Shown here: one piece after another, positions 1 through 64,000 of the stretch
Position numbering within the stretch: the first letter of the stretch is position 1
Layout: each line of letters begins with the position of its first letter
Assembly (NCBI GenBank): GCA_020073495.1
Contig: JAIQFD010000003.1
Location: forward strand, 372,001 to 436,000
DNA length: 64,000 bases
Direction: 5' to 3'
Source of the DNA: Terriglobia bacterium
Lineage (GTDB): Bacteria; Acidobacteriota; Terriglobia; Terriglobales; Acidobacteriaceae
Notes under the pieces: generated by a model
Told to the model about the DNA's origin: nothing
Databases searched by the model: none
Seen by the model: the letters and a program-made list of their open reading frames with translations, nothing else
Made by a program: the position numbers and the translations under genes

Positions 1-60
1 GACGACCATGCGATCGAAGTATTCCCACTGCGTGCGCTTGCTTGTGCCGTTGCTGCCCAT
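1..60 (-). CDS. 5' end of an unidentified gene, cut by the left edge
   Basis: Only the first 20 codons are in the window. The ATG (60..58) follows AAGGAGAACGAG, a strong ribosome binding site at good spacing. It begins 27 bp after the stop of the upstream alpha/beta hydrolase gene in the same direction, so it is very probably the next gene of the CoA-transferase/acyl-CoA-ligase operon. The protein starts MGSNGTSKRTQWEYFD. I do not recognise it, and no function can be given from 20 residues. Confidence 0.65.
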   Translation of the reverse strand, partial: MGSNGTSKRTQWEYFDRMVV

Positions 61-87
61 CTCGTTCTCCTTCGTTTCCTCGACTGC

Positions 88-831
88 TCACACGCGGGCG
101 ACGGCATGGCGGGAGGCCATCCAGCGCGCCGTGACCTCCATCACCTCGTAATTGAACTTCAGCTCGCCGTGGTTGAACCAGCGCGGCAGGTAGCGGATGA
201 GCCCGTTGTCGTGCTGCACGTCGGGCCGCAAATCCTTGGTGATGTAAAGCAGTTCTGCGCCGGCGAGACTGGCTTTCAGGCCGGCCGCCCCCTCCATGAT
301 GGCGGGAATGTCGCGTTGAGCATACATCAGCAGGCATGGCTTGTCGTGCGGCTGCACCGGACCCAGCTTTTCCAGCAGTTCGATGACGTAGCCGGAATAC
401 GGCTCGCGGATCGCCGGGCTGGGGAAGTTCTCGAACATCCACTTGCCCTGCGGGGACACCTCCTGCACCACCGCTGCGGAGATGGCGACCATGTAGTCGG
501 CGGAGGACATCAGAGCCAGGCGCCCGCCCAGACTGATGCCGACGGCGCCCACTCGGCCGTAGCGCCGCATGTAGGCGATCGCGGCCTCGACTTCGTCGCG
601 CATCCCCACGCCGATCTCGGTGCGGTTTGCGCCGTGGCCACACGGGTCGATGGAGACGCACGCCACCTGCTGTTCCGCCAATAAGGCGGCAATGCCCAGC
701 ATGTGTTCCTTGGTGGAGCCGTAGGGCGGGACCAGCACCGCGCCGCTCTGGGCGGTCTTCGGCGCCATCAGGAATGCAGGGATGGGATGGCCGTCGGGCG
801 CTTTCAGGTCCTCGATGCGCTGGAACTCCAT
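88..831 (-). CDS. alpha/beta hydrolase, dienelactone-hydrolase-like
   Basis: This 247-residue protein has the alpha/beta-hydrolase nucleophile elbow GISLGG with Ser100. Upstream is a VLVPPYG strand-turn of oxyanion-hole type (about 32-38) and a DPCGHG segment (about 62-67). A C-terminal His for the triad is plausible among residues 200-225 but I cannot fix it. There is no signal peptide, so it should be cytosolic. The start is an ATG after GGGAGGAGAC. The gene lies 19 bp downstream of the PAS gene in the operon with the acyl-CoA ligase and CoA-transferases. A role as an ester, thioester or lactone hydrolase for the pathway intermediate is inferred from position only. The substrate is unknown. 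Confidence 0.8.
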   Translation of the reverse strand: MEFQRIEDLKAPDGHPIPAFLMAPKTAQSGAVLVPPYGSTKEHMLGIAALLAEQQVACVSIDPCGHGANRTEIGVGMRDEVEAAIAYMRRYGRVGAVGISLGGRLALMSSADYMVAISAAVVQEVSPQGKWMFENFPSPAIREPYSGYVIELLEKLGPVQPHDKPCLLMYAQRDIPAIMEGAAGLKASLAGAELLYITKDLRPDVQHDNGLIRYLPRWFNHGELKFNYEVMEVTARWMASRHAVARV

Positions 832-850
832 GTCTCCTCCCTTGGGTCTG

Positions 851-1342
851 TCACTTGCTTCCGACTGCGTTCTTGATCTGAGCTTCCAGCGCCGCCAGCT
901 TCTGCTTGAGGGCCTTGTCGCGCTCCCAGCGCGCGCTCACATCCTGGATGATGGCGGCGGCGCCCAGCACCTGGCCCGCGTCGTCACGCAGCAGGACGAT
1001 GTTGAACTCGATGGAGATGCGGCGGCCGTCCTTGGTGAGCGCGGGGACAGCGAGAGGTTCGTGGCCGTACTTGGTCACACCGCTCTTCATCACCGCCTCC
1101 CAGCCCTCCCAGTGGCGGGAGCGATGCTTCTCCGGGATGATCATGTCCATCGACTGGCCGACCGTTTCTGTGGCGGTCCAGCCGAACATGTGCTCGCAGC
1201 CGCGGTTCCACAGGCGTACACGGCCATCGCGGCCGGCGTACAGGATGCCCGCCTCACACTCGTCGACGATGCGCTGGCAGAGCGACTCGCGCTGGAGTTC
1301 CACATCCCCACCTATCGAGCCGGCCCGCCCGCTCTGCCGCAC
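851..1342 (-). CDS. single-domain PAS sensor protein
   Basis: The protein has up to 163 residues and consists almost entirely of one PAS fold (about residues 20-145). It shows the PAS pattern AGILYAGRDGRVRLWN, FGWTATE, a KDGRRISIE strand and a final IIQDVSARWERD linker, followed by a short coiled coil (about 145-160). No kinase, cyclase or DNA-binding domain is attached, so it probably senses a small molecule or redox state and acts on a partner protein. The written start is GTG at 1342; a second GTG at 1303 (VELQRES) also precedes the whole domain and is equally likely. It sits between the acyl-CoA ligase and the hydrolase in one operon, which is an odd place for a stand-alone PAS protein. 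Confidence 0.75.
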   Translation of the reverse strand: MRQSGRAGSIGGDVELQRESLCQRIVDECEAGILYAGRDGRVRLWNRGCEHMFGWTATETVGQSMDMIIPEKHRSRHWEGWEAVMKSGVTKYGHEPLAVPALTKDGRRISIEFNIVLLRDDAGQVLGAAAIIQDVSARWERDKALKQKLAALEAQIKNAVGSK

Positions 1343-1424
1343 AAGTCGGCGGAGGCGGACCCGATGCGGCGGGCGGGCGGGCTAGCACTCGGTCAGCGCC
1401 AGGTTCGGCGCCGATTGACCCGGA

Positions 1425-3068
1425 TCAGACCGCTGTCTTGGCGACAGCGACCTCCGAATCCTTCTGCCGCAGGACCCGGCGCAGCAGTTTGCCGGTCGGG
1501 GTCCGTGGCAATTCGTTGACGATCACGACCTCGCGCGGAAGCTTGTAGGTCGCGATCTTGCCGCGGCACCACTCGATGAGTTCCTCGGGCTTGACCGACG
1601 TCCCCGGCTTGAGCACGACGAAGGCCTTGGCGATCTGCCCGCGGACTTCGTCGGGCACGCCGATGATGCCGACGTCCTGCACCGCCGGATGTTCCGCCAG
1701 GGTCACCTCGATCTCCTCGGGCCCGATGCGGTATCCGGAGCTCTTGATGATGTCGTCTTCCCGCGACACGAACCAGAAATAGCCTTCGGCGTCCTGGGAA
1801 ACGAAGTCACCGGCCCGGTTCCAGCCGTCCTTGGTCACCACGTGGCGTTGTTTGTCCACGTCGCGCCAATAAATCGTTCCCGTCGGGCCACGCGCCACGA
1901 AGTGGCCGATGGTGCCTGCCGGCACGTCCGCGCCTTCCTCGTTGACCACCTTGAGCTCGTACCCCGGCACCGCTTGCCCGAAGGAGCCGGCCTTGGCCTT
2001 CTCACTGACCACGTTGGAAGCGAACACGTACATCATCTCGGTCGTTCCCAGACCTTCGAAGATGTCGATGCCGAACTTGTCCTTCCACGCCTGATAGGTG
2101 GGAGCCGTCAGGCTTTCACCGCCGCCGGTGCACAGGCGCAGGCTGCTCAGGTCGTACTTCTTCTGAGCGTCCGGCAACTGGAGCATCTTGCGGTAGGCAG
2201 TCGGAGCCAAGGTCAGGATCGATACCTTGTGCTTCTGGATGGTTTCGAACATCTTCACCGGATCGAACTTCGCGATCAGGGAAGCCGCCGCGCCGAAGCG
2301 GAACGGGATGGTCGCGTAGCTGGAGTAGCCGGCGCCGAACGCCAGGGGCGCCGAGCCACCGACCACGTCGTTCTCCTTCACCTTCCAGCCGTACTTGCCG
2401 AAGGCGTCGGGGATGATCAGCAACTCCTCCACCAGGTGGACGGTGCCTTTCGGGCGTCCGGTGGTGCCGGAGGTGTAGAGCAGGATGCCGACGTCTTCCC
2501 GGCGCCGGCGCACGGGGTCCAGCTCGGGCGAGCCCGACTGGAGGAGTTCTCCGTACGGGATGAAGCCCTTGGCCTTGACCTCGGCGGCGTCGCCGCCGAC
2601 GACGATGATGTTCTTCACCGTCTGGAAGTTCTCCCGCGCCGCCTCCACCTCGCCCAGCAGGGCGAAGCTGACGACCAGGGCCACCGCTTCCGCGTCGTTG
2701 GCCACGTGCGCGATCTCGGAGCGTGAGAACAGGGGTGAGGTCGGCGTGCATACGCCGCCCAGCTTTAGGATGCCGAAGTTCGTCACCAGGGCCGGGGGAA
2801 TGTTGGGGGTGCGCAGGATGACCCTGTCGCCCTCCTCCACTCCCAGGCCGCGGAGCGCGTTGCCAAATTTGTTCGCCTGCGTCAGCACTTGCGCGTAGGT
2901 GAACTTCTGGTCTTCGAACAGGATGGCCGTCCGGTCACCGCGACCGGAGGTCACGGCCTTCTCGAGCAATTCTTCGGTGGGGTTGAAGCGCTCGGGATAA
3001 GCCGCGAACTCCGGCAGCGTGTAGACACGACTCGGCCACAGATCGCGAGGGGGTAGATGATCTGCCAT
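1425..3068 (-). CDS. AMP-forming acyl-CoA ligase, benzoate/aminobenzoate-CoA-ligase-like
   Basis: This 547-residue member of the ANL superfamily should activate a carboxylic acid to its acyl-CoA through an acyl-adenylate. It has the P-loop TSGTTGRPKG (199-208), the A5-type GLGTTEMM motif, the A7/A8 hinge WNRAGDF...SREDDIIKSSGYRIGP and the C-terminal catalytic lysine in PRTPTGKLLRR (Lys527). Length and overall layout fit the benzoate/2-aminobenzoate-CoA ligase branch, although the substrate cannot be read from sequence. The ATG follows GAGG eight bases upstream. Two CoA-transferases and two small Cys proteins precede it in the same operon with gaps of 9-14 bp, so it probably supplies or recycles the acyl-CoA they handle. 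Confidence 0.85.
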   Translation of the reverse strand: MADHLPPRDLWPSRVYTLPEFAAYPERFNPTEELLEKAVTSGRGDRTAILFEDQKFTYAQVLTQANKFGNALRGLGVEEGDRVILRTPNIPPALVTNFGILKLGGVCTPTSPLFSRSEIAHVANDAEAVALVVSFALLGEVEAARENFQTVKNIIVVGGDAAEVKAKGFIPYGELLQSGSPELDPVRRRREDVGILLYTSGTTGRPKGTVHLVEELLIIPDAFGKYGWKVKENDVVGGSAPLAFGAGYSSYATIPFRFGAAASLIAKFDPVKMFETIQKHKVSILTLAPTAYRKMLQLPDAQKKYDLSSLRLCTGGGESLTAPTYQAWKDKFGIDIFEGLGTTEMMYVFASNVVSEKAKAGSFGQAVPGYELKVVNEEGADVPAGTIGHFVARGPTGTIYWRDVDKQRHVVTKDGWNRAGDFVSQDAEGYFWFVSREDDIIKSSGYRIGPEEIEVTLAEHPAVQDVGIIGVPDEVRGQIAKAFVVLKPGTSVKPEELIEWCRGKIATYKLPREVVIVNELPRTPTGKLLRRVLRQKDSEVAVAKTAV

Positions 3069-3081
3069 ATAAGAAGCCTCG

Positions 3082-3705
3082 CTACCTTGACGCGCCTACG
3101 GGACGGGTCTTCTCCGCCTCGGCGATCGCGTCTTCCAGCGCCTGCTCCACGCGGATGAGGCCGCGTTTCGCATCGTTGCGCGGGAACGCCATCACCGGGT
3201 ACCGGTCGCCCTCGAAGACGAGAAGCGCCGGCACCGTGGTGCCGAAGTCCTCGCACAGAGCGCCCTTGAACCCAAACACCGGCCGCACGCTGGCATCCGG
3301 GCCGCTCACCGACTTGTGATAAGTCGGGAAGCGGTCCTTCACGCTGGCCACGTCGATGGCCTTCGCGTCCACGCCGGCGCCTTGCAACGTTTTGATCAGT
3401 GCCAGGGCCTTGTTGTTGTCACAGGGGAAGGTCTCGCCGGGCTTCTGCGCAGAAGAGTAGTAGAACTCCACGCGCTTGGGCCCCGCGGCCACGGCCGCCG
3501 CCGCGGTCGCAGCGACCGCGATTGGCGGCGCGTAGACCTTTCCGCTGTCTTCGAACATGTCGCACTTGGTCCAGCCCTCGTGCGTGATGTTCAGCGTGAA
3601 CGGCCACTCCCGCTTCGTGCATTTGCCCAGGTACGCCTTCTGGATGTTGGGATCGAGCGCCGGGCGAAGTCCCTTGCACCGAACGCACAGGTTATCGTTT
3701 GCCAT
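3082..3705 (-). CDS. Cys-rich N-terminal protein with a possible thioredoxin-like C-terminal part
   Basis: I do not recognise this 207-residue protein as a named family. Its N-terminal 50 residues carry CxxC (Cys7, Cys10), Cys29 and Cys48, a spacing that suggests a zinc or Fe-S site. An Ala-rich linker (about 60-75) follows. The C-terminal part has alternating strands and a TVPALLVFEG segment that looks like the cis-Pro turn of thioredoxin folds, but without a CxxC active site; that fold is inference. The ATG follows TAAGGAGGCGAT, a strong ribosome binding site. It is 9 bp from the zinc-ribbon gene and 13 bp from the acyl-CoA ligase gene, so the product probably belongs to the same pathway, perhaps as a scaffold or electron-transfer accessory. 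Confidence 0.7.
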   Translation of the reverse strand: MANDNLCVRCKGLRPALDPNIQKAYLGKCTKREWPFTLNITHEGWTKCDMFEDSGKVYAPPIAVAATAAAAVAAGPKRVEFYYSSAQKPGETFPCDNNKALALIKTLQGAGVDAKAIDVASVKDRFPTYHKSVSGPDASVRPVFGFKGALCEDFGTTVPALLVFEGDRYPVMAFPRNDAKRGLIRVEQALEDAIAEAEKTRPVGASR

Positions 3706-3714
3706 ATCGCCTCC

Positions 3715-4092
3715 TTATTTCGCTCCGGCAATCATGAACTTCGCCACACTACCGACCAGATCTTCCTTCTTGAGAGGATGTCCGCTGATGACATTGCCGC
3801 GGATATTCTTCGAGAGGGGAATCGGCCGGCAGACGGAATCGGGGCGAGCCCGAGGCGCAGGACGGGTAAGTCCCGGCCCCGAGATCCCGGTGTAGTCCTG
3901 CTTCTCGGCGAAGCCGGGGAGCAGGTCAGGTGTGCCCTGGGCCTCTGTCGGTCCCGAAACACAGGCGCCACCCGAGGTCTCGATGCGCCAGATCTTGTTA
4001 CAGGTGGCGCATTTCGTCGTCCCTTTGAAATTCCAGAAGGGATACGGATCGAGAAAGTTTTTCGTTTTGCAGCTTGGACAAATCAGCAGCAT
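3715..4092 (-). CDS. small zinc-ribbon protein
   Basis: This 125-residue protein opens directly with a four-Cys ribbon: Cys5-x2-Cys8 (CPSC) and Cys28-x2-Cys31 (CATC), separated by 19 residues. This is the classic spacing of a zinc ribbon or rubredoxin-like knuckle. The rest is Pro/Gly-rich and low in recognisable structure until a short basic C-terminus. It lies 12 bp after the first CoA-transferase stop and 9 bp before the Cys-rich gene. Small zinc-finger proteins also accompany aromatic-CoA pathways (for example BbsA beside the benzylsuccinate CoA-transferase genes), so an accessory role in the acyl-CoA complex is possible but unproved. Confidence 0.7.
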   Translation of the reverse strand: MLLICPSCKTKNFLDPYPFWNFKGTTKCATCNKIWRIETSGGACVSGPTEAQGTPDLLPGFAEKQDYTGISGPGLTRPAPRARPDSVCRPIPLSKNIRGNVISGHPLKKEDLVGSVAKFMIAGAK

Positions 4093-4104
4093 ATGAGTCT
4101 CCCT

Positions 4105-5481
4105 CTAGATGGTTTCCTGTTCTGCGAGCCGGTTCAGCTCGTCCGGACTCAGGCCGGCGAGCTTGCCCAGCACGTATTCGTTGTCGGCACCCACGGGTTT
4201 CAGCGCCCACTTCAGGCGAGGCGGCGTGTGCGACATCTTGTACGCCGGGCCCTGGTGGAGCAGATCGCCGTAGATCGGGTCGTCCAGCCAGCGGACGGCG
4301 CCGCGTTCTTTCCAGTGCGGATGGTTGGCTACTTCCTTGGCGTTCCAGACCGGCTGGTTGATGATCCCGGCCTTGTCCAGAATGGCCGCGACCTCTTCCT
4401 TGGTCTTGTCCGCCGCCCACTTCTCCAGCACGGGATAGATCTCCATCTGGCTCTTGGCTTTGACGCGTTCCGTGGCCTTGGCATACTTAGTTGCGAAGTT
4501 GCCATTGCCGATCACCTTGCACAGCTTGGCGAAGTCCTTGTCGCTGTAAGCGCTGACCAGGATGTAGCCCTCCTCGCTCTCCTGCGGGTTCTCCGACTTG
4601 GGGTACGAGGATTTGCCGCACATGATGATCCCGTGAACGCACAACTGGGTGTCCCAGTTGCCCCAGCGCTCGCGGGTGATGCCGTGCCGCCCGTACAGCG
4701 GGAGCGCATACTCCAGCTGGCGGGTGACGCCGTGCACCTGCGAGTACTCGGTGAATGTGCCCTGGCCCGACACCTTGTCGCGGTAATAGAGCGCCGCCAG
4801 AACCTGGAGTGCGCCCATCATGCCGCCCCAATAGTCGGCCAGCCAGATGGTGTGCTTGGCCGGCGCGCCGCCCATGAACTCCGGCTTTCCGGTCATGCCG
4901 AAGTTGCCGCCCTGGGACTGCCCGAGGATGTCGTAGGAAGCGCGCACGCGCCCCGGACCCCATCCCCCGAAGCCGCCCAGCCAGCAGTAGACCAACCGCG
5001 GGTTGATCTCCTTCAGTTGGCGGTAGCCGAGGCCCCAGCGGTCGAAGGTGCCGGGGCGGTAGTTCTCGACGAATACATCCGACTTGGCGGCCAGCTTCTT
5101 GACGATCGACTGGCCCTCAGGCCGGTGGAAGTCCACCGAGATGAAGTACTCGTTGGGGTTGGCCCCCACGAAACCCAGCCCTGTGCCCCGCTCCGGGATG
5201 TACTTGGAGAGCGGGTAGAGGAACGGTTCGTTGAAGGGAGTGGTGTGCCGCATGGCTTCGCCGCGCCGTGGCGCTTCGATCTTGATGACCTCGGCGCCGA
5301 GTTCTGCCAGGTAGGAGGCGCAGGAAGGCCCCAGGATGTACTGCGTGCACGACAGCACGCGCAGTCCCTTGAGCGCTTCCGGCTTGGAGAACTCTGATTT
5401 TGGGTTGAACAACTTGCGACAGTAATCCTCGAAAACTTCCTTCGCTGCCGCAGGAATGGCTGATCCATTTCCCTTTGCCAT
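4105..5481 (-). CDS. class III CoA-transferase (CaiB/BaiF family), subunit A
   Basis: This 458-residue class III CoA-transferase should move CoA between two carboxylic acids through an aspartyl-CoA anhydride intermediate. The N-terminal Rossmann part reads LRVLSCTQYILGPSCASYLA...GAEVIKIE (39-69), then VENYRPGTFDRWGLGY (about 138-153). The catalytic Asp equivalent is Asp216 in WLADYWGG. It is longer than typical family members (about 400) because of a 35-residue N-terminal extension. Its ATG overlaps the stop of the next CoA-transferase upstream (TGATG), so the two are translationally coupled. Paired genes of this kind occur in heteromeric enzymes such as succinyl-CoA:benzylsuccinate CoA-transferase BbsEF. 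The substrate here is unknown. Confidence 0.87.
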   Translation of the reverse strand: MAKGNGSAIPAAAKEVFEDYCRKLFNPKSEFSKPEALKGLRVLSCTQYILGPSCASYLAELGAEVIKIEAPRRGEAMRHTTPFNEPFLYPLSKYIPERGTGLGFVGANPNEYFISVDFHRPEGQSIVKKLAAKSDVFVENYRPGTFDRWGLGYRQLKEINPRLVYCWLGGFGGWGPGRVRASYDILGQSQGGNFGMTGKPEFMGGAPAKHTIWLADYWGGMMGALQVLAALYYRDKVSGQGTFTEYSQVHGVTRQLEYALPLYGRHGITRERWGNWDTQLCVHGIIMCGKSSYPKSENPQESEEGYILVSAYSDKDFAKLCKVIGNGNFATKYAKATERVKAKSQMEIYPVLEKWAADKTKEEVAAILDKAGIINQPVWNAKEVANHPHWKERGAVRWLDDPIYGDLLHQGPAYKMSHTPPRLKWALKPVGADNEYVLGKLAGLSPDELNRLAEQETI

Positions 5482-6914
5482 CAGAGTTCCTCCTCATCTT
5501 CCTCCGCCAAGGCGCTGACGGCTTCCAGGCGCTTGAAGTCCTCGCGCGTGAAGCCGAGCAGGCGGCGGTACACGTCCTGGTTGTCATAGCCCGTGGGACG
5601 CCCGAGCCATTTCATTCGGCCCGGTGTCCGGTGCTGCTGGAACGGGGTGGTGGCGTACAGGATCTTCCCGTAGTGCGGCGAGTCGTACTCGGCCACGTGC
5701 CCGCGGTACTTGAAGTGCGGATACTCGGCCACTTCGTTCACGTACAACACACCGCCCGATGCGACTTGCTGCTTGGACAGCTTGCGCTCCGCGTCGGCGC
5801 GCGAGTTGTCCTTCAGCCACTCGCACAGCATGGTGTAGGTCTTGACCTGCTGGTTGTAGGCCAGACGATCGGCCACTTCGCGCAGGTGCGGATCGCCGAG
5901 GATGTCGTCCTCGACTTTCGGATACTCGTCGCCGACCACGCGCCAGATGCGGTACCAGAGGCGATCGTGACCGCCGCCCACCATCATGTAGCCGTCCTTG
6001 CAGGGATTGACGGCGTAAATGTTGATGGCCAGGTCCCAATTGCCGAAGCGCGGACGGATGCTGCCGTCCATGGAGTGCCACGCCCAGCTGTAGTCCAGGA
6101 TGCGGATGATGGCCTCAGCCGAGGTCGCTTCGATGAACTGGCCCTCACCCGAGACCGTGTCGCGGTAGTAGATGGCCGCGAGGATACCGATCCCTGCGCA
6201 CGTTCCACCCACATGGTCCGCCATCCACAGCGCGGAACGCATGGGTGTGCCGCCGAACTCCTTGGGGTCGCCGGTGCCGTGCACGAATCCGCACGAAGCC
6301 TGGGCCACCGGGTCGAGCATGCCTTCCTTGTCTTTCAGCGGGCCCCACTGGCCGCGCTGTCCGACCCAGCAGTACACCAGCCGCGGGTTGAGCTCCTTGA
6401 GCTGGCGGTAGCCGATCCCCCACTCATCGAACTGGCCCGGAGGCGCGTTCTCGATCACCACGTCGCTGTGAACGACGAGCTGCTTGAAGATCTCGCGCCC
6501 TTCTTCCGAGTCGAGGTTGAGGGTGATGGACAGTTTGTTCCGCATCTCGTGCAGGAACTGCGCGCCCACCTCTTCGCCGGTCTCCTTGTCCTTGAACATG
6601 TATTCCCGGCGGCCGAAGGGAGTGAGCTGGCGCAGGGGGTCGCCGCCCGGAGGTTCGACCTGGATGACTTCGGCGCCGAGTTCGGCGAGCTGCGACGAGC
6701 ACCAGTGCCCGATCATCATGCGGGTGGTGCAGTCCAGCACGCGGATGCGGGAAAGAGCTTCGGGTTTCTCAAAGTTATGTTCCTGGCGCAGGATGGACTC
6801 CAGGAACAGTGGATAGTCCTTGGCTTGATCGCTGAGCCCGGCGTAAACCTCTTCCGGCTTCGCGATCGGTACCGCCGGCCACGGCGGCAGTTTGGGATTG
6901 CCGTTTGTTGCCAT
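5481..6914 (-). CDS. class III CoA-transferase (CaiB/BaiF family), subunit B; first gene of the operon
   Basis: This class III CoA-transferase has 477 residues from the ATG at 6914, which follows GAGGAGGCAATA. An upstream in-frame start at 6983 lacks a ribosome binding site and would add a non-homologous Pro-rich leader. Family motifs are RIRVLDCTTRMMIGHWCSSQLAELGAEVIQVEPP in its two halves, then IENAPPGQFDEWGIGYRQL and WMADHVGGTCAG with the catalytic Asp (residue 233 of the shorter form). It differs clearly from its partner downstream, with an inserted charged loop before residue 150, so the two probably form a heteromer rather than being a recent duplication. It heads the operon; a composite GTGA/TCAC operator lies about 350 bp upstream. 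Confidence 0.87.
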   Translation of the reverse strand: MATNGNPKLPPWPAVPIAKPEEVYAGLSDQAKDYPLFLESILRQEHNFEKPEALSRIRVLDCTTRMMIGHWCSSQLAELGAEVIQVEPPGGDPLRQLTPFGRREYMFKDKETGEEVGAQFLHEMRNKLSITLNLDSEEGREIFKQLVVHSDVVIENAPPGQFDEWGIGYRQLKELNPRLVYCWVGQRGQWGPLKDKEGMLDPVAQASCGFVHGTGDPKEFGGTPMRSALWMADHVGGTCAGIGILAAIYYRDTVSGEGQFIEATSAEAIIRILDYSWAWHSMDGSIRPRFGNWDLAINIYAVNPCKDGYMMVGGGHDRLWYRIWRVVGDEYPKVEDDILGDPHLREVADRLAYNQQVKTYTMLCEWLKDNSRADAERKLSKQQVASGGVLYVNEVAEYPHFKYRGHVAEYDSPHYGKILYATTPFQQHRTPGRMKWLGRPTGYDNQDVYRRLLGFTREDFKRLEAVSALAEEDEEEL

Positions 6915-7346
6915 TATTGCCTCCTCGACCCTCGGGACCGGGACAGGCGTATCTGGTTGCCCTCCAGCCCGGGGGCGGTACACTTCGGTTTGGTAGCTAG
7001 GCCGATCACCCTTGGATGAAGCGCCTCATGCATGGCCACCGGAACATCCGGCCCGAATGAGCGTTCGAACAATCGCGAACGCAAAAGACAAGCCAACAGC
7101 CGGGGCCGGGGTTGAGTCAAAACCTCGGAACACAGACCTACTACAGGGCCCTGGGTCGAACGTACCGTCCGGCAGTGGGATGCACGAGGACAGGGAAACC
7201 GGTGCGGCTCCGCCGACTCATTACATTGGTGGAGGCGGATTCTTCAGGAGTTCGGTCCGGCTTGCAGTGATTTCCGTCACACATATGAGTGACCGTTATC
7301 TCAGTGCCGCCGGCACGGCCCTCCCCCCGCCCCCCGCGCCGGGTTC
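6915..7346. promoter_or_regulatory. intergenic region upstream of the CoA-transferase operon
   Basis: 432 bp between the CoA-transferase start and the receptor stop. I see no convincing gene. It contains the composite operator at 7267-7292. On the minus strand there is a possible -10 (TGTAAT, 7225..7220) that would put the operator centre about 60 bp upstream of transcription and leave a leader of about 300 nt before the first start codon. The promoter placement is inference. Confidence 0.45.
7267..7294. promoter_or_regulatory. composite CRP/FNR-like operator, copy A
   Basis: Half-sites read GTGA (7267-7270), 6 bases TTTCCG, TCAC (7277-7280), 8 bases, GTGA (7289-7292) then CC. The first pair is a CRP-type palindrome. 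The same three half-sites with the same 6 and 8 base spacing occur at 10887, 15727 and 18716, and the 6-base spacer TTTCCG is identical to that of the 15727 copy. Confidence 0.6.
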
Positions 7347-10300
7347 CTACCATTGCAGTTTTAAAGCCACCTGCGCCTTCCGGGGGATGCCGGCGGCGTT
7401 GATTTGCCCGAAGGTGGGGCTGGCCACGGTGCGCCAAGCGTCGCCCTGGGCGGTCAGGAACGGGGTATTGAAGATGTTGACCAGTTCCGCCCGGAACTGA
7501 AGGTCCCAGGGGCCTGCGCCCGCCGGACCGGACTCGGAGAGCCGGAAGCTCTTGGCGAACGCCCAGTCGAAGTTGGTCAGGCTGCGCATGCGAGCACTGT
7601 TGCGCTCGCAGCTCCCGTTGCTGCCTAGCGCCGGCTGGGTATAGCCGTAGATGCCAGTGGGATCGCCCAGCACGAACCCGAATCCCGCGGGGTTGCAGTT
7701 GGCCCGGGTGTTGTCCAGGCCGGTGGGGATGAGGTTACCGTCCTGGTTGACGTCCACGACCCCGGCCACCGCCCCCGACATGATGGTGGCGGGCAGGGCC
7801 GACTGCCACATGTTCACCGACTGGAAGCTCCACCCCCCAAAGGCCTTGCCCAGCACCCCCTTCTGGGAGCGAAAGAAGGGCAGGTTCCAGATGGCGGTGA
7901 CGACGATGCGGTGGGGGATATCGAAGTTCGACACTGCCCGCTCGGCCTGCGGGTTGGAGGCGTCCTGGATGTAGCTGTTGTCGTTGGCCTGGATGGTTGG
8001 GGCGAAGTCGGAGGCGTCGTCGATGGACTTCGACCAGGTGTAGGAAGCCTGCAGCTGGAGGCCGTGGGAAAAGTTCTTGCGCACCTCGGCCTGGAGGGAG
8101 TGGTAGATCGATCCGCCGCCGTCGTCGTGGGTATCCACCTGGTCGAAGCGCGGGTCCAGGCGAGCTCCGCCGATTTTGGAATTGATGGGGATCAGGCGGG
8201 TAAGGTGGTTGGCCTTGGTGCCCACGTATCCCAGCGAGACGACGTAATCCTTCCCCAGCCGGCGCTCCACGCCCAGGCTGAAGTTCTGCACATAGGGGTT
8301 GGCCAGGTTGGGATCGACAGTGGTGACCTGGCCGAAGTTCAGCAGGGCGCCGAAGCTGCCTACCTGGGCATTGCCCTGGGCCTGGATGGGCGCGGTCCCG
8401 TCGATCAGATTGGCAAAGCTGTTGGCGCCGCCAATCACGCAGGGCGGGCATGACAGGGTGTAGTTGAACGGCGGCGCCGAGCGGGCCGCGGCCAGCGGAC
8501 CGAAGGTGAAGGAGTCCCAGTAGATCCCGTAGCCGCCACGGATCACGAAGTTGCCGTGACCGGGGTTCCAGGCGAAACCGATGCGCGGCGCCAGGTTGAA
8601 CGGGTTGGCGGCGATGGCCGGCCCGCTGGTCCGGAAGGTGCCCAGCGGCCCGCTGCCGGCGGCGCCGATACTGCCGGGCGTTCCCGGGTCGAGCACCGAA
8701 CTCTTGCCGTCGGCCTCGGTCTGCGCCGCCTGGATCTCCCAGCGCACGCCCAGGTTCACGGTGAAGGTGGATGCGACCTTCCAATCGTCCTGGAAGAAGA
8801 ACCCATGCACAGCGGTGTGGAAGTTACGCTCCGTATCGCCGAACAATTGCTTCCAGCTGCTGGGCTTTCCCGTCAGGAACGCGTTCAGATTGGGGAAGGT
8901 GAAGACGCCGCGCGCGTTGGTGGCGTTGACCGAGTTGTCGTAGATGAAGCGGAGGTCGCCTCCGAACTTCAGCACGTGCGCCCCGTGGACGTGGCTGAAC
9001 AGGTCGTTCACCTGGTACACGTTGAACGAGCGGGTGGCGGGCACCGACTGCAGGGAGCCGAAGTTGACCACCCCGACGATGAGGAAGCGCGGTGTCTCGA
9101 GGCCGTTCTGGGGAAGACCGGCGGCGGCCGCATTGCCATATGAGAAGCGCAGTTCGTTGACCGTCTTGGGGCTGAACACATACGTGTCCGTGAGGTTCAC
9201 GTTGCGCAAGGCGAAGTGGTTATCCACGTCGAATCCGGGCAGCGCGTTCTGCGAAGGGAAGCGGGCCACGAACGCCGCCGTGCTCTGCAGATACCGCGCC
9301 GAGATGCTGTGCGCGTCGCTGAAGCGCTGATCGGCCTTGAACACGAACTGGTAGGTGTCCATGGGGGAGGGGATCTGGGTGACGTAGCGCCCCAGCATCG
9401 GCTGGCCGACGATGGGCTCGGTGGGTTCGGGCAAGTAGGTGTCGATCAGGTCCTTGACCACGGGATCGCTCACCGTGGCGCGCGCGGCATCGGAGGGCAG
9501 GGTGGAGACGCTGGTGATGGCGTTGCCCCGGGTCTTGCGTCCTTCGTAGCCGCCGAAGAAGAAGGTCTTGTCGCGGCGCAGCGGCCCGCCCAGGGTGAAG
9601 CCCCAGATATTCTGCTTCACCGGCGTGGCCTTGCCGGTTGTGTCGAAGTAATCGCGCGCATTCAGCGCGTCGTTCTGCAAGAAGTCGTAGGCCGTGCCGT
9701 GCAGGCTGTTGCTGCCGCTGCGCGTCACCATCATGACCTGGGCATTCGACTTCACGCCGTACTCGGCGGAGAAGTTGCTGGTGAGCAGCTTGAACTCCTG
9801 CAGCATGTCGGGGGAGATGGCCTGCATGCCCGGGGCAAAGCCGCCGCCCTCCCAGTCGTTGGCGTCGGTGTAGTCCAGCTGCACGGAACTGGCGCGAGCG
9901 CGGCCGCCGTTGGCCGCGATCAGGCCGGACTGCACCCCCAGCACGATCACGTAGGAGCCTCCGCCGCCAAAGGTGGATCCGCCGCGCGGATTGTTGGTGG
10001 GCGCAAGGCCAGCCCCGAGGTGGACCAAGGACATCATGTTGTGCCCGAGCCCGGGGAGGTTGGCGATCTCCGCCGCGCTGCGCGTGGTGCTGCGCTGAGC
10101 GTCGGCGACGTCCAGTTCGCTGACCCCGCCCACCACCTCGACCGTGGTGGCCGGCGCCGCACCCACCTCAAGCACCAGGTCCTGGGTCACCGTCTGGCTG
10201 GTCACCACGGTAGCGCTCACCACCGTGGGGGCGAAGCGCGGGGCTTCTGCGCGCAACTCGTAGCGTCCCGGAGGCAGGGCAAAGAAAACGTACAGGCCCG

Positions 10301-10499
10301 TGGGGCCGGTGGTGAAGCTGCGGGTGGCGTTGGTCTCGAGATGGCGCAGGGTGACGGTGGCGCCGCGAAGGACCGCGCCGGTGCGGTCGCTGACCGTGCC
10401 TTCAATGCGGCCCACGGTGTACTGCGCGGCGGCGGGAACCGCGCTCGCCGCCAGCATGGCGACAAAAAAGAGAATGCTGCATCGCTTGGAGAGGGACAC
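7347..10499 (-). CDS. Oar-like TonB-dependent outer-membrane protein
   Basis: This large outer-membrane beta-barrel protein (1050 residues from GTG 10499; 1059 from ATG 10526) resembles the Oar-like receptors that are expanded in Acidobacteriota. The GTG is preferred because GAGGAAAAG lies just upstream, and the ATG has no ribosome binding site. A signal peptide (hydrophobic run ILFFVAMLAASAVPAAAQ) is followed by a carboxypeptidase-regulatory-like beta-sandwich (about 30-110, GTVSDRTGAVLRGATVTL) and then plug/barrel sequence rich in aromatic strands such as YVIVLGVQ and FFQDDWK. It ends KLQW, with a terminal aromatic residue as usual for outer-membrane barrels. The substrate is unknown; glycans, peptides or metal chelates are typical for the wider group. 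No adjacent partner is evident. Confidence 0.85.
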   Translation of the reverse strand: MSLSKRCSILFFVAMLAASAVPAAAQYTVGRIEGTVSDRTGAVLRGATVTLRHLETNATRSFTTGPTGLYVFFALPPGRYELRAEAPRFAPTVVSATVVTSQTVTQDLVLEVGAAPATTVEVVGGVSELDVADAQRSTTRSAAEIANLPGLGHNMMSLVHLGAGLAPTNNPRGGSTFGGGGSYVIVLGVQSGLIAANGGRARASSVQLDYTDANDWEGGGFAPGMQAISPDMLQEFKLLTSNFSAEYGVKSNAQVMMVTRSGSNSLHGTAYDFLQNDALNARDYFDTTGKATPVKQNIWGFTLGGPLRRDKTFFFGGYEGRKTRGNAITSVSTLPSDAARATVSDPVVKDLIDTYLPEPTEPIVGQPMLGRYVTQIPSPMDTYQFVFKADQRFSDAHSISARYLQSTAAFVARFPSQNALPGFDVDNHFALRNVNLTDTYVFSPKTVNELRFSYGNAAAAGLPQNGLETPRFLIVGVVNFGSLQSVPATRSFNVYQVNDLFSHVHGAHVLKFGGDLRFIYDNSVNATNARGVFTFPNLNAFLTGKPSSWKQLFGDTERNFHTAVHGFFFQDDWKVASTFTVNLGVRWEIQAAQTEADGKSSVLDPGTPGSIGAAGSGPLGTFRTSGPAIAANPFNLAPRIGFAWNPGHGNFVIRGGYGIYWDSFTFGPLAAARSAPPFNYTLSCPPCVIGGANSFANLIDGTAPIQAQGNAQVGSFGALLNFGQVTTVDPNLANPYVQNFSLGVERRLGKDYVVSLGYVGTKANHLTRLIPINSKIGGARLDPRFDQVDTHDDGGGSIYHSLQAEVRKNFSHGLQLQASYTWSKSIDDASDFAPTIQANDNSYIQDASNPQAERAVSNFDIPHRIVVTAIWNLPFFRSQKGVLGKAFGGWSFQSVNMWQSALPATIMSGAVAGVVDVNQDGNLIPTGLDNTRANCNPAGFGFVLGDPTGIYGYTQPALGSNGSCERNSARMRSLTNFDWAFAKSFRLSESGPAGAGPWDLQFRAELVNIFNTPFLTAQGDAWRTVASPTFGQINAAGIPRKAQVALKLQW

Positions 10500-10999
10500 G
10501 TGCTTTTCCTCGCCGGCCGCATTCACGGCCGGAGTTCGGCACTTGCCGGGTCACCGGATACGCAGCGAGTGGAGGAACCGTCGGTCTTCTTCTCTAAAGG
10601 CCGGCGGATCCGGATCGTCGAACGGCTGGTGCAAACCAGGACGGCGGTTGAGCAGAAACTGTTGCCCGCGCCGTCCCCGAGGACAGGATCCCGTGGGTCT
10701 AGCTAGACCAGTAGAGCCATCAGGAGCCGTAGCCTCGTGGCCGCCTCACTGCTTCCCCCCACCAAGCTCCCGAGTTTCCTCTCCCAGGAGTGCGAGAGCG
10801 CCGCGCGGACCGGGGGGCTCTTCTGGGATTCCCGTTCCCCGCGACGAGTCACGGTACAATCCATCACGAAGGGCATACGTCGTGCCGTGACAGCGGTCAC
10901 ATATAGCAGTGACCATTGACACGGGCGGGTGCGAGCGTCACCCCGCCGGCCTGCGCTCCGCTTGTCACCGGGAGAGCCTGCGGATACGCTGGAACGCGC
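10500..10999. promoter_or_regulatory. divergent intergenic region, receptor/mechanosensitive channel
   Basis: 500 bp between the divergently transcribed receptor and the MscS-type gene. No convincing gene is present; short frames here are the out-of-frame antisense of the flanking genes. A TACAAT hexamer at 10854-10859 could be a plus-strand -10. The composite operator copy B (10887-10912) follows it, about 88 bp before the channel start codon. Confidence 0.4.
10887..10914. promoter_or_regulatory. composite CRP/FNR-like operator, copy B
   Basis: GTGA (10887-10890), 6 bases CAGCGG, TCAC (10897-10900), 8 bases ATATAGCA, GTGA (10909-10912), then CC. This is the same layout as copy A, including the AGTGACC end. 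It lies upstream of the MscS-type gene. If the TACAAT at 10854 is the promoter, the operator would be downstream of the start and act as a block. Confidence 0.6.
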
Positions 11000-12748
11000 A
11001 TGAAACCCAACCAGCGGCTGACCCTGACCGTTCTGCTGGCGCTGCTGATCGCCGCCGTCGTGGGCCTGGTGCTGACCCGCGAGTCGGCCCCTCCGCCCAG
11101 CCGCTTCCGCCGCGGGCAGCGCATCCGTGTCCGCGACCTGGTGGACCAGAAGCCGCTGGAAACGGCGCGCCGTCTGGCCCTGCTGCCGGCCGCGCGGGAG
11201 GAGCGTCCGTTCGCCCGCCGCGCGCTCAAGCTCGGCGATGACGCGGTGGACCTGGCCTTCGAGACGGCATTGCGCGAGGCCGCCGCGCATCCCGCTCCTC
11301 CCACCGACGAAGTACGCGGCCTGCACCAGCATATAAAGGAGGTGCAAGCCCACATCGCCGCCGACCAGGAACAGATCGAGCGTCTGGAGCGCGCGGCCAA
11401 GGGCAAGAACGCGGGCGAGGCCGAGGACCAGCTCGAACTCGCGCAGGCGCAGCTCTCGCTCGACCAGGAAGAGCTCGCCGATGCCAAGCAGGACCTGATG
11501 CGCGCCGGGGGCGACATCCAGGGTTCCATCAAGCGCTCGCTGGATGAGCACACGGCCACGCACGCCACGGTGGCCAGCATGGAGTTCCCGCAACCTCCCG
11601 ACGAGTCGTGGACCCTGGTCTCGCACTTCAGGAACTGGCGCGCCACCGCAGACAAGCAAAACCAGCTCAATGCGGCGGGCCAGGAAGCCACCGAAGCCGT
11701 CACCGCCCTCACCAGGAAGCACGACGAGCTGGAAGAGCGCACCAAGCAAGCGCGCGCCAGCGGCGCCGCCACGACCGTCGCGGCCATGCGCCAGCTTTCC
11801 GAGGACATCAAGACGCTGGCCGACTACGACCAGCGCATCCAGGACGAGCAGGACCTGACCACTGTGTATCGCGAATGGGGCGCGGTGGCCGCGGCGCGCC
11901 AGAGCAAGAGCCTGCACGGCATGCTGGAGAGCGCGCTGTGGATCGTGGTCATCTGCCTGGCCGCGTTCGCCGCGAACTACCTGATCTCACGGTTCGACGC
12001 GTCGCTGAGCCCGGAGAAGAGACGCCTGCGCAGCCTGCATTTCATCGCGCGCGCCGGAGTGCGGGCGTTCGCGCTGCTGCTGATCGTCATCGTGGTCCTC
12101 GGCGCGCCCGGGCAGTTGACCACCGTCATCGGTCTGGCAGGCGCGGGATTGACGGTGGCGCTCAAGGACTTCATCGTCGCCTTCTTCGGCTGGTTCGTGC
12201 TGATGGGCAAGAACGGCATCCGCGTGGGCGACTGGGTGGAGATCAACGGCATCGGCGGCGAAGTGGTCGAGATCGGCCTGCTGCGCACCGTGCTGCTGGA
12301 AACCGGCAAGTGGGGCGACGCGGGACATCCCACCGGGCGCAAGGTGGCGTTCGTCAACAGCTTCGCCGTGGAAGGGCACTACTTCAATTTCTCCACCACG
12401 GGGCAGTGGCTGTGGGACGAACTGGAGGTGCTGATGCCTCCGGACAAAGATCCGTATCCCATCGCCAAGGCGATCGAAGAGATGGTCACGAAGGAGACCG
12501 AAGCCAACGCACGCCTCGCCGTGCAGGAGTGGCAGCGGGTCGCGAGCAGTGAGGCACTGCAATCGTTCTCCGCCGCACCGGCCATCAACCTGAGGCCCAC
12601 CAACATCGGCGTGAACATCCAAGTGCGCTACATCACCCGCGCCCACGAGCGCTACGATCTGCGCTCGCGGCTGTACGCCGCCGTGGTCGAACTGCTGCGC
12701 AAGCGGAATATCCCGGAGAGTGCGGTGGAGAAGGTGCCGACGGCGTAG
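11000..12748 (+). CDS. MscS-family mechanosensitive channel with long coiled-coil N-terminal region
   Basis: This inner-membrane protein has 582 residues from the ATG at 11000, which is followed at once by a membrane segment (about 8-26). A long Glu/Gln/Ala-rich region with heptad character (about 100-290) should form a periplasmic coiled coil. Then come a membrane segment WIVVICLAAFAANYLI (about 313-330), another near 355-372, and the MscS pore/beta domain: GLAGAGLTVALKDFIVAFFGW, then VGDWVEINGIGGEVVEIGLLRT. The C-terminal vestibule part ends near 575. It is larger than E. coli MscS (286) and resembles the extended MscK/YbdG-type architecture in principle. Expected role: relief of osmotic stress or small-solute efflux. 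Copy B of the composite operator lies upstream. Confidence 0.8.
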   Translation: MKPNQRLTLTVLLALLIAAVVGLVLTRESAPPPSRFRRGQRIRVRDLVDQKPLETARRLALLPAAREERPFARRALKLGDDAVDLAFETALREAAAHPAPPTDEVRGLHQHIKEVQAHIAADQEQIERLERAAKGKNAGEAEDQLELAQAQLSLDQEELADAKQDLMRAGGDIQGSIKRSLDEHTATHATVASMEFPQPPDESWTLVSHFRNWRATADKQNQLNAAGQEATEAVTALTRKHDELEERTKQARASGAATTVAAMRQLSEDIKTLADYDQRIQDEQDLTTVYREWGAVAAARQSKSLHGMLESALWIVVICLAAFAANYLISRFDASLSPEKRRLRSLHFIARAGVRAFALLLIVIVVLGAPGQLTTVIGLAGAGLTVALKDFIVAFFGWFVLMGKNGIRVGDWVEINGIGGEVVEIGLLRTVLLETGKWGDAGHPTGRKVAFVNSFAVEGHYFNFSTTGQWLWDELEVLMPPDKDPYPIAKAIEEMVTKETEANARLAVQEWQRVASSEALQSFSAAPAINLRPTNIGVNIQVRYITRAHERYDLRSRLYAAVVELLRKRNIPESAVEKVPTA

Positions 12749-13060
12749 GCCGGGACCGACCGCGCGGGTGATTCGTACGGTCGCGAGATCCTTCGGGGTT
12801 AAGACCCCTCAGGATGACACCTAGAAAAAATTCGGGAGGCGCTCGCGACGCCTCCCGTTTGCCACGATTCGGTCGTCCCTACGGGACTCGGTTAGTTTTC
12901 GAATGCGTACCCAGGACTCCCGTCCTGGGCTACCAACCACCCCAGCGCGCCAAAATCGGGCGCGCCGGGGACCCCCCGGTTCATGCGCCGCGCCGATGGC
13001 GCTGGTCGGCTCAGGGAAAGAAACCCCGCAGGACAGGCGAGGGCGCCTGTCCCACACGAT
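12749..13060. repeat. cluster of independent hairpins between convergent genes
   Basis: 312 bp between the stops of the MscS-type gene and an ArsA-like gene, with no gene of its own. It holds four unrelated inverted repeats in a row: 12788-12815 (ATCCT/AGGAT outer arm, GGGGT/ACCCC inner arm), 12834-12856 (8-bp GGGAGGCG arms, 7-base loop), 12910-12929 (8-bp CCCAGGAC arms, 4-base loop) and 13031-13052 (9-bp GGACAGGCG arms, 4-base loop). None has a T-run, so they look more like dispersed REP-like units than intrinsic terminators, though they could end both transcripts. Confidence 0.6.
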
Positions 13061-14068
13061 CTACTTCGTGCTGCCCGCCAGTACCGGCACTTCGCCGAAG
13101 GCGAACTGCGCGACCTTGGCCAGAGCGGCGGTGCCGCGGACTTCGTCGTCGAGCAGCGGGAGAACGGCGCGCACGTTGTCGAAGTCGCGCCAGATCTCCT
13201 TCATGTAGCCGTCCTGCATGGCGACGCGGTTCTTCACGAAGTCGGGCGAGTCGGGGCGCACCTGATCCTTCTGGATCAGCATATTCACGATGACGCCGCC
13301 CACGGGAATGCCGAAATCGTGGAACCAGTTGATGAAGCGCTTGATGACCGCGATGGGCAGAGCCTCCGGCAAAGTGACGAAGAAGAAGGCGGTCTGTTCC
13401 ACGTCGGTCAGGAGCTCGCGGGCGTGGCCGATGCGGTCCTTGAACTTGAGCAGGTAGTCCATGAGCGGGTCCTGCTCCTTCTTCTTGGTGAAGGAGAGCA
13501 GCTCACGCAGGGACTGCGCCTCCTCGCGGGACTTCATCATCTTGTTGACCCACAGCGAATAGACCTTGCTCATGCCCAGCAGGCGGCGAGCGTTGGCGGT
13601 GGGCGCGGTGTCGAAGACGTAGACGTCGTACTCGTTCTTGAACATGAGGTCCACCATGTTCTCGAACATCGCCGATTCTTCGAACGCGGGGTTCATGGTG
13701 GCGCTCTCGACGAACGAGTCGGCCTGAGTGGAGATCTCGGCGAACTTCAGGAACCAGCGGATCTTCTGCTTGATGTCCTGCTTGGAGCGCTCGATGGTCT
13801 CCTTGGTGTCGATCTCGTAGGCCCAGAGGTTGGGGACGCCGGTGACGTGGGTGGGCGCGCCGTAGACGTTCTGGTCGAGCAGGCCGCTGAGCGAGTGCAC
13901 GGGGTTGGTGGAGGCCAGCAGCGTGCGCCGGCCCTGCTGCGCGAAGTGCAGTGCGCTGACGCCGGCCATGACCGTCTTGCCCACGCCGCCCTTGCCGCCG
14001 AAGAAGGCGAACTTCAGCTTGGGATGAGCGGCAACGAATTCCGTGAGTGATTGTTTGATCTCGGACAT
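13061..14068 (-). CDS. ArsA/Get3-like ATPase, copy 1 (degenerate switch I and signature motifs)
   Basis: This 335-residue SIMIBI-class ATPase has one nucleotide domain. The deviant Walker A is FGGKGGVGKT (23-32), with both lysines. Switch I reads STNPVHSLS (53-60), where ArsA and Get3 have STDP: Asn55 replaces the Asp that positions the attacking water in Get3. The DTAPTGH motif is DTAPTANA (153-160), with Gly-His lost. The adenine-binding region has VIVNMLI and, near the C-terminus, NRVAMQDGYMKEI, without the CxxC zinc clasp of eukaryotic Get3. It should bind ATP but hydrolyse it poorly. It lies 3 bp after the second ATPase, whose stop is downstream of this gene's GGGAGG ribosome binding site. 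Function is unknown; no arsenic-resistance genes are nearby. Confidence 0.85.
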   Translation of the reverse strand: MSEIKQSLTEFVAAHPKLKFAFFGGKGGVGKTVMAGVSALHFAQQGRRTLLASTNPVHSLSGLLDQNVYGAPTHVTGVPNLWAYEIDTKETIERSKQDIKQKIRWFLKFAEISTQADSFVESATMNPAFEESAMFENMVDLMFKNEYDVYVFDTAPTANARRLLGMSKVYSLWVNKMMKSREEAQSLRELLSFTKKKEQDPLMDYLLKFKDRIGHARELLTDVEQTAFFFVTLPEALPIAVIKRFINWFHDFGIPVGGVIVNMLIQKDQVRPDSPDFVKNRVAMQDGYMKEIWRDFDNVRAVLPLLDDEVRGTAALAKVAQFAFGEVPVLAGSTK

Positions 14069-14071
14069 GGC

Positions 14072-15061
14072 TCAGTGCCTCCCGTTTCCGTTGCCGTACA
14101 TCAGCCCGGCCAATTTCTCGATCATCGGCAGCCCGGTGATGTCGCGCTCCAGTTCGGGCACGCGCGCGATCACCTGCTTGCCGAAGGTGTTGTCGATCTC
14201 CTCCAGGTACCGCCCCTGCATCTTGAGCCGGTTCTGGAAGTACGGAGGCATCTGCTTCTGGGAGAGATCGGTGGGCAGCACGCGGTTGACGACGTATCCG
14301 GCGACGGGTACGTCGAACTTGGAGAAGAGCTGCGCCGCCTTCTCGGTGTCGAGGATGATCATCTCTTCCGGGACGACGACGAAGAAGAACGCGGTCTTCT
14401 TCCGGTCGGTGAGGATGCCCGACGACTGGTTGATGCGGTTCTTGATGTACAGCAGCTCGGTGAGGATGTGGTCTTCTTCGGTGACCTTCTGGCGCTTGAT
14501 GCGGGCCACCATCTCCTCGTGCTCGCGCATCTCCTCGCGCAGCTTGGTGATGCGGTTGATCCACTCGTCATACACCTTGGCCATGGAAAGGTAATAGAGG
14601 GCGTGGCCGAGAGGCACGAGGTCGTAGATGTAGTAGTCGTACTCGCCGCCGACCACGATATCCACGACAGCGTCGAAGATCGCCGATTCCTCCATCGCAG
14701 GCTCGGCCGAGGCGGCCTGGATGTACTGCTCGATCTCGTCCGGCACCTGGTCCATGCCGTACATGTCGAGGATCTTCTTGCGGATCTGGCCCTGGTACTC
14801 GCGGATGTGGGTGTCGGCGTCGATCTCCTGGGCGTAGAGGTTGTTCATGACCTTGACCGCGCCCTTGCCGTAGATGTCCTGCTGGAAGATGTCGCTGAGC
14901 GACGCCTGCGGATCCACGGAGAAGACGAGAACCTTGTGTCCCTGCTGGGCGAGCCAGAAGGCGGTGGCGGCGGAGAAAGTGGTCTTTCCCAGGCCGCCCT
15001 TGCCGCCGAACATGATGTAGCGGCGGTCCTTATTCTGTTCGAACGTATCTTTGAGTGACAT
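14072..15061 (-). CDS. ArsA/Get3-like ATPase, copy 2 (active-type switch I)
   Basis: This 329-residue single-domain ATPase is paralogous to the downstream copy. Walker A is FGGKGGLGKTT (18-28). Switch I is SVDPQASLSD (48-57) with the catalytic-type Asp50 kept. The motif at the DTAPTGH position is DLVPLGHAL (147-155), so Gly-His is kept but the TAPT part is changed. Near the C-terminus VVNRVLP and FQNRLKMQGRYLEEI match the adenine-binding and helical parts of Get3/ArsA; no CxxC is present. The ATG follows AAGGACTCGAC. Together with copy 1 it may form an asymmetric heterodimer with one competent active site. ArsA proper has two such domains in one chain; here they are two genes, and no ArsB pump or ArsR is near. 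Confidence 0.86.
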   Translation of the reverse strand: MSLKDTFEQNKDRRYIMFGGKGGLGKTTFSAATAFWLAQQGHKVLVFSVDPQASLSDIFQQDIYGKGAVKVMNNLYAQEIDADTHIREYQGQIRKKILDMYGMDQVPDEIEQYIQAASAEPAMEESAIFDAVVDIVVGGEYDYYIYDLVPLGHALYYLSMAKVYDEWINRITKLREEMREHEEMVARIKRQKVTEEDHILTELLYIKNRINQSSGILTDRKKTAFFFVVVPEEMIILDTEKAAQLFSKFDVPVAGYVVNRVLPTDLSQKQMPPYFQNRLKMQGRYLEEIDNTFGKQVIARVPELERDITGLPMIEKLAGLMYGNGNGRH

Positions 15062-15094
15062 GTCGAGTCCTTATGAATGCGAGATGAGTGCGGT

Positions 15095-15376
15095 TTAAAA
15101 CATGGCGTCGGAGACGTCTTTTTCGCGCAGCATGCGGCGCTTCCAGGTCGCGATGTTGGGCACGACGTAGGGCAGCAGGCGCAACGAGTAATAGGGCGGC
15201 AGGATGGGAACGCCGATCAGGTCGCCCATGGTGATGAGGATGAAGAGATGCTCCATGCTGGCGCGGGTGCGCATGGCGTAACGGGACATGTCATGCGCGC
15301 TCATGCCGTAAGCAATCTCTTTAACTTTGCTGAAAAAGCCTTGCTTCTCGTCGTTGTTTTCGGGTTTGTCGGGCAT
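15095..15376 (-). CDS. small conserved-motif protein B, paired with the ArsA-like ATPases
   Basis: This 93-residue protein is a clear paralog of the neighbouring upstream gene. Shared core: a hydrophobic stretch with LITMGDLIGVP (48-58), then ILPPYYSLRLLPYVVPNIA, and a basic tail WKRRMLREKDVSD (78-90). The N-terminal 30 residues are polar and not conserved between the two. The hydrophobic, proline-punctuated centre could insert into or lie on a membrane, or be held in the groove of a Get3-like ATPase. I know no named family. It has its own ribosome binding site (AGGAGCTGACA) and lies 33 bp before ATPase copy 2. Confidence 0.75.
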   Translation of the reverse strand: MPDKPENNDEKQGFFSKVKEIAYGMSAHDMSRYAMRTRASMEHLFILITMGDLIGVPILPPYYSLRLLPYVVPNIATWKRRMLREKDVSDAMF

Positions 15377-15391
15377 TGTCAGCTCCTAGGT

Positions 15392-15673
15392 TCAAACTCC
15401 GTGCAAGTGAAATTCTTCTTTGTCGGAAAGATCGCGCTCGCGCAGGACGCGACGCTTCCATTGAGCGATGTTTGGCACGACATAGGGCAGCACACGCAGC
15501 GAGTAGATCGGCGGGATGACAGGAACGCCCAGCATGTCGCCGAGGGTGATCAGCATGAAGGCGGATTCCAGCTCGCCGCGCATCTCCAGGGCCTGGCGCT
15601 CGAACTCGTAGGCGTAAAGGCCGTAGAAGAATTCGCGGACTGCGCGGAAGCGGGTCACTTTGGTCTTCATCAT
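15392..15673 (-). CDS. small conserved-motif protein A, paired with the ArsA-like ATPases
   Basis: This 93-residue protein is the first gene of the ATPase operon. Its core LITLGDMLGVP (41-51), then VIPPIYSLRVLPYVVPNIA and WKRRVLRERDLSD (72-84), matches the downstream paralog almost position for position, while the N-terminus (basic and aromatic) and the charged C-terminal tail are its own. There are two adjacent ATGs at 15673 and 15670; GGAAGG sits directly before them, so the second is a little better placed. Fifteen base pairs separate it from protein B. Two small paralogs with two ATPase paralogs suggests matched pairs. Upstream lie a four-fold heptamer repeat and a composite operator. Confidence 0.76.
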   Translation of the reverse strand: MMKTKVTRFRAVREFFYGLYAYEFERQALEMRGELESAFMLITLGDMLGVPVIPPIYSLRVLPYVVPNIAQWKRRVLRERDLSDKEEFHLHGV

Positions 15674-15686
15674 CCTTCCATCCGCA

Positions 15687-15714
15687 AGTACTCAGTACTC
15701 GGTACTCAGTACGC
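15687..15714. repeat. four tandem copies of a 7-bp unit
   Basis: Four head-to-tail heptamers, AGTACTC, AGTACTC, GGTACTC and AGTACGC, lie between the composite operator at 15727 and the start of small protein A (15673). They fall in the 5' untranslated or promoter zone of the ATPase operon. Copy-number change here would move the operator relative to the gene by 7 bp steps. Confidence 0.75.
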
Positions 15715-15724
15715 AGCGAAGCCT

Positions 15725-15752
15725 GTGTGATTTCCGTCACACGTCCGCGTGC
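15725..15752. promoter_or_regulatory. composite CRP/FNR-like operator, copy C (perfect 18-bp palindrome)
   Basis: GTGTGA-TTTCCG-TCACAC at 15725-15742 is a perfect CRP-consensus-type palindrome. It is followed after 8 bases by GTGC (15749-15752), the position of the third half-site in the other copies. It lies between the ATPase operon (minus, 52 bp to its start) and the gene at 15791 (plus). For the plus gene the palindrome centre is about 42 bp before the start predicted from the GATAAT at 15764, the usual place for class II activation. Confidence 0.7.
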
Positions 15753-15763
15753 GGCAGGGATGG

Positions 15764-15769
15764 GATAAT
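15764..15769 (+). promoter_or_regulatory. probable -10 hexamer for the gene at 15791
   Basis: GATAAT, 21 bp before the ATG at 15791. Transcription would start near 15776, placing the centre of operator copy C at about -42. No clear -35 is visible, as expected for an activator-dependent promoter. This is inference from spacing. Confidence 0.45.
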
Positions 15770-15790
15770 CCCTGTGAGCACTGACAACTC

Positions 15791-16420
15791 ATGTCGCCAC
15801 AGCTCAGCATCTTCATCCTCGTCATCGTCTTCGTGGTCGGCTGGTTCGCCGTCGGCACCCAGCTCAACGTCCGCAAAGGCGAAACCGTGCTCAAATGGCT
15901 CCAGGACGGCTTGCCGCTCATCGGGGAAAAGGCCACCCTGCGCTGGCTCGGTTCCTCCGCCGTCGAGCTCAAAATCGAAGATGCGCGAGCTCCGTTCCGC
16001 AGCGCCCAGGTCCTGGTCCTGCTCGAGCCGCGCGACGTGCCGCTGATCTGGTGGTACTTCCGCCTGCGCGGCCGCCGCGACCTGTTCATCTTCCGCGGAG
16101 AGCTGCGCTCCGGCCCGCGGCGCGAGCTCGAAGTGCTGGACGTCGCGGCCTGGTCCGCGCGCAGGGCATACGCGCGGGTCAAAGCGGACCAGTGGCCGGC
16201 GGTGAATGCGCCGGCGCCGCTGTCCGCATTCGCGGCACAAGCCTCCACCGATGCTTCCGCGGCGATCCGCGCCGCGGCCCTCGACGGCTGTCCGCTGGCA
16301 CGCCTTTCCCTGCGCCGCAGCGAGCCCAACCTCGAGATCCAGTGGCCGCTGGATGAACTCCGGAAACACTCCGCGCGCGAGGTCGTCGAAGCCATCCAAC
16401 GAGCCGGTCAATCCAGTTAG
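15791..16420 (+). CDS. membrane-anchored protein of unknown function
   Basis: This 209-residue protein is not recognised. It starts with one strongly hydrophobic segment (LSIFILVIVFVVGWFAVG, about 5-22), followed by a soluble part of about 185 residues. The soluble part is rich in Arg, Leu and Ala, with alternating strands in the middle (VELKIEDARAPF, VLVLLEPRDVPLIWWYFRLRGRRDLFIFRGEL) and a helical C-terminus (WPLDELRKHSAREVVEAI). There is no cleavage site, so it is probably anchored with the C-terminal domain in the cytosol (positive-inside is not decisive). It is divergent from the ArsA-like operon and shares operator copy C with it. Both may therefore respond to the same signal. Confidence 0.65.
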   Translation: MSPQLSIFILVIVFVVGWFAVGTQLNVRKGETVLKWLQDGLPLIGEKATLRWLGSSAVELKIEDARAPFRSAQVLVLLEPRDVPLIWWYFRLRGRRDLFIFRGELRSGPRRELEVLDVAAWSARRAYARVKADQWPAVNAPAPLSAFAAQASTDASAAIRAAALDGCPLARLSLRRSEPNLEIQWPLDELRKHSAREVVEAIQRAGQSS

Positions 16421-16464
16421 CCAGGCCTGCACGGCCGGGCCACACCTTTGATGTCAAAGAGCGA

Positions 16465-16492
16465 GTAGGACGGCCGGGGCCGGCCGTCCTAC
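16465..16492. terminator. perfect 13-bp-arm hairpin between convergent genes
   Basis: The arms GTAGGACGGCCGG (16465-16477) and CCGGCCGTCCTAC (16480-16492) pair perfectly around a 2-base GG centre. It lies between the stop of the gene ending at 16420 and the stop of cstA (16502), so it could stop both transcripts. There is no T-run on either side; it may instead be a dispersed hairpin unit like those at 12.8-13.05 kb. Confidence 0.55.
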
Positions 16493-16501
16493 GGAACACC
16501 G

Positions 16502-18562
16502 CTAGTCTGCCGCGATCGCTGCTTCGCGCTTCGGCGCGGGGGCTACTTTCAGCCTCTGCCACGCGTGGAAGGCGTCGTACGCGATGACCGCTGCCGCGAT
16601 GAACAGCAGCATCGCGACCACGATCATCAGGCCCGCGCCGACGCTATTGATCGGCTGCGCCGCGATCTTCGGGTTCGACAGGATGCTGGCGTAGAGGTTG
16701 TACGAAGTCACCAGGATCGCTGCCATGGTCGTGATGTACATGAACACCATCGGCCAGAAGGCGTAGCGGGGGTTCTTGCCCGTCGACTTCAGCCAGATGC
16801 TGACGATCAGCAGGCTGAGCGCCGCCATCAACTGGTTGGAGGCGCCGAAGAGCTGCCAGAGGTAGATCCAGGTTCCGCTCAGGACCAGCACAAAGGTCAG
16901 CGCCATGGAGACGATGGCTGCGATGTGCGGGTTCTTGAAGCCGGCCCAGGTATCGCCGAGCCACTCGCCCAGCGTCACGCGCATGACGCGGAAGACGAGT
17001 TGCACCATGGTCAGCACGATGACGACGAACACGCCGAAGCCAAGTGCCGTGCCATAAGCGGGAGCGATGGCGCCGAAGGTGACGATGCCGAGCAGCTTGC
17101 CGACGCCTGCGGCGAATGCGCCCGCGCCCGCGCCGCCCGCGATGGATACCGCGACCAGCGAGAGCAGGGCCAAAGCGTTCTCGGAGAACATGCCACCACC
17201 GCCCACGGGCAGCGCGTCGGTCTCATACTCGAGCTGACGCGCGGTGCCGATGGAGCCGACGAGCGCGTGCCAGCCGGAGATGGCGCCGCAGGCGATGGTC
17301 ACGAAGAGCATCGGCCACAGCGGCTGGATCGCGGGCAGCGCCTGCAGGATGTTGCCGGCCGCGTCCTTGGCCTGGGTCATCGGCATCAAGGTGGTGAAGA
17401 CCTTCGTCTGGAAGGTGATGGCGGTGGCCATGTCGGCGTTGCCCAACAGGGCACGGATGCCGCCGACGACCGCACCCAGCGCCGTCAGGCCGATGGTCAG
17501 GAACGTCACCCAGAAGCCGATGTAATTCGTCGGCTGGGCGAAGCGCCAGATGGGCAAAACGGTCCCGAGATACGAGAAGGCGAACACGAACAGGCACCAG
17601 AAGAGGAACGATGGGAGCATCTTGATGGCGCCGCTCTTGTCCACGTACTTGGGAACGATCTTGCCGTCGGCGCCGACCACGGTAGTGGCCAGGCGCGGAT
17701 CGGACTTGGTCGGGTCAACCACGGTGTAGAGCGGCTGACCGCCGGAGATACGGTTGATGACGCCTCCAAGCTTCTCGACCGTTGAGTTGATAGGCCCGGC
17801 GAAGACCAAGGTGCTCGCCGCCTTGCCATCGGGCGTCTGCCCCTTTACCGCACTGATGCCCTTGGCGCCGAGCGCCATCGAGGCCAGCGTGACCGCCACC
17901 GCGATGAAGGTGACCAGCACGAGGTCCATCTTCCAGCGGTAGAGCATCTGGCCCATGATCAGGCCCATGACGGCCAGCATGAAGATGCCAAAGGGAACGT
18001 CAGCGCGCGGGTCAAAGATGCCGGCCATGATGCCGACGAACGCGCCCGCCAGCAGCAGCAGATAGAAGAAGATGAAAACGAACAGGATGATGCGCGTGCG
18101 CGGTGCGATCAGCTTGTGAGCGATCGCCGACAGAGAATTGCCGTCGTTGCGGACGGCAACCACGATGGCCGAGTAGTCGCTCGCCCAACCCAGGAAGGTC
18201 ACGCCGAGCACGAGCCACAGCAGCGCCGGCAGCCAGCCCCAGATCATCGCGGCGGCGATGGGGCCGACGATGGGCCCCGCGGCCGCAATGGATTTGAAGT
18301 GATAGCCGTACAGCACGTTGCGGCTGGTGGGCATGAAATCCACGCCGTCCATGTACATGCGTGCGGGCGTGGCTTTCTTTTTATCGGGCTGGATGACGTC
18401 CTGGTCGATGCGGCGCGCGTAGCGCGTGTAGCCCAGGTAGATCATGACCGCGCCCAGCACGGCAACGACGGTGGCGTTCATGGGCTTGTGCGTAAGGGCA
18501 AAGCCGCCCGCCACGAGAATAGGAATGAGCAAGAGGATGAGGATCGAAAGCCGAATATTCAT
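16502..18562 (-). CDS. cstA: carbon starvation protein CstA, peptide/pyruvate transporter family
   Basis: This 686-residue polytopic inner-membrane protein has the CstA layout, with about 16-18 hydrophobic segments and family sequences near the N-terminus such as PTSRNVLYGYHFKSIAAAGPIVGPI and, in the centre, ISGWHALVGSIGTARQLEYETDALPVGGGGMFSEN (each seen in parts). E. coli CstA and BtsT import peptides and pyruvate, and cstA is activated by CRP during carbon starvation. An inserted soluble loop at about 240-300 between membrane segments is larger than in E. coli. The composite operator copy D sits about 160 bp upstream, which agrees with a CRP-type control. Annotated from family similarity; the solute is not certain. 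Confidence 0.9.
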   Translation of the reverse strand: MNIRLSILILLLIPILVAGGFALTHKPMNATVVAVLGAVMIYLGYTRYARRIDQDVIQPDKKKATPARMYMDGVDFMPTSRNVLYGYHFKSIAAAGPIVGPIAAAMIWGWLPALLWLVLGVTFLGWASDYSAIVVAVRNDGNSLSAIAHKLIAPRTRIILFVFIFFYLLLLAGAFVGIMAGIFDPRADVPFGIFMLAVMGLIMGQMLYRWKMDLVLVTFIAVAVTLASMALGAKGISAVKGQTPDGKAASTLVFAGPINSTVEKLGGVINRISGGQPLYTVVDPTKSDPRLATTVVGADGKIVPKYVDKSGAIKMLPSFLFWCLFVFAFSYLGTVLPIWRFAQPTNYIGFWVTFLTIGLTALGAVVGGIRALLGNADMATAITFQTKVFTTLMPMTQAKDAAGNILQALPAIQPLWPMLFVTIACGAISGWHALVGSIGTARQLEYETDALPVGGGGMFSENALALLSLVAVSIAGGAGAGAFAAGVGKLLGIVTFGAIAPAYGTALGFGVFVVIVLTMVQLVFRVMRVTLGEWLGDTWAGFKNPHIAAIVSMALTFVLVLSGTWIYLWQLFGASNQLMAALSLLIVSIWLKSTGKNPRYAFWPMVFMYITTMAAILVTSYNLYASILSNPKIAAQPINSVGAGLMIVVAMLLFIAAAVIAYDAFHAWQRLKVAPAPKREAAIAAD

Positions 18563-18715
18563 CGCGAAACTCCTTCAGGCAGAAGATGAGTCCCGATGCT
18601 GCATTTCAGGTTGTGTGGGCTGTCGTGTACCGCCTGAGGCGAGTAAGAGACAAGCACAGCGGCGCGGTACAGGCTTCCCGATTAGGAACTATCCTCCAGC
18701 GCGGCGCGCGAGTCC

Positions 18716-18742
18716 GTGATGGGCGTCACGATGAGTCGTGAC
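18716..18742. promoter_or_regulatory. composite CRP/FNR-like operator, copy D
   Basis: GTGA (18716-18719), 6 bases TGGGCG, TCAC (18726-18729), 8 bases, GTGA (18738-18741), then C. It has exactly the layout of the other copies. It lies in the 188-bp gap between the cytochrome c stop (18751) and the cstA start (18562). Confidence 0.6.
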
Positions 18743-18750
18743 GAGAGGTT

Positions 18751-19206
18751 TCATTTCTGCTGGAGCGACTCCAGATATTGAATGAGGCTCTTGATGCGCA
18801 AGTCCACTTCCTTCTCGTCCTGGTGGCTGACCGGCTTGAAGGCGGTTCCCCAGACCGGCATCTCTTTGGATCCGTGGCCGACGATGCCGCCGCCCCACTT
18901 GATGACCTGGAAGACGTCGCCCTCAGGAAACTTGCCCTTCTTGCGTTTGGCGAGGACAGTGAGGTCGGGCAGGCGCTTCTTGAGCGCGGGGGCGGCGGGG
19001 CCGTTCCCCTTGCCGTCGGCGCCGTGACAACTGGCGCAGTAGGCGGTGTACATCTCGGCGCCGGACATGGGGGAGGTTTGCGGGATGGGCGGCTTGGCGG
19101 CCGGCGCCGGCTGGCTCGCCGGAGCCTGCTGACTGGGATTGCTGCAGGCGGAGAGGACAACAAGAACGGTTATAAGGGAACTAAAGAGAAACGTCAGCCG
19201 GCGCAT
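18751..19206 (-). CDS. small lipoprotein cytochrome c
   Basis: This exported mono-heme cytochrome has 151 residues from the ATG at 19206. That start gives a lipoprotein signal peptide ending in the lipobox LSAC (Cys21), and GGAGG lies about 10 bp before it; the longer frame to 19272 would bury the signal. A Pro/Ala-rich linker (22-46) is followed by the heme site CASCH (57-61) and a likely axial Met in EMPVWGT. It belongs to class I c-type cytochromes and should carry electrons in the periplasm while anchored to a membrane. It precedes cstA in the same direction. A TCAC-N8-GTGA site about 65 bp upstream resembles half of the composite operator. Confidence 0.85.
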   Translation of the reverse strand: MRRLTFLFSSLITVLVVLSACSNPSQQAPASQPAPAAKPPIPQTSPMSGAEMYTAYCASCHGADGKGNGPAAPALKKRLPDLTVLAKRKKGKFPEGDVFQVIKWGGGIVGHGSKEMPVWGTAFKPVSHQDEKEVDLRIKSLIQYLESLQQK

Positions 19207-19268
19207 GGGAGACAAACCTCCACGGGCTTGAGCATGCGCGGCGCCCGAACCGGGTGCAATGATGGAGG

Positions 19269-19284
19269 TCACTGGCGGATGTGA
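19269..19284. promoter_or_regulatory. partial operator, TCAC-N8-GTGA only (copy E)
   Basis: On the plus strand it reads TCAC (19269-19272), 8 bases, GTGA (19281-19284). Read on the minus strand it ends AGTGACC, as in copies A and B. The outer GTGA of the CRP-type palindrome is absent. It is about 65 bp upstream of the cytochrome c start codon. Confidence 0.4.
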
Positions 19285-19344
19285 GCATCGCCCCAGCGGC
19301 TAAAGCCATGCCCGGACACGCAAATCGTCGCCGCGGACGCGGTG

Positions 19345-20115
19345 TTACGTGGGCTTTGCGATCAGCGCTACCGCGGCCTGGGTATACATCAGCGTTCCAT
19401 GCATGACCGGGCGCATCCCGGTCGGAGGGCCGCCCTGCAACTCGGACTGCAGGGCGCGCCGGATCTCCCGCGCGGCATTCTCCGGGGTTTCAGTGAGCCC
19501 AAGCCACTCATCGATGGCGACTTCGGTCTCGCGGGAGCCACTGCGTAGCAGTTTAAGTCCGGCATCGGTCAGCAGGCGCTCGAGTTCGGCGCGAGAAAGA
19601 GCGCGCACATGCGATGGGTCACGCAGTACCTCGAGGCGGTTCTGCTCCCGGGCGAGAGAGGGAGAGTCGGGCGAGACGATGTCGATGACCGCAACCTGTC
19701 CAGTCCTGGAAGCGACCCGCTTCATCTCGGCGACAACCCGCTGCGGCGTGGGGATGTGGTGGAGAGAAAAGCGCGTCATGACAATGTCGAAGGAACCGTC
19801 GGGGAAGGGCAAGTGCTCCGCATCGCCCTGCAGGAAGAGCACGTTGGGAATACCCTCACCGGCTGCGGCCGAGCGGCCTTGCCGCATCATGGCGGGCGTG
19901 AGATCGAACACGATGGCGCGCTTCAGCTGGGGGGCGGCAGCGCGGGCCAGCAATCCCGTGCCTCCCGCAACGTCAAGCGCCACGAGGTCCGGCCGCAGCT
20001 CCAGGAATGAAACGGCCCAGCGCACGTAATCCTTATTGGCGACGCTGGAGCCGCGGCGCTCGAAGCGATCTGCTTGTCTTCCGAAGTGTTCAAGGATCTC
20101 TTTGCGATTGCCCAT
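19345..20115 (-). CDS. class I SAM-dependent methyltransferase, UbiE-like
   Basis: The protein has 256 residues from the ATG at 20115 (MGNRKEIL); an ATG seven codons upstream (20136) is possible, and both have weak ribosome binding sites. Motif I is VALDVAGGTGLLA (about 55-67), with a QGDAEHLPFPDGSFDIV segment (about 105-121) that binds the adenine and precedes the substrate region, and FSLHHIPTPQRVVAEMKRV. This pattern is that of Methyltransf_11/UbiE proteins acting on small molecules such as quinones or lipids. It has no operon partner: the neighbour upstream is divergent (the Liv binding protein) and the cytochrome gene lies 138 bp downstream. Confidence 0.8.
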   Translation of the reverse strand: MGNRKEILEHFGRQADRFERRGSSVANKDYVRWAVSFLELRPDLVALDVAGGTGLLARAAAPQLKRAIVFDLTPAMMRQGRSAAAGEGIPNVLFLQGDAEHLPFPDGSFDIVMTRFSLHHIPTPQRVVAEMKRVASRTGQVAVIDIVSPDSPSLAREQNRLEVLRDPSHVRALSRAELERLLTDAGLKLLRSGSRETEVAIDEWLGLTETPENAAREIRRALQSELQGGPPTGMRPVMHGTLMYTQAAVALIAKPT

Positions 20116-20323
20116 GCCACCTGCTCTCTCTCTCATCTTGTACCTCATTTTGCGAACGGATGCCCAACTTGGGATCGGGATTTCCCTGGGCTTGTGCATC
20201 CGGCCATGCAGGACTATCATTGCCGCCATTTTGGTGCATCTTCGCACGATGCTTTTCTCTTGCTGGCAGGAGAGAGCGTCGTCTGCCTGCAGAGGAGGCA
20301 CTGTCTTCCCGGGGAGGAATCGT
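20116..20323. promoter_or_regulatory. divergent promoter region, methyltransferase/livK
   Basis: 208 bp between two divergent starts. Frames can be drawn through it in continuation of the binding-protein gene, but the GGGGAGGAATCGT before the ATG at 20324 and the lipoprotein signal there show that translation starts after it. No clear operator was found. Confidence 0.4.
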
Positions 20324-21589
20324 ATGAACCATGCAGTGCTCAAACGTAGAGGGCTGAAGGTGTGCGCGGCGGGCGTCCTGCTGCTGCTCGGAATGGCGTC
20401 GCTGGTCGCGGGTTGCAGCAAGCGGGGTGGCGAAGGCGACGTCATCAAGGTCGGCGTGGTGCTGCCCATCACCGGCCGCGAAGGCAAGCCGGGCCAGTAT
20501 CAGAAGGAAGGCATCGAATTGGCGATCAAGAAGATCAACGACGGCGGGGGAGTGTTCGTGAAGGACAAGGGCAAGAAACTGCCCATCAAGGAAATCTTCT
20601 ACGACGACCAGTCCGATCAAGCCAAGTCGGCGCAATTGGTGGAGCGGGCCATGAGCTCGGACGAAGTGGTCGCCGTGCTGGGGGGCTACTCGACGGTGCT
20701 GGGCGAAGCCCAGTCGGTGATGCCCGACCGCTACAAGACCCCATGGGTCACCACCGGAGCCGCGGCGAGCGCCATCTTCAGCCACGGCTACCAGTACGCG
20801 TTCGGCAGCCTGAGCCCGACCAACCTGCTGGGCTCGACCACCGCCGAGTTCCTGGGCAGCCTGGTGGATGCGGGGAAACTGAAGAAAGGGCTGAAGCTGG
20901 CGCTGGCGCTGGAGAACACCGACCACGGCGTGGACTATGGCCGCGGGATCCAGGAGTGGATCGATAAGCACCCCGGATACTTCACGGTCGTGTTCAGCGA
21001 AAAGTTCGACCTGGGGGGGACCGATTTCTCCGGCCTGTTGCAAAAGGTGAAGCAGGCGAAGGCGGACATCTTCCTGGCGGACGCGCACTTGCAGGACTAC
21101 ATCACCATGCACCGCCAGTATATGCAAAGCGGAATGCGCCACCAGATGATCAGCTACGGGGCGCGCGGCCCGGAATCGGACGCGCGCAAGGCGCTGGGCG
21201 ACGGCGTGGACTACATCTTCGCCGGCATCTGGTGGTCGAGCAAGCTGCCCTATCCGCAGGTGAAGCAGTTCATCGATGACTACAAGAGCTTCACCGGACA
21301 TCCGCCGGACTCGTGGTATCCGGCCACGGCGTACGATGCGACCCGTACTCTGGCCGCGGCCATCGAATCGGCCGGCACGCTGGAACGGACCGCGATCCGT
21401 GACGCCTTGCGCAAGGCGGATCTCAAGGACTCGCTGTTGCCCGGACAGGAACTGAAGTTCGGCGCCAACGGGCAGATCAATACCCCCTTCGTCATCGTGC
21501 AGAACAAGCCGGATGCCAAGGTGGACATCGTGTTCCCCAAGGACGCCGCCACCGGAGAAGCCGTTGCTCCCACCCCGGCGAAGAAGTAG
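20324..21589 (+). CDS. livK: ABC transporter substrate-binding lipoprotein, branched-chain amino acid (type I) family
   Basis: This periplasmic binding protein has 421 residues from the ATG at 20324, supported by GGGGAGGAATCGT. The signal peptide ends in the lipobox LVAGC, so it is membrane-tethered. The mature part starts IKVGVVLPITGREGKPGQYQ, the usual first strand of Peripla_BP_6 proteins, followed by AIKKINDGGG and later WYPATAYDATRTLAAAIESAG. It is the first gene of a complete Liv-type operon (binding protein, two permeases, two ATPases). Such systems import amino acids, but in soil bacteria also amides, urea or aromatic acids, so the solute remains open. The symbol is used for the family position. 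Confidence 0.85.
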   Translation: MNHAVLKRRGLKVCAAGVLLLLGMASLVAGCSKRGGEGDVIKVGVVLPITGREGKPGQYQKEGIELAIKKINDGGGVFVKDKGKKLPIKEIFYDDQSDQAKSAQLVERAMSSDEVVAVLGGYSTVLGEAQSVMPDRYKTPWVTTGAAASAIFSHGYQYAFGSLSPTNLLGSTTAEFLGSLVDAGKLKKGLKLALALENTDHGVDYGRGIQEWIDKHPGYFTVVFSEKFDLGGTDFSGLLQKVKQAKADIFLADAHLQDYITMHRQYMQSGMRHQMISYGARGPESDARKALGDGVDYIFAGIWWSSKLPYPQVKQFIDDYKSFTGHPPDSWYPATAYDATRTLAAAIESAGTLERTAIRDALRKADLKDSLLPGQELKFGANGQINTPFVIVQNKPDAKVDIVFPKDAATGEAVAPTPAKK

Positions 21590-21677
21590 CCGAGACGCCA
21601 CGGAAGCTGGGATCTACCATGGGGCGCGGTCCATGCCGCGCCCCCGGAATCTGCGCGGCTGGACATCCTGAGGGCCC

Positions 21678-22571
21678 ATGACCTGGGTTGACTTCCTGAA
21701 CCTGCTGATCGCGGCGCTGCTGCTGGGCGGGATCTACGCCGTGATGTCGGTGGGCATGACCGTCATCTACGGCGTGATGAAGATCGTGAACCTGGCGCAC
21801 GCCGGATTCATGATGCTGGGAGCATACTTCGCCTACGAGATGTACCAGCGTTTCCACATCACGCCCATCGCGGGCGCATTGCTGGCTTTTCCGGTCTTCT
21901 TCCTGCTGGGAACGGTCGTGTACTGGGTGCTGGTGTGCTGGCTGCCCAAATCCAACCAGCCCACACTGGCCTCGCTGCTGCTGATGTTCGGCTTGTGGCT
22001 GGTGTTGCAGAACATCGGATACCTGGTGTGGGGCAACACGGACCGATCCATCCTCTCGCCGATGACGTTCTCGGTGATCCACTTCGGTCCGATCAGCATT
22101 TCGACGCTGCGCCTGGTGGTGTTCGTGGCGGCGGTGGCCTGCGTGGGCGTCCTCGAACTGACGCTGGAGCGCACCTGGTTCGGGCGTTCGGTGCGCGCGC
22201 TGATCCAGAACCCGTACGCGGGCAAGATCGTGGGCGTGGATGAGGAGAAGACCTCGCGGCTGACGTTCGGGCTGGGGATCGGCTTCGCCGGGCTGGCGGG
22301 CGCTCTGCTGGCGACACTGTACTCGTTCAATCCCGACTTTGGCCGGCCGTTCCTGCTGCGCGCGTTCGTGATCATCGTGCTGGGCGGGCTGGAGTCGGTC
22401 TCGGGCGTGGCGCTGGGCGCGATAGTGCTGGCCCTGGTCGAGACCTTCAGCATCCTGATCGTTCCCGCCGCATACCAGACGGCGATCTCATTCTCACTGC
22501 TGGTGGTGGTGCTGATCGTGCTGCCGGGCGGAGTGGCCAGCCTGCTGGCGAGGAAGCGGAGGCTGGCATGA
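21678..22571 (+). CDS. livH: branched-chain-amino-acid-type ABC permease LivH
   Basis: This 297-residue inner-membrane permease of the BPD_transp_2 family has about eight hydrophobic segments. Family pattern: LLLGGIYAVMSVGMTVIYGVMKIVNLAHAGFMML near the start (in two adjacent helices) and, in the coupling region, a cytoplasmic loop with RSVRALIQNPYAGKIVGVD. The ATG follows GAGGGCCC and comes 88 bp after the binding protein. Its stop overlaps the start of LivM (ATGA). It forms half of the membrane channel with LivM. Confidence 0.88.
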   Translation: MTWVDFLNLLIAALLLGGIYAVMSVGMTVIYGVMKIVNLAHAGFMMLGAYFAYEMYQRFHITPIAGALLAFPVFFLLGTVVYWVLVCWLPKSNQPTLASLLLMFGLWLVLQNIGYLVWGNTDRSILSPMTFSVIHFGPISISTLRLVVFVAAVACVGVLELTLERTWFGRSVRALIQNPYAGKIVGVDEEKTSRLTFGLGIGFAGLAGALLATLYSFNPDFGRPFLLRAFVIIVLGGLESVSGVALGAIVLALVETFSILIVPAAYQTAISFSLLVVVLIVLPGGVASLLARKRRLA

Positions 22572-23569
22572 AGGGCGGTGTGGGTGCACGCATCAAACTT
22601 GCGCTGCCGTGGATCGCGCTGGCCGCGCTGCTGGCTGTGCCTGCTCTTGGGCTGGGCGCCAACATCGTCCGGCTGCTGTTCATCACCTTTGTCTGGGTGA
22701 CGACCAGCCTGGCCTGGAACTTGCTGGGCGGACTCGCCGGGCAGGTTTCGTTCGGCTTTGCGGTGTTCTACGGTCTGGGCGCATACGCTGCGGCGCTGCT
22801 GATCGATGCCGGGGTGAGCCCGTACTTCTCGTTCTTCGCCGCGGGCGCGGTGGCGGCGTTCGGTTCTTTGCTCGTGGGGTTGCCGACCTTCCGACTGCGC
22901 GGACCGTATTTCGCCATCGCCACCATCGGGGTGAGCGAGGCGGTGCGTGTGATAGCAGACAACCTGTCGATCACCGGCGGGGCCAGCGGGTTCCGCATCG
23001 TGGAACACCGGCCCTTCCGCCAGCTCGAGCACTACTACACCGCGCTGGGGCTGGCGGCGCTGGCCGTGATCGTCTCCCTGCTGATCGAGCACAGCAAATT
23101 CGGGCTGGGGCTGGTGGCCATCCGCCTGGACGAGGAGGCGGCCGCCGACCTGGGGGTGAACCCCTACACCTACAAGCTGTTGGCGCACGCGGTGGCGGCG
23201 GCGCTCACCGGGATGGCGGGCGGGGTATTCGCCCGCTACGCGGCTTTCATCCATCCCCACGGAGTGTTTGCGTTCAACACCAGCGTGTATATCCTGCTGA
23301 TGCCGGTGATCGGCGGGATCGGCACTGTCCTGGGAGCGGTGCTGGGCGGGGTGATCTTCGGCATCGTGGAGGAGCAGCTGGTGGCAGGGTTCCCGCAAAT
23401 ACATCTGCTCCTTTACGGCTCGCTGCTCATCCTTATAATCCTGGTGGAGCCGGACGGGATCGTTGGGTTGTTCAGAAGACTGCTGAGGAGATTCACTAAA
23501 GACCATGCCGACACCAATGTTGCAGGTCCAAGGCCTGACGAAATACTTCGGGGGACTGGCGGCGCTTAA
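22568..23569 (+). CDS. livM: branched-chain-amino-acid-type ABC permease LivM
   Basis: This 333-residue permease is the partner of LivH. It shows the family segments LVGLPTFRLRGPYFAIATIGVSEA (in parts) and, near the C-terminus, GIGTVLGAVLGGVIFGIVEEQL. The start overlaps the LivH stop by 4 bp. It runs 65 bp into the start of the next gene; the last 20 or so residues (after FRRLLRRFTKDHA) are not like other LivM proteins. They are therefore either a harmless tail or a sign that the stop has moved by a frame change. Confidence 0.87.
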   Translation: MKGGVGARIKLALPWIALAALLAVPALGLGANIVRLLFITFVWVTTSLAWNLLGGLAGQVSFGFAVFYGLGAYAAALLIDAGVSPYFSFFAAGAVAAFGSLLVGLPTFRLRGPYFAIATIGVSEAVRVIADNLSITGGASGFRIVEHRPFRQLEHYYTALGLAALAVIVSLLIEHSKFGLGLVAIRLDEEAAADLGVNPYTYKLLAHAVAAALTGMAGGVFARYAAFIHPHGVFAFNTSVYILLMPVIGGIGTVLGAVLGGVIFGIVEEQLVAGFPQIHLLLYGSLLILIILVEPDGIVGLFRRLLRRFTKDHADTNVAGPRPDEILRGTGGA

Positions 23570-24257
23570 AGACGTCAGCTTCGAGGTCCCGGAGAAGTAC
23601 ATCTACGGCTTCATCGGGCCCAACGGGGCGGGCAAGACGACCCTGTTCAGCGCCATCGCAGGTTCCGTGCAGCCCTCGTCGGGACGGATCCATTCGCGCG
23701 GCAAGGACGTGACGGGCATGCGGCCCGACGCGCTGGTACGCTCGGGCATCGCGCGCACGCACCAGGTAGTGCGGCCGTTCCGCACCATGAGCGTACTGGA
23801 GAACGTGCAGGTCGCAGTCCACTTCGGCCGGAGCAAGGTGACGCGCGCTTCGTTGGCGCGGGAGCAGGCCAGGCAGGTGCTGAATTGGGTAGGGCTGGAG
23901 CACGCGGCGGAAAGACCGGCATCGTCGCTGGCGCTGGGCGACCAGAAGCGCCTGGAAGTGGCGCGTGCGCTGGCCACCGAGCCGGCATTGCTGTTGTGCG
24001 ACGAGATCTGCGGCGGACTCACGGTCCCCGAGACCAGGAACATGCTGGACCTGCTGCGGCGCATCCGCGAGCGCGGCACCACGATCATGTACGTCGAGCA
24101 CGACATGAAGGCGGTGATGGGCGTCTGCGACCACATCGTCGTGCTCAACTTCGGACAGAAACTGGCCGAAGGCAAACCGGAAGAGATCCAGAACAACCAA
24201 GCAGTGATCGAGGCCTACCTGGGCAAACCCAACCCGGGCAGGAAGGCGATTGCCTGA
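23505..24257 (+). CDS. livG: branched-chain-amino-acid-type ABC ATPase LivG
   Basis: This 250-residue ATPase has Walker A GPNGAGKTT (38-46), the LivG-type helical insertion, a signature region SLALGDQKRLEVARAL in place of LSGGQ (normal in LivG), Walker B LLLCDEICGGL and the switch His in YVEHDM. The ATG at 23505 lies inside the LivM frame and follows GAGGAG 14 bp upstream; another ATG at 23517 would also keep the domain but has no ribosome binding site. It powers the LivHM channel with LivF. Confidence 0.88.
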   Translation: MPTPMLQVQGLTKYFGGLAALKDVSFEVPEKYIYGFIGPNGAGKTTLFSAIAGSVQPSSGRIHSRGKDVTGMRPDALVRSGIARTHQVVRPFRTMSVLENVQVAVHFGRSKVTRASLAREQARQVLNWVGLEHAAERPASSLALGDQKRLEVARALATEPALLLCDEICGGLTVPETRNMLDLLRRIRERGTTIMYVEHDMKAVMGVCDHIVVLNFGQKLAEGKPEEIQNNQAVIEAYLGKPNPGRKAIA

Positions 24258-24987
24258 CAGCGAAGACCTGCTGGTCGTCCAGGACCTTGGGGTCGCGTAC
24301 GGAGCGGCGCAGGTTCTGTGGGGCATCTCGTTCCGTGTGCAAAAGGGGCAGGTGACCTGCATCATCGGCTCCAACGGCGCGGGCAAGACCACTACGCTGA
24401 ATACCGTGGCCGGCGTGCTCAAACCCAAGAGCGGGCGCATCCAGCTGGCCGGCGAAGACATCACTTCGCTTCCTCCGAATGAGCGCGTCACCCGTCGCCT
24501 GAGCCTGGTGCCGGAGGGACGCCAGCTGTGGCCCGGCATGAGTGTCGAGGACAACCTGCTGATGGGTTCATTTCCCCCCGAGTTCCGCTCCCGCGCCACT
24601 GCCAATCTCGAAGGCGTCTACGGAATGTTTCCCCGCTTGAAAGAACGGCGGCACCAGCTCGCGGGCACGCTCTCCGGCGGCGAGCAGCAGATGTGCGCCA
24701 TCGGCCGCGGACTCATGGCGGAACCAAAACTGCTGATGCTCGATGAACCCTCGCTCGGGCTGGCGCCCATCCTGGTGGACGAGATCTTCAAGTTCGTGGC
24801 CGAGCTCGTGAATCACGGCGTCACCATCCTGCTGGTCGCGCAGAACGTGGATTACACTTTGCAGATCTCGCACTACGGCTACGTCATGGAGACCGGACGG
24901 ATCGTGCTCGAGGGCCCGACCGACATGCTCCTCCACAATGATTACGTGAGGCAGGCGTATCTTGGGGCCGGCCACGGCGTGACCTAG
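24250..24987 (+). CDS. livF: branched-chain-amino-acid-type ABC ATPase LivF
   Basis: The second ATPase has 245 residues. The start is a TTG at 24250 with GGAAGG just before it, overlapping the LivG stop by 8 bp; no nearer ATG is available before the first strand (LLVVQDLGVAYG). Walker A is GSNGAGKTTT, signature LSGGEQQM, Walker B LLMLDEPSLGLAP, and the final switch residue is in LLVAQN, where many ABC proteins have EHD or EQN. Cupin and oxidoreductase genes follow in the same direction. Confidence 0.88.
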   Translation: MPDSEDLLVVQDLGVAYGAAQVLWGISFRVQKGQVTCIIGSNGAGKTTTLNTVAGVLKPKSGRIQLAGEDITSLPPNERVTRRLSLVPEGRQLWPGMSVEDNLLMGSFPPEFRSRATANLEGVYGMFPRLKERRHQLAGTLSGGEQQMCAIGRGLMAEPKLLMLDEPSLGLAPILVDEIFKFVAELVNHGVTILLVAQNVDYTLQISHYGYVMETGRIVLEGPTDMLLHNDYVRQAYLGAGHGVT

Positions 24988-25006
24988 ACACGGCAAGGAG
25001 TCTTCT

Positions 25007-25369
25007 ATGCTGAAGTACATCCGCTGGAAAGACGTCGAACTGGAGCACCTGAACCCGCAGCTCGACCGGCAGATGGTCACCGGGGAAAGCCTGATGCTGG
25101 CGCGCGTGCTGCTGAAAAAGGGCTCGATCGTCCCCGAGCACAGTCACGAGAACGAGCAGGTCACCTACATCCTGGAGGGCGCGCTGAAGTTCTGGGTCGA
25201 CGGCAAGGAGATCGTGGTCCACGCCGGCGAGGTGCTGTGCATCCCGCCGCATATGCCGCACAAGGCGAAGGCCATGGAGGACACCGTGGACCTGGACGTC
25301 TTTTACCCGCCGCGTCAGGACTGGCTCAACAAGACCGATGCCTACCTGCGGCAGAGAACTCCCGCGTAA
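25007..25369 (+). CDS. small cupin-fold protein
   Basis: This 120-residue protein is a single cupin. It shows the first cupin motif with metal ligands in VPEHSHENEQVTYILEG (about 44-60: His, His, Glu) and the second motif with His in LCIPPHMPHKAKA (about 78-90). It should bind one divalent metal. The ATG follows AAGGAGTCTTCT, 19 bp after livF and 21 bp before the quinone oxidoreductase, so it is probably part of the same transcript. Its reaction is unknown; single cupins of this size include isomerases, dioxygenases and pure sensors. Confidence 0.8.
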   Translation: MLKYIRWKDVELEHLNPQLDRQMVTGESLMLARVLLKKGSIVPEHSHENEQVTYILEGALKFWVDGKEIVVHAGEVLCIPPHMPHKAKAMEDTVDLDVFYPPRQDWLNKTDAYLRQRTPA

Positions 25370-25390
25370 CGGCAGAACGAGGACGATGGC

Positions 25391-26356
25391 ATGAAAGCGA
25401 TCCGTATCAGCGAATTCGGCGGTCCCGAGAAATTGAAGTTAGAACAAGTCCCCGACCTTAAGCCTGGGCCGGGACAGGTACTGGTGCGCGTAGGCGCGGC
25501 CGGAGTGAATCCGGTCGAGACCTACATTCGCAGCGGCACATACGCTATCAAACCCAATCTTCCGTACACACCCGGCGCGGACGGCGCTGGCGAAGTCATC
25601 ACCGTGGGTGAAGGCGTGACCCGGTTCAAAGCGGGCGATCGCGTGTACACGGCGGGCAGCGTGACCGGAACCTACGCGGAACAGGCGCTGTGCGCCGAAG
25701 GGCAGGTGTATCCGCTTCCCAGGAAGGTGAGCTTTGCGCAGGGCGCGGCGATGGGCGTGCCGTACGCGACCGCCTATCGCGCGCTATTCCATAAGGCCCA
25801 GATCCAGCCGGGCGAGACTCTGCTCATTCATGGCGCGAGCGGAGGCGTGGGCACCGCCGCCGTGCAACTGGCGCGCGCGGCGGGAGTCACCGTGATCGGC
25901 ACCGCCGGAACGGACAAAGGACGAGCACTGGTGAAGGAAGAGGGCGCGCATCACGTACTCGACCATCACGCGCCGGATATGGCCGAGCAGCTGGCGAAGC
26001 TCACCGGCGGCAAAGGCGTAAACGTCATCCTGGAAATGCTGGCCAACAAGAACCTGGGCAAGGACCTGCCCATGCTGGCGAAATTCGGGCGGCTGATCGT
26101 GGTGGGCAGCCGCGGCCCGGTGGAGATCAATCCGCGTGACATCATGGGCCGCGATGCCCGCATCATCGGCATGACCCTGTTCAACATCTCTCCGGAGGAC
26201 ATGGCGAGCATCCACGCGGCGCTAGTGGCGGGGCTGGAGAACGGGACGCTGCGTCCGATCGTGGGGCAGGAGATCCCGCTGGCGGAAGCGGCGCGCGCTC
26301 ACGAAGAAGTTATGAAGGCTTCGGGAGCGCACGGCAAGATCGTGCTGGTGCCTTAG
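25391..26356 (+). CDS. zinc-independent quinone oxidoreductase (MDR family)
   Basis: This 321-residue NAD(P)H-dependent medium-chain reductase resembles zeta-crystallin/QOR. It has the GroES-like N-terminal half with [12 protein letters not shown] (about 38-49), then the nucleotide-binding [21 protein letters not shown] (in parts, about 147-167) with the AxxGxxG-type loop. No zinc-ligand Cys/His set is present. It probably reduces quinones or enones in the cytosol. The ATG follows GAGGACGATGGC. It ends convergent with leuD, sharing 4 bp. Confidence 0.85.
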
Positions 26357-26967
26357 AGTTTGGGTGCGCGGAACCCTTTGTCGTTGAAACGCGTCTCGTA
26401 GGCGCAGATGTGGTCTTCCTGGCGCAGCGTGAGGCCGATGTCGTCCAGGCCTTCCAGCAGGCAGGAGCGGCGGAAGTCATCGAACTCGAAAGAGGCGGAG
26501 AAGCCGCTGTTGTCGCACACCTGCCGTTTTTCCAAATCAATCTCCAGCCGGTAGCCGGGCCGTTCGGTCGCGCGGCGCGTGATCTCGGCGACTTCGCCCT
26601 CACTCAACGTCACGGTCAGGATCCCGTTCTTGCCGCAGTTGTTGGCAAAGATGTCGGCGAACGTTGGCGCGATGATGGCGCGGAAGCCATAGTCGGCCAG
26701 CGCCCAGGGCGCATGCTCGCGCGACGATCCGCAGCCGAAGTTTTTTCCCGCCACCAGGATGCTGGCGCCAGCGTACTGCGGGCGGTTCAGCACGAAATCC
26801 GGGCTGGGTTTTTCGTCCGGCGAATAGCGCCAGTCGTAGAACAGGAACTCGCCGAAGCCGGTACGCTCGATGCGCTTCAGGAACTGCTTGGGGATGATCT
26901 GATCGGTGTCGACGTTGGGGCGGGGAAGCGGCGCCACCAGGCCCTCATGCACGCGAAACGGCTGCAT
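26353..26967 (-). CDS. leuD: 3-isopropylmalate dehydratase small subunit
   Basis: This 204-residue LeuD is the swivel subunit of isopropylmalate isomerase in leucine synthesis. The N-terminus has the family pattern [21 protein letters not shown] (in parts) and [14 protein letters not shown], the loop that contacts the substrate. The length fits the 200-residue bacterial form. The start lies 23 bp inside leuC and follows GGAGGTCGAGC, which indicates translational coupling. It is the last gene of the leuABCD operon. Confidence 0.93.
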
Positions 26968-28384
26968 GCTCGACCTCCTTGTAGCGCCATTCGCGCACGT
27001 CGGTGAAGTGTCCGGTGATGGCGGCGGCGGCGGCCATGGCGGGGCTGACCAGGTGGGTGCGTCCGCCGCGTCCCTGGCGTCCCTCGAAGTTGCGGTTGCT
27101 GGTGGAAGCGCAGCGCTCGCCCGGGGCGAGGGTGTCGGGGTTCATGGCGATGCACATGGAGCAGCCGGGTTCGCGCCATTCGAAACCGGCGGCGGTGAAT
27201 ACCTCGCGCAGGCCTTCGCGCTCGGCGGTGCGCTTAACCTCCTGGGAGCCGGGAACCACCAGCCCGCGCACCTTGGGGTGCACGCGATATCCGCGCACGA
27301 CGTCCGCCGCGGCGCGCAGGTCCTCGAGCCGCGAATTGGTGCAGGACCCGATGAAGACGCAATCGACCTTGATCTCTTCCATGGTCGTGCCGGGCTTCAG
27401 GTCCATATAGGCAAGAGCGTGAGACGCGGCCTGGCGCTCGGATTCGGTCGACGCCTGGTCAGGGTCGGGCACGCGGCCGTTGACCGGAACCACCATGCCC
27501 GGGCTGGTGCCCCAGGTGACAAACGGCGCCAGCGAATCGGCGTCGATCTCCACCACGCGATCGAATGGCGCATCGGCGTCCGAGGGGAGGGTGTGCCAGT
27601 AGTCCAACGCCTGGTACCAGTCGTGGTCGCGGGGAGCGAAGCGGCGGCCGGCGAGGTAGGAGAATGTGACCTCGTCCGGGGCGACCATGCCGGCGCGCGC
27701 GCCAGCCTCGATGCTCATGTTACAGAGCGTCATGCGCGATTCCATGGACAGCGCCTGCACGGCGGGCCCAGCGTACTCGATCACGTGTCCGGTGGCGCCG
27801 TCGGTGCCGATGCGCCCAATCATGGCCAGCGCCAGGTCCTTGGCGGTCACGCCGCTGGGAAGCTCGCCGCGCACCACGAGCTTCATGGTGTGCGGCTTGT
27901 TCTGGGGGAGGCACTGCGTGGCCAAAACGTGTTCGACCTCTGAGGTCCCGATGCCGAAGGCGAACGCGCCGAAGGCGCCGTGGGTGCTGGTGTGGCTGTC
28001 GCCGCAGACGATGGTCATGCCCGGCTGCGTCAGCCCCAGCTCCGGCCCGATGACGTGCACGATGCCCTGTTCGGGCGAGTGCAGGTCGAAGAGCGGGATG
28101 CCGAACTCGCGGCAGTTGCGCCGCAGGGCCTCGATCTGGCCCGCGGCGACAAGGTCCTGGATGGGCAGCAGGCGGTCGGTCGTGGGGACGTTGTGATCCA
28201 CGGTCGCGACCGTGCGTTTGGGCTGGCGCACCGAACGCCCGGCGGCGCGCAAACCGTCGAAGGCCTGCGGCGATGTGACCTCGTGCACCAGGTGGAGATT
28301 GATGTACAGCAGAGCCGGCTGGCCCTGGGGCTGGACCACCAGGTGCTCGTCCCAGATCTTGTCGAACATGGTGCGCGGCGGCAT
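26945..28384 (-). CDS. leuC: 3-isopropylmalate dehydratase large subunit
   Basis: This 479-residue aconitase-family protein should hold a [4Fe-4S] cluster and convert 2- to 3-isopropylmalate with LeuD. The cluster cysteines are in [18 protein letters not shown] and [13 protein letters not shown]. The N-terminal part has [19 protein letters not shown] and [14 protein letters not shown]. The ATG follows AGGAGACCC. It lies 7 bp after leuB and overlaps leuD. The length is usual for the bacterial type (about 470). Confidence 0.94.
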
Positions 28385-28391
28385 GGGTCTC

Positions 28392-29489
28392 CTAGACGGC
28401 GTGGTAGGCGTGTTGCCGTTCCAGTTCCTGGACCACGGAGTGTTCTACCACTTTGCCCATGTCGGCGGTCTTGATGTTGAATTTGGATCCGTTGCGCCGC
28501 AGGTCAGGGGTGCGGTAACCCGCATCCAGGACCCCCTCGATGGCGTACTCGATGGCCGCAGCGTCCTCCGGCAGGCCTGCGCTGTGGCGCAGGAGCATGG
28601 CGGCGGAGGCGATAGCGCCCAGGGGGTTGGCGATGCCGCGTCCCGCGATGTCGGGGGCGGAACCGTGCACGGGTTCGTAGATGCCCACCGCGCCGCCGAT
28701 GCTCGCCGAGGCCAGCATGCCCAGCGACCCGGCGATGACAGCGGCTTCGTCCGACAGGATGTCGCCGAACAGGTTTTCGGTCAGCACTACGTCAAAACTG
28801 GTGGGACTGGTGACCAGGCGCATGGCGCAGGAGTCCACGTAGCAGTGATCCAGCGATACGTCGGGATACTGGCGGCCTAGGCGCGCGACTGTCTTGCGCC
28901 AGAGTTGCGAGGTTTCCAGCACGTTGGCTTTGTCCACCGAGGTGAGCTTTTTGCGCCGCTTGCGGGCCAGGTCGAAAGCGATGCGCGCGACGCGCTCGAT
29001 CTCCTGCTCGGAGTAGCGCATGGTGTTGTAGGCGCCCGCGGCATCGCAGCCACGGGGCTCGCCGAAATAGATCCCGCCCAGCAGCTCGCGAACGAAGAGG
29101 ATGTCGGCGCCGCGGACGACTTCCGGCCGCAGAGGCGAGCAATCGGCGATCGCGGGGTGGCAGACCACCGGACGCAGGTTGGCGAAGCCGCCGAGCGCGC
29201 GGCGCAGCGCCAGCAGCCCGGCTTCGGGGCGATTTTCCGGCGGGAGCATCTCAAATTCCGGCGCGCCCACGGCCCCCAGCAAAACCGCGTCGCTCTTCAG
29301 GCACGCTTCCAGCGTGGTCTTGGGCAAGGGGGTGCCGAACTGGCGGATGGCGACGCCGCCCATCGGCTTCTCGTCGAATGTAAATTCGTAGCCCTGCACT
29401 TCGGCGATGGCGCGCAGCACGCGAATCGCCTCTCGCGTCACTTCGGGCCCAATGCCGTCTCCGGGAAGGACAGTGATCCTCAGCTTCAT
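28392..29489 (-). CDS. leuB: 3-isopropylmalate dehydrogenase
   Basis: This 365-residue NAD-dependent decarboxylating dehydrogenase carries out the third step of leucine synthesis. It starts [23 protein letters not shown] (in parts). Motifs include [14 protein letters not shown], the substrate-binding Lys-Ala-Asn region [15 protein letters not shown], the metal-binding [17 protein letters not shown] and the NAD loop [18 protein letters not shown]. The ATG follows GGAACCACG. It is 38 bp after leuA and 7 bp before leuC. Confidence 0.94.
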
Positions 29490-29527
29490 CGTGGTTCCTT
29501 ACCAATCTCGTTTCTGAATCCGGGGCG

Positions 29528-30724
29528 CTACGCCGCTCCGATGGCGCCGGCCAGCCCGCCCTGGGTCGCGCCGCCCGCATCCTTCGGCATCTCCTCGCGG
29601 ATGATGGTGAGCAAGTGCCGGTCTTCGACCGTCTTGATGCGGTCGGCGAGGGCGATAAAGCGCTTGTAGACGCGGTCCAGGTCACGGCGCGGGAACTCGT
29701 AGCCAAGCTGGGCGCAGCGCAGCGCGAGCGCGTGGCGGCCGGAATGCTTGCCCAGTACCAGCTTGCTGTCGGGCACGCCGACCGACTGCGGCGTCATGAT
29801 CTCGTAGGTCAGCGGGTTCTTGATCACGCCGTCCTGGTGGATGCCGGCTTCGTGCGCAAATGCATTCCGTCCCACGATCGCCTTGTTGGGCTGCACCGCC
29901 ACGCCGGTGATCTCGGTCAGCAGCTGGCTGGTGGGATAGAGCTGTTCGGTGCGGACCCCGGTCGCGTAGGGCATGGCATCGCGGCGCACGGAGAGCGCCA
30001 TCACCAGCTCCTCGAGCGACGCGTTGCCGGCGCGCTCCCCGATCCCGTTGATGGTGCATTCCAGCTGGCGCGCCCCGGCCGCGATGGCTGCCAGTGAGTT
30101 GGCGACCGCCAGCCCGAGGTCATTGTGGCAATGGACGGAGATGGTCATGCCGCCGGAGCGCTGACGTACTCGCTCGATGATGTGCGACATCTCCTGCGGG
30201 ATGGTGAAGCCCACGGTATCGGGGACGTTGAAGGTGCCGGCGCCCGCGGCGGCCACCGCCTCGGCCACCGCGCAGAGGAATTCGATGTCCGTGCGGGTCG
30301 CGTCCTCTGGGGAGAATTCGACGTCGTCGCACAGCGAGCGGGCGAACGCGACGTTCTCCGCTGCCATCTTGAGCGCCTGCTCACGCGTGATCCGCAGCTT
30401 GTAATGGAGGTGGATATCGGAAGTGGCGAGGAAGACATGGATACGGGGCCGGGCGGCATGCCGCACCGCCTCCCAGGCGCGCTCGATGTCGGCGCGGGTG
30501 GCGCGCGCCAGCCCGGCTACTCGCGGCCCGCGTACCTCGCGCGCCACCGCCTGCACAGCCTCGAAATCGCCGTCGGAAGCGATAGGGAAGCCGGCCTCGA
30601 TCACATCGACGCCCAGACGCTCCAGCTGCCGCGCCAGGGAAAGCTTCTCCGCCAGGTTCATGCTGCAACCGGGTGACTGCTCTCCATCGCGCAGGGTGGT
30701 GTCGAAGATCGTGATCCGTTCCAC
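29528..30724 (-). CDS. leuA: 2-isopropylmalate synthase lacking the regulatory domain
   Basis: This 398-residue enzyme of the DRE-TIM family condenses acetyl-CoA with 2-oxoisovalerate. The catalytic barrel is complete: [13 protein letters not shown] (about 8-20) and the metal-binding [18 protein letters not shown]. It stops after the linker helices ([23 protein letters not shown]). Usual LeuA is near 510 residues and ends in a leucine-binding dimer domain; here that domain is absent and no remnant lies in the 38 bp before leuB. The start is GTG after AAGGAGGAGCCGCC. Length alone would also fit homocitrate synthase (NifV/AksA), but the leuBCD genes in the same operon favour LeuA. Confidence 0.85.
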
Positions 30725-30815
30725 GGCGGCTCCTCCTTAGTGGCGGCTCCAAACCTTGAACCGTGCAGCGTAGCGTCCGCCGCCTAATAAGGCAAGGTTA
30801 TAGTTATTTGATGAC

Positions 30816-30832
30816 CATAAGAATTATTTATG
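30816..30832. promoter_or_regulatory. LysR-type palindrome between leuA and its divergent regulator
   Basis: CATAA (30816-30820), 7 bases, TTATG (30828-30832) form a 17-bp interrupted palindrome of the size LysR-type regulators use, in an AT-rich island unlike its surroundings. A TATAAA at 30834-30839 next to it could be the -10 of the plus-strand regulator. The regulator probably binds here to control both itself and leuABCD. Confidence 0.5.
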
Positions 30833-30880
30833 CTATAAATCACTTTTTTGCATCGTACGGCCTGGACCGGGATGGCCTCC

Positions 30881-31798
30881 ATGGACCTCTTTCAACTGGA
30901 AACATTCCTCATGGTGGCGCGCGAGGGCAGCTTCTCCCGCGCCGCCAAGAAGCTGTTCCGCACCCAACCGGCGGTCAGCCAGGCGGTGCGCAAGCTGGAG
31001 GAGGATGTCGGCGAGCCGCTCTTCGACCGATCCTCGCGCGAAGGGCTCTTGACCGACGCCGGGCGCGTCCTGCACGACTACGCGCAAAGGCTGCTCAACA
31101 TGCGCACCGAGGCGCTGGGCGCGCTGGAAGAGATGCGTCAGCTCCAGGCGGGCAAGCTTTCCATCGCCGCCAACGAGTTCACCTGCCTCTACCTGCTGCC
31201 GGTGTTGAACGAGTTCCGCCGTCTCCACCCGCTGGTGAAGATCACCATCCAGCGATCGCTCGCCAGCCGCATTCCCGGGGAGCTGCTCAGCCATAACGCC
31301 GAGCTGGGTGTGCTGACCTTTCGACCCGAAGATCCGCTGCTGCGATCGATCATCGTGTACCGCGACGAGCTGGCGTTCGTCGTGCCGCGAAACCACCCGC
31401 TGGCCTCCGCCAAGCAGGTCACCATCCGCCAGCTGGGAGCGGAGTACTTCGTGGCTCACAACGTGCCGTCGCCCTACCGCGACAAAGTGCTGGAGACGTT
31501 CCGCAAGCGGCGGGTGCCATTGCACATGCCGGTGGAGCTCCCGACCATCGAGGCGATCAAGAAGTACGTGGCCATGGGAAACGGCGTGGCGCTGATCCCG
31601 CTGATCTGCGTGGAACCGGAGCTGGCGCGCGGCGACTTGGTGCGAGTGCCGGCGCGCGAGCTGACATTCGACCGCAAGATGCGCCTGGTGTACCGCAAGC
31701 ACGCCAGCCTGTCGCACGCGGCGCAAGCCTTCCTGAAGGTGGCGGAGTCGTTCGCCGCCCATCGCAAGGAGCGGTACCTGTTCCAGCGGGAACGCTGA
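30881..31798 (+). CDS. LysR-family regulator, divergent from leuABCD
   Basis: The protein has 305 residues from the ATG at 30881 (MDLFQLETF), chosen because LysR proteins begin with the helix of the winged helix-turn-helix domain right there; ATGs at 30848 and 30872 only add a short leader. The DNA-binding domain is GSFSRAAKKLFRTQPAVSQAVRKLE (in parts, about 18-42). The effector domain follows from about 90 with the segment IAANEFTCLYLLP, which is almost repeated in the LysR protein at 61117. It is transcribed away from leuABCD and probably senses a leucine-pathway intermediate. Confidence 0.86.
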   Translation: MDLFQLETFLMVAREGSFSRAAKKLFRTQPAVSQAVRKLEEDVGEPLFDRSSREGLLTDAGRVLHDYAQRLLNMRTEALGALEEMRQLQAGKLSIAANEFTCLYLLPVLNEFRRLHPLVKITIQRSLASRIPGELLSHNAELGVLTFRPEDPLLRSIIVYRDELAFVVPRNHPLASAKQVTIRQLGAEYFVAHNVPSPYRDKVLETFRKRRVPLHMPVELPTIEAIKKYVAMGNGVALIPLICVEPELARGDLVRVPARELTFDRKMRLVYRKHASLSHAAQAFLKVAESFAAHRKERYLFQRER

Positions 31799-31891
31799 GG
31801 ATTTGCGCGCGCCGGCAGCAACTTTGTCTCGCGAAGCGCGTTTATAGTTGCGTTACCGATCTACAAGACCGCCAACGATCACGAGGTGCCT

Positions 31892-32560
31892 ATGCGTCTT
31901 GCCATCATTCTCCTTCTTGCCACCGCCCTCGCCACGGCGGCCCAGGCTCCGGAATCCGGTCCACCGCCGCAGCGCCCGGGCGGGCCGGGGCAAGGCCGCG
32001 GAGAAGGCCGCACGCCGGGCGTCGGCGGAAGCATCACCGCCATCGCCGACGACGCGCTCACGCTGAAGACCTTTGACGGCCGCGCGATCACCGTCAAGCT
32101 GAACGACAAGACCCGCTTCCGCAAGGACCGGCAGGATGCCAAGCTCGGCGACTTCAAGGTGGGCGACACGGTCATGGTGCGCGGCGAGGCGACGGGCGAG
32201 GATACCTTCGTCGCCTCCGGCGTCATGAGCCGGACCGGCGGGGGATTCACCGGCTCCCCACAGCAGCTTCGCGAAGCCCTCGGCAAGCAGATCATCATCG
32301 GCGAGATCAAGTCGATCGACGGTCTGAAGCTCACCATTGCGCGCGTTGACGGCGAGACCCAGACCATCGCCGTGGACGAGAACACGTCGTTCCGCAAGCA
32401 GGGAGAGAGCGTGACGCTGGCCGACCTGAAGCCCGGCGACCACGTCTTCGGCCGCGGACAGCTCAAGGACGGGGTGTTTGTCCCTGCCGTGCTGAACGTC
32501 GGCCAGCCCGGGGGGATGCGCGGGCGGCCACCGCAGGGGCCCGGACCCGAGCAACGTTAA
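31892..32560 (+). CDS. exported DUF5666-type protein with two OB-like repeats
   Basis: This 222-residue secreted protein begins at the ATG at 31892 (GAGG ends 5 bp before it); a GTG two codons earlier lacks spacing. A signal peptide (LAIILLLATALATAAQA) is followed by a Gly/Pro/Arg-rich linker (about 20-45). Two homologous beta-rich units come next: GSITAIADDALTLKTFDGRAITVKL (in parts) near 50-110 and GEIKSIDGLKLTIARVDGETQTIAV near 135-200, both with a later FKVGD/LKPGD turn. Function of the family is unknown; the repeats resemble small binding barrels. It stands alone upstream of an outer-membrane receptor gene. Confidence 0.72.
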   Translation: MRLAIILLLATALATAAQAPESGPPPQRPGGPGQGRGEGRTPGVGGSITAIADDALTLKTFDGRAITVKLNDKTRFRKDRQDAKLGDFKVGDTVMVRGEATGEDTFVASGVMSRTGGGFTGSPQQLREALGKQIIIGEIKSIDGLKLTIARVDGETQTIAVDENTSFRKQGESVTLADLKPGDHVFGRGQLKDGVFVPAVLNVGQPGGMRGRPPQGPGPEQR

Positions 32561-32630
32561 GAACGATCTCCGGCTGCGTAGGCCAGATCGGTCAGGGATC
32601 TCCAAGGTTCCTGAAGTAATCACTGCACGA

Positions 32631-35600
32631 ATGAAGCGCCAGTCACAGCTATGCCGCGCCGTCCTGCACCTCCTTGTGTGGTGGGCCGTGCTGTCGTCCG
32701 CCGCAAGCTTCGCGCAGCAGGCTGCGGGGGGCGGGGAGATCAACGGAGTGGTGAAGTCGGGCGGCCAGCCTCTGCCGGGAGTTACGGTGTCGGCGGCGAA
32801 CACGCTCACCGGGCAGAAGGCGGTGACCTCCACCGACGTGGACGGCAGTTACAGCCTGCATGTGCCGGCGAACGGCCGCTACGTGTTGCGCGCACAGCTG
32901 ACCGCATTCGCACCGGCCACCCAGGAGGCGGTGATCAACGCCACTACCACCAGCGCGAGAATCGATTTCGAGATGGCGCTGGCATCGCGCGCGCGCCAGC
33001 CGGGAGAAGACACGCTCGAGCAGGCGGCGGCCGCGACGCTCTCAGGCCGCGGGTTCCAGAGCCTCGATGTGACCCGGAGCGAAGCCGCCGGGGCGGAGCA
33101 GAACGGAAGCGCGGACCAGGTCGTGCCCCAGGGTATGCCGGTGCCGGGCATGGCGCCGGACGCGGCGACAGAGTCCGTCGCCGTGACCGGCAACGCCAAT
33201 CCCAACGATTTCAGCGCCATGAGCAGCGACGAGATCCAGAGGCGCGTGCAGGAATATCGCGATCAGCAGCGAGGTGGACTCGGCGGACCCCCCGGCGGTC
33301 CGGGAGGTCCGGGTGGTCCCGGCGGGGGAGGACCCTTCATCATGGCGGGCGGGCGAGGGCGAGGCCGCTTCGATTTCAACAAGCCGCATGGAATGGTCTA
33401 TTACAGCGTCGGCGACGCGGCCTTTGATGCCGCGCCATACGATCTGAAGGGTGTCGCGCCCGAACAGCCAGGCTACATGCAGAACCGCTTCGGGGCGAGC
33501 CTCGGCGGGCCACTGAATATCCCGCACATCTATAAAGGCGGCTCCAAGACATTCTTCTTCCTCAACTTCAACGGTTCGCGCGGAGAGAATCCCTATGACA
33601 CTTTCTCCACCGTGCCCACGGCGGACGAGCGCAACGGTATCTTTTCCAATTCCTTCTCCGCCAGCCACCTCGCGACCCAGACAATCGTCGATACTCTCAA
33701 CGGCCGCCCGGGCTGCGCGGCGGCGATCGCCGGCCAGAACAGTGTGCCCATCGCAGTCGGGAGCCCGTTGGGTGCGACGCACGGCCCGAATGGGAACCTG
33801 ATCGCACCCGGCCTATTCACGAACCTGGCGACGGATCCGAACGGTGTGAACAGCCAGATCCCGTCGGCCTGCATGGACCCGGCGGCGGTGAGCCTGCTGA
33901 ACTTCATCCCTGCATCAACCCTGCCGGGCGACGTGCAGAACTTCCACTACTCGACCTCGGCCACCAACAACACCAATGACCTTAACTTCCGGTTGATGCA
34001 TGCGTTGGGTGGGGCTAAGCTGGGCCCGCGGCGCGGGGGGCCGCGCAACAATATCTCGGTCGGCTTCCACTACCACTCCAGCGACAGCAATCTGACCAAC
34101 CCGTTCCCCACCGTCGGCGGCACCACCAGCACGCGCTCGTTCGACGTGCCGGTGACGTATGTGCGCACCTTCGGCAAGCTCACCAACTTCTTCCGGTTCG
34201 ACTTTAACCGCAACCGGATCTCCACCCAAAACCTTTACGCGAACGTTACGGATGTAGCCGGCAATGCTGGCATCACGGGCATTTCGCAGAACCCGTTCGA
34301 CTGGGGCCTGCCCAATATCGCGCTCACGAATTTCCAGGGGCTCACCGACATCAACCCGCTGCTGCGGCGCGACCAGACGTTCACTATCGGCGACACCATG
34401 AGCCTGGTCCGCGGCAAGCACACGTTGCGCTGGGGCGGCGACTTCCGGCGCATCCAGCTCAACACTCAGACCGACAGCAACGCCCGGGGCAGCTTCACCT
34501 TCACGGGGCTGAACACCGGCTTTGATTTCGGCGATTTCCTGCTGGGCCTGGCGCAGCAGACCACGCTGCAGTTCGGCGCCAACAACTACCACTTCCGGGG
34601 AAATTCCTGGGACCTGTTCGCGCAGGACGAATGGCGCCTGCGCGGCAATCTGACCCTGAACCTGGGCTTGCGCTATGAATATGTCTCGCCGCTGACGGAG
34701 ATCAGCGGGCAGATCGTCAATCTCGATGCCGCGCCGGGGTTCACCGCGGTCGCGCCGGTGCTGCCTGGACAAGTAGGCAAGTACACAGGCGTGTTTCCGC
34801 AGACGCTGGTCCAGCCCGACCGCAACAATTTCGCGCCGCGCCTGGGAATCGCCTGGAAGCCGTTCTCCAAGACGGTGGTGCGCGCCGGATACGGAATCAA
34901 CTACAACACCGGGCAGTACGGCTCCATCGTGCAAAACCTCGCCTTCCAGCCCCCGTTCTCCAACACGCAGAACAATCTGCAGTCGGCGACGCAGACGCTC
35001 ACTCTGGAGAATGGCTTTCCCGCGCCGCCGCCCTCGACCATCACCAACAGCTACGGCGTGGACCGCAACTACCGATTGGGATACGTCCAGATCTGGAACC
35101 TGGACATCCAGCGCGAACTTCGTTCCGACCTGATCCTGAACATCGATTACACGGGCACGAAGGGCTCGCACCTCGACATCGTCGACGATCCAAACCGCAC
35201 GGCGACGGGACTGCTGATCCCGAACGCGAACCCGTTCTTGTGGGAGATGTCCGAGGGCAGCTCCGTGGCGCACGCGGGGAGCGTCCGGCTGAGGAAGCGG
35301 TTGCGGCAGGGGATCTCGATCGGCGGCACGTACACCTACTCCAAGTCCATCGATAACGCGTCGAGCATCGGAGGCGGGCAAACGGTGGTGGCGCAGGACG
35401 CCTTCAACCTCGCCGCGGAACGGGGCCTCTCCAGCTTCGACCAGCCGCACAGGTTCACCGCCGACTATTTGTGGGAGCTGCCCTTCGGGCACGACAAGCG
35501 CTGGCTGTCGCATCCCGGCGCGCTGCGCGGCGCCTTCGGCGACTGGCAGTGGAGCGGCAACTGGACCATCGCATCCGGGACACCGTTCACGGTGCGCGTG

Positions 35601-35984
35601 CTGGGCGACCCTACCGATGTCAACCGCGGCAGTAACGGTTCGCTGCGCGCAAGTTTGACCGGCCTGCCAATCGGCCTGCCCGACCAAAGTCTCCTGGAGT
35701 GGTTCAATACTGCCGCATTCACCACACCGCCGGCGGGCCAGTTCGGAGATGCCGGGCGGAATATCGTCCGCGGCCCCGGAAGCACCCTGTTCAACATGGC
35801 GCTGACCAAAACCTTCCCCCTTGGCGACACCCGTATGCTCGAAGTGCGTGCGCAGGCCAATAACGTCTTCAACACGCCACAGTTCACCACCATCGACACC
35901 CTCGTGGGCACGCCGCAATTCGGGCGCGTGACCGCAGTGGGGTCCATGCGCAAGCTCCAGATCCTCGGGCGGTTCCGATTCTGA
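32631..35984 (+). CDS. Oar-like TonB-dependent outer-membrane protein with Gly-Pro linker
   Basis: This 1117-residue outer-membrane protein has a signal peptide (LHLLVWWAVLSSAASFAQ) and a carboxypeptidase-regulatory-like domain (about 35-115, GVVKSGGQPLPGVTVSAAN). A linker of over 100 residues ends in a collagen-like run of GGP repeats (about 212-240). Then comes a long barrel with Asn/Phe-rich strands and a C-terminal phenylalanine (LGRFRF). No strong ribosome binding site precedes the ATG. Its stop overlaps the start of the VWFA gene (TGATG), so the two are coupled, which suggests a joint role at the outer membrane. The ligand is unknown. Confidence 0.84.
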   Translation: MKRQSQLCRAVLHLLVWWAVLSSAASFAQQAAGGGEINGVVKSGGQPLPGVTVSAANTLTGQKAVTSTDVDGSYSLHVPANGRYVLRAQLTAFAPATQEAVINATTTSARIDFEMALASRARQPGEDTLEQAAAATLSGRGFQSLDVTRSEAAGAEQNGSADQVVPQGMPVPGMAPDAATESVAVTGNANPNDFSAMSSDEIQRRVQEYRDQQRGGLGGPPGGPGGPGGPGGGGPFIMAGGRGRGRFDFNKPHGMVYYSVGDAAFDAAPYDLKGVAPEQPGYMQNRFGASLGGPLNIPHIYKGGSKTFFFLNFNGSRGENPYDTFSTVPTADERNGIFSNSFSASHLATQTIVDTLNGRPGCAAAIAGQNSVPIAVGSPLGATHGPNGNLIAPGLFTNLATDPNGVNSQIPSACMDPAAVSLLNFIPASTLPGDVQNFHYSTSATNNTNDLNFRLMHALGGAKLGPRRGGPRNNISVGFHYHSSDSNLTNPFPTVGGTTSTRSFDVPVTYVRTFGKLTNFFRFDFNRNRISTQNLYANVTDVAGNAGITGISQNPFDWGLPNIALTNFQGLTDINPLLRRDQTFTIGDTMSLVRGKHTLRWGGDFRRIQLNTQTDSNARGSFTFTGLNTGFDFGDFLLGLAQQTTLQFGANNYHFRGNSWDLFAQDEWRLRGNLTLNLGLRYEYVSPLTEISGQIVNLDAAPGFTAVAPVLPGQVGKYTGVFPQTLVQPDRNNFAPRLGIAWKPFSKTVVRAGYGINYNTGQYGSIVQNLAFQPPFSNTQNNLQSATQTLTLENGFPAPPPSTITNSYGVDRNYRLGYVQIWNLDIQRELRSDLILNIDYTGTKGSHLDIVDDPNRTATGLLIPNANPFLWEMSEGSSVAHAGSVRLRKRLRQGISIGGTYTYSKSIDNASSIGGGQTVVAQDAFNLAAERGLSSFDQPHRFTADYLWELPFGHDKRWLSHPGALRGAFGDWQWSGNWTIASGTPFTVRVLGDPTDVNRGSNGSLRASLTGLPIGLPDQSLLEWFNTAAFTTPPAGQFGDAGRNIVRGPGSTLFNMALTKTFPLGDTRMLEVRAQANNVFNTPQFTTIDTLVGTPQFGRVTAVGSMRKLQILGRFRF

Positions 35985-38113
35985 TGGCGATGAAACACAA
36001 TCCGGTCGATCGTCTGGTCAGCATCGTGCTCTGCGCAGTGCTGATTTCGTCGAGCGCCCCAGCGCAAGGTCCGCAGGAGGCGCCGTATACCATCAAGGCG
36101 CGCGCGGAACTCGTGCTGGTCAACGTCACCGTCCGCGATAAGAAAGGAACTCTTGTCCGCGATCTCACCCCCGGCGACTTCACCGTGCTTGAAGACGCCA
36201 AGCAGCAGAAGATCGCCTCGTTCGACATCGAGGACACGGACATCGCGCCTGCGCCCGAGGTCCCTCAGGCGGCCGTGCTGAAAGAGACAAGGCCGAAACC
36301 TGCTGCGCCGGCAAAGCCCGAGCCTGCAAGACCGCCCGAGCTTCGCAATCGGAGGCTCATCGTCCTGTTCTTCGACTTGAGCGCGATGCAACCGGAGGAG
36401 ATCGATCGCGCGGTCAAAGCCGCGGAGAACTATCTCGACAAGCAGATGGCGCCCGCCGACCTGGTGGCAGTGGCCTCGCTCAGCAGCTCGCTGGACATCA
36501 ACCAGGACTTCACCACGGACCGTGCGCAGTTGCACAAGGCGCTCACGGGGATGAGCTCCACCTCGGGAGAGGGCTTCGCCGAAGGCTCGACCGGCGGAAC
36601 GGAAGCCACGGCGGATACGGGGCAGCCCTTCACCCCGGACGACACGGAATACAACATCTTCAATACCGATCGCCGCCTCCAGGCACTGCGTTCGCTCGCC
36701 GGGATGCTGGGCGGGCTCGAGCAGAAAAAATCTGTTATCTACTTTTCCAGCGGCATGAACCGCACCGGCATCGAAAACCAGTCGCAGCTCCGTGCCGCGA
36801 TCAACGCGGCGGTGAAGGCCAACGTCGCGCTCTACACCATGGACATCCGCGGTCTGGAGGCGATGGTGCCCGGCGGCAGCGCGGAGCAGGCCAGCCTGCG
36901 CGGCGTGGCACCCTACTCCGGCCGGGCCACGCTGAATCAGTACGACTCCAACTTCGCGACCCAGGAGACGCTGGTGACGCTGGCCGGCGACACCGGTGGC
37001 CGCGCCCTGCTCGACACCAACGACTTCGGCCAGGTCTTCACGCGCGTGCAGCAGGACACGAGCGTGTACTACGTGCTCGGCTACCACAGCAGCAATCCGG
37101 AGCGTGACGGCCGTTTCCGCAAGCTCACGGTGCGGGTGAACCGCCCGGATGTGAAGCTGGAATACCGCCGCGGGTACTATGCGCCGGCGGACTTCAAGCA
37201 CTCAACCAAGGATGAACGCGAACGCCAACTCGACGAGGAACTGGCCTCCGACCTGCCCAATACCGATCTGCCGGTCTATCTCTCCGCCGCCTACTTCCGG
37301 CTCGAGGAAGAGAAGTACTTCGTACCGATCTCGGTGGTGGTGCCGGGAAGCGCCATCCCCTTCGTGCGCTCCAGCGACAAGGACCGCGCGACTTTGGATG
37401 TGGCCGGCGTCGCGCTCGACGAGCAGAAGCGGCCCATGGCGCAGGTCCGCGACACGGTCAAGCTCGCAGTCGAGGGTGAGAGGCAGGTCCGCCGCAAGAA
37501 CGTACAGTACGACACCGGCTTCGTGCTGCCCTCGGGAAAGTTCCACCTGAAGTTCGTCGTGCGCGAGAATCAGAACGGCACCATGGGTTCGTTCGAGGCG
37601 GACATCAACGTACCGAAGCTGAAGACCGTGCCGTTCCGCATGAGCTCGGTGGTGATGGCCGGCCAGGTGCAGTCTTCGCCCAAGGCCCGGGGTCAAAACC
37701 CGCTGGTGAAGGACGGCCAGGAGCTCGTGCCCAGCGTCACGCACGTGTTCTCTTCGGGACAGCACCTGTACCTCTACTACGAGGTGTACGATCCTGCGCA
37801 CGCGGCGGACGCAAAACCCGCGGCGAACGCGCAGCCCGCAGCGAAGCAGGCCAAGAATGCCATCAACATCCTGACCAGCGTGGCGTTCTTCCAGGGCAAG
37901 GTGAAGACCTATGAGACGCCCGTGGTGCGTGCGCAAGAGCTGAATGTCCCTGACCGGCACGCCGCGGCCTTCCGGCTCGATGTGCCGCTGGCGCAGCTCA
38001 AGCCCGGCTTCTACACCTGCCAGGTCAACGTGATCGACGACGCCGCGGGACGCTTTGTGTTCCCGCGGCTGGCGCTGCTGGTGCGCGGCGAGCCCCCTCC
38101 GGCCCGGCCCTGA
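35984..38113 (+). CDS. VWFA-related Acidobacterial domain protein
   Basis: This exported 709-residue protein is of the group named for Acidobacteria (TIGR03436-type). A signal peptide (about 8-27) is followed by the N-terminal domain with LVLVNVTVRDKKGTLVRDLTPGDFTVLED (in parts, about 44-75). The von Willebrand A core then runs IVLFFDLSAMQ (about 127-137, a MIDAS-like DxSxM), VAVASLSSSLDI and, later, GDTGGRALLDTND. The C-terminal 300 residues are beta-rich with no domain I recognise. Function in the group is unknown; metal-dependent protein binding in the periplasm or on the outer membrane is likely. It overlaps the receptor stop. Confidence 0.83.
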   Translation: MAMKHNPVDRLVSIVLCAVLISSSAPAQGPQEAPYTIKARAELVLVNVTVRDKKGTLVRDLTPGDFTVLEDAKQQKIASFDIEDTDIAPAPEVPQAAVLKETRPKPAAPAKPEPARPPELRNRRLIVLFFDLSAMQPEEIDRAVKAAENYLDKQMAPADLVAVASLSSSLDINQDFTTDRAQLHKALTGMSSTSGEGFAEGSTGGTEATADTGQPFTPDDTEYNIFNTDRRLQALRSLAGMLGGLEQKKSVIYFSSGMNRTGIENQSQLRAAINAAVKANVALYTMDIRGLEAMVPGGSAEQASLRGVAPYSGRATLNQYDSNFATQETLVTLAGDTGGRALLDTNDFGQVFTRVQQDTSVYYVLGYHSSNPERDGRFRKLTVRVNRPDVKLEYRRGYYAPADFKHSTKDERERQLDEELASDLPNTDLPVYLSAAYFRLEEEKYFVPISVVVPGSAIPFVRSSDKDRATLDVAGVALDEQKRPMAQVRDTVKLAVEGERQVRRKNVQYDTGFVLPSGKFHLKFVVRENQNGTMGSFEADINVPKLKTVPFRMSSVVMAGQVQSSPKARGQNPLVKDGQELVPSVTHVFSSGQHLYLYYEVYDPAHAADAKPAANAQPAAKQAKNAINILTSVAFFQGKVKTYETPVVRAQELNVPDRHAAAFRLDVPLAQLKPGFYTCQVNVIDDAAGRFVFPRLALLVRGEPPPARP

Positions 38114-38191
38114 TCGCCGGAGATTGCACTCTGCCGCCAGCTCGAATAGTCTTTCCGCGACATAAATCAACAGGAGCAGATCCCCGAATCC

Positions 38192-40069
38192 ATGAGAAAA
38201 ATCTTTCGCAATCGCATGTGGGCAATGGCCGTGGTCTGTATCATCGCCCTTTCATCGGCGTCCCTCGTACTCCACGCACAGAAGAAAGCGAAACAACCGG
38301 CGGCCGGGGCTGGGCAGTCCAGCATTCCCGCGGTACAGAAGCCGGAAAACGTGGACCTGGAGTTCATCATCCGCCTGCGCGAGGAAGAATTCCGCCACGG
38401 CAAGGTCATGGACATCATGAGCGACCTGACCGACAAGATCGGTCCGCGGCTGACCGGCTCGCCCAACATGAAGAAGGCGAACGAGTGGACGCGCGACCAA
38501 CTCGCGCAGTGGGGCCTGGCGACCGCGCACGTCGAGCCGTGGGGTACGTTCGGGCGCGGCTGGGCCTACCAGTTCTGCGAGGTTCGCATGACCTCGCCCG
38601 ACTACATGCAGTTCCTCGCGCTACCCAACGCTTGGACTCCCGGAACCAACGGCGCGGTCAGCGGAGAGCCGGTGCACGTAATCGCGAACAACGCGGAGGA
38701 ACTGGACAAGTATCGCGGCAAGCTAGCGGGCAAGATCGTTCTGCTGGGTGAAGCGCGCGTGCCGGACCCCGAAACGCCGAAGCCGGATCCGGACCAGCCG
38801 CCCACGCCGGACGCACGCGCGGAGCAGGCGCGAAACCCCGCTCCTGCCGATAAGGCGTTCTTCCGGCGCTACAGCGACACCGATCTCGAGAAGATCGCGA
38901 CCTATATGATCCCCGGCCCGCCGGATGCGCGGCGACAGGCAATCGTGCGGCGTTATCTCCTGCAGAGAGCCCTGGATAAATTCCTGGCCGAAGAAAAGCC
39001 CGCGGCCGTGCTCGTGCCGACGCGCACGCCGGGGCAGGACGGCACCATCTTCGTGCAGTCGAGCGGCAGCCACGAGAAGGGCAAGACCATCACAGTACCG
39101 GTGGTCACGGTGGCCCTCGAGCACTACAACCGCGTTGTGCGCCTGCTGAACAAGAAGGCGCCGGTGACGATCGAGGTCAATGTCCAGACGCAGTTCTACG
39201 ACGATGACGACAAGGGTTACAACACCGTCGCGGAGATCCCGGGCGCCGATCCGAAGCTCAAAGAGCAGCTGGTGATGCTGGGCGGGCACATGGATTCCTG
39301 GCACGCGGGCGAAGGAGCCACGGACAACGGCGCCGGAGTCGCGGTCGCGATGGAGGCCGTGCGCTTGCTGAAGCAGCTCGGCGTGAAGCCGAGGCGGACC
39401 ATCCGCATCGCGTTGTGGTCGGGCGAAGAGCAGGGTCTGCTCGGCTCGCGAGGGTACGTGGCGGAACACTTTGGCTCGCGTCCTGAGCCGACCGATCCCA
39501 AGGAGAGAGAACTGCCGCGGTACTTGCGGCGGGAACCGCCGGGCCCGTTGACGCTGAAGCCGGAACAGAAGCTGGTGTCCGGATACTTCAACTACGACAA
39601 CGGCACGGGCAAGATCCGCGGGATCTATGTGCAGGAGAACGCGGCCGCTGTGCCGATCTTCAAGGCGTGGATGGAGCCGTTCCGCGACCTGGGTATGACC
39701 ACGATCTCCATGCGCAACACCGGCGGCACCGATCACCTGTCGTTCGACGCGGTGGGCATCCCCGGCTTCCAGTTCATCCAGGATCCGATGGATTACGACA
39801 CGCTGACCCACCACTCGAACCTGGACGTGTACGAGCACATCCGTCCGGACGATATGAAGCAGGCGGCGGTGATCATGGCCAGTTTCGTGTACAACGCGGC
39901 GATGCGCGACGACATGCTGCCGCGCAAGCCGATCCGCCCGGACGAGCCAAAAGCGGAGTCGGAGAGCGGGGCGGAGAAGAAGGGTGAGCCGGCGCCGCCG
40001 CCGTCGAACCCCATGAACCCCGCCAAGCCGATGCCGCAGGAGAAGCAGCAGGAAACGCCGAAGCAATAG
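38192..40069 (+). CDS. exported M28-family zinc aminopeptidase
   Basis: This 625-residue secreted peptidase has a signal peptide (about 8-30). A PA-type insert lies around 170-320, and the two-zinc catalytic domain follows: His366 and Asp368 in GGHMDSWHAG, bridging Asp378 in TDNGAG, the Glu412-Glu413 pair in WSGEEQG, and a later His in MRNTGGTDHLSFD and in LTHHSNLD. It should cleave amino-terminal residues outside the cytoplasm. The tail after 590 is Pro/Glu/Lys-rich. It follows the VWFA gene by 78 bp and ends at a terminator-like hairpin (40090-40122). Confidence 0.86.
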   Translation: MRKIFRNRMWAMAVVCIIALSSASLVLHAQKKAKQPAAGAGQSSIPAVQKPENVDLEFIIRLREEEFRHGKVMDIMSDLTDKIGPRLTGSPNMKKANEWTRDQLAQWGLATAHVEPWGTFGRGWAYQFCEVRMTSPDYMQFLALPNAWTPGTNGAVSGEPVHVIANNAEELDKYRGKLAGKIVLLGEARVPDPETPKPDPDQPPTPDARAEQARNPAPADKAFFRRYSDTDLEKIATYMIPGPPDARRQAIVRRYLLQRALDKFLAEEKPAAVLVPTRTPGQDGTIFVQSSGSHEKGKTITVPVVTVALEHYNRVVRLLNKKAPVTIEVNVQTQFYDDDDKGYNTVAEIPGADPKLKEQLVMLGGHMDSWHAGEGATDNGAGVAVAMEAVRLLKQLGVKPRRTIRIALWSGEEQGLLGSRGYVAEHFGSRPEPTDPKERELPRYLRREPPGPLTLKPEQKLVSGYFNYDNGTGKIRGIYVQENAAAVPIFKAWMEPFRDLGMTTISMRNTGGTDHLSFDAVGIPGFQFIQDPMDYDTLTHHSNLDVYEHIRPDDMKQAAVIMASFVYNAAMRDDMLPRKPIRPDEPKAESESGAEKKGEPAPPPSNPMNPAKPMPQEKQQETPKQ

Positions 40070-40089
40070 ATCCACATCTGCAACGACAA

Positions 40090-40122
40090 ACGGCACGGGC
40101 AAAACCCGTGCCGTACCTTTTT
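40090..40122 (+). terminator. intrinsic terminator after the M28 peptidase gene
   Basis: Arms ACGGCACGGG (40090-40099) and CCCGTGCCGT (40105-40114) pair perfectly around a 5-base CAAAA loop, followed by ACCTTTTT. It lies 20 bp after the peptidase stop. The minus-strand gene ending at 40145 could also use it in reverse, though the other side has no T-run as good. Confidence 0.75.
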
Positions 40123-40144
40123 GGAGATGTGGCCAGCCACGTCT

Positions 40145-40399
40145 CTACAGCGAGCCGCGCTTGGCGTAGCAGTTTCGTCCGGCGCAGCAGGAATGCGGGT
40201 GCACCAGCTGGTCATCGGGGCCGCAGGTCCCCATCGTCTGCAAGCACCAATACACCGCCGTACTGGACTCGCCGCTCTGCCAGGGCGTGTAGCCGACCGA
40301 GTTGCCGAACGCGGTCTTGGTTCGGATGTAGCGGCAGACATCGGGAAGTTCTGCCGGGTCGGGAGCCGCTAGATCTTCTTCATCCATGAACTCGCGCAT
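40145..40399 (-). CDS. small Cys-rich protein at the end of the molybdenum-hydroxylase operon
   Basis: This 84-residue protein is not recognised. It has six cysteines (22, 52, 59, 71, 72, 77) and a HPHSCCAGRNC segment (67-77), enough ligands for an iron-sulfur cluster or zinc. The N-terminal third is acidic. Its ATG overlaps the stop of the FAD-subunit gene (TGATG), so it is translated with the enzyme. In E. coli the paoABC genes are followed by paoD, a much larger XdhC-type insertion factor; this gene takes that place but is not similar. A role in cofactor delivery, assembly or electron transfer is inference. Confidence 0.65.
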   Translation of the reverse strand: MREFMDEEDLAAPDPAELPDVCRYIRTKTAFGNSVGYTPWQSGESSTAVYWCLQTMGTCGPDDQLVHPHSCCAGRNCYAKRGSL

Positions 40400-41379
40400 C
40401 AGTCCTCCTGACCGGCGGCGGCGAGGATGGTGCGCCGCACCACCGCCTCGAAGATAGGGATCTTATAGGCGTTCTGCGAGAGCGGGGTGGCGCCGTGGAC
40501 GGCGGCCGTTGCGGCTTCGCGAGCAGTCTGCTGGTCGACAGCCTTCCCGGCGAGAACTTTCTCGGCACCGCTAGCACGCCAGGGAATCGGAGCCGCCGCA
40601 CCGAGCACGATCGCGACTTTGTTCACCGCACCTCCGCGCTGGTCGAGAACGACCGCCACTTCCGCGAGCGGCCAGTCGAACGATTCTTTTTGGCCGACCT
40701 TGGTATAGGCCGTACGCACGGAATCCGCGAGAGCTGGAACGCGGATTTCGGTGAGCAGTTCGTCGTCGGCGAGGGAATGTTCGCGGGTGACGTCCTGCTC
40801 GGGGCGGAGGAAGAAATCGTCGAGCGCGACCTCGCGGGCGCCTTTCCTGCTCCGGATCTCGAGCTTCGCCCCGAGCGCGGTCAGGGCACAGGCTGTGGCC
40901 GACGGGTGGACGATGGCGCAGACGCTGTTGTCGAAGATGGCGTGAGACTCATTCTCGCCATCCTGGGCGAAGCAACGGTCGCCGCCCTTGCGCAGGCAGT
41001 GGAACTGATCGCTGCGGAAGTACCAGCAGCGCGGGCGCTGCAGCAGATTACCGCCGACGGTCGCCATATTGCGGATCTGCGGCGTGGCGGCGTGCAGGGC
41101 GGCATCGGCCAGCGCTCCATAGCGGCGGCGGATGACCGGATGGTCGGCGATATTCGCCAGCGTGACCATGGCTCCGACGCGCAGCCATCCCGAATCTTCC
41201 CGGACGTAGTCGAGGTTGGGGATGGTGCGGATGTTCACCAGGCGGGAAGGAGAGTCGAGACCTTCCTTCAAGCGATCCATGAGGTCGATGCCGCCGGCCT
41301 TGACGGCTGCTTTGCCGCCGAGCTGCGAGATGGCGTCGTCAACGGAGCGGGCATCGCTCCATTCGAAGCGAGCGATCAT
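40399..41379 (-). CDS. FAD-binding subunit of PaoABC-like aldehyde oxidoreductase
   Basis: This 326-residue CoxM/PaoB-type subunit has the FAD loops KAGGIDLMDRL (about 27-37) and ATVGGNLLQRPRC (about 106-118). After it an insert carries Cys118, Cys128, Cys136 and Cys154 (RCWYF, HCLRKGGDRC, NSVC). Such a four-Cys insert binds a [4Fe-4S] cluster in E. coli PaoB and in 4-hydroxybenzoyl-CoA reductase, and is absent in ordinary xanthine dehydrogenase. It passes electrons from the molybdenum subunit to an acceptor. It overlaps the large-subunit stop by 4 bp. Confidence 0.85.
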   Translation of the reverse strand: MIARFEWSDARSVDDAISQLGGKAAVKAGGIDLMDRLKEGLDSPSRLVNIRTIPNLDYVREDSGWLRVGAMVTLANIADHPVIRRRYGALADAALHAATPQIRNMATVGGNLLQRPRCWYFRSDQFHCLRKGGDRCFAQDGENESHAIFDNSVCAIVHPSATACALTALGAKLEIRSRKGAREVALDDFFLRPEQDVTREHSLADDELLTEIRVPALADSVRTAYTKVGQKESFDWPLAEVAVVLDQRGGAVNKVAIVLGAAAPIPWRASGAEKVLAGKAVDQQTAREAATAAVHGATPLSQNAYKIPIFEAVVRRTILAAAGQED

Positions 41380-43784
41380 GCTGCACCTCCGGTCTGCTTC
41401 ACCTTGCCCAATGCGGTGAGCACGCGCGCCGGAGTCATGGGAAGCTCGTAGATGCGCACGCCGGTGGCGTTGTAAAAGGCGTTGGCCACGGCGGCGGCGG
41501 TAGGGACCTTGGCGGGTTCGCCGATGCCGCCGGCGTCGGTCGAGCTGCGCGCCAGATAATCCTCGATGAAGTGGACCTCGATCTTGGGGACGTCCTTGGC
41601 GCCGATGACCTTGTACTCCTCGAGGTTGGGATTGACCATGATCCCGGTGTTGCGGTCGAGACGGCGGTCCTCGTAGAGCGCGTAGGAGATGCCTTGCAGG
41701 ATGCCGCCATTCACCTGGCTTTCGAGCGAGAGCAGGTTCATGGGACGGCCGCAGTCATGCACGGCGACGATGCGCTCCACGCGGACGATGCCGGTTTCGG
41801 TGTCCACCGTAACCTCGGCGAATTGCACGCCTCCCAGGAACATCATCTCGCGCTTGCCGTACTCCGGGCTGCGGCGGGCGGTGGCGGAAAGCGTCTCCAG
41901 GGGCAAGGATGCGGCAGCCTGCTTGAAGCTCAGCGACTTTGCCCCGCGCGCCGAGACTTTGCCGTCGCTCAGCGAGACCGAATCTGCCGGAACCCGCCAC
42001 GCTGAGGCAATCTCCTTGAGGAACTGCTCCTTTACCTTGTAGGCGGCGTTGCGCACCGGCGGAGTGATGGAGGTGGTCGTCATACTGCCGCCGGAGGGAG
42101 GTCCGGGCGGCGAGTGGGTGTCGCCGATGCGGACGGTGATGTCGCGCGGCTGCAGGCCGAGTTCCTCGGCGACGACCTGCGCGATGATGGTCTTGATGCC
42201 GCCGCCGATGTCCTGCACCGCGGAGAGCGCCTCGACCGAGCCATCCTTGTGGATGCGGACCTCGCAGGCGGAATCCATGCTGTTGATGCGATACCAGACC
42301 GCCTGCGCCACGCCCACACCACGCTTCACCGGGCCGGGATCACTGTTGGGCTTGCGGCGCTTCTGCGTCCAGCCGAACTTCTCGGCGCCGATGCGGCGCT
42401 CCTGACGGCGCTCCGGGCTGGCGTCGTTCTTGTCCATGAACTCGAGGACGTCCATGCCGATCTTTTCCGCGAGAGCGTCGATGGTCTGCTCGAGGCCGAA
42501 GACGCCCTGCGGGTGGCCGGGAGCGCGCATGGCAGCTCCCGGACCGGCGTTGGTGAAGACGTCGTACTCCTCGGTGTGGACGTTGGGACACTGGTACAGA
42601 TTTTGAGCCGGGCCGGCCGTACCGGCACCGGTGCCTACGCCGGCGGTGCCGTAGCTGATCCACTTGATCGCCTGGAGCGTGCCGTCCTTCTTCGCGCCGA
42701 TCTTCACGTGCTGGTGCGAGCTGGGACGATTGCCGGTGGCCCACTGCTCTTCCTTGCGGTCGCAGAACAGGCGCACCGGGGCGCCCGTCTTCTTGGAAAG
42801 AGCGGCGGCTACGGCGCCCGGATTGCCGGCGCCGAATTTCGCTCCGAATCCTCCGCCCATGTATTCGGTGAGCACGCGGACCTTGGTCTTGGGAAGCTCG
42901 AAGATCTCGGCCAATTCGTCGCGCACGCTCAAGGTGCTCTGAGTGGAGGCATAGACGGTGAGACCGTCAGGTTTCCAGTCGGCGACCACGCCATGGGTCT
43001 CGAGCGCCGAGTGGGTCTGCACCTGGGTGCGATACTCGGCCTCCACGATGGCGTCCGATTCGGCAAAGCCCTTCTCGACATCGCCCTTGGGACCGCCACG
43101 GCGCGGAGGATTGGGGCCACGCACATTTCCTTTCTGCGGGGCGCTGGCGGGACCGCCGCCGCCACCAGCACTACCGGCTGCGGCCGCAGGACCGGGAAAA
43201 ACAAGCGGCGCATTGGGGTCGCGAGCCTTGTCCGGATCCACGACGAACGGCAAGGTCTCGTACTGCACCTTGACCAGCTTCACCGCATCGAGCGCAGCCG
43301 CCGGAGTGGTGGCGGCAAGGGCGGCAATGGGTTGCCCGGCGTAGCGCACGATCGGGTAACGCGAGGGCAGTTCTTTTGATTTGTCCTGGAGTACGGCGCC
43401 GCCGCTCAGGTGCTGCATGACGTGGACGGCTTTCACGCCGGGATGGCGCTCCGCCTGCGACGTGTCGATGGAGACGATCTTCGCGTGCGGACACTCGGCG
43501 CTCACGAAGCGCGCGTACAGCATGCCCGGCAATTGAATGTCGCTGGCATACTTGGCCGCGCCGGAAACCTTGAAGGGACCGTCGTAGCGCGGTACGCGCT
43601 TCCCGATGACCTTCAGTTCGGAGTTGGGCGGCAACTGCGGCGGCTCATCGAGCGGAACATTGCGCTCGACCTTTTGCACACCTTCCGGGGAGCCCGGGAT
43701 GCCGATGAGGAACTGATCCTGTCTGGTGTCCGGCGTGCCGGCGCTCGGGGTGTTCTTCTGCGTGTCCTGGGCGATCGGAGACAT
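41376..43784 (-). CDS. molybdopterin-binding large subunit of PaoABC-like aldehyde oxidoreductase
   Basis: This 802-residue xanthine-oxidase-family subunit holds the molybdenum cofactor. It has the N-terminal hammerhead domain KVSGAAKYASDIQLPGMLYARFV (in parts, about 73-95), GGGFGAKFGAGNPG, the AMRAPGHPQGVFGLEQ loop, QDIGGGIKTI and the active-site Glu756 in GGIGEPAKVP. The first 60 residues are a polar extension. A Gly/Pro-rich insert lies near 190-230. No signal peptide: as for PaoC it is probably carried out with the Tat-bearing small subunit. The substrate is unknown; aromatic and aliphatic aldehydes are typical. Confidence 0.86.
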   Translation of the reverse strand: MSPIAQDTQKNTPSAGTPDTRQDQFLIGIPGSPEGVQKVERNVPLDEPPQLPPNSELKVIGKRVPRYDGPFKVSGAAKYASDIQLPGMLYARFVSAECPHAKIVSIDTSQAERHPGVKAVHVMQHLSGGAVLQDKSKELPSRYPIVRYAGQPIAALAATTPAAALDAVKLVKVQYETLPFVVDPDKARDPNAPLVFPGPAAAAGSAGGGGGPASAPQKGNVRGPNPPRRGGPKGDVEKGFAESDAIVEAEYRTQVQTHSALETHGVVADWKPDGLTVYASTQSTLSVRDELAEIFELPKTKVRVLTEYMGGGFGAKFGAGNPGAVAAALSKKTGAPVRLFCDRKEEQWATGNRPSSHQHVKIGAKKDGTLQAIKWISYGTAGVGTGAGTAGPAQNLYQCPNVHTEEYDVFTNAGPGAAMRAPGHPQGVFGLEQTIDALAEKIGMDVLEFMDKNDASPERRQERRIGAEKFGWTQKRRKPNSDPGPVKRGVGVAQAVWYRINSMDSACEVRIHKDGSVEALSAVQDIGGGIKTIIAQVVAEELGLQPRDITVRIGDTHSPPGPPSGGSMTTTSITPPVRNAAYKVKEQFLKEIASAWRVPADSVSLSDGKVSARGAKSLSFKQAAASLPLETLSATARRSPEYGKREMMFLGGVQFAEVTVDTETGIVRVERIVAVHDCGRPMNLLSLESQVNGGILQGISYALYEDRRLDRNTGIMVNPNLEEYKVIGAKDVPKIEVHFIEDYLARSSTDAGGIGEPAKVPTAAAVANAFYNATGVRIYELPMTPARVLTALGKVKQTGGAA

Positions 43785-43787
43785 AGG

Positions 43788-44414
43788 CTACGCCCCCTTC
43801 CGCGACCGAGCGGCCGCGAGTGTGGCCTCGATCACCTTGGGATAGGTGCCACACCGGCAAATGTTCCCGCTGATAGCTTGCTGCACGTCTTCGGGCCGGG
43901 GATCCGGGTTGCGCTCGAGCAGCGCCACGCAACTCATGACCATGCCGGGCGTGCAGTAGCCGCACTGCATGCCGTCATGCTCGACAAACGCGGCCTGCAC
44001 GGCGTGCAGGTGTTCGGGATCCCCGAGACCTTCGATGGTCTTGACCTTGCGGGAGCCAACGTCGAGCGCGAATGTCATGCAGGAATTCACCGGCACGCCT
44101 TCGAGCAGGACGGTGCACGCTGAGCAGGAGCCACGGTCGCAGGCGATCTTGGCGCCGGTCAGTTTGAGGTCGTCGCGCAGGGCCTCGGCGAGCGTGGTGC
44201 GGGGCTCGACCGAGACACGGCGCGCGGCGCCGTTGACGTTCAGAGTGATGGTCGTCGCCTCCGGGCCGACAACGCGTGGCGGGATCGCAGCGTGGGCCAG
44301 CAGACCGGAATCCAGCACGGCCGTTCCGGCCGCGGTCACTCCCACGCCCTTGATGAACGAACGGCGCGATAGACCGCCACTATTGTGCTTGGAAGGTTTC
44401 TTGCGGTTTGACAT
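43788..44414 (-). CDS. [2Fe-2S] small subunit with Tat signal, PaoA-like
   Basis: The subunit has 208 residues from the ATG at 44414, which follows GGAGGACGC; an upstream ATG at 44471 has no ribosome binding site. A twin-arginine signal SRRSFIKGVGVTAAGTAV (about 16-33) shows export of the folded enzyme. Two iron-sulfur sites follow: CDRGSCSACTVLLEG of plant-ferredoxin type, and CGYCTPGMVMSC with ICRCGTYPKV in the helical domain. It is the first gene of the four-gene operon (small, large, FAD, Cys-rich). The presence of the Tat signal on this subunit matches E. coli PaoA. Confidence 0.87.
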   Translation of the reverse strand: MSNRKKPSKHNSGGLSRRSFIKGVGVTAAGTAVLDSGLLAHAAIPPRVVGPEATTITLNVNGAARRVSVEPRTTLAEALRDDLKLTGAKIACDRGSCSACTVLLEGVPVNSCMTFALDVGSRKVKTIEGLGDPEHLHAVQAAFVEHDGMQCGYCTPGMVMSCVALLERNPDPRPEDVQQAISGNICRCGTYPKVIEATLAAARSRKGA

Positions 44415-44548
44415 GCGTCCTCCGTGGGAGGGTGTCCGCCCATGAGAAATGCGATCGGCATAGGAACGCAAGTCTCACGAGCGCTCTGGCGAGAGTAATC
44501 ATTAGAATGCAGGCCAACGGAAACGGATACAGAAAAGTGACGGCTCTT

Positions 44549-44554
44549 TATAAT
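44549..44554 (+). promoter_or_regulatory. -10 hexamer giving a nearly leaderless gamma-glutamyltransferase mRNA
   Basis: A perfect TATAAT ends 8 bp before the ATG at 44563, so transcription should begin within about 2 bp of the start codon. There is no Shine-Dalgarno sequence in between (CGCCACCC), which agrees with leaderless translation. No good -35 hexamer is visible. Confidence 0.5.
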
Positions 44555-44562
44555 CGCCACCC

Positions 44563-46272
44563 ATGCAGACCAGAAAGCTGTTGAGAGTCTTTGTTCTATC
44601 GCTGATCTTCTGTTTCCTCGTCCCCTCGAGCCATGCGCGCGAACCGGTCCACGCGCGCAAAGCGATGGTGGTGACGCAGGAGCCGATCGCCGCGGACGTG
44701 GGCTTGGCCATCTTAAAGTCCGGGGGCAATGCGGTGGACGCCGCGGTGGCCGTGGGGTTTGCATTGGCGGTGACGCATCCATTTGCCGGCAATCTCGGCG
44801 GGGGCGGCTTCATGCTGATCCGGCTGGCAGACGGTGGCACGACCTTTCTGGATTTCCGAGAAACAGCGCCGGCCAAGGCCAGCCACGACATGTACCTCGA
44901 CTCGCGCGGGAACTTGACCAACGACAGCGTAGCTGGATGGCGCGCGTCGGGCGTACCGGGAACAGTCCGGGGCCTGGAATTCGCGCACCAAGAATACGGG
45001 CACAGAGCCTGGGCCGAGTTGCTGAAACCGGCGATCCAGCTCGCCGCCGACGGGGTCCCGGTCTCCTATGCGCTGATGCAGTCCATGCGAGATCCTGACT
45101 ACCACCTCGCGGATTTCGCCGAATCAAAACGCATTTTTCTAAAGGGCGGCGCGTACTACGACTGGAACGAGACCTTCCGCCAACCGGAGCTGGCGCGGAC
45201 CCTGGAACGTATTGCCCGTCTCGGCGCCAAGGATTTCTATGCGGGCGAGACCGCGCACATGATTGCCGAAGCAATGGCAAAGAATGGCGGGCTCATCACG
45301 CTCGACGATCTGCGGGATTACAGGGTGGTTGAGCGCAAGCCGCTCGAGGGAGATTACAAGGGATACCACATCATCAGCTCGCCACCACCGAGCTCAGGCG
45401 GGGTAGGGCTCCTCCAGATGTTGGGGATGCTTGAAGGGTCGGGGTACGACAAGACTGGCGCCGGATCCGCGGCGACATGCCACTACCTTGCGGAGGTGAT
45501 GCGGCGTTTCTACGCCGACCGCAATGAATACCTCGGCGATCCCGACTTCGTGAAGAATCCGGTTCGGGCGTTGCTCGATCCGGGATACATACGAGCTCGA
45601 CGCAGCTCGATCGATCCCGCACACACGACTCCGAGCAATCAAGTGAATCCGGGCAAGCTGTCGGGCAGCGAGGGCGCGCAGACCACGCATTACAGCATCG
45701 TCGATGAGCAGGGAAACGTGGTGGCGGTGACCTACACCCTGAACGACGGATTCGGCAGCGGCGTCACGATCCCGGGGGCGGGGTTTCTGATGAACGACGA
45801 GATGGACGACTTCGCCGCGAAACCCGGCACGCCGAACCTTTTCGAACTGGTGCAGGGCGAAGCGAACTCCATCGCGCCGGGCAAACGGCCGCTGTCGTCC
45901 ATGGTCCCGACCATCGTGTTGAAAGATGGGAAGCCGTTTCTGGTGCTGGGCGCTCCAGGCGGTTCGCGCATCATCACGGGAGTGCTGCAGGTCATGTTGA
46001 ACGTGATGGATTTTGGAATGAACGTGCAGGACGCCATCGATGCCCCGCGTGTCCACCATCAGTGGAGGCCCGATCGCCTGGACGTGGAACCCGGCATCTC
46101 GCCTGACACCGCCGCTTTACTGCAACGAATGGGCTATGAGCTGCGCTTCAGGGACAAGCATGGAGACCCGGTATCCATCGGCCGTGTTGAAGCCATACTG
46201 ATCGATCACGGGTGGCTGCAGGGCGGCCACGATGGACGAGGCTACAGTTCCGGGAAAGCCGCCGGCTACTGA
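44563..46272 (+). CDS. ggt: gamma-glutamyltransferase
   Basis: This 569-residue exported enzyme cleaves and transfers the gamma-glutamyl group of glutathione and similar peptides. It is made as one chain that cuts itself before the catalytic Thr374 in the sequence AQTTHYSIVDEQGN. A signal peptide (about 5-26) precedes SGGNAVDAAVAVGFALAVTHP (in parts) and GNLGGGGFMLI. The substrate-binding Arg is in DFRETAPAKA, and SSPPPSSGGVGLLQML and PLSSMVPTIVL follow. The length fits the family. No partner genes: the divergent molybdenum-hydroxylase operon lies upstream and an FAH-family gene is convergent downstream. Confidence 0.9.
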   Translation: MQTRKLLRVFVLSLIFCFLVPSSHAREPVHARKAMVVTQEPIAADVGLAILKSGGNAVDAAVAVGFALAVTHPFAGNLGGGGFMLIRLADGGTTFLDFRETAPAKASHDMYLDSRGNLTNDSVAGWRASGVPGTVRGLEFAHQEYGHRAWAELLKPAIQLAADGVPVSYALMQSMRDPDYHLADFAESKRIFLKGGAYYDWNETFRQPELARTLERIARLGAKDFYAGETAHMIAEAMAKNGGLITLDDLRDYRVVERKPLEGDYKGYHIISSPPPSSGGVGLLQMLGMLEGSGYDKTGAGSAATCHYLAEVMRRFYADRNEYLGDPDFVKNPVRALLDPGYIRARRSSIDPAHTTPSNQVNPGKLSGSEGAQTTHYSIVDEQGNVVAVTYTLNDGFGSGVTIPGAGFLMNDEMDDFAAKPGTPNLFELVQGEANSIAPGKRPLSSMVPTIVLKDGKPFLVLGAPGGSRIITGVLQVMLNVMDFGMNVQDAIDAPRVHHQWRPDRLDVEPGISPDTAALLQRMGYELRFRDKHGDPVSIGRVEAILIDHGWLQGGHDGRGYSSGKAAGY

Positions 46273-46309
46273 GAGCGCCGCCTGCATCTGACGTCGGGTG
46301 GAAGTTCTT

Positions 46310-47191
46310 TCATTGAGCCGCAATGACCGGATTGCGGATCGTGCCGACGCCATCAATCTCGATCTCGACCACGTCCCCGGGCTTGAGGAACAAGGGCGGC
46401 TTGCGGTGCATGCCGACGCCGGTCGGGGTGCCGGTAGCGATGATGTCGCCCGGCTCCAGCGTCATCGCGACTGATGAATACTCGATGAGCTTGGGGATGC
46501 GGTGGACGAGCAGGGCAGTGGTGGAGTTCTGGCGGACCTCGCCATTGACGCGGGAGCGGATGCCAAGCGCGTGCGGGTCGGGGACTTCGTCGGGCGTGAC
46601 CAGCCAGGGACCGATGGGGCAAAACGTGTCGGGACTCTTGCCGCGGGTCCACTGCTTGTCGCCGAACTGCCACCTGCGCTCGCTGACGTCGTTAAGAGCC
46701 ATGTAGCCGGCGACAACGTCCATGGCGCGAGCGGCGGACACACCTTTGCAGCGCGGGCCGATGACCACGGCGAGCTCCGCTTCGTAATCCACCTGCGGGT
46801 CGTCGTCGCCCGGGGGCAGCACGATGGGGTCGTAGGGGCCGCAAATGCTGTTGGGATACTTGGCGAAGATCAGCGGCGCTTCCGGCGCCTTGGTGGAGAA
46901 CTCGGCCGCGTGCTCGTGGTAGTTGAAACCCAGGGCGATGATCTTGGTAGGGCGAGGCACCGGCGGCCCCAGACGGACACCGCGCAGCGGCTTCAGGGCC
47001 GATGCCGACGGCTTCTCGAGCAGCGCACGCGCTGCGCGCGAAGCGGGCTTGCCGGCGGCCAGGAAAGCTTCCATGCCGGCGAACCAGGTGGCCTCTTTCC
47101 CGCCAGCGGCACGGGCAAGGTCGAATACGTTGTCGCCGGAGACGGCGCCGAGGCGCCATCCCTCTCCAGAGTCGAAGGTCACAAGTCTCAT
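46310..47191 (-). CDS. fumarylacetoacetate-hydrolase-family protein
   Basis: The protein has 293 residues from the ATG at 47191 (MRLVTF), the usual beginning for the family; a frame upstream to 47281 lacks similarity, and neither start has a strong ribosome binding site. The metal and substrate region reads IALGFNYHEHAAEF, FAKYPNSICGPYDPIVLP, DYEAELAVVIG and ALNDVSERRWQF. The C-terminal core has TGTPTGVGMHRKPPLFLKPGD. Members hydrolyse, decarboxylate or isomerise 2-oxo acids with a divalent metal. The exact reaction is not predictable here. It is convergent with ggt and divergent from the RhaT-like gene. Confidence 0.85.
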   Translation of the reverse strand: MRLVTFDSGEGWRLGAVSGDNVFDLARAAGGKEATWFAGMEAFLAAGKPASRAARALLEKPSASALKPLRGVRLGPPVPRPTKIIALGFNYHEHAAEFSTKAPEAPLIFAKYPNSICGPYDPIVLPPGDDDPQVDYEAELAVVIGPRCKGVSAARAMDVVAGYMALNDVSERRWQFGDKQWTRGKSPDTFCPIGPWLVTPDEVPDPHALGIRSRVNGEVRQNSTTALLVHRIPKLIEYSSVAMTLEPGDIIATGTPTGVGMHRKPPLFLKPGDVVEIEIDGVGTIRNPVIAAQ

Positions 47192-47336
47192 AGGTCGTGA
47201 GTACGGACGAACCAGGCCCCGCGGCAGTCTTTCTTTGTTGACGTCCTGCTCTGGGCACTTATATGTTCGGCTGTTCCACAAATCAAGTTCTTGTCACCGC
47301 GGGCGCGATGGGAGCGTGGCGGGCGGTCAAGTCGTG

Positions 47337-47355
47337 GGCTCACGGCTCGTGAGCC
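47337..47355 (+). promoter_or_regulatory. hairpin just before the ribosome binding site of the RhaT-like gene
   Basis: GGCTCACG (47337-47344), a 3-base GCT loop and CGTGAGCC (47348-47355) make an 8-bp perfect stem. The ribosome binding site GGAAAGGAA starts at the very next base. The stem could affect ribosome access or protect the 5' end; it could also be a chance dyad. Confidence 0.4.
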
Positions 47356-47370
47356 GGAAAGGAATCCGCG

Positions 47371-48384
47371 ATGAATGACAACAGCGTTGGGCTGATCCTC
47401 CTGGTGGTGGCCGGCTTGACCAACGCCTGCTTCACGCGACCCATGAACTACGCCCGCAAGTGGGCCTGGGAAAACACCTGGCTCGTCTTCACCGTCGTTT
47501 CCTTGTGGGTGTTGCCGCCGGTAGTGACATTGCTCATGGTGCCCGACCTCGATCTCACCTACGGGCAAGTCGGCAAACGGGTCATCGCGACGGCCGCGGC
47601 GTTCGGTTTGGGGTGGGGAGTCTCGCAGGTGTTTTTCGCGCTGGCGGTGGAAGCGATCGGGATGGTGGTGGCGTTCTCGTTGATGCTGGGGCTGTCGGCC
47701 GCCATGGGAAGCCTTTTCCCGCTGATCTATCTGCAGTCGGGAAACGTCCACAGCCCCGCAGGCTTGGCCGTGCTGGAAGGGGCCGCGCTGGCGATCGTGG
47801 GCGTCAGCGTGTGCGCGATCGCCGGGTGGCAGCGAGACCGCGCGCTGGGGAAAGAGGCCGGGGAAATTTCAACGGCGATGGGCATCCTATTCGCGATCCT
47901 GAGCGGGGTGGGGGTGGCGCTGCTGAATCTCGCTCTGATATCAGGAGGTCCGCTGCTGTTCGCCGCCGAGCTGAACGGCGCCGATCGCATCTGGGCGCCC
48001 AACGCCGTGTGGCTGCCGCTGATGATCGCGGGGTCCATTCCCAACGTCCTCTATTGCGGGTATCTGCTGAAGAAGAACGGATCCCTATCGAACTTTGCGG
48101 AGCCGGGCAGCGGCTCGCACTGGGCGCTGGCGCTGCTGATGGGGGTCTTCTGGTTCGGCAGCATCATCCTGTACGGCATCTCGGCGCAAAAGCTGGGCTC
48201 GTCGGGGACGATCCTGGGGTGGCCGCTTTTCATGGCACTGACCGTGATCGCCGGGACCCTGCTGAGCGTGATCACCGGCGAATGGAAGGGCGCGGGCAAG
48301 TGGCCGCTGCGCATCCAGACGGTTGGAACCATCTTCCTGGTCCTCGCTGTGCTCGTGCTCGCGGCGGCCAGCCGGCGTGTGTAG
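47371..48384 (+). CDS. RhaT-like sugar:proton symporter (DMT superfamily)
   Basis: This 337-residue inner-membrane transporter has ten hydrophobic segments. Its pattern is that of L-rhamnose-proton symporters: NACFTRPMNYARKWAWENTWLVF (in parts, about 18-40), WGVSQVFFALAVEAIGMVVAFS, and near the C-terminus GISAQKLGSSGTILGWPLFMAL. The ATG follows GGAAAGGAATCCGCG. No rhamnose catabolic genes are nearby, so the solute (another deoxy- or aldohexose) is open. The histidine-kinase gene is convergent 46 bp downstream. Confidence 0.83.
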   Translation: MNDNSVGLILLVVAGLTNACFTRPMNYARKWAWENTWLVFTVVSLWVLPPVVTLLMVPDLDLTYGQVGKRVIATAAAFGLGWGVSQVFFALAVEAIGMVVAFSLMLGLSAAMGSLFPLIYLQSGNVHSPAGLAVLEGAALAIVGVSVCAIAGWQRDRALGKEAGEISTAMGILFAILSGVGVALLNLALISGGPLLFAAELNGADRIWAPNAVWLPLMIAGSIPNVLYCGYLLKKNGSLSNFAEPGSGSHWALALLMGVFWFGSIILYGISAQKLGSSGTILGWPLFMALTVIAGTLLSVITGEWKGAGKWPLRIQTVGTIFLVLAVLVLAAASRRV

Positions 48385-48430
48385 GTCGAACGATCATAGC
48401 CATGGCGGTGGATCCGGGTCGGACGCCCCC

Positions 48431-49798
48431 CTACGAAGCGGGCAGAGAGACAGTGACCAGCAATCCACCTCCGGGCGCATTCTTCGCGGACACCGTGCCA
48501 CGGTGGAGCTTTACCGCGCGATAAGTGATAGCCAACCCCAAGCCAATCCCGCCCGTGTCGCGCTCGCGGGCGTCGGCCACGCGATAAAACGGACGGAAGA
48601 GGTTCGCGAGCTCGTCCTCCGGGACGCCGGGTCCATGATCGCGGACGGAGATCTCGGCGATCCGGCCGGCGGCAGCCTGCCCGCAGCTCAGCCGGATCTC
48701 CACCGGCGCGCCCGGCTTCGAGTAGCGGATGGCGTTGCGCACGACGTTCTCAATGGCGCTGTGCAGCAACTCTCCGCTGCCGACCACCGTACAATCCACG
48801 CTGGAGACGACCTGCACCGAGGTGCCGCGCTCCTGGGCTTCAAAGGCGGCGTCGGCGGCGACCTCGGCGACCATGTTGTGCAGCTCGATGGGGATTGGAT
48901 CGGGGGGCTCGGAAGCGGCGTCCATCTTGGCCAGCGCGAGCAGGCGGCCGATCATCTCGTTGAGGGTTTCAGCTTCGCGCTCGATGCGGTCCAACGCGGG
49001 AACGATCTCCTCGTCGGCGCGTCGGCGGACAAGTCCGAGGGCTACATTGAGACGAGCCAGCGGCGACCGCAGCTCATGGGAGATGTCGCGGATCAATTGG
49101 CGCTCGCTGGTGATGAGCTCTTCGATGCGGCCGGCCATGCGGTTGAAGTCGCGGCCGAGGTCGCCGATCTCGTCGCGGCGGCTGATGACGGCAGCGCCGG
49201 CCCGCGCGCTCAGGTCGCCGGTGGCCAGTTGCGTGGCCGCTCCGCGCAGGCGAAGGATGGGGCCGGTGAGCGAGCGCGTGAGCAGGCCGCAGATCAGCCC
49301 TGAAATAAGAATGGCCAGCACCCAGCGGAACAGCAGGATGCGAGCACCGGGGCGGAAAGCGCCGACGGGGCCGCGCGCCATCTCCGCGACAAAGATGTAG
49401 GTCCGCCTCGCGGGGCCGGTCGCGCGCTGCGCGGCCAGAGCTGTACCTCCACTGATGGAGAACTCGGGCTCGCCGGTGGCCGTGACCTTCTCCACCGCCT
49501 TCCGGGCGTCGACGGTATCGGTGCCGGCGAGGAGCGTGCCCTTCTCGTCATAGAAGGCGGCATGGATGTGGGCGCCGGATTCCAGGCGCTGCATGTAATT
49601 GCGCAAGGCGTCCGGGCCGTAGCGGTCCAGCTCCTCCGCACAGGATTGCGCGTACAGAGCGACTGCATCGCGGGTCGAGGCGCGCCAGCGCGAGATGATG
49701 AGTTCCGGCTGGATGCTGTAGGTGATCACCAGCGCCAGGCCGATGAGCAGGACCGTCGCCCAGAAGGTGAGGAATATGCGGAGGAAGAGGCTGCGCAT
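48431..49798 (-). CDS. sensor histidine kinase, CpxA-like architecture
   Basis: The kinase has 455 residues from the ATG at 49798. Membrane segments near 8-30 and 154-175 enclose a periplasmic domain of about 120 residues. Then come HAMP (about 176-228), the phospho-acceptor His241 in RDISHELRSPLARLN, the N box in SAIENVVRNAIRYS, and the G boxes in VRDHGPGVPEDE and TGGIGLGLAI. It is 5 bp after the response-regulator gene. Together with a CpxP-like gene and CpxR-like boxes across the divergent promoter it suggests an envelope-stress sensor. The periplasmic domain itself is not recognisably similar to CpxA. Confidence 0.87.
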   Translation of the reverse strand: MRSLFLRIFLTFWATVLLIGLALVITYSIQPELIISRWRASTRDAVALYAQSCAEELDRYGPDALRNYMQRLESGAHIHAAFYDEKGTLLAGTDTVDARKAVEKVTATGEPEFSISGGTALAAQRATGPARRTYIFVAEMARGPVGAFRPGARILLFRWVLAILISGLICGLLTRSLTGPILRLRGAATQLATGDLSARAGAAVISRRDEIGDLGRDFNRMAGRIEELITSERQLIRDISHELRSPLARLNVALGLVRRRADEEIVPALDRIEREAETLNEMIGRLLALAKMDAASEPPDPIPIELHNMVAEVAADAAFEAQERGTSVQVVSSVDCTVVGSGELLHSAIENVVRNAIRYSKPGAPVEIRLSCGQAAAGRIAEISVRDHGPGVPEDELANLFRPFYRVADARERDTGGIGLGLAITYRAVKLHRGTVSAKNAPGGGLLVTVSLPAS

Positions 49799-49803
49799 CG
49801 TTC

Positions 49804-50514
49804 TTAGCTTCCTGCCTGTCCCGGGCGCACATAGATGTAGCCGACGCTGCGGATCGCTTTGATGCGCTCGCTGCCGTCGGGCTGCTCGCCCAGCTTCTTG
49901 CGGATCTTGCTGACGTGCATGTCGATGCTGCGGTCGTAGGGCATGAACTTGCGGCCGAGCACCTCGTTGACCAGTTGCTCGCGCGTGACCACGGTGCCGG
50001 CCGCGCGGAGCAGCCGCTCCAGCAGGGAGAACTCCACCGAAGTCATCTCGACCGGCGTGCCGCTCCGGCGCACCGTTCGCGTGGCGGGATCGAGTTCCAC
50101 ATCGCCGACGGAAATGGGGCCCGCAGCGGCGTCCGGAACCTGAGTAGTACGGCGCAGGATGGCGCGCACGCGGGCCAGCAGCTCGCGAGGGTTGAAGGGC
50201 TTGGGGAGATAGTCGTCGGCGCCGATCTCCAGTCCGACGATCCGGTCCACGTCCTCGCCACGGGCGGTGAGGATGAGGACCGGGACGCGGGAGCGCTGGC
50301 GCACTGCCCGCAGCACGTCCAGGCCGTTCTTGCCCGGCAGCATGACGTCCAGGATCACCAGCGCGTAGTCGCCGGAAAGCGCGCGCTCCTGTCCCTGGGT
50401 GCCGTTGTGCACGGCGTCCAACTGGAAGTCCTCGGCGCTCAAGTATTCGCGCACCAGCTCGCACAGCTCCACGTCGTCGTCAACGATCAGGATGCGTTCC
50501 ATGCCCTTCTTCAT
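49804..50514 (-). CDS. OmpR-family response regulator, CpxR-like by context
   Basis: This regulator has 236 residues. The receiver domain has the acidic pocket VDDD (11-14), phospho-acceptor Asp56 in VILDVMLPG, the switch Thr in LTARGED and Lys in PKPFNP. The winged-helix domain ends the protein (about 135-232, MTSVEFSLLERLLRAAGTVV and DMHVSKIRKKLG). Two starts are possible: MKKGM at 50514, with GGAGG touching it, or MERIL at 50502, with better spacing. The TTTAC-N5-TTTAC boxes in its promoter region match the direct-repeat site of CpxR (GTAAA-N5-GTAAA on the other strand). Confidence 0.88.
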   Translation of the reverse strand: MKKGMERILIVDDDVELCELVREYLSAEDFQLDAVHNGTQGQERALSGDYALVILDVMLPGKNGLDVLRAVRQRSRVPVLILTARGEDVDRIVGLEIGADDYLPKPFNPRELLARVRAILRRTTQVPDAAAGPISVGDVELDPATRTVRRSGTPVEMTSVEFSLLERLLRAAGTVVTREQLVNEVLGRKFMPYDRSIDMHVSKIRKKLGEQPDGSERIKAIRSVGYIYVRPGQAGS

Positions 50515-50546
50515 CCTCCCACAAGACAGTACGCCCGCCGCCCGCG

Positions 50547-50582
50547 TTTACAAATCTTTACGGACGCTGACCGACTCTTTAC
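50547..50582. promoter_or_regulatory. CpxR-like box in the divergent regulator/cpxP-like promoter
   Basis: TTTAC (50547-50551), 5 bases AAATC, TTTAC (50557-50561), then a third TTTAC at 50578-50582, two helical turns away. On the minus strand this is GTAAA-N5-GTAAA, the known CpxR box. The block TTACAAATCTTTAC and the later TGACCGACTCTTTAC recur at 51228-51264. Confidence 0.65.
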
Positions 50583-50654
50583 CTGCGACCCCCGCGACCT
50601 GTGTTTATGCTTAACGTAACGGGCGGGGCGCAGGCCTCGCCGGAGGATTGAATC

Positions 50655-51155
50655 ATGAAGAAGTGCGCGATCACAGCAGCAATCGTCGTCGCGGTGCTCG
50701 GCGCCGCGCTGGCGGTACACGCGGAAGCGAGATTCCGGCATGCCAGCCAATCGTGGGGCGGACCCCCGATGGCCGGACGGTTCCTGCAACACATGTCCGA
50801 CGTCCTCGACCTGACGGATGCGCAGCAGGCGCAGATCAAGGACATGTGGAAGGCGGAGAAGCCCACGATCATGCCCCTGGTCAAGCAGCTCGCGGATAAC
50901 CACAAGCAGATGATGGCGGTGACGGCCGGTGGCAAGTTCGACCAGGCGCAGGTGCAAGCCATCGCCAACCAGCAGGCCCAGACACTCGCGCAGCTCATCG
51001 TCGAGAAGCAGAAGCTGCAGTCGAAGGTTTACGCGATGTTGACAGCAGACCAGCAGGCCAAGATGGACCGTCTCCAGCAGCGCCATGCGGCGCGCATGGA
51101 GCGGTGGATCAACGGCCGGGGCCCGAAGGCACAGGATTCGAAGGCGCAACAGTAG
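50655..51155 (+). CDS. CpxP/Spy-like periplasmic LTxxQ protein
   Basis: This 166-residue exported protein has a signal peptide (about 4-23) and an all-helical mature part. It has the two LTxxQ-type motifs of the CpxP/Spy family: LTDAQQAQIKDM (about 53-64) and LTADQQAKMDRL (about 130-141). Such proteins are small chaperones or sensors of misfolded envelope protein that inhibit the CpxA kinase. The ATG follows GGAGGATTGAATC. It is divergent from the two-component genes with CpxR-like boxes in between, and a hairpin with a T-run follows it. Confidence 0.85.
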   Translation: MKKCAITAAIVVAVLGAALAVHAEARFRHASQSWGGPPMAGRFLQHMSDVLDLTDAQQAQIKDMWKAEKPTIMPLVKQLADNHKQMMAVTAGGKFDQAQVQAIANQQAQTLAQLIVEKQKLQSKVYAMLTADQQAKMDRLQQRHAARMERWINGRGPKAQDSKAQQ

Positions 51156-51171
51156 GCTGTTCCTTCCTCGA

Positions 51172-51217
51172 GTCCACGGGTGGCACACCTCCCTGGCCGC
51201 CCGTGGACATTTTTTTC
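51172..51217 (+). terminator. intrinsic terminator after the cpxP-like gene
   Basis: Arms GTCCACGGG (51172-51180) and CCCGTGGAC (51200-51208) with a 19-base loop are followed by ATTTTTTT (51209-51216). It lies 16 bp after the stop codon and shortly before the second CpxR-like box. Confidence 0.75.
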
Positions 51218-51227
51218 GCTCCCGCCT

Positions 51228-51264
51228 CTTACAAATCTTTACCCGCCCTTGACCGACTCTTTAC
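51228..51264. promoter_or_regulatory. CpxR-like box upstream of the MacAB-type operon
   Basis: CTTAC (51228-51232), 5 bases AAATC, TTTAC (51238-51242), and a further TTTAC at 51260-51264. It is nearly the same as the block at 50547-50582 apart from a 7-8 base variable core and one base of spacing. It lies 52 bp before the adaptor start codon, which puts the efflux operon under the same regulator. Confidence 0.65.
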
Positions 51265-51315
51265 GCCTGCCGGCTTTCTGCCGGGTCTAACCCTTTAGAA
51301 GGTTTGGAGACAACT

Positions 51316-52641
51316 ATGAAACGCATGGGGAAGGATTGGCTGATCGTACTGGCGTTGGCCGTGACTGTTGCGGTCGTCGGGGCGTTCAGCTACTCACCGA
51401 AGAGTTCGGCGCAGTACTTCACGCAAACTGCGCAGCGCGGCGATATCCACGACATGGTCGAAGCGACGGGCACCATCAATGCTGTTACCACGGTGCAGGT
51501 GGGATCCCAGGTCTCCGGCACGATCCAAAGGCTATTCGCGGATTTCAACTCGCATGTGAAGCAGGGACAGGTGATCGCGCAGATCGATCCATCGCTGTTC
51601 CAGGGCGCGCTGCTGCAAGCCAAGGCTGACCTGGCGAGTTCGCGCGCGAACTCGGCGAATGCGCGGGCGAACCTGGTGAAGGCGCAAGCGACTGCGGCCC
51701 AGGCTCAGGCCGATTACGAGCGCAACCAGGGGTTGGCGAAGGAAGGCATCATCAGTGCGCAGCAGCTCGACCTCGCCAAGGCGAACGCGGAGAGCGCGAT
51801 CGCCGGGGTCGATGCCGCCAAGGCGCAGGTGGCTCAGGCGTCGGCGGACCAGCAGCAGAAAGCCGCCACGGTGTCGGTGGCGCAAACCAATGTCGACCAC
51901 GCCATCATCCGATCGCCGATCGACGGCACGGTGGTGGCCCGCAACGTGGATGTGGGACAGACCGTCGCCGCGTCCTTGCAGGCACCGACGCTGTTTACCA
52001 TCGCGCAGGACCTGACCAAGATGCAAGTCTACGTCAGCACCGATGAGAGCGACGTGGGCAACATCAAGCCCGGCCAGCTCGTCACCTTCAAGGTGGACGC
52101 GTTCCCCAAGGACACGTTCAAGGGACGTGTTTCCCAGGTGCGGCTGAACGCGACCACGGTGCAGAATGTCGTGACCTACACGACGGTCGTCGAATTCGAC
52201 AACCCTGATGTGAAGCTATTTCCCGGCATGACGGCGTACGTCAGCGTGCCCGTCGCGGACGCCACCGCTGTGGTGAAGGTCCCGAATGGCGCGCTGCGCT
52301 TCACGCCCGACCTCACGCCGGACCAAATCAGCGCGGCGTACGCAGGGGCGGGCATTAACGCACCCGTGCAAGCGAAAAGCAAGAATGGCGCCGGAGCCCA
52401 GCAGAAGAATGCGTCTTCCGGCACGGCGATCCTGTGGAAGCTCGGGGCGGACAAGAAACCCGAGCCGGTGCAGGTCGCGGTCGGCATCACCGACCACACC
52501 TCTACCGAGATCACGCGAGTGGTTCACGGATCACTGCAGCCGGGGGACGAAGTCATCATCGCTGCGGCCAATGCGAACCAGCAGCAGAAATCGAGCGCAC
52601 CGGGGTCCCCGATGGGCGGCCGCGGCTTGGGAGGTCGGTAA
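51316..52641 (+). CDS. MacA-like periplasmic adaptor (membrane fusion protein)
   Basis: The adaptor has 441 residues from the ATG at 51316, with GGAGACAACT just before it; the ATG at 51304 has no ribosome binding site. It is anchored by one N-terminal membrane segment (about 8-25). Order: barrel-sandwich half GTINAVTTVQVGSQVSGTI (about 48-66), a long coiled-coil hairpin (about 95-190, Ala/Gln/Lys-rich), the second lipoyl half VDHAIIRSPIDGTVVARNVDVGQTV (in parts), then a beta-barrel and a membrane-proximal domain. It links the MacB-type transporter to an outer-membrane channel. Its stop overlaps the ATPase start (TAATG). No TolC gene is beside it. Confidence 0.87.
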   Translation: MKRMGKDWLIVLALAVTVAVVGAFSYSPKSSAQYFTQTAQRGDIHDMVEATGTINAVTTVQVGSQVSGTIQRLFADFNSHVKQGQVIAQIDPSLFQGALLQAKADLASSRANSANARANLVKAQATAAQAQADYERNQGLAKEGIISAQQLDLAKANAESAIAGVDAAKAQVAQASADQQQKAATVSVAQTNVDHAIIRSPIDGTVVARNVDVGQTVAASLQAPTLFTIAQDLTKMQVYVSTDESDVGNIKPGQLVTFKVDAFPKDTFKGRVSQVRLNATTVQNVVTYTTVVEFDNPDVKLFPGMTAYVSVPVADATAVVKVPNGALRFTPDLTPDQISAAYAGAGINAPVQAKSKNGAGAQQKNASSGTAILWKLGADKKPEPVQVAVGITDHTSTEITRVVHGSLQPGDEVIIAAANANQQQKSSAPGSPMGGRGLGGR

Positions 52642-53437
52642 TGGCTACCATCGTTCAGATCGATCGTGAGCTGGCGATCCCGGCCGCGGAGCGAGAGCAA
52701 CTGATCCAGGTTGAGGACGTGCACAAGTACTACGACCTGGGCGAGACCAAGGTCCACGCCCTGCGAGGGGTGAGCCTCGACATCCGGCCGGGCGAGTTCG
52801 TGGCCATCATGGGCGCGAGCGGCAGCGGCAAGTCCACGTTCATGAATCTGCTGGGCTGCTTGGACAAGCCGACCAGCGGGCTCTACGTGCTTGAAGGCAC
52901 GGACGTGTCGCAGCTCGACAAGAACGCGTTGGCCGCGATCCGCAACCGGAAGATTGGTTTCGTCTTCCAGGGATTCAATCTGCTGGCGCGCACCACGGCG
53001 CTGGAGAATGTGGAACTTCCCACGCTGTACGCGAAGGGGGACAAGGCCGAGCGCTTGCGCCGGGCCACCGAGGCGCTGAGCATCGTCGGGCTGGGCGACC
53101 GCGTCGGGCACTTCCCATCGCAGCTCTCCGGCGGACAGCAGCAGCGCGTGGCCATCGCGCGCGCCCTTGTGAACCAGCCGTCGATCTTGCTGGCCGACGA
53201 GCCCACCGGGAACCTGGACAGCCGCACGTCGGTGGAGATCATGCAGATCTTCCAGGACCTGAACGAGCGCGGGCTGACCGTTGTGCTGGTGACGCACGAG
53301 TCCGACATCGCCAACTACGCCAAGCGGATCGTGGTGTTCCGCGACGGTAAGATCCGGCGCGATGCGGAGGTAGAGCATCGCTCGCGCGCCATGGACGTGC
53401 TCAAAACCATGCCGCTGGTGGATGACGAGGAGGCGTT

Positions 53438-53441
<4 letters not shown>
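52641..53441 (+). CDS. MacB/LolD-type ABC ATPase
   Basis: The ATPase has 266 residues from the ATG at 52641. It has Walker [10 protein letters not shown] (58-66), the signature LSGGQQQR, Walker [12 protein letters not shown] and the switch His in VTHESD. The DEPTGNLDS version is typical of the MacB/LolD group. In E. coli MacB this domain is fused to the permease; here it is a separate gene that overlaps the permease by 4 bp (ATGA). It drives export from the inner leaflet or periplasm. Confidence 0.9.
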
Positions 53442-54655
<1,214 letters not shown>

Positions 54656-55047
54656 GCGGCTACTGAGTGGGGGTAGATGCCTGCGGGGCGGCCTGGCCGC
54701 CCTGCTGTGCTGTGGTGTTCGGTGCGGGTGCCTTCTGGACCGAGTCAACGGATGGCATCTGCGAGACATACTGCCCGCCGTCCAGCGCCTTGATCAGCAG
54801 CACGCTGGCGGTCATGCGCCGGCGCGGAATGTCCTCGGCCACGCGCGATCCGCCTTGCCCGGAAAATGAATCCGGCGCATCGAAATTCTCGATTGTACTT
54901 TTCCCTCCATTTCAGACTTAACTGGTTCGTTACAGGTGCCCAACCGCGAGGCCCCACGAGCCCACAACCGTGTCACGGAGTTTGTCCGCGCTCCCGGTGC
55001 GGAGCCCGGTGCTGTGTTTTCGTAGTAGCCGACGGAGAACGATTGGA
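54656..55047. other. intergenic region before gltB
   Basis: 392 bp. Apart from the doubtful minus-strand frame at 54660-54842 I see no gene. No hairpin or operator stands out. The gltB ribosome binding site (CGGAG) is at its right end. Confidence 0.4.
54660..54842 (-). CDS. doubtful short ORF, possibly the remnant of a larger gene
   Basis: A 60-codon frame with a GTG start and no ribosome binding site. The product has a short hydrophobic-helical centre, MTASVLLIKALDGGQYVSQM, and a Pro/Gln/Ala-rich tail. The first part faintly recalls the end of TolC-type outer-membrane factors (the usual ending is L-x-K-A-L-G-G-G-W), which would be meaningful beside a MacAB operon, but the rest of such a gene is not present upstream. 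It may be a degraded 3' end, a small gene or chance. Confidence 0.25.
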   Translation of the reverse strand: MAEDIPRRRMTASVLLIKALDGGQYVSQMPSVDSVQKAPAPNTTAQQGGQAAPQASTPTQ

Positions 55048-59629
<4,582 letters not shown>

Positions 59630-59637
<8 letters not shown>

Positions 59638-61048
59638 AGTCACCGGGTTCCTCGAATACACGCGCGAACTGCCGCAGCGGCGTCCGGTCCCGCAGCGCAT
59701 CAACGACTGGTTCGAGATCTACCAGGAGTTCCCCGAAGACAAGGCGCGCGCCCAGGGCGCTCGCTGCATGGATTGCGGTGTGCCTTTCTGCCACTCGGGG
59801 TGCCCGCTGAACAACATCATTCCCGACTGGAACGACCTGGTGTACCGCGGCCGTTGGAAGGACGCGGTCCGCCACCTGCATTCCACCAACAATTTCCCAG
59901 AATTCACCGGGCGCCTCTGTCCCGCGCCCTGCGAAGCCGCCTGCGTGCTCGGCATCAGCCAGCCCCCGGTCACCATCAAGAACATCGAAAAGGAGATCGT
60001 GGACCGTGGATTCCGCGAAGGATGGATCCGGCCCGAGCCTCCGCCGTTCCGCACCGGGAAAAAGGTTGCCGTGGTCGGTTCGGGGCCGGCGGGTCTGGCG
60101 GCAGCCCAGCAATTGTGTAGGGCCGGACATTGGGTGTTCGTCTACGAGAAGTCGGACCGGATCGGCGGGCTGCTGCGCTACGGTATCCCCAACTTCAAGA
60201 TGGAGAAGCACCTCATCGACCGCCGCGTGGAGCAGATGACCGCCGAGGGAGTGCAGTTCGTCACCAACGCGAACGTCGGTGGGAGCGTTCCCGTCGAAGA
60301 CCTGCGTGAACAGTTCGATGCCATTCTGCTGGCCGGCGGAGCGCAGCAGCCGCGCGACCTGCGCATTCCCGGGCGCGAGCTGAGCGGCATCCATTTCGCG
60401 ATGGAGTTTCTGCCGCAACAGAACCGCCGCTGCCTGGGCGACACCATCGAGGACAAGGAGATCCTCGCCACCGGCAAACGCGTGATCATCATCGGCGGCG
60501 GCGACACCGGCGCCGACTGTCTCGGCACTTGCCTGCGCCAGCACGCCGCTTCGGTACACCAGTTCGAGATCATGCCCATGCCGCCGAACGAGCGCTCGCC
60601 GCAGACGCCGTGGCCGCTCTGGCCCCTGCAACTGCGCACGGAGAGTTCGCACGAGGAAGGCGGAACGCGCGATTGGAGCATCTCCACCACCGGTTTCACC
60701 GGCGACGAGCAGGGCAACGTGAAGCGTCTGCACGCCGTTCGCGTCGGCCCTCCGCCGCAGTTCGCCCCCATCCCCGGCACGGAGTTCGCCATGGACGCGG
60801 ACCTGGTGCTGATCGCCATGGGCTTCACCGGTCCTATTCGGACGGGCATGATCGAGCAGCTCGGCGTGGAACTGGACGCGCGCGGGAATGTCGCCTGCGA
60901 CGCGCAGCACATGTCGTCGGTCCCGGGGGTCTTTGCCGCCGGCGACATGCGCCGTGGCCAGTCACTGGTGGTGTGGGCGATCGCCGAGGGACGCAGCGCC
61001 GCACGCGGTGTTGACAGCTTCCTTCGCGCGGAACCAAAACGGACCTAA
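59630..61048 (+). CDS. gltD: glutamate synthase small subunit
   Basis: This 472-residue NADPH-dependent partner feeds electrons to GltB. The start is GTG with AGGAGG six bases upstream, inside the end of gltB. N-terminal cysteines 46, 49, 54 and 58 ([13 protein letters not shown]) and 97, 101, 105 hold [4Fe-4S] clusters. The FAD site is [12 protein letters not shown] (148-159) and the NADPH site [14 protein letters not shown]. The C-terminal part has [19 protein letters not shown]. The arrangement is that of standard bacterial GltD. Confidence 0.94.
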
Positions 61049-61096
61049 GCAGCCGGAGGGCCAGGGCCTGGGTACGGCGCGGCGCCCGAGCGGTCG

Positions 61097-61102
61097 TATA
61101 AT
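61097..61102 (+). promoter_or_regulatory. -10 hexamer of the LysR gene after gltD
   Basis: A perfect TATAAT lies 14 bp before the ATG at 61117, so the leader would be only about 7 nt and has no Shine-Dalgarno sequence (TTCATTCCCC). This is a second case of a very short leader in this window. It suggests that the regulator has its own promoter and is not only read from gltBD. Confidence 0.45.
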
Positions 61103-61116
61103 CCTGTTCATTCCCC

Positions 61117-62019
61117 ATGGATTTCGATCAGCTAGTCACGTTCATCGAGGTCGCGAAGCTGGGCAGTTTCTCGCGCGCCGGCGAAAAAGTGTTCCGCTCG
61201 CAATCGGCAGTCAGCGCCCAGATCCGCCAGCTCGAGCAGGATTACGGCGAGCGCCTGCTCGACCGTACCGGCAAAACCGTCCGCCTCACTCCGGCGGGAG
61301 AAGTTTTGTTCGAGTACGCGCAGCGCCTGCTCACCCTGCGTAACGAGTCCATGCGCGCGGTGGCCGACCAGGGCTCCACGCCCCGCGGCATCCTCGCTGT
61401 CGGCGCCAATGAGGCCACCTGCCTCTACGTTCTGCCGGAAGTCTTTTCCGAGTACCATCGCCGCTATCCCGCGGTGCAGATCAGCATCTACCGCAACTTC
61501 AGCCGCAAGATTCTGGAGCGGGTGGAGGAGGGTTCGCTGGACGTCGGCATCGTGACTCTGCCCGTCAAGTCGAACAGCCTGAAGGTGCATCCCATCTTCC
61601 GCGATCGGCTGATGTTGATGACCAGCGCCGACAATCCCCTGGGCCAGGAGGAGTCGGTCACCATCGAGAAGATCGCGGACCAGCCGCTCATCTTTCCCAA
61701 GACCGGCTTCACGCGCCACATGCTCGACAAGTTGTTCCGCCCCTACAGCTCTCGGCTGCGCGTGACCATGGAACTTCCCAGCGTGGGCATGATCAAGAGC
61801 TTCGTCGCGGCGGGGCTCGGCGTGTCGCTGATCAGCGAAACCTTTGCCCGCGAAGAGGTCCGGAGCGGCGAGGTCAGGCTGGTGGCCATCGCCGATGTTG
61901 ACCTCAAGCGCCAGTTGGGCCTCATCTACCGCCGCGACCGCAGCCTGCCCCGCGCCGCCAGCGCCTTCATCTCCCTGATCCGAGAGCGCTCCACCGCGAA
62001 GACCAGCCCGGCGACGTAG
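61117..62019 (+). CDS. LysR-family regulator, downstream of gltBD
   Basis: This 300-residue regulator has the N-terminal winged helix-turn-helix GSFSRAGEKVFRSQSAVSAQIRQLE (in parts, about 18-42) and a LysR effector domain with VGANEATCLYVLPEVFSEYHRRYPAV (in parts). That segment is nearly the same as in the leu-linked LysR protein (IAANEFTCLYLLP), so the two are close paralogs. It is 68 bp after gltD. By analogy to B. subtilis GltC it may control gltBD, although GltC is divergent; this is inference. Confidence 0.85.
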   Translation: MDFDQLVTFIEVAKLGSFSRAGEKVFRSQSAVSAQIRQLEQDYGERLLDRTGKTVRLTPAGEVLFEYAQRLLTLRNESMRAVADQGSTPRGILAVGANEATCLYVLPEVFSEYHRRYPAVQISIYRNFSRKILERVEEGSLDVGIVTLPVKSNSLKVHPIFRDRLMLMTSADNPLGQEESVTIEKIADQPLIFPKTGFTRHMLDKLFRPYSSRLRVTMELPSVGMIKSFVAAGLGVSLISETFAREEVRSGEVRLVAIADVDLKRQLGLIYRRDRSLPRAASAFISLIRERSTAKTSPAT

Positions 62020-62027
62020 CCACACCG

Positions 62028-63440
62028 CTAGCGGCCCAGGACGAGCGGCGAGGCTTCAACTTCGCGCACTGCCTCCGCCATCGTCTCGACAGCTCGATCG
62101 ATCTCCTGCTCCGTGATCACCGCCGGGGGCGCAACCATGACGTGGTCGCCTCTGTATCCGTCCACGCAGCCCTGCATCGGGTAAAGCATCACCCCGCGGT
62201 CCATGCATGCCTGGCCCACGCGGCCGGCGAAGTTCAGGTCCGGATCGAACGGAGTCTTGGCCGCGCGATCTTTGACGAACTCCACTCCCCACATCATTCC
62301 CATCCCGCGCACGTCTCCGACGCTCGCACACTCGCTCAATCGCACCAGGGCTTTTTTCAGATGCGCCGCCGGACCGCTCCGTTCGTCGTCCGCCGCCTGC
62401 ACAAGCTTCCGCCCCCGGATGACCTTCAGCACCGCGGCCCCGGTCGCTACCGACGTCGGGTGCATATTGTAGGTAAACCCGTGCACCAGCGCGCCGGACC
62501 CGTTGGCGATCGCATCCACGATCTTGCGCCCGGCCACGACCGCGCCCAGCGGCGCATACCCGCTCGACAATCCTTTCGCCAGCACCACGATGTCCGGCGT
62601 CACGCCCCAATGCTCGACCGCCAGCGCGCGCCCCGTGCGTCCCATGCCCGTCATCACCTCATCCGCGATGGTCAGCACGCCGTGCCGAGTGCAGATCTCA
62701 TGCACCCGCTGCAGATATCCCTCCGGAGGCGCCGCTGCCCCCAGCGTCGCCCCGCTCACCGGCTCGTAGATGAACGCTGCCACCTGCCCGGGATGCGCGG
62801 CCAGCGCCCGGTCCAGTTCGTCGGCATACTGATCGGCGCAGTTCGAGCAGCCGTACGCGCAGCGGTAGCAATAGGGAGTGCTGACCTGCGTGAACTCCCG
62901 CAGCATCGGCCGGTAGATGTCCTTCCGCTTCAGATTCCCCGAGACCGCCATCGCCCCCATGGTCGCGCCGTGGTACGACTGCCGCCGGCTGAAGACATCG
63001 GTGCGCGAGTGATTTCCCGTTTCCACCTGGTACTGCCGCGCCAGCTTCAGAGCGCTCTCCACCGCCTCCGAGCCGCCCGAGGTGAAGAACACCGCCGCAT
63101 CGCGGTATCCCGGCCCCAGGAAATCGAGCAGCTCCCCCGCGAATCGCTCCGCAACCTGGGTGACGAACTGGCTGGAGTGCACGAACTCCAGCGCCTTCAC
63201 CTGCTCGGCCATGGCGTCGCCCACTTCGCCCACTCCATGCCCGATGAGGTTCACCACCGCGCTGGATGCGAAATCGAGGTACCGCTGGCCGGCCGCGTCC
63301 CACAGGTACACACCCTCTCCGCGCACCGCCGACGGGTAGTGCTTGCGGAACGAGCGCAGCAGGAGCGACGAGCGCGGCCGTGTCGGAGTGTCCTTGGTAT
63401 TCACGCGCGCATTATCAGGTGTGTCTGCGGCTAACGTCAA
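62028..63440 (-). CDS. class III (omega-type) aminotransferase with a four-Cys motif
   Basis: This 470-residue PLP enzyme has the class III pattern FFTSGGSEAVESALKLAR (about 118-135), Asp260 in IADEVMTGMGRTG (pyridine-nitrogen ligand) and the Schiff-base Lys289 in VVLAKGLSSGYAPLGAV. Between them is CYRCAYGCSNC (Cys191, 194, 198, 201). Many relatives have one or two of these cysteines, but four in a CxxCx3CxxC pattern are notable. It transfers amino groups between an omega-amino acid or amine and a 2-oxo acid. It is convergent with the LysR gene. Confidence 0.86.
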   Translation of the reverse strand: MTLAADTPDNARVNTKDTPTRPRSSLLLRSFRKHYPSAVRGEGVYLWDAAGQRYLDFASSAVVNLIGHGVGEVGDAMAEQVKALEFVHSSQFVTQVAERFAGELLDFLGPGYRDAAVFFTSGGSEAVESALKLARQYQVETGNHSRTDVFSRRQSYHGATMGAMAVSGNLKRKDIYRPMLREFTQVSTPYCYRCAYGCSNCADQYADELDRALAAHPGQVAAFIYEPVSGATLGAAAPPEGYLQRVHEICTRHGVLTIADEVMTGMGRTGRALAVEHWGVTPDIVVLAKGLSSGYAPLGAVVAGRKIVDAIANGSGALVHGFTYNMHPTSVATGAAVLKVIRGRKLVQAADDERSGPAAHLKKALVRLSECASVGDVRGMGMMWGVEFVKDRAAKTPFDPDLNFAGRVGQACMDRGVMLYPMQGCVDGYRGDHVMVAPPAVITEQEIDRAVETMAEAVREVEASPLVLGR

Positions 63441-63500
63441 AGAGGATGGAGCACATCTTCTCGCGCTCGTTTTCCGCGGAGCGCCGCGTCACGATGTGCT

Positions 63501-64000
63501 TCACTTCGCGCCCCTCAGATCCGCCAGCGCAGTCTTGAGCAAGTCTGTGTTTTTCGCTAGTGCGTTCTCGAGCAGCGTAGTCTGCTCGCGGGCGGTCTTC
63601 CAATCCTGTTTCTCGACCGCTTCCGTGATGCCCGGCAGTTCCAGGTGGGCGTAGGTATAGCGCGCCGCGTAGAGCATGTGCTTGAACCAGGGACGGCCGG
63701 GGATGCCGTCGGGATTCAGCCAGTTCGACTCCACCTCCAGGACGCTGCGGTTGAGGGCGGCGGCTTGCTTGGCGTCGAGCGTACCCGCAGCCAGCGATGC
63801 CTCGGTGGCGGCCTTCAATTCGCGGCCGGCGGCCTGGAACTCGTCCACGCGCTTGAGGGCGGGGGAGAGGTCGAGACTCTGCCTGGCGCCGGGCTTCTCG
63901 GCGATCTCTTCGACGAACTTGCGGATGTCGCGGCCGTAAAAGCCAAAGTCGAAGGGAAGCACGTCCGCATCCGCGAGGCGCAGCGCGAGTACGCCCCACA
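63501..64000 (-). CDS. 3' end of an M28/glutamate-carboxypeptidase-II-like peptidase
   Basis: An open frame runs from the right edge to the stop at 63501 (166 codons). It begins LALRLADADVLPFDFGFYG and continues as an all-helical domain with the pattern of the dimerisation domain of M28B peptidases (transferrin receptor/PSMA type), including SVLEVESNWLNPDGIPGRPWFKHMLYA (in parts). A GTG at 63962 could only give a fragment. The catalytic zinc domain must lie to the right of the window. It is unlikely to be a pseudogene, but that cannot be judged here. Confidence 0.8.
   Translation of the reverse strand, partial: WGVLALRLADADVLPFDFGFYGRDIRKFVEEIAEKPGARQSLDLSPALKRVDEFQAAGRELKAATEASLAAGTLDAKQAAALNRSVLEVESNWLNPDGIPGRPWFKHMLYAARYTYAHLELPGITEAVEKQDWKTAREQTTLLENALAKNTDLLKTALADLRGAK

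Follow-up and report, generated by a model that had tools for sequence, protein, structure and literature searches.

The window, meaning the whole stretch of 64,000 nucleotides analysed here, carries on its minus strand a compact unit of four genes in the order S1, S2, A2 and A1, separated by gaps of 15, 33 and 3 bp in the list of open reading frames. A1 (13061..14068, 335 aa) and A2 (14072..15061, 329 aa) encode ATPases of the ArsA/Get3 type; S2 (15095..15376), a small helical protein, and its paralogue S1 (15392..15673), which ends in HLHGV, are 93 aa long each. The arrangement described by the sequence-only reading, i.e., two ATPases and two 93-aa paralogues in one direction with gaps of 3-33 bp, is exact by the ORF coordinates. 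Both ATPases match PF02374 and TIGR00345 above cut-off, with E values from 1.8e-65 to 7.2e-76 (for PF02374, 7.8e-67 with A1 and 7.2e-76 with A2). They share with Get3 and its archaeal relatives the fold family, a deviant Walker A motif and the switch I and switch II regions, and differ from them by the lack of CxxC, by an Asn in switch I of A1 and by their genomic partner, CstA. The individual motifs are also as had been claimed: A1 reads STNP (Asn55) at switch I and DTAPTANA at switch II, A2 reads SVDP (Asp50) and DLVPLGHA, and a motif check of both proteins showed no CxxC zinc site. This site is also missing from some Get3 proteins (PMC10248533, accessible part).

The NCBIfam family 'cory-CC-star' (NF041419) is distantly related to S1 and S2, which match it with 35.2 bits (E 9.4e-9) and 34.2 bits (E 1.9e-8), respectively, below the curated cut-off of 80 bits. 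The Cys-Cys C-terminus, as read from the family name, is present in none of 75 S1, 83 S2 and 12 S3 proteins, S3 being a third small protein of some related loci. The predicted model of S2 consists of two helices with a pLDDT of only 67, and a fold search with this model returned a single match, with an E value of 5.5. A literature search on cory-CC-star gave no relevant paper, the matches to 'CC-star' being unrelated. The S proteins were also considered as homologues of HcsL, and the comparison gave no support.

Two further genes upstream of S1 had been missed by the sequence-only reading. The gene cstA (16502-18562, minus strand), located about 0.8 kb beyond S1, encodes a carbon starvation protein, a polytopic transporter (PF02554, E 2.5e-98). 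It is the sole CstA found in this genome, at one locus and as three pieces of one frame, and it had no match under E 0.01 among PDB sequences. Between cstA and S1, on the opposite strand, lies X209 (15791..16420, plus strand), which encodes a protein with one membrane helix and an alpha/beta domain of predicted CCDC47-like fold.

Conservation and divergence of the two ATPases

Gene order was compared in the best 80 of 337 relatives from an A1 profile scan of species genomes; these are mostly from Chloroflexi, with others from Acidobacteria, Gemmatimonadetes and some further phyla, and almost all of them are metagenome bins; more distant relatives fall outside the sample. A2 precedes A1 in all 80 loci, across several phyla, S2 precedes A2 in all 72 loci in which S2 was found, and S1 precedes S2 in 60 of the 64 with S1, lying beyond A1 in the other four. 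In 49 of these 80 loci the contig covers 5.5 kb or more upstream of A1; S2 is present in all 49 and S1 in 48. S3 follows A1 in 12 of the 80.

The motifs divide strictly by copy. STNPVHS is present in 90/90 A1 orthologues and DTAPTAN in 89/89 covering the site; SVDPQAS occurs in 87/87 and DLVPLGHA in 88/88 of the A2 orthologues covering the respective sites (one contig entered these counts twice, as L043 and L116). The deviant Walker A motif reads GGKGGVGKT in A1 (90/90) and GGKGGLGKT in A2 (85/85 with the whole motif covered). The catalytic switch-I Asp is thus kept by A2 (87/87) and replaced by Asn in A1 (90/90), which is why we file A1 by its sequence and not as an active Get3. Since the split is fixed by copy across 87 to 90 sequences, it is not due to chance. 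The sequence-only reading had envisaged that the Asn/Asp and AN/GH differences might vary among orthologues, or that the ATPases might occur as often without the small proteins as with them; neither was found, because the split is conserved by copy and the small proteins accompany the pair in the loci of sufficient length.

Among 297 Acidobacteriota genomes, 29 encode a cory-CC-star protein. Eleven of them are two-copy genomes, with S1, S2, A2 and A1 present as far as the contigs reach, and 18 are single-copy genomes with one small protein (S0) and one ATPase (A0). The switch-I Asp is kept by all 18 A0 of this sample; 11 of them have STDPAHS together with DTAP[TS]GH, and seven deviate. Of the 18 S0, 11 have a Cys-Cys end, four finish with WA and three with VG or IG; the seven S0 without Cys-Cys are exactly those whose ATPase departs from STDPAHS. 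In most loci the small proteins and ATPases occur 1:1 in single-copy systems and 2:2 here, which fits the earlier suggestion that each small protein is matched to one ATPase; the third small protein in 12 of the best 80 of 337 loci does not fit, and the assignment of S1 or S2 to a given ATPase is not supported, because the tree of the S proteins is poorly resolved and S1 and S2 do not form clean groups.

The ATPase tree, which is unrooted and has long branches among A0, groups A1 (support 100/100), A2 (100/99) and A1 with A2 (100/98), leaving the A0 sequences and a haloarchaeal ArsA outside. By their sequences, A1 and A2 are sister groups produced by a single old duplication. Compared with the 11 canonical A0, A1 has exchanged the switch-I Asp for Asn, the switch-II Gly-His for Ala-Asn and the Arg after a conserved Asn for Met; A2 keeps these three elements and has exchanged the switch-I His for Ala and two switch-II Thr for Leu. 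In yeast Get3, the corresponding residue, D57, is essential for hydrolysis and its mutation traps ATP (PMC12506534, accessible part). From the differing losses and the role of this Asp in Get3 we infer, fairly in our opinion, a heterodimer with unlike sites: the association of A1 with A2 appears likely, and it is somewhat less likely, although still probable, that one site of the pair would be without hydrolysis.

PDB entry 6bs3, with two different chains (A and B) of the ATPase family in one structure, may serve as a precedent for such a heterodimer. The mycobacterial proteins BagA and BagB (Rv3679/Rv3680), whose two chains share entries 6bs3, 6bs4 and 6bs5, resemble A1 and A2 as an adjacent pair of the same ATPase superfamily; they are distant from them (NF053622 and NF053621 score far below cut-off) and are not linked here to CstA or to small proteins. 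Alternatively, A1 and A2 could be separate homodimers with different jobs, a non-hydrolysing regulator and an active ATPase, since homodimers have been suggested for the single-domain ATPases linked to CstA (Castillo and Saier, 2010; PMC2963123, accessible part). The unbroken adjacency of A2 and A1 in the best 80 of 337 loci and motif losses that differ from copy to copy argue against this arrangement, which we consider quite unlikely.

Association with CstA

CstA is encoded in 40 of the 49 loci whose contigs cover 5.5 kb or more upstream of A1 and in 49 of the whole sample (best 80 of 337), 46 times upstream of A1 and three times downstream. Of the 31 loci of this sample without a linked CstA, 14 were followed into their genomes, each of which encodes CstA elsewhere. 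Among 251 Chloroflexota genomes, A1 was detected in 31 (E <=1e-100) and CstA in 35; 29 genomes have both, 2 only A1, 6 only CstA and 214 neither (p 9e-30, an overstated value, because related genomes were treated as independent). A1 and CstA lie on one contig within about 6 kb in 20 of the 29 genomes with both. One of the 31 A1 matches, in G394, is distant (343 bits). In Acidobacteriota, CstA is present in all 29 CC-star genomes, compared with 198 of 297 overall, and no CstA is seen next to the S0-A0 locus in 9 of the 18 single-copy genomes. A functional tie of the four-gene unit to CstA is, in our judgement, very probable.

These genes belong to a group that has already been published. Castillo and Saier (2010) reported 26 associations of CstA with ArsA, 24 of which include a protein called CstX; in their proposal, ArsA energises CstA and CstX provides the coupling between the two (PMC2963123, accessible part). 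The opinion that no known role of the family fits the locus does not hold, because cstA, only 0.8 kb away, had been overlooked. As in the CstA-CstX-ArsA operons, CstA is clustered here with single-domain ATPases close to 330 aa in length and with a small protein close to 90 aa. From their length and position, S1 and S2 are candidates for CstX, and X209, from its length, its helix and its position, is a candidate for CstY (about 210 aa, one membrane helix, present in some archaea). The accessible part of the 2010 report also notes that two organisms, Symbiobacterium and Pyrobaculum, have ArsA genes in neighbouring pairs, and that the Asp of the SXD motif can be replaced only by Asn, without tying this replacement to paired genes. 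No other paper on CstX appeared among the matches listed. The present locus is a widespread, asymmetric variant of the CstA-CstX-ArsA group, from which it differs by an Asn/Asp split fixed by copy and by a CCDC47-like gene that is often present. No statement of either feature was found in the accessible part of Castillo and Saier (2010) or elsewhere in the literature covered, mostly openly accessible papers.

The CstA family as such needs no ATPase, because CstA of Escherichia coli works with YbdD and a proton gradient: both proteins are reportedly needed for constitutive pyruvate uptake (PMC5847655, accessible part) and uptake by CstA depends on the proton gradient (PMC7730263, accessible part). 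The E. coli system is similar in combining CstA with a small partner, YbdD having a Cys-Cys end as do 11 of the 18 S0. It differs in that hhalign found no relation between YbdD and the S proteins and that no member of the YbdD family (PF04328) is present in this genome. PF04328 is also absent from the 251 Chloroflexota genomes, and the 9 of 297 Acidobacteriota genomes that contain it (6 over cut-off) include none of the CC-star genomes.

A CCDC47-like neighbour

X209 is present in 47 of the 80 quartet loci (best 80 of 337) and missing from 33; among the 49 loci of this sample with 5.5 kb or more of DNA upstream of A1, 36 contain it. In Acidobacteriota, a search that scored the first ten or so candidates per genome detected strong matches in 8 of the 11 quartet genomes, none in the 18 single-copy CC-star genomes and weak ones in two others. 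X209 is therefore not an obligatory part of the system, given its absence from 3/11 of these quartet genomes and from 33/80 of the loci. The two weak matches, in genomes without CC-star (G084 and G210), are not on the CstA contigs of these genomes.

The predicted model of X209 has a pLDDT of 95.9. Its last helix (195-208) is part of the matched domain, and the chain stops directly after it, at residue 209. Foldseek gave three PDB matches under E 0.001, all to translocon entries (7tm3_4, 9i78_4 and 6w6l_7). VIA aligned the model with the three translocon chains at Z scores of 15.7, 13.8 and 10.0, the top match having an rmsd of 2.7 over 204 of the 209 residues. TtfA followed with a Z score of 9.6, and the remaining structures reached 6.0 or less. 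Sequence identity to CCDC47 and TtfA is 8 to 13%. In view of the shared match, we take 7tm3_4 and 6w6l_7 to be CCDC47 chains. Chain 4 of 9i78 is presumably CCDC47 as well, because its residue range begins at 76, the first residue of the CCDC47 model in the accessible part of PMC12572126. At the sequence level, the X209 profile found nothing under E 10 among PDB sequences, X209 had no match in Pfam, and no CCDC47 model was among the weak hits of 30 members.

CCDC47 is part of the PAT complex, which serves multipass proteins as an intramembrane chaperone (PMC12572126 and PMC9630114, accessible parts); TtfA is one of the subunits of a complex involved in transport, a transporter complex (PMC6593404, accessible part). 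According to the predicted model, X209 would share with both a membrane helix followed by the same alpha/beta domain. X209 is unlike CCDC47 in being bacterial, in showing no sequence match in these searches and in having no helices after the globular domain of the kind described as latch helices in CCDC47 (PMC12572126). The shared predicted fold would prove neither common descent nor common function.

Possible role of the complex

Taken together, the ATPase pair, the small proteins and CstA suggest a lopsided ATP-driven helper complex for CstA. A1 and A2 would form an asymmetric heterodimer of the Get3/ArsA type serving a single client, the transporter CstA. The link between the two would be provided by S1 and S2, which are probably what Castillo and Saier called CstX. 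The A2 site (Asp50) would hydrolyse ATP, the A1 site (Asn55) would bind ATP and keep the dimer closed, and the complex would use ATP to gate or energise a CstA already completed in the membrane, as proposed for ArsA on ArsB, the membrane-anchored X209 being a further subunit where present. As a whole, this is our best explanation, with a probability of roughly 0.45; for a gate or energiser rather than an assembly factor, the chances appear about even. A partner of the finished CstA is favoured over an assembly factor because transport subunits are typically linked to a single transporter, as here, and because the lid is not notably Met-rich, the latter being weak evidence.

It is also possible, albeit with less confidence, that the locus encodes a dedicated assembly machine, in which the Get3-like pair, S1/S2 and X209 would help the helices of CstA to insert or fold, ATP binding and hydrolysis ordering the hand-over. 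The closest solved sequence relatives of the ATPases are the archaeal chains 3ug6 and 3zq6 (E 1e-49 to 1e-60), which we take to be archaeal Get3, ArsA (1f48) being further off (E 1e-28 to 1e-32). The predicted likeness of X209 to a component of a multipass chaperone would suit an assembly role at least as well as a gate or energiser, so that the membrane-protein targeting proposed by the sequence-only reading may be said to gain from this neighbour. The frequent absence of X209 speaks against assembly, as does the next fold match being a transporter complex subunit. The lid, compared over few sequences, points the same way, with a hydrophobicity of 0.33-0.37, slightly lower than the 0.41 of two archaeal chains, and 2-6 Met compared with 5 and 7 in these chains. 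A bolder version seems unlikely: a bacterial machine that builds CstA, in which a Get3-like heterodimer with one active half would work together with helical adaptors and a prokaryotic CCDC47 relative. If true, X209 would be the prokaryotic counterpart, perhaps the ancestor, of a PAT subunit known from the literature in eukaryotes only. A genuine CCDC47 relationship would also question the claim that PAT components are lacking in prokaryotes (PMC9630114, accessible part).

Should the preferred reading, a heterodimer acting on finished CstA, be correct, a naturally half-dead pair tied to one defined client would be added to the Get3/ArsA family, the Asn of A1 occupying the very position of the laboratory mutation that traps yeast Get3. 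The old proposal that relatives of ArsA drive CstA would become directly testable, and this in a harmless host.

A metal, arsenic or redox system would accord with the ArsA family name and with a two-domain haloarchaeal ArsA that has two small proteins, HcsL and HcsS, encoded after it, both with a Cys-Cys end. An arsenic or redox role was rejected, and the redox-linked system suggested earlier is unlikely, because A1 and A2 are almost without Cys: the cores of 87/90 A1 and 80/91 A2 are Cys-free, and the four proteins of the window contain no Cys at all. Considering also the gene linkage to CstA, we regard this whole class of roles as highly improbable.

Single-copy systems and a haloarchaeal counterpart

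Among the 18 single-copy systems of Acidobacteriota (L047-L064), in which one small protein, S0, is paired with one ATPase, A0, S0 ends in a C-terminal Cys-Cys in 11, and these are exactly the systems whose ATPase carries the canonical switch I STDPAHS. The remaining seven of the 18 have neither the Cys-Cys end of S0 nor STDPAHS in the ATPase. The S0-A0 pairs at L051, L052, L055 and L059-L064 have no adjoining CstA match; the pair at L051 adjoins a 778-aa ORF containing a GIDCADC stretch.

The Halobacterium plasmid pNRC100 (L153:2477-4955) encodes a two-domain ArsA followed by the small proteins HcsL and HcsS, both annotated as halo-CC-star and each with a C-terminal Cys-Cys. This arrangement resembles the quartet (the small paralogues S1 and S2 with the ATPases A2 and A1) in that two ATPase domains are again accompanied by two small proteins.

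CstA types and neighbouring genes

The CstA proteins of the window genome (16502-18562, minus strand) and of other quartet genomes match PF02554 in separate pieces, whereas several of the Acidobacteriota genomes that carry the YbdD family have a CstA with an end-to-end match of more than 800 bits; this difference suggests that CstA subfamilies exist. Upstream of cstA in the window lies a c-type cytochrome gene (18751-19272, minus strand; PF00034, E 4.2e-8).

Weak matches to X209, the product of the gene between S1 and cstA, were found at L164 (about 6724-7332, E 6.6e-22) and L165 (about 6155-6763, E 2.8e-17), in genomes without CC-star proteins, distant kin of S1 and S2; no CstA lies beside either match in the stretch read.

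Additional small proteins

In 32 of the 80 quartet loci (the best 80 of 337 relatives), a gene near CstA encodes a small protein, about 133 aa long; one example (L134:2053-2454) weakly matches DUF1525 (E 0.0033). At 12 loci (L092, L093, L095, L098, L099, L100, L104, L106, L108, L119, L123 and L144), A1 is followed by a third S-family small protein, the C-terminal end of which reads D[AV][IML]F.
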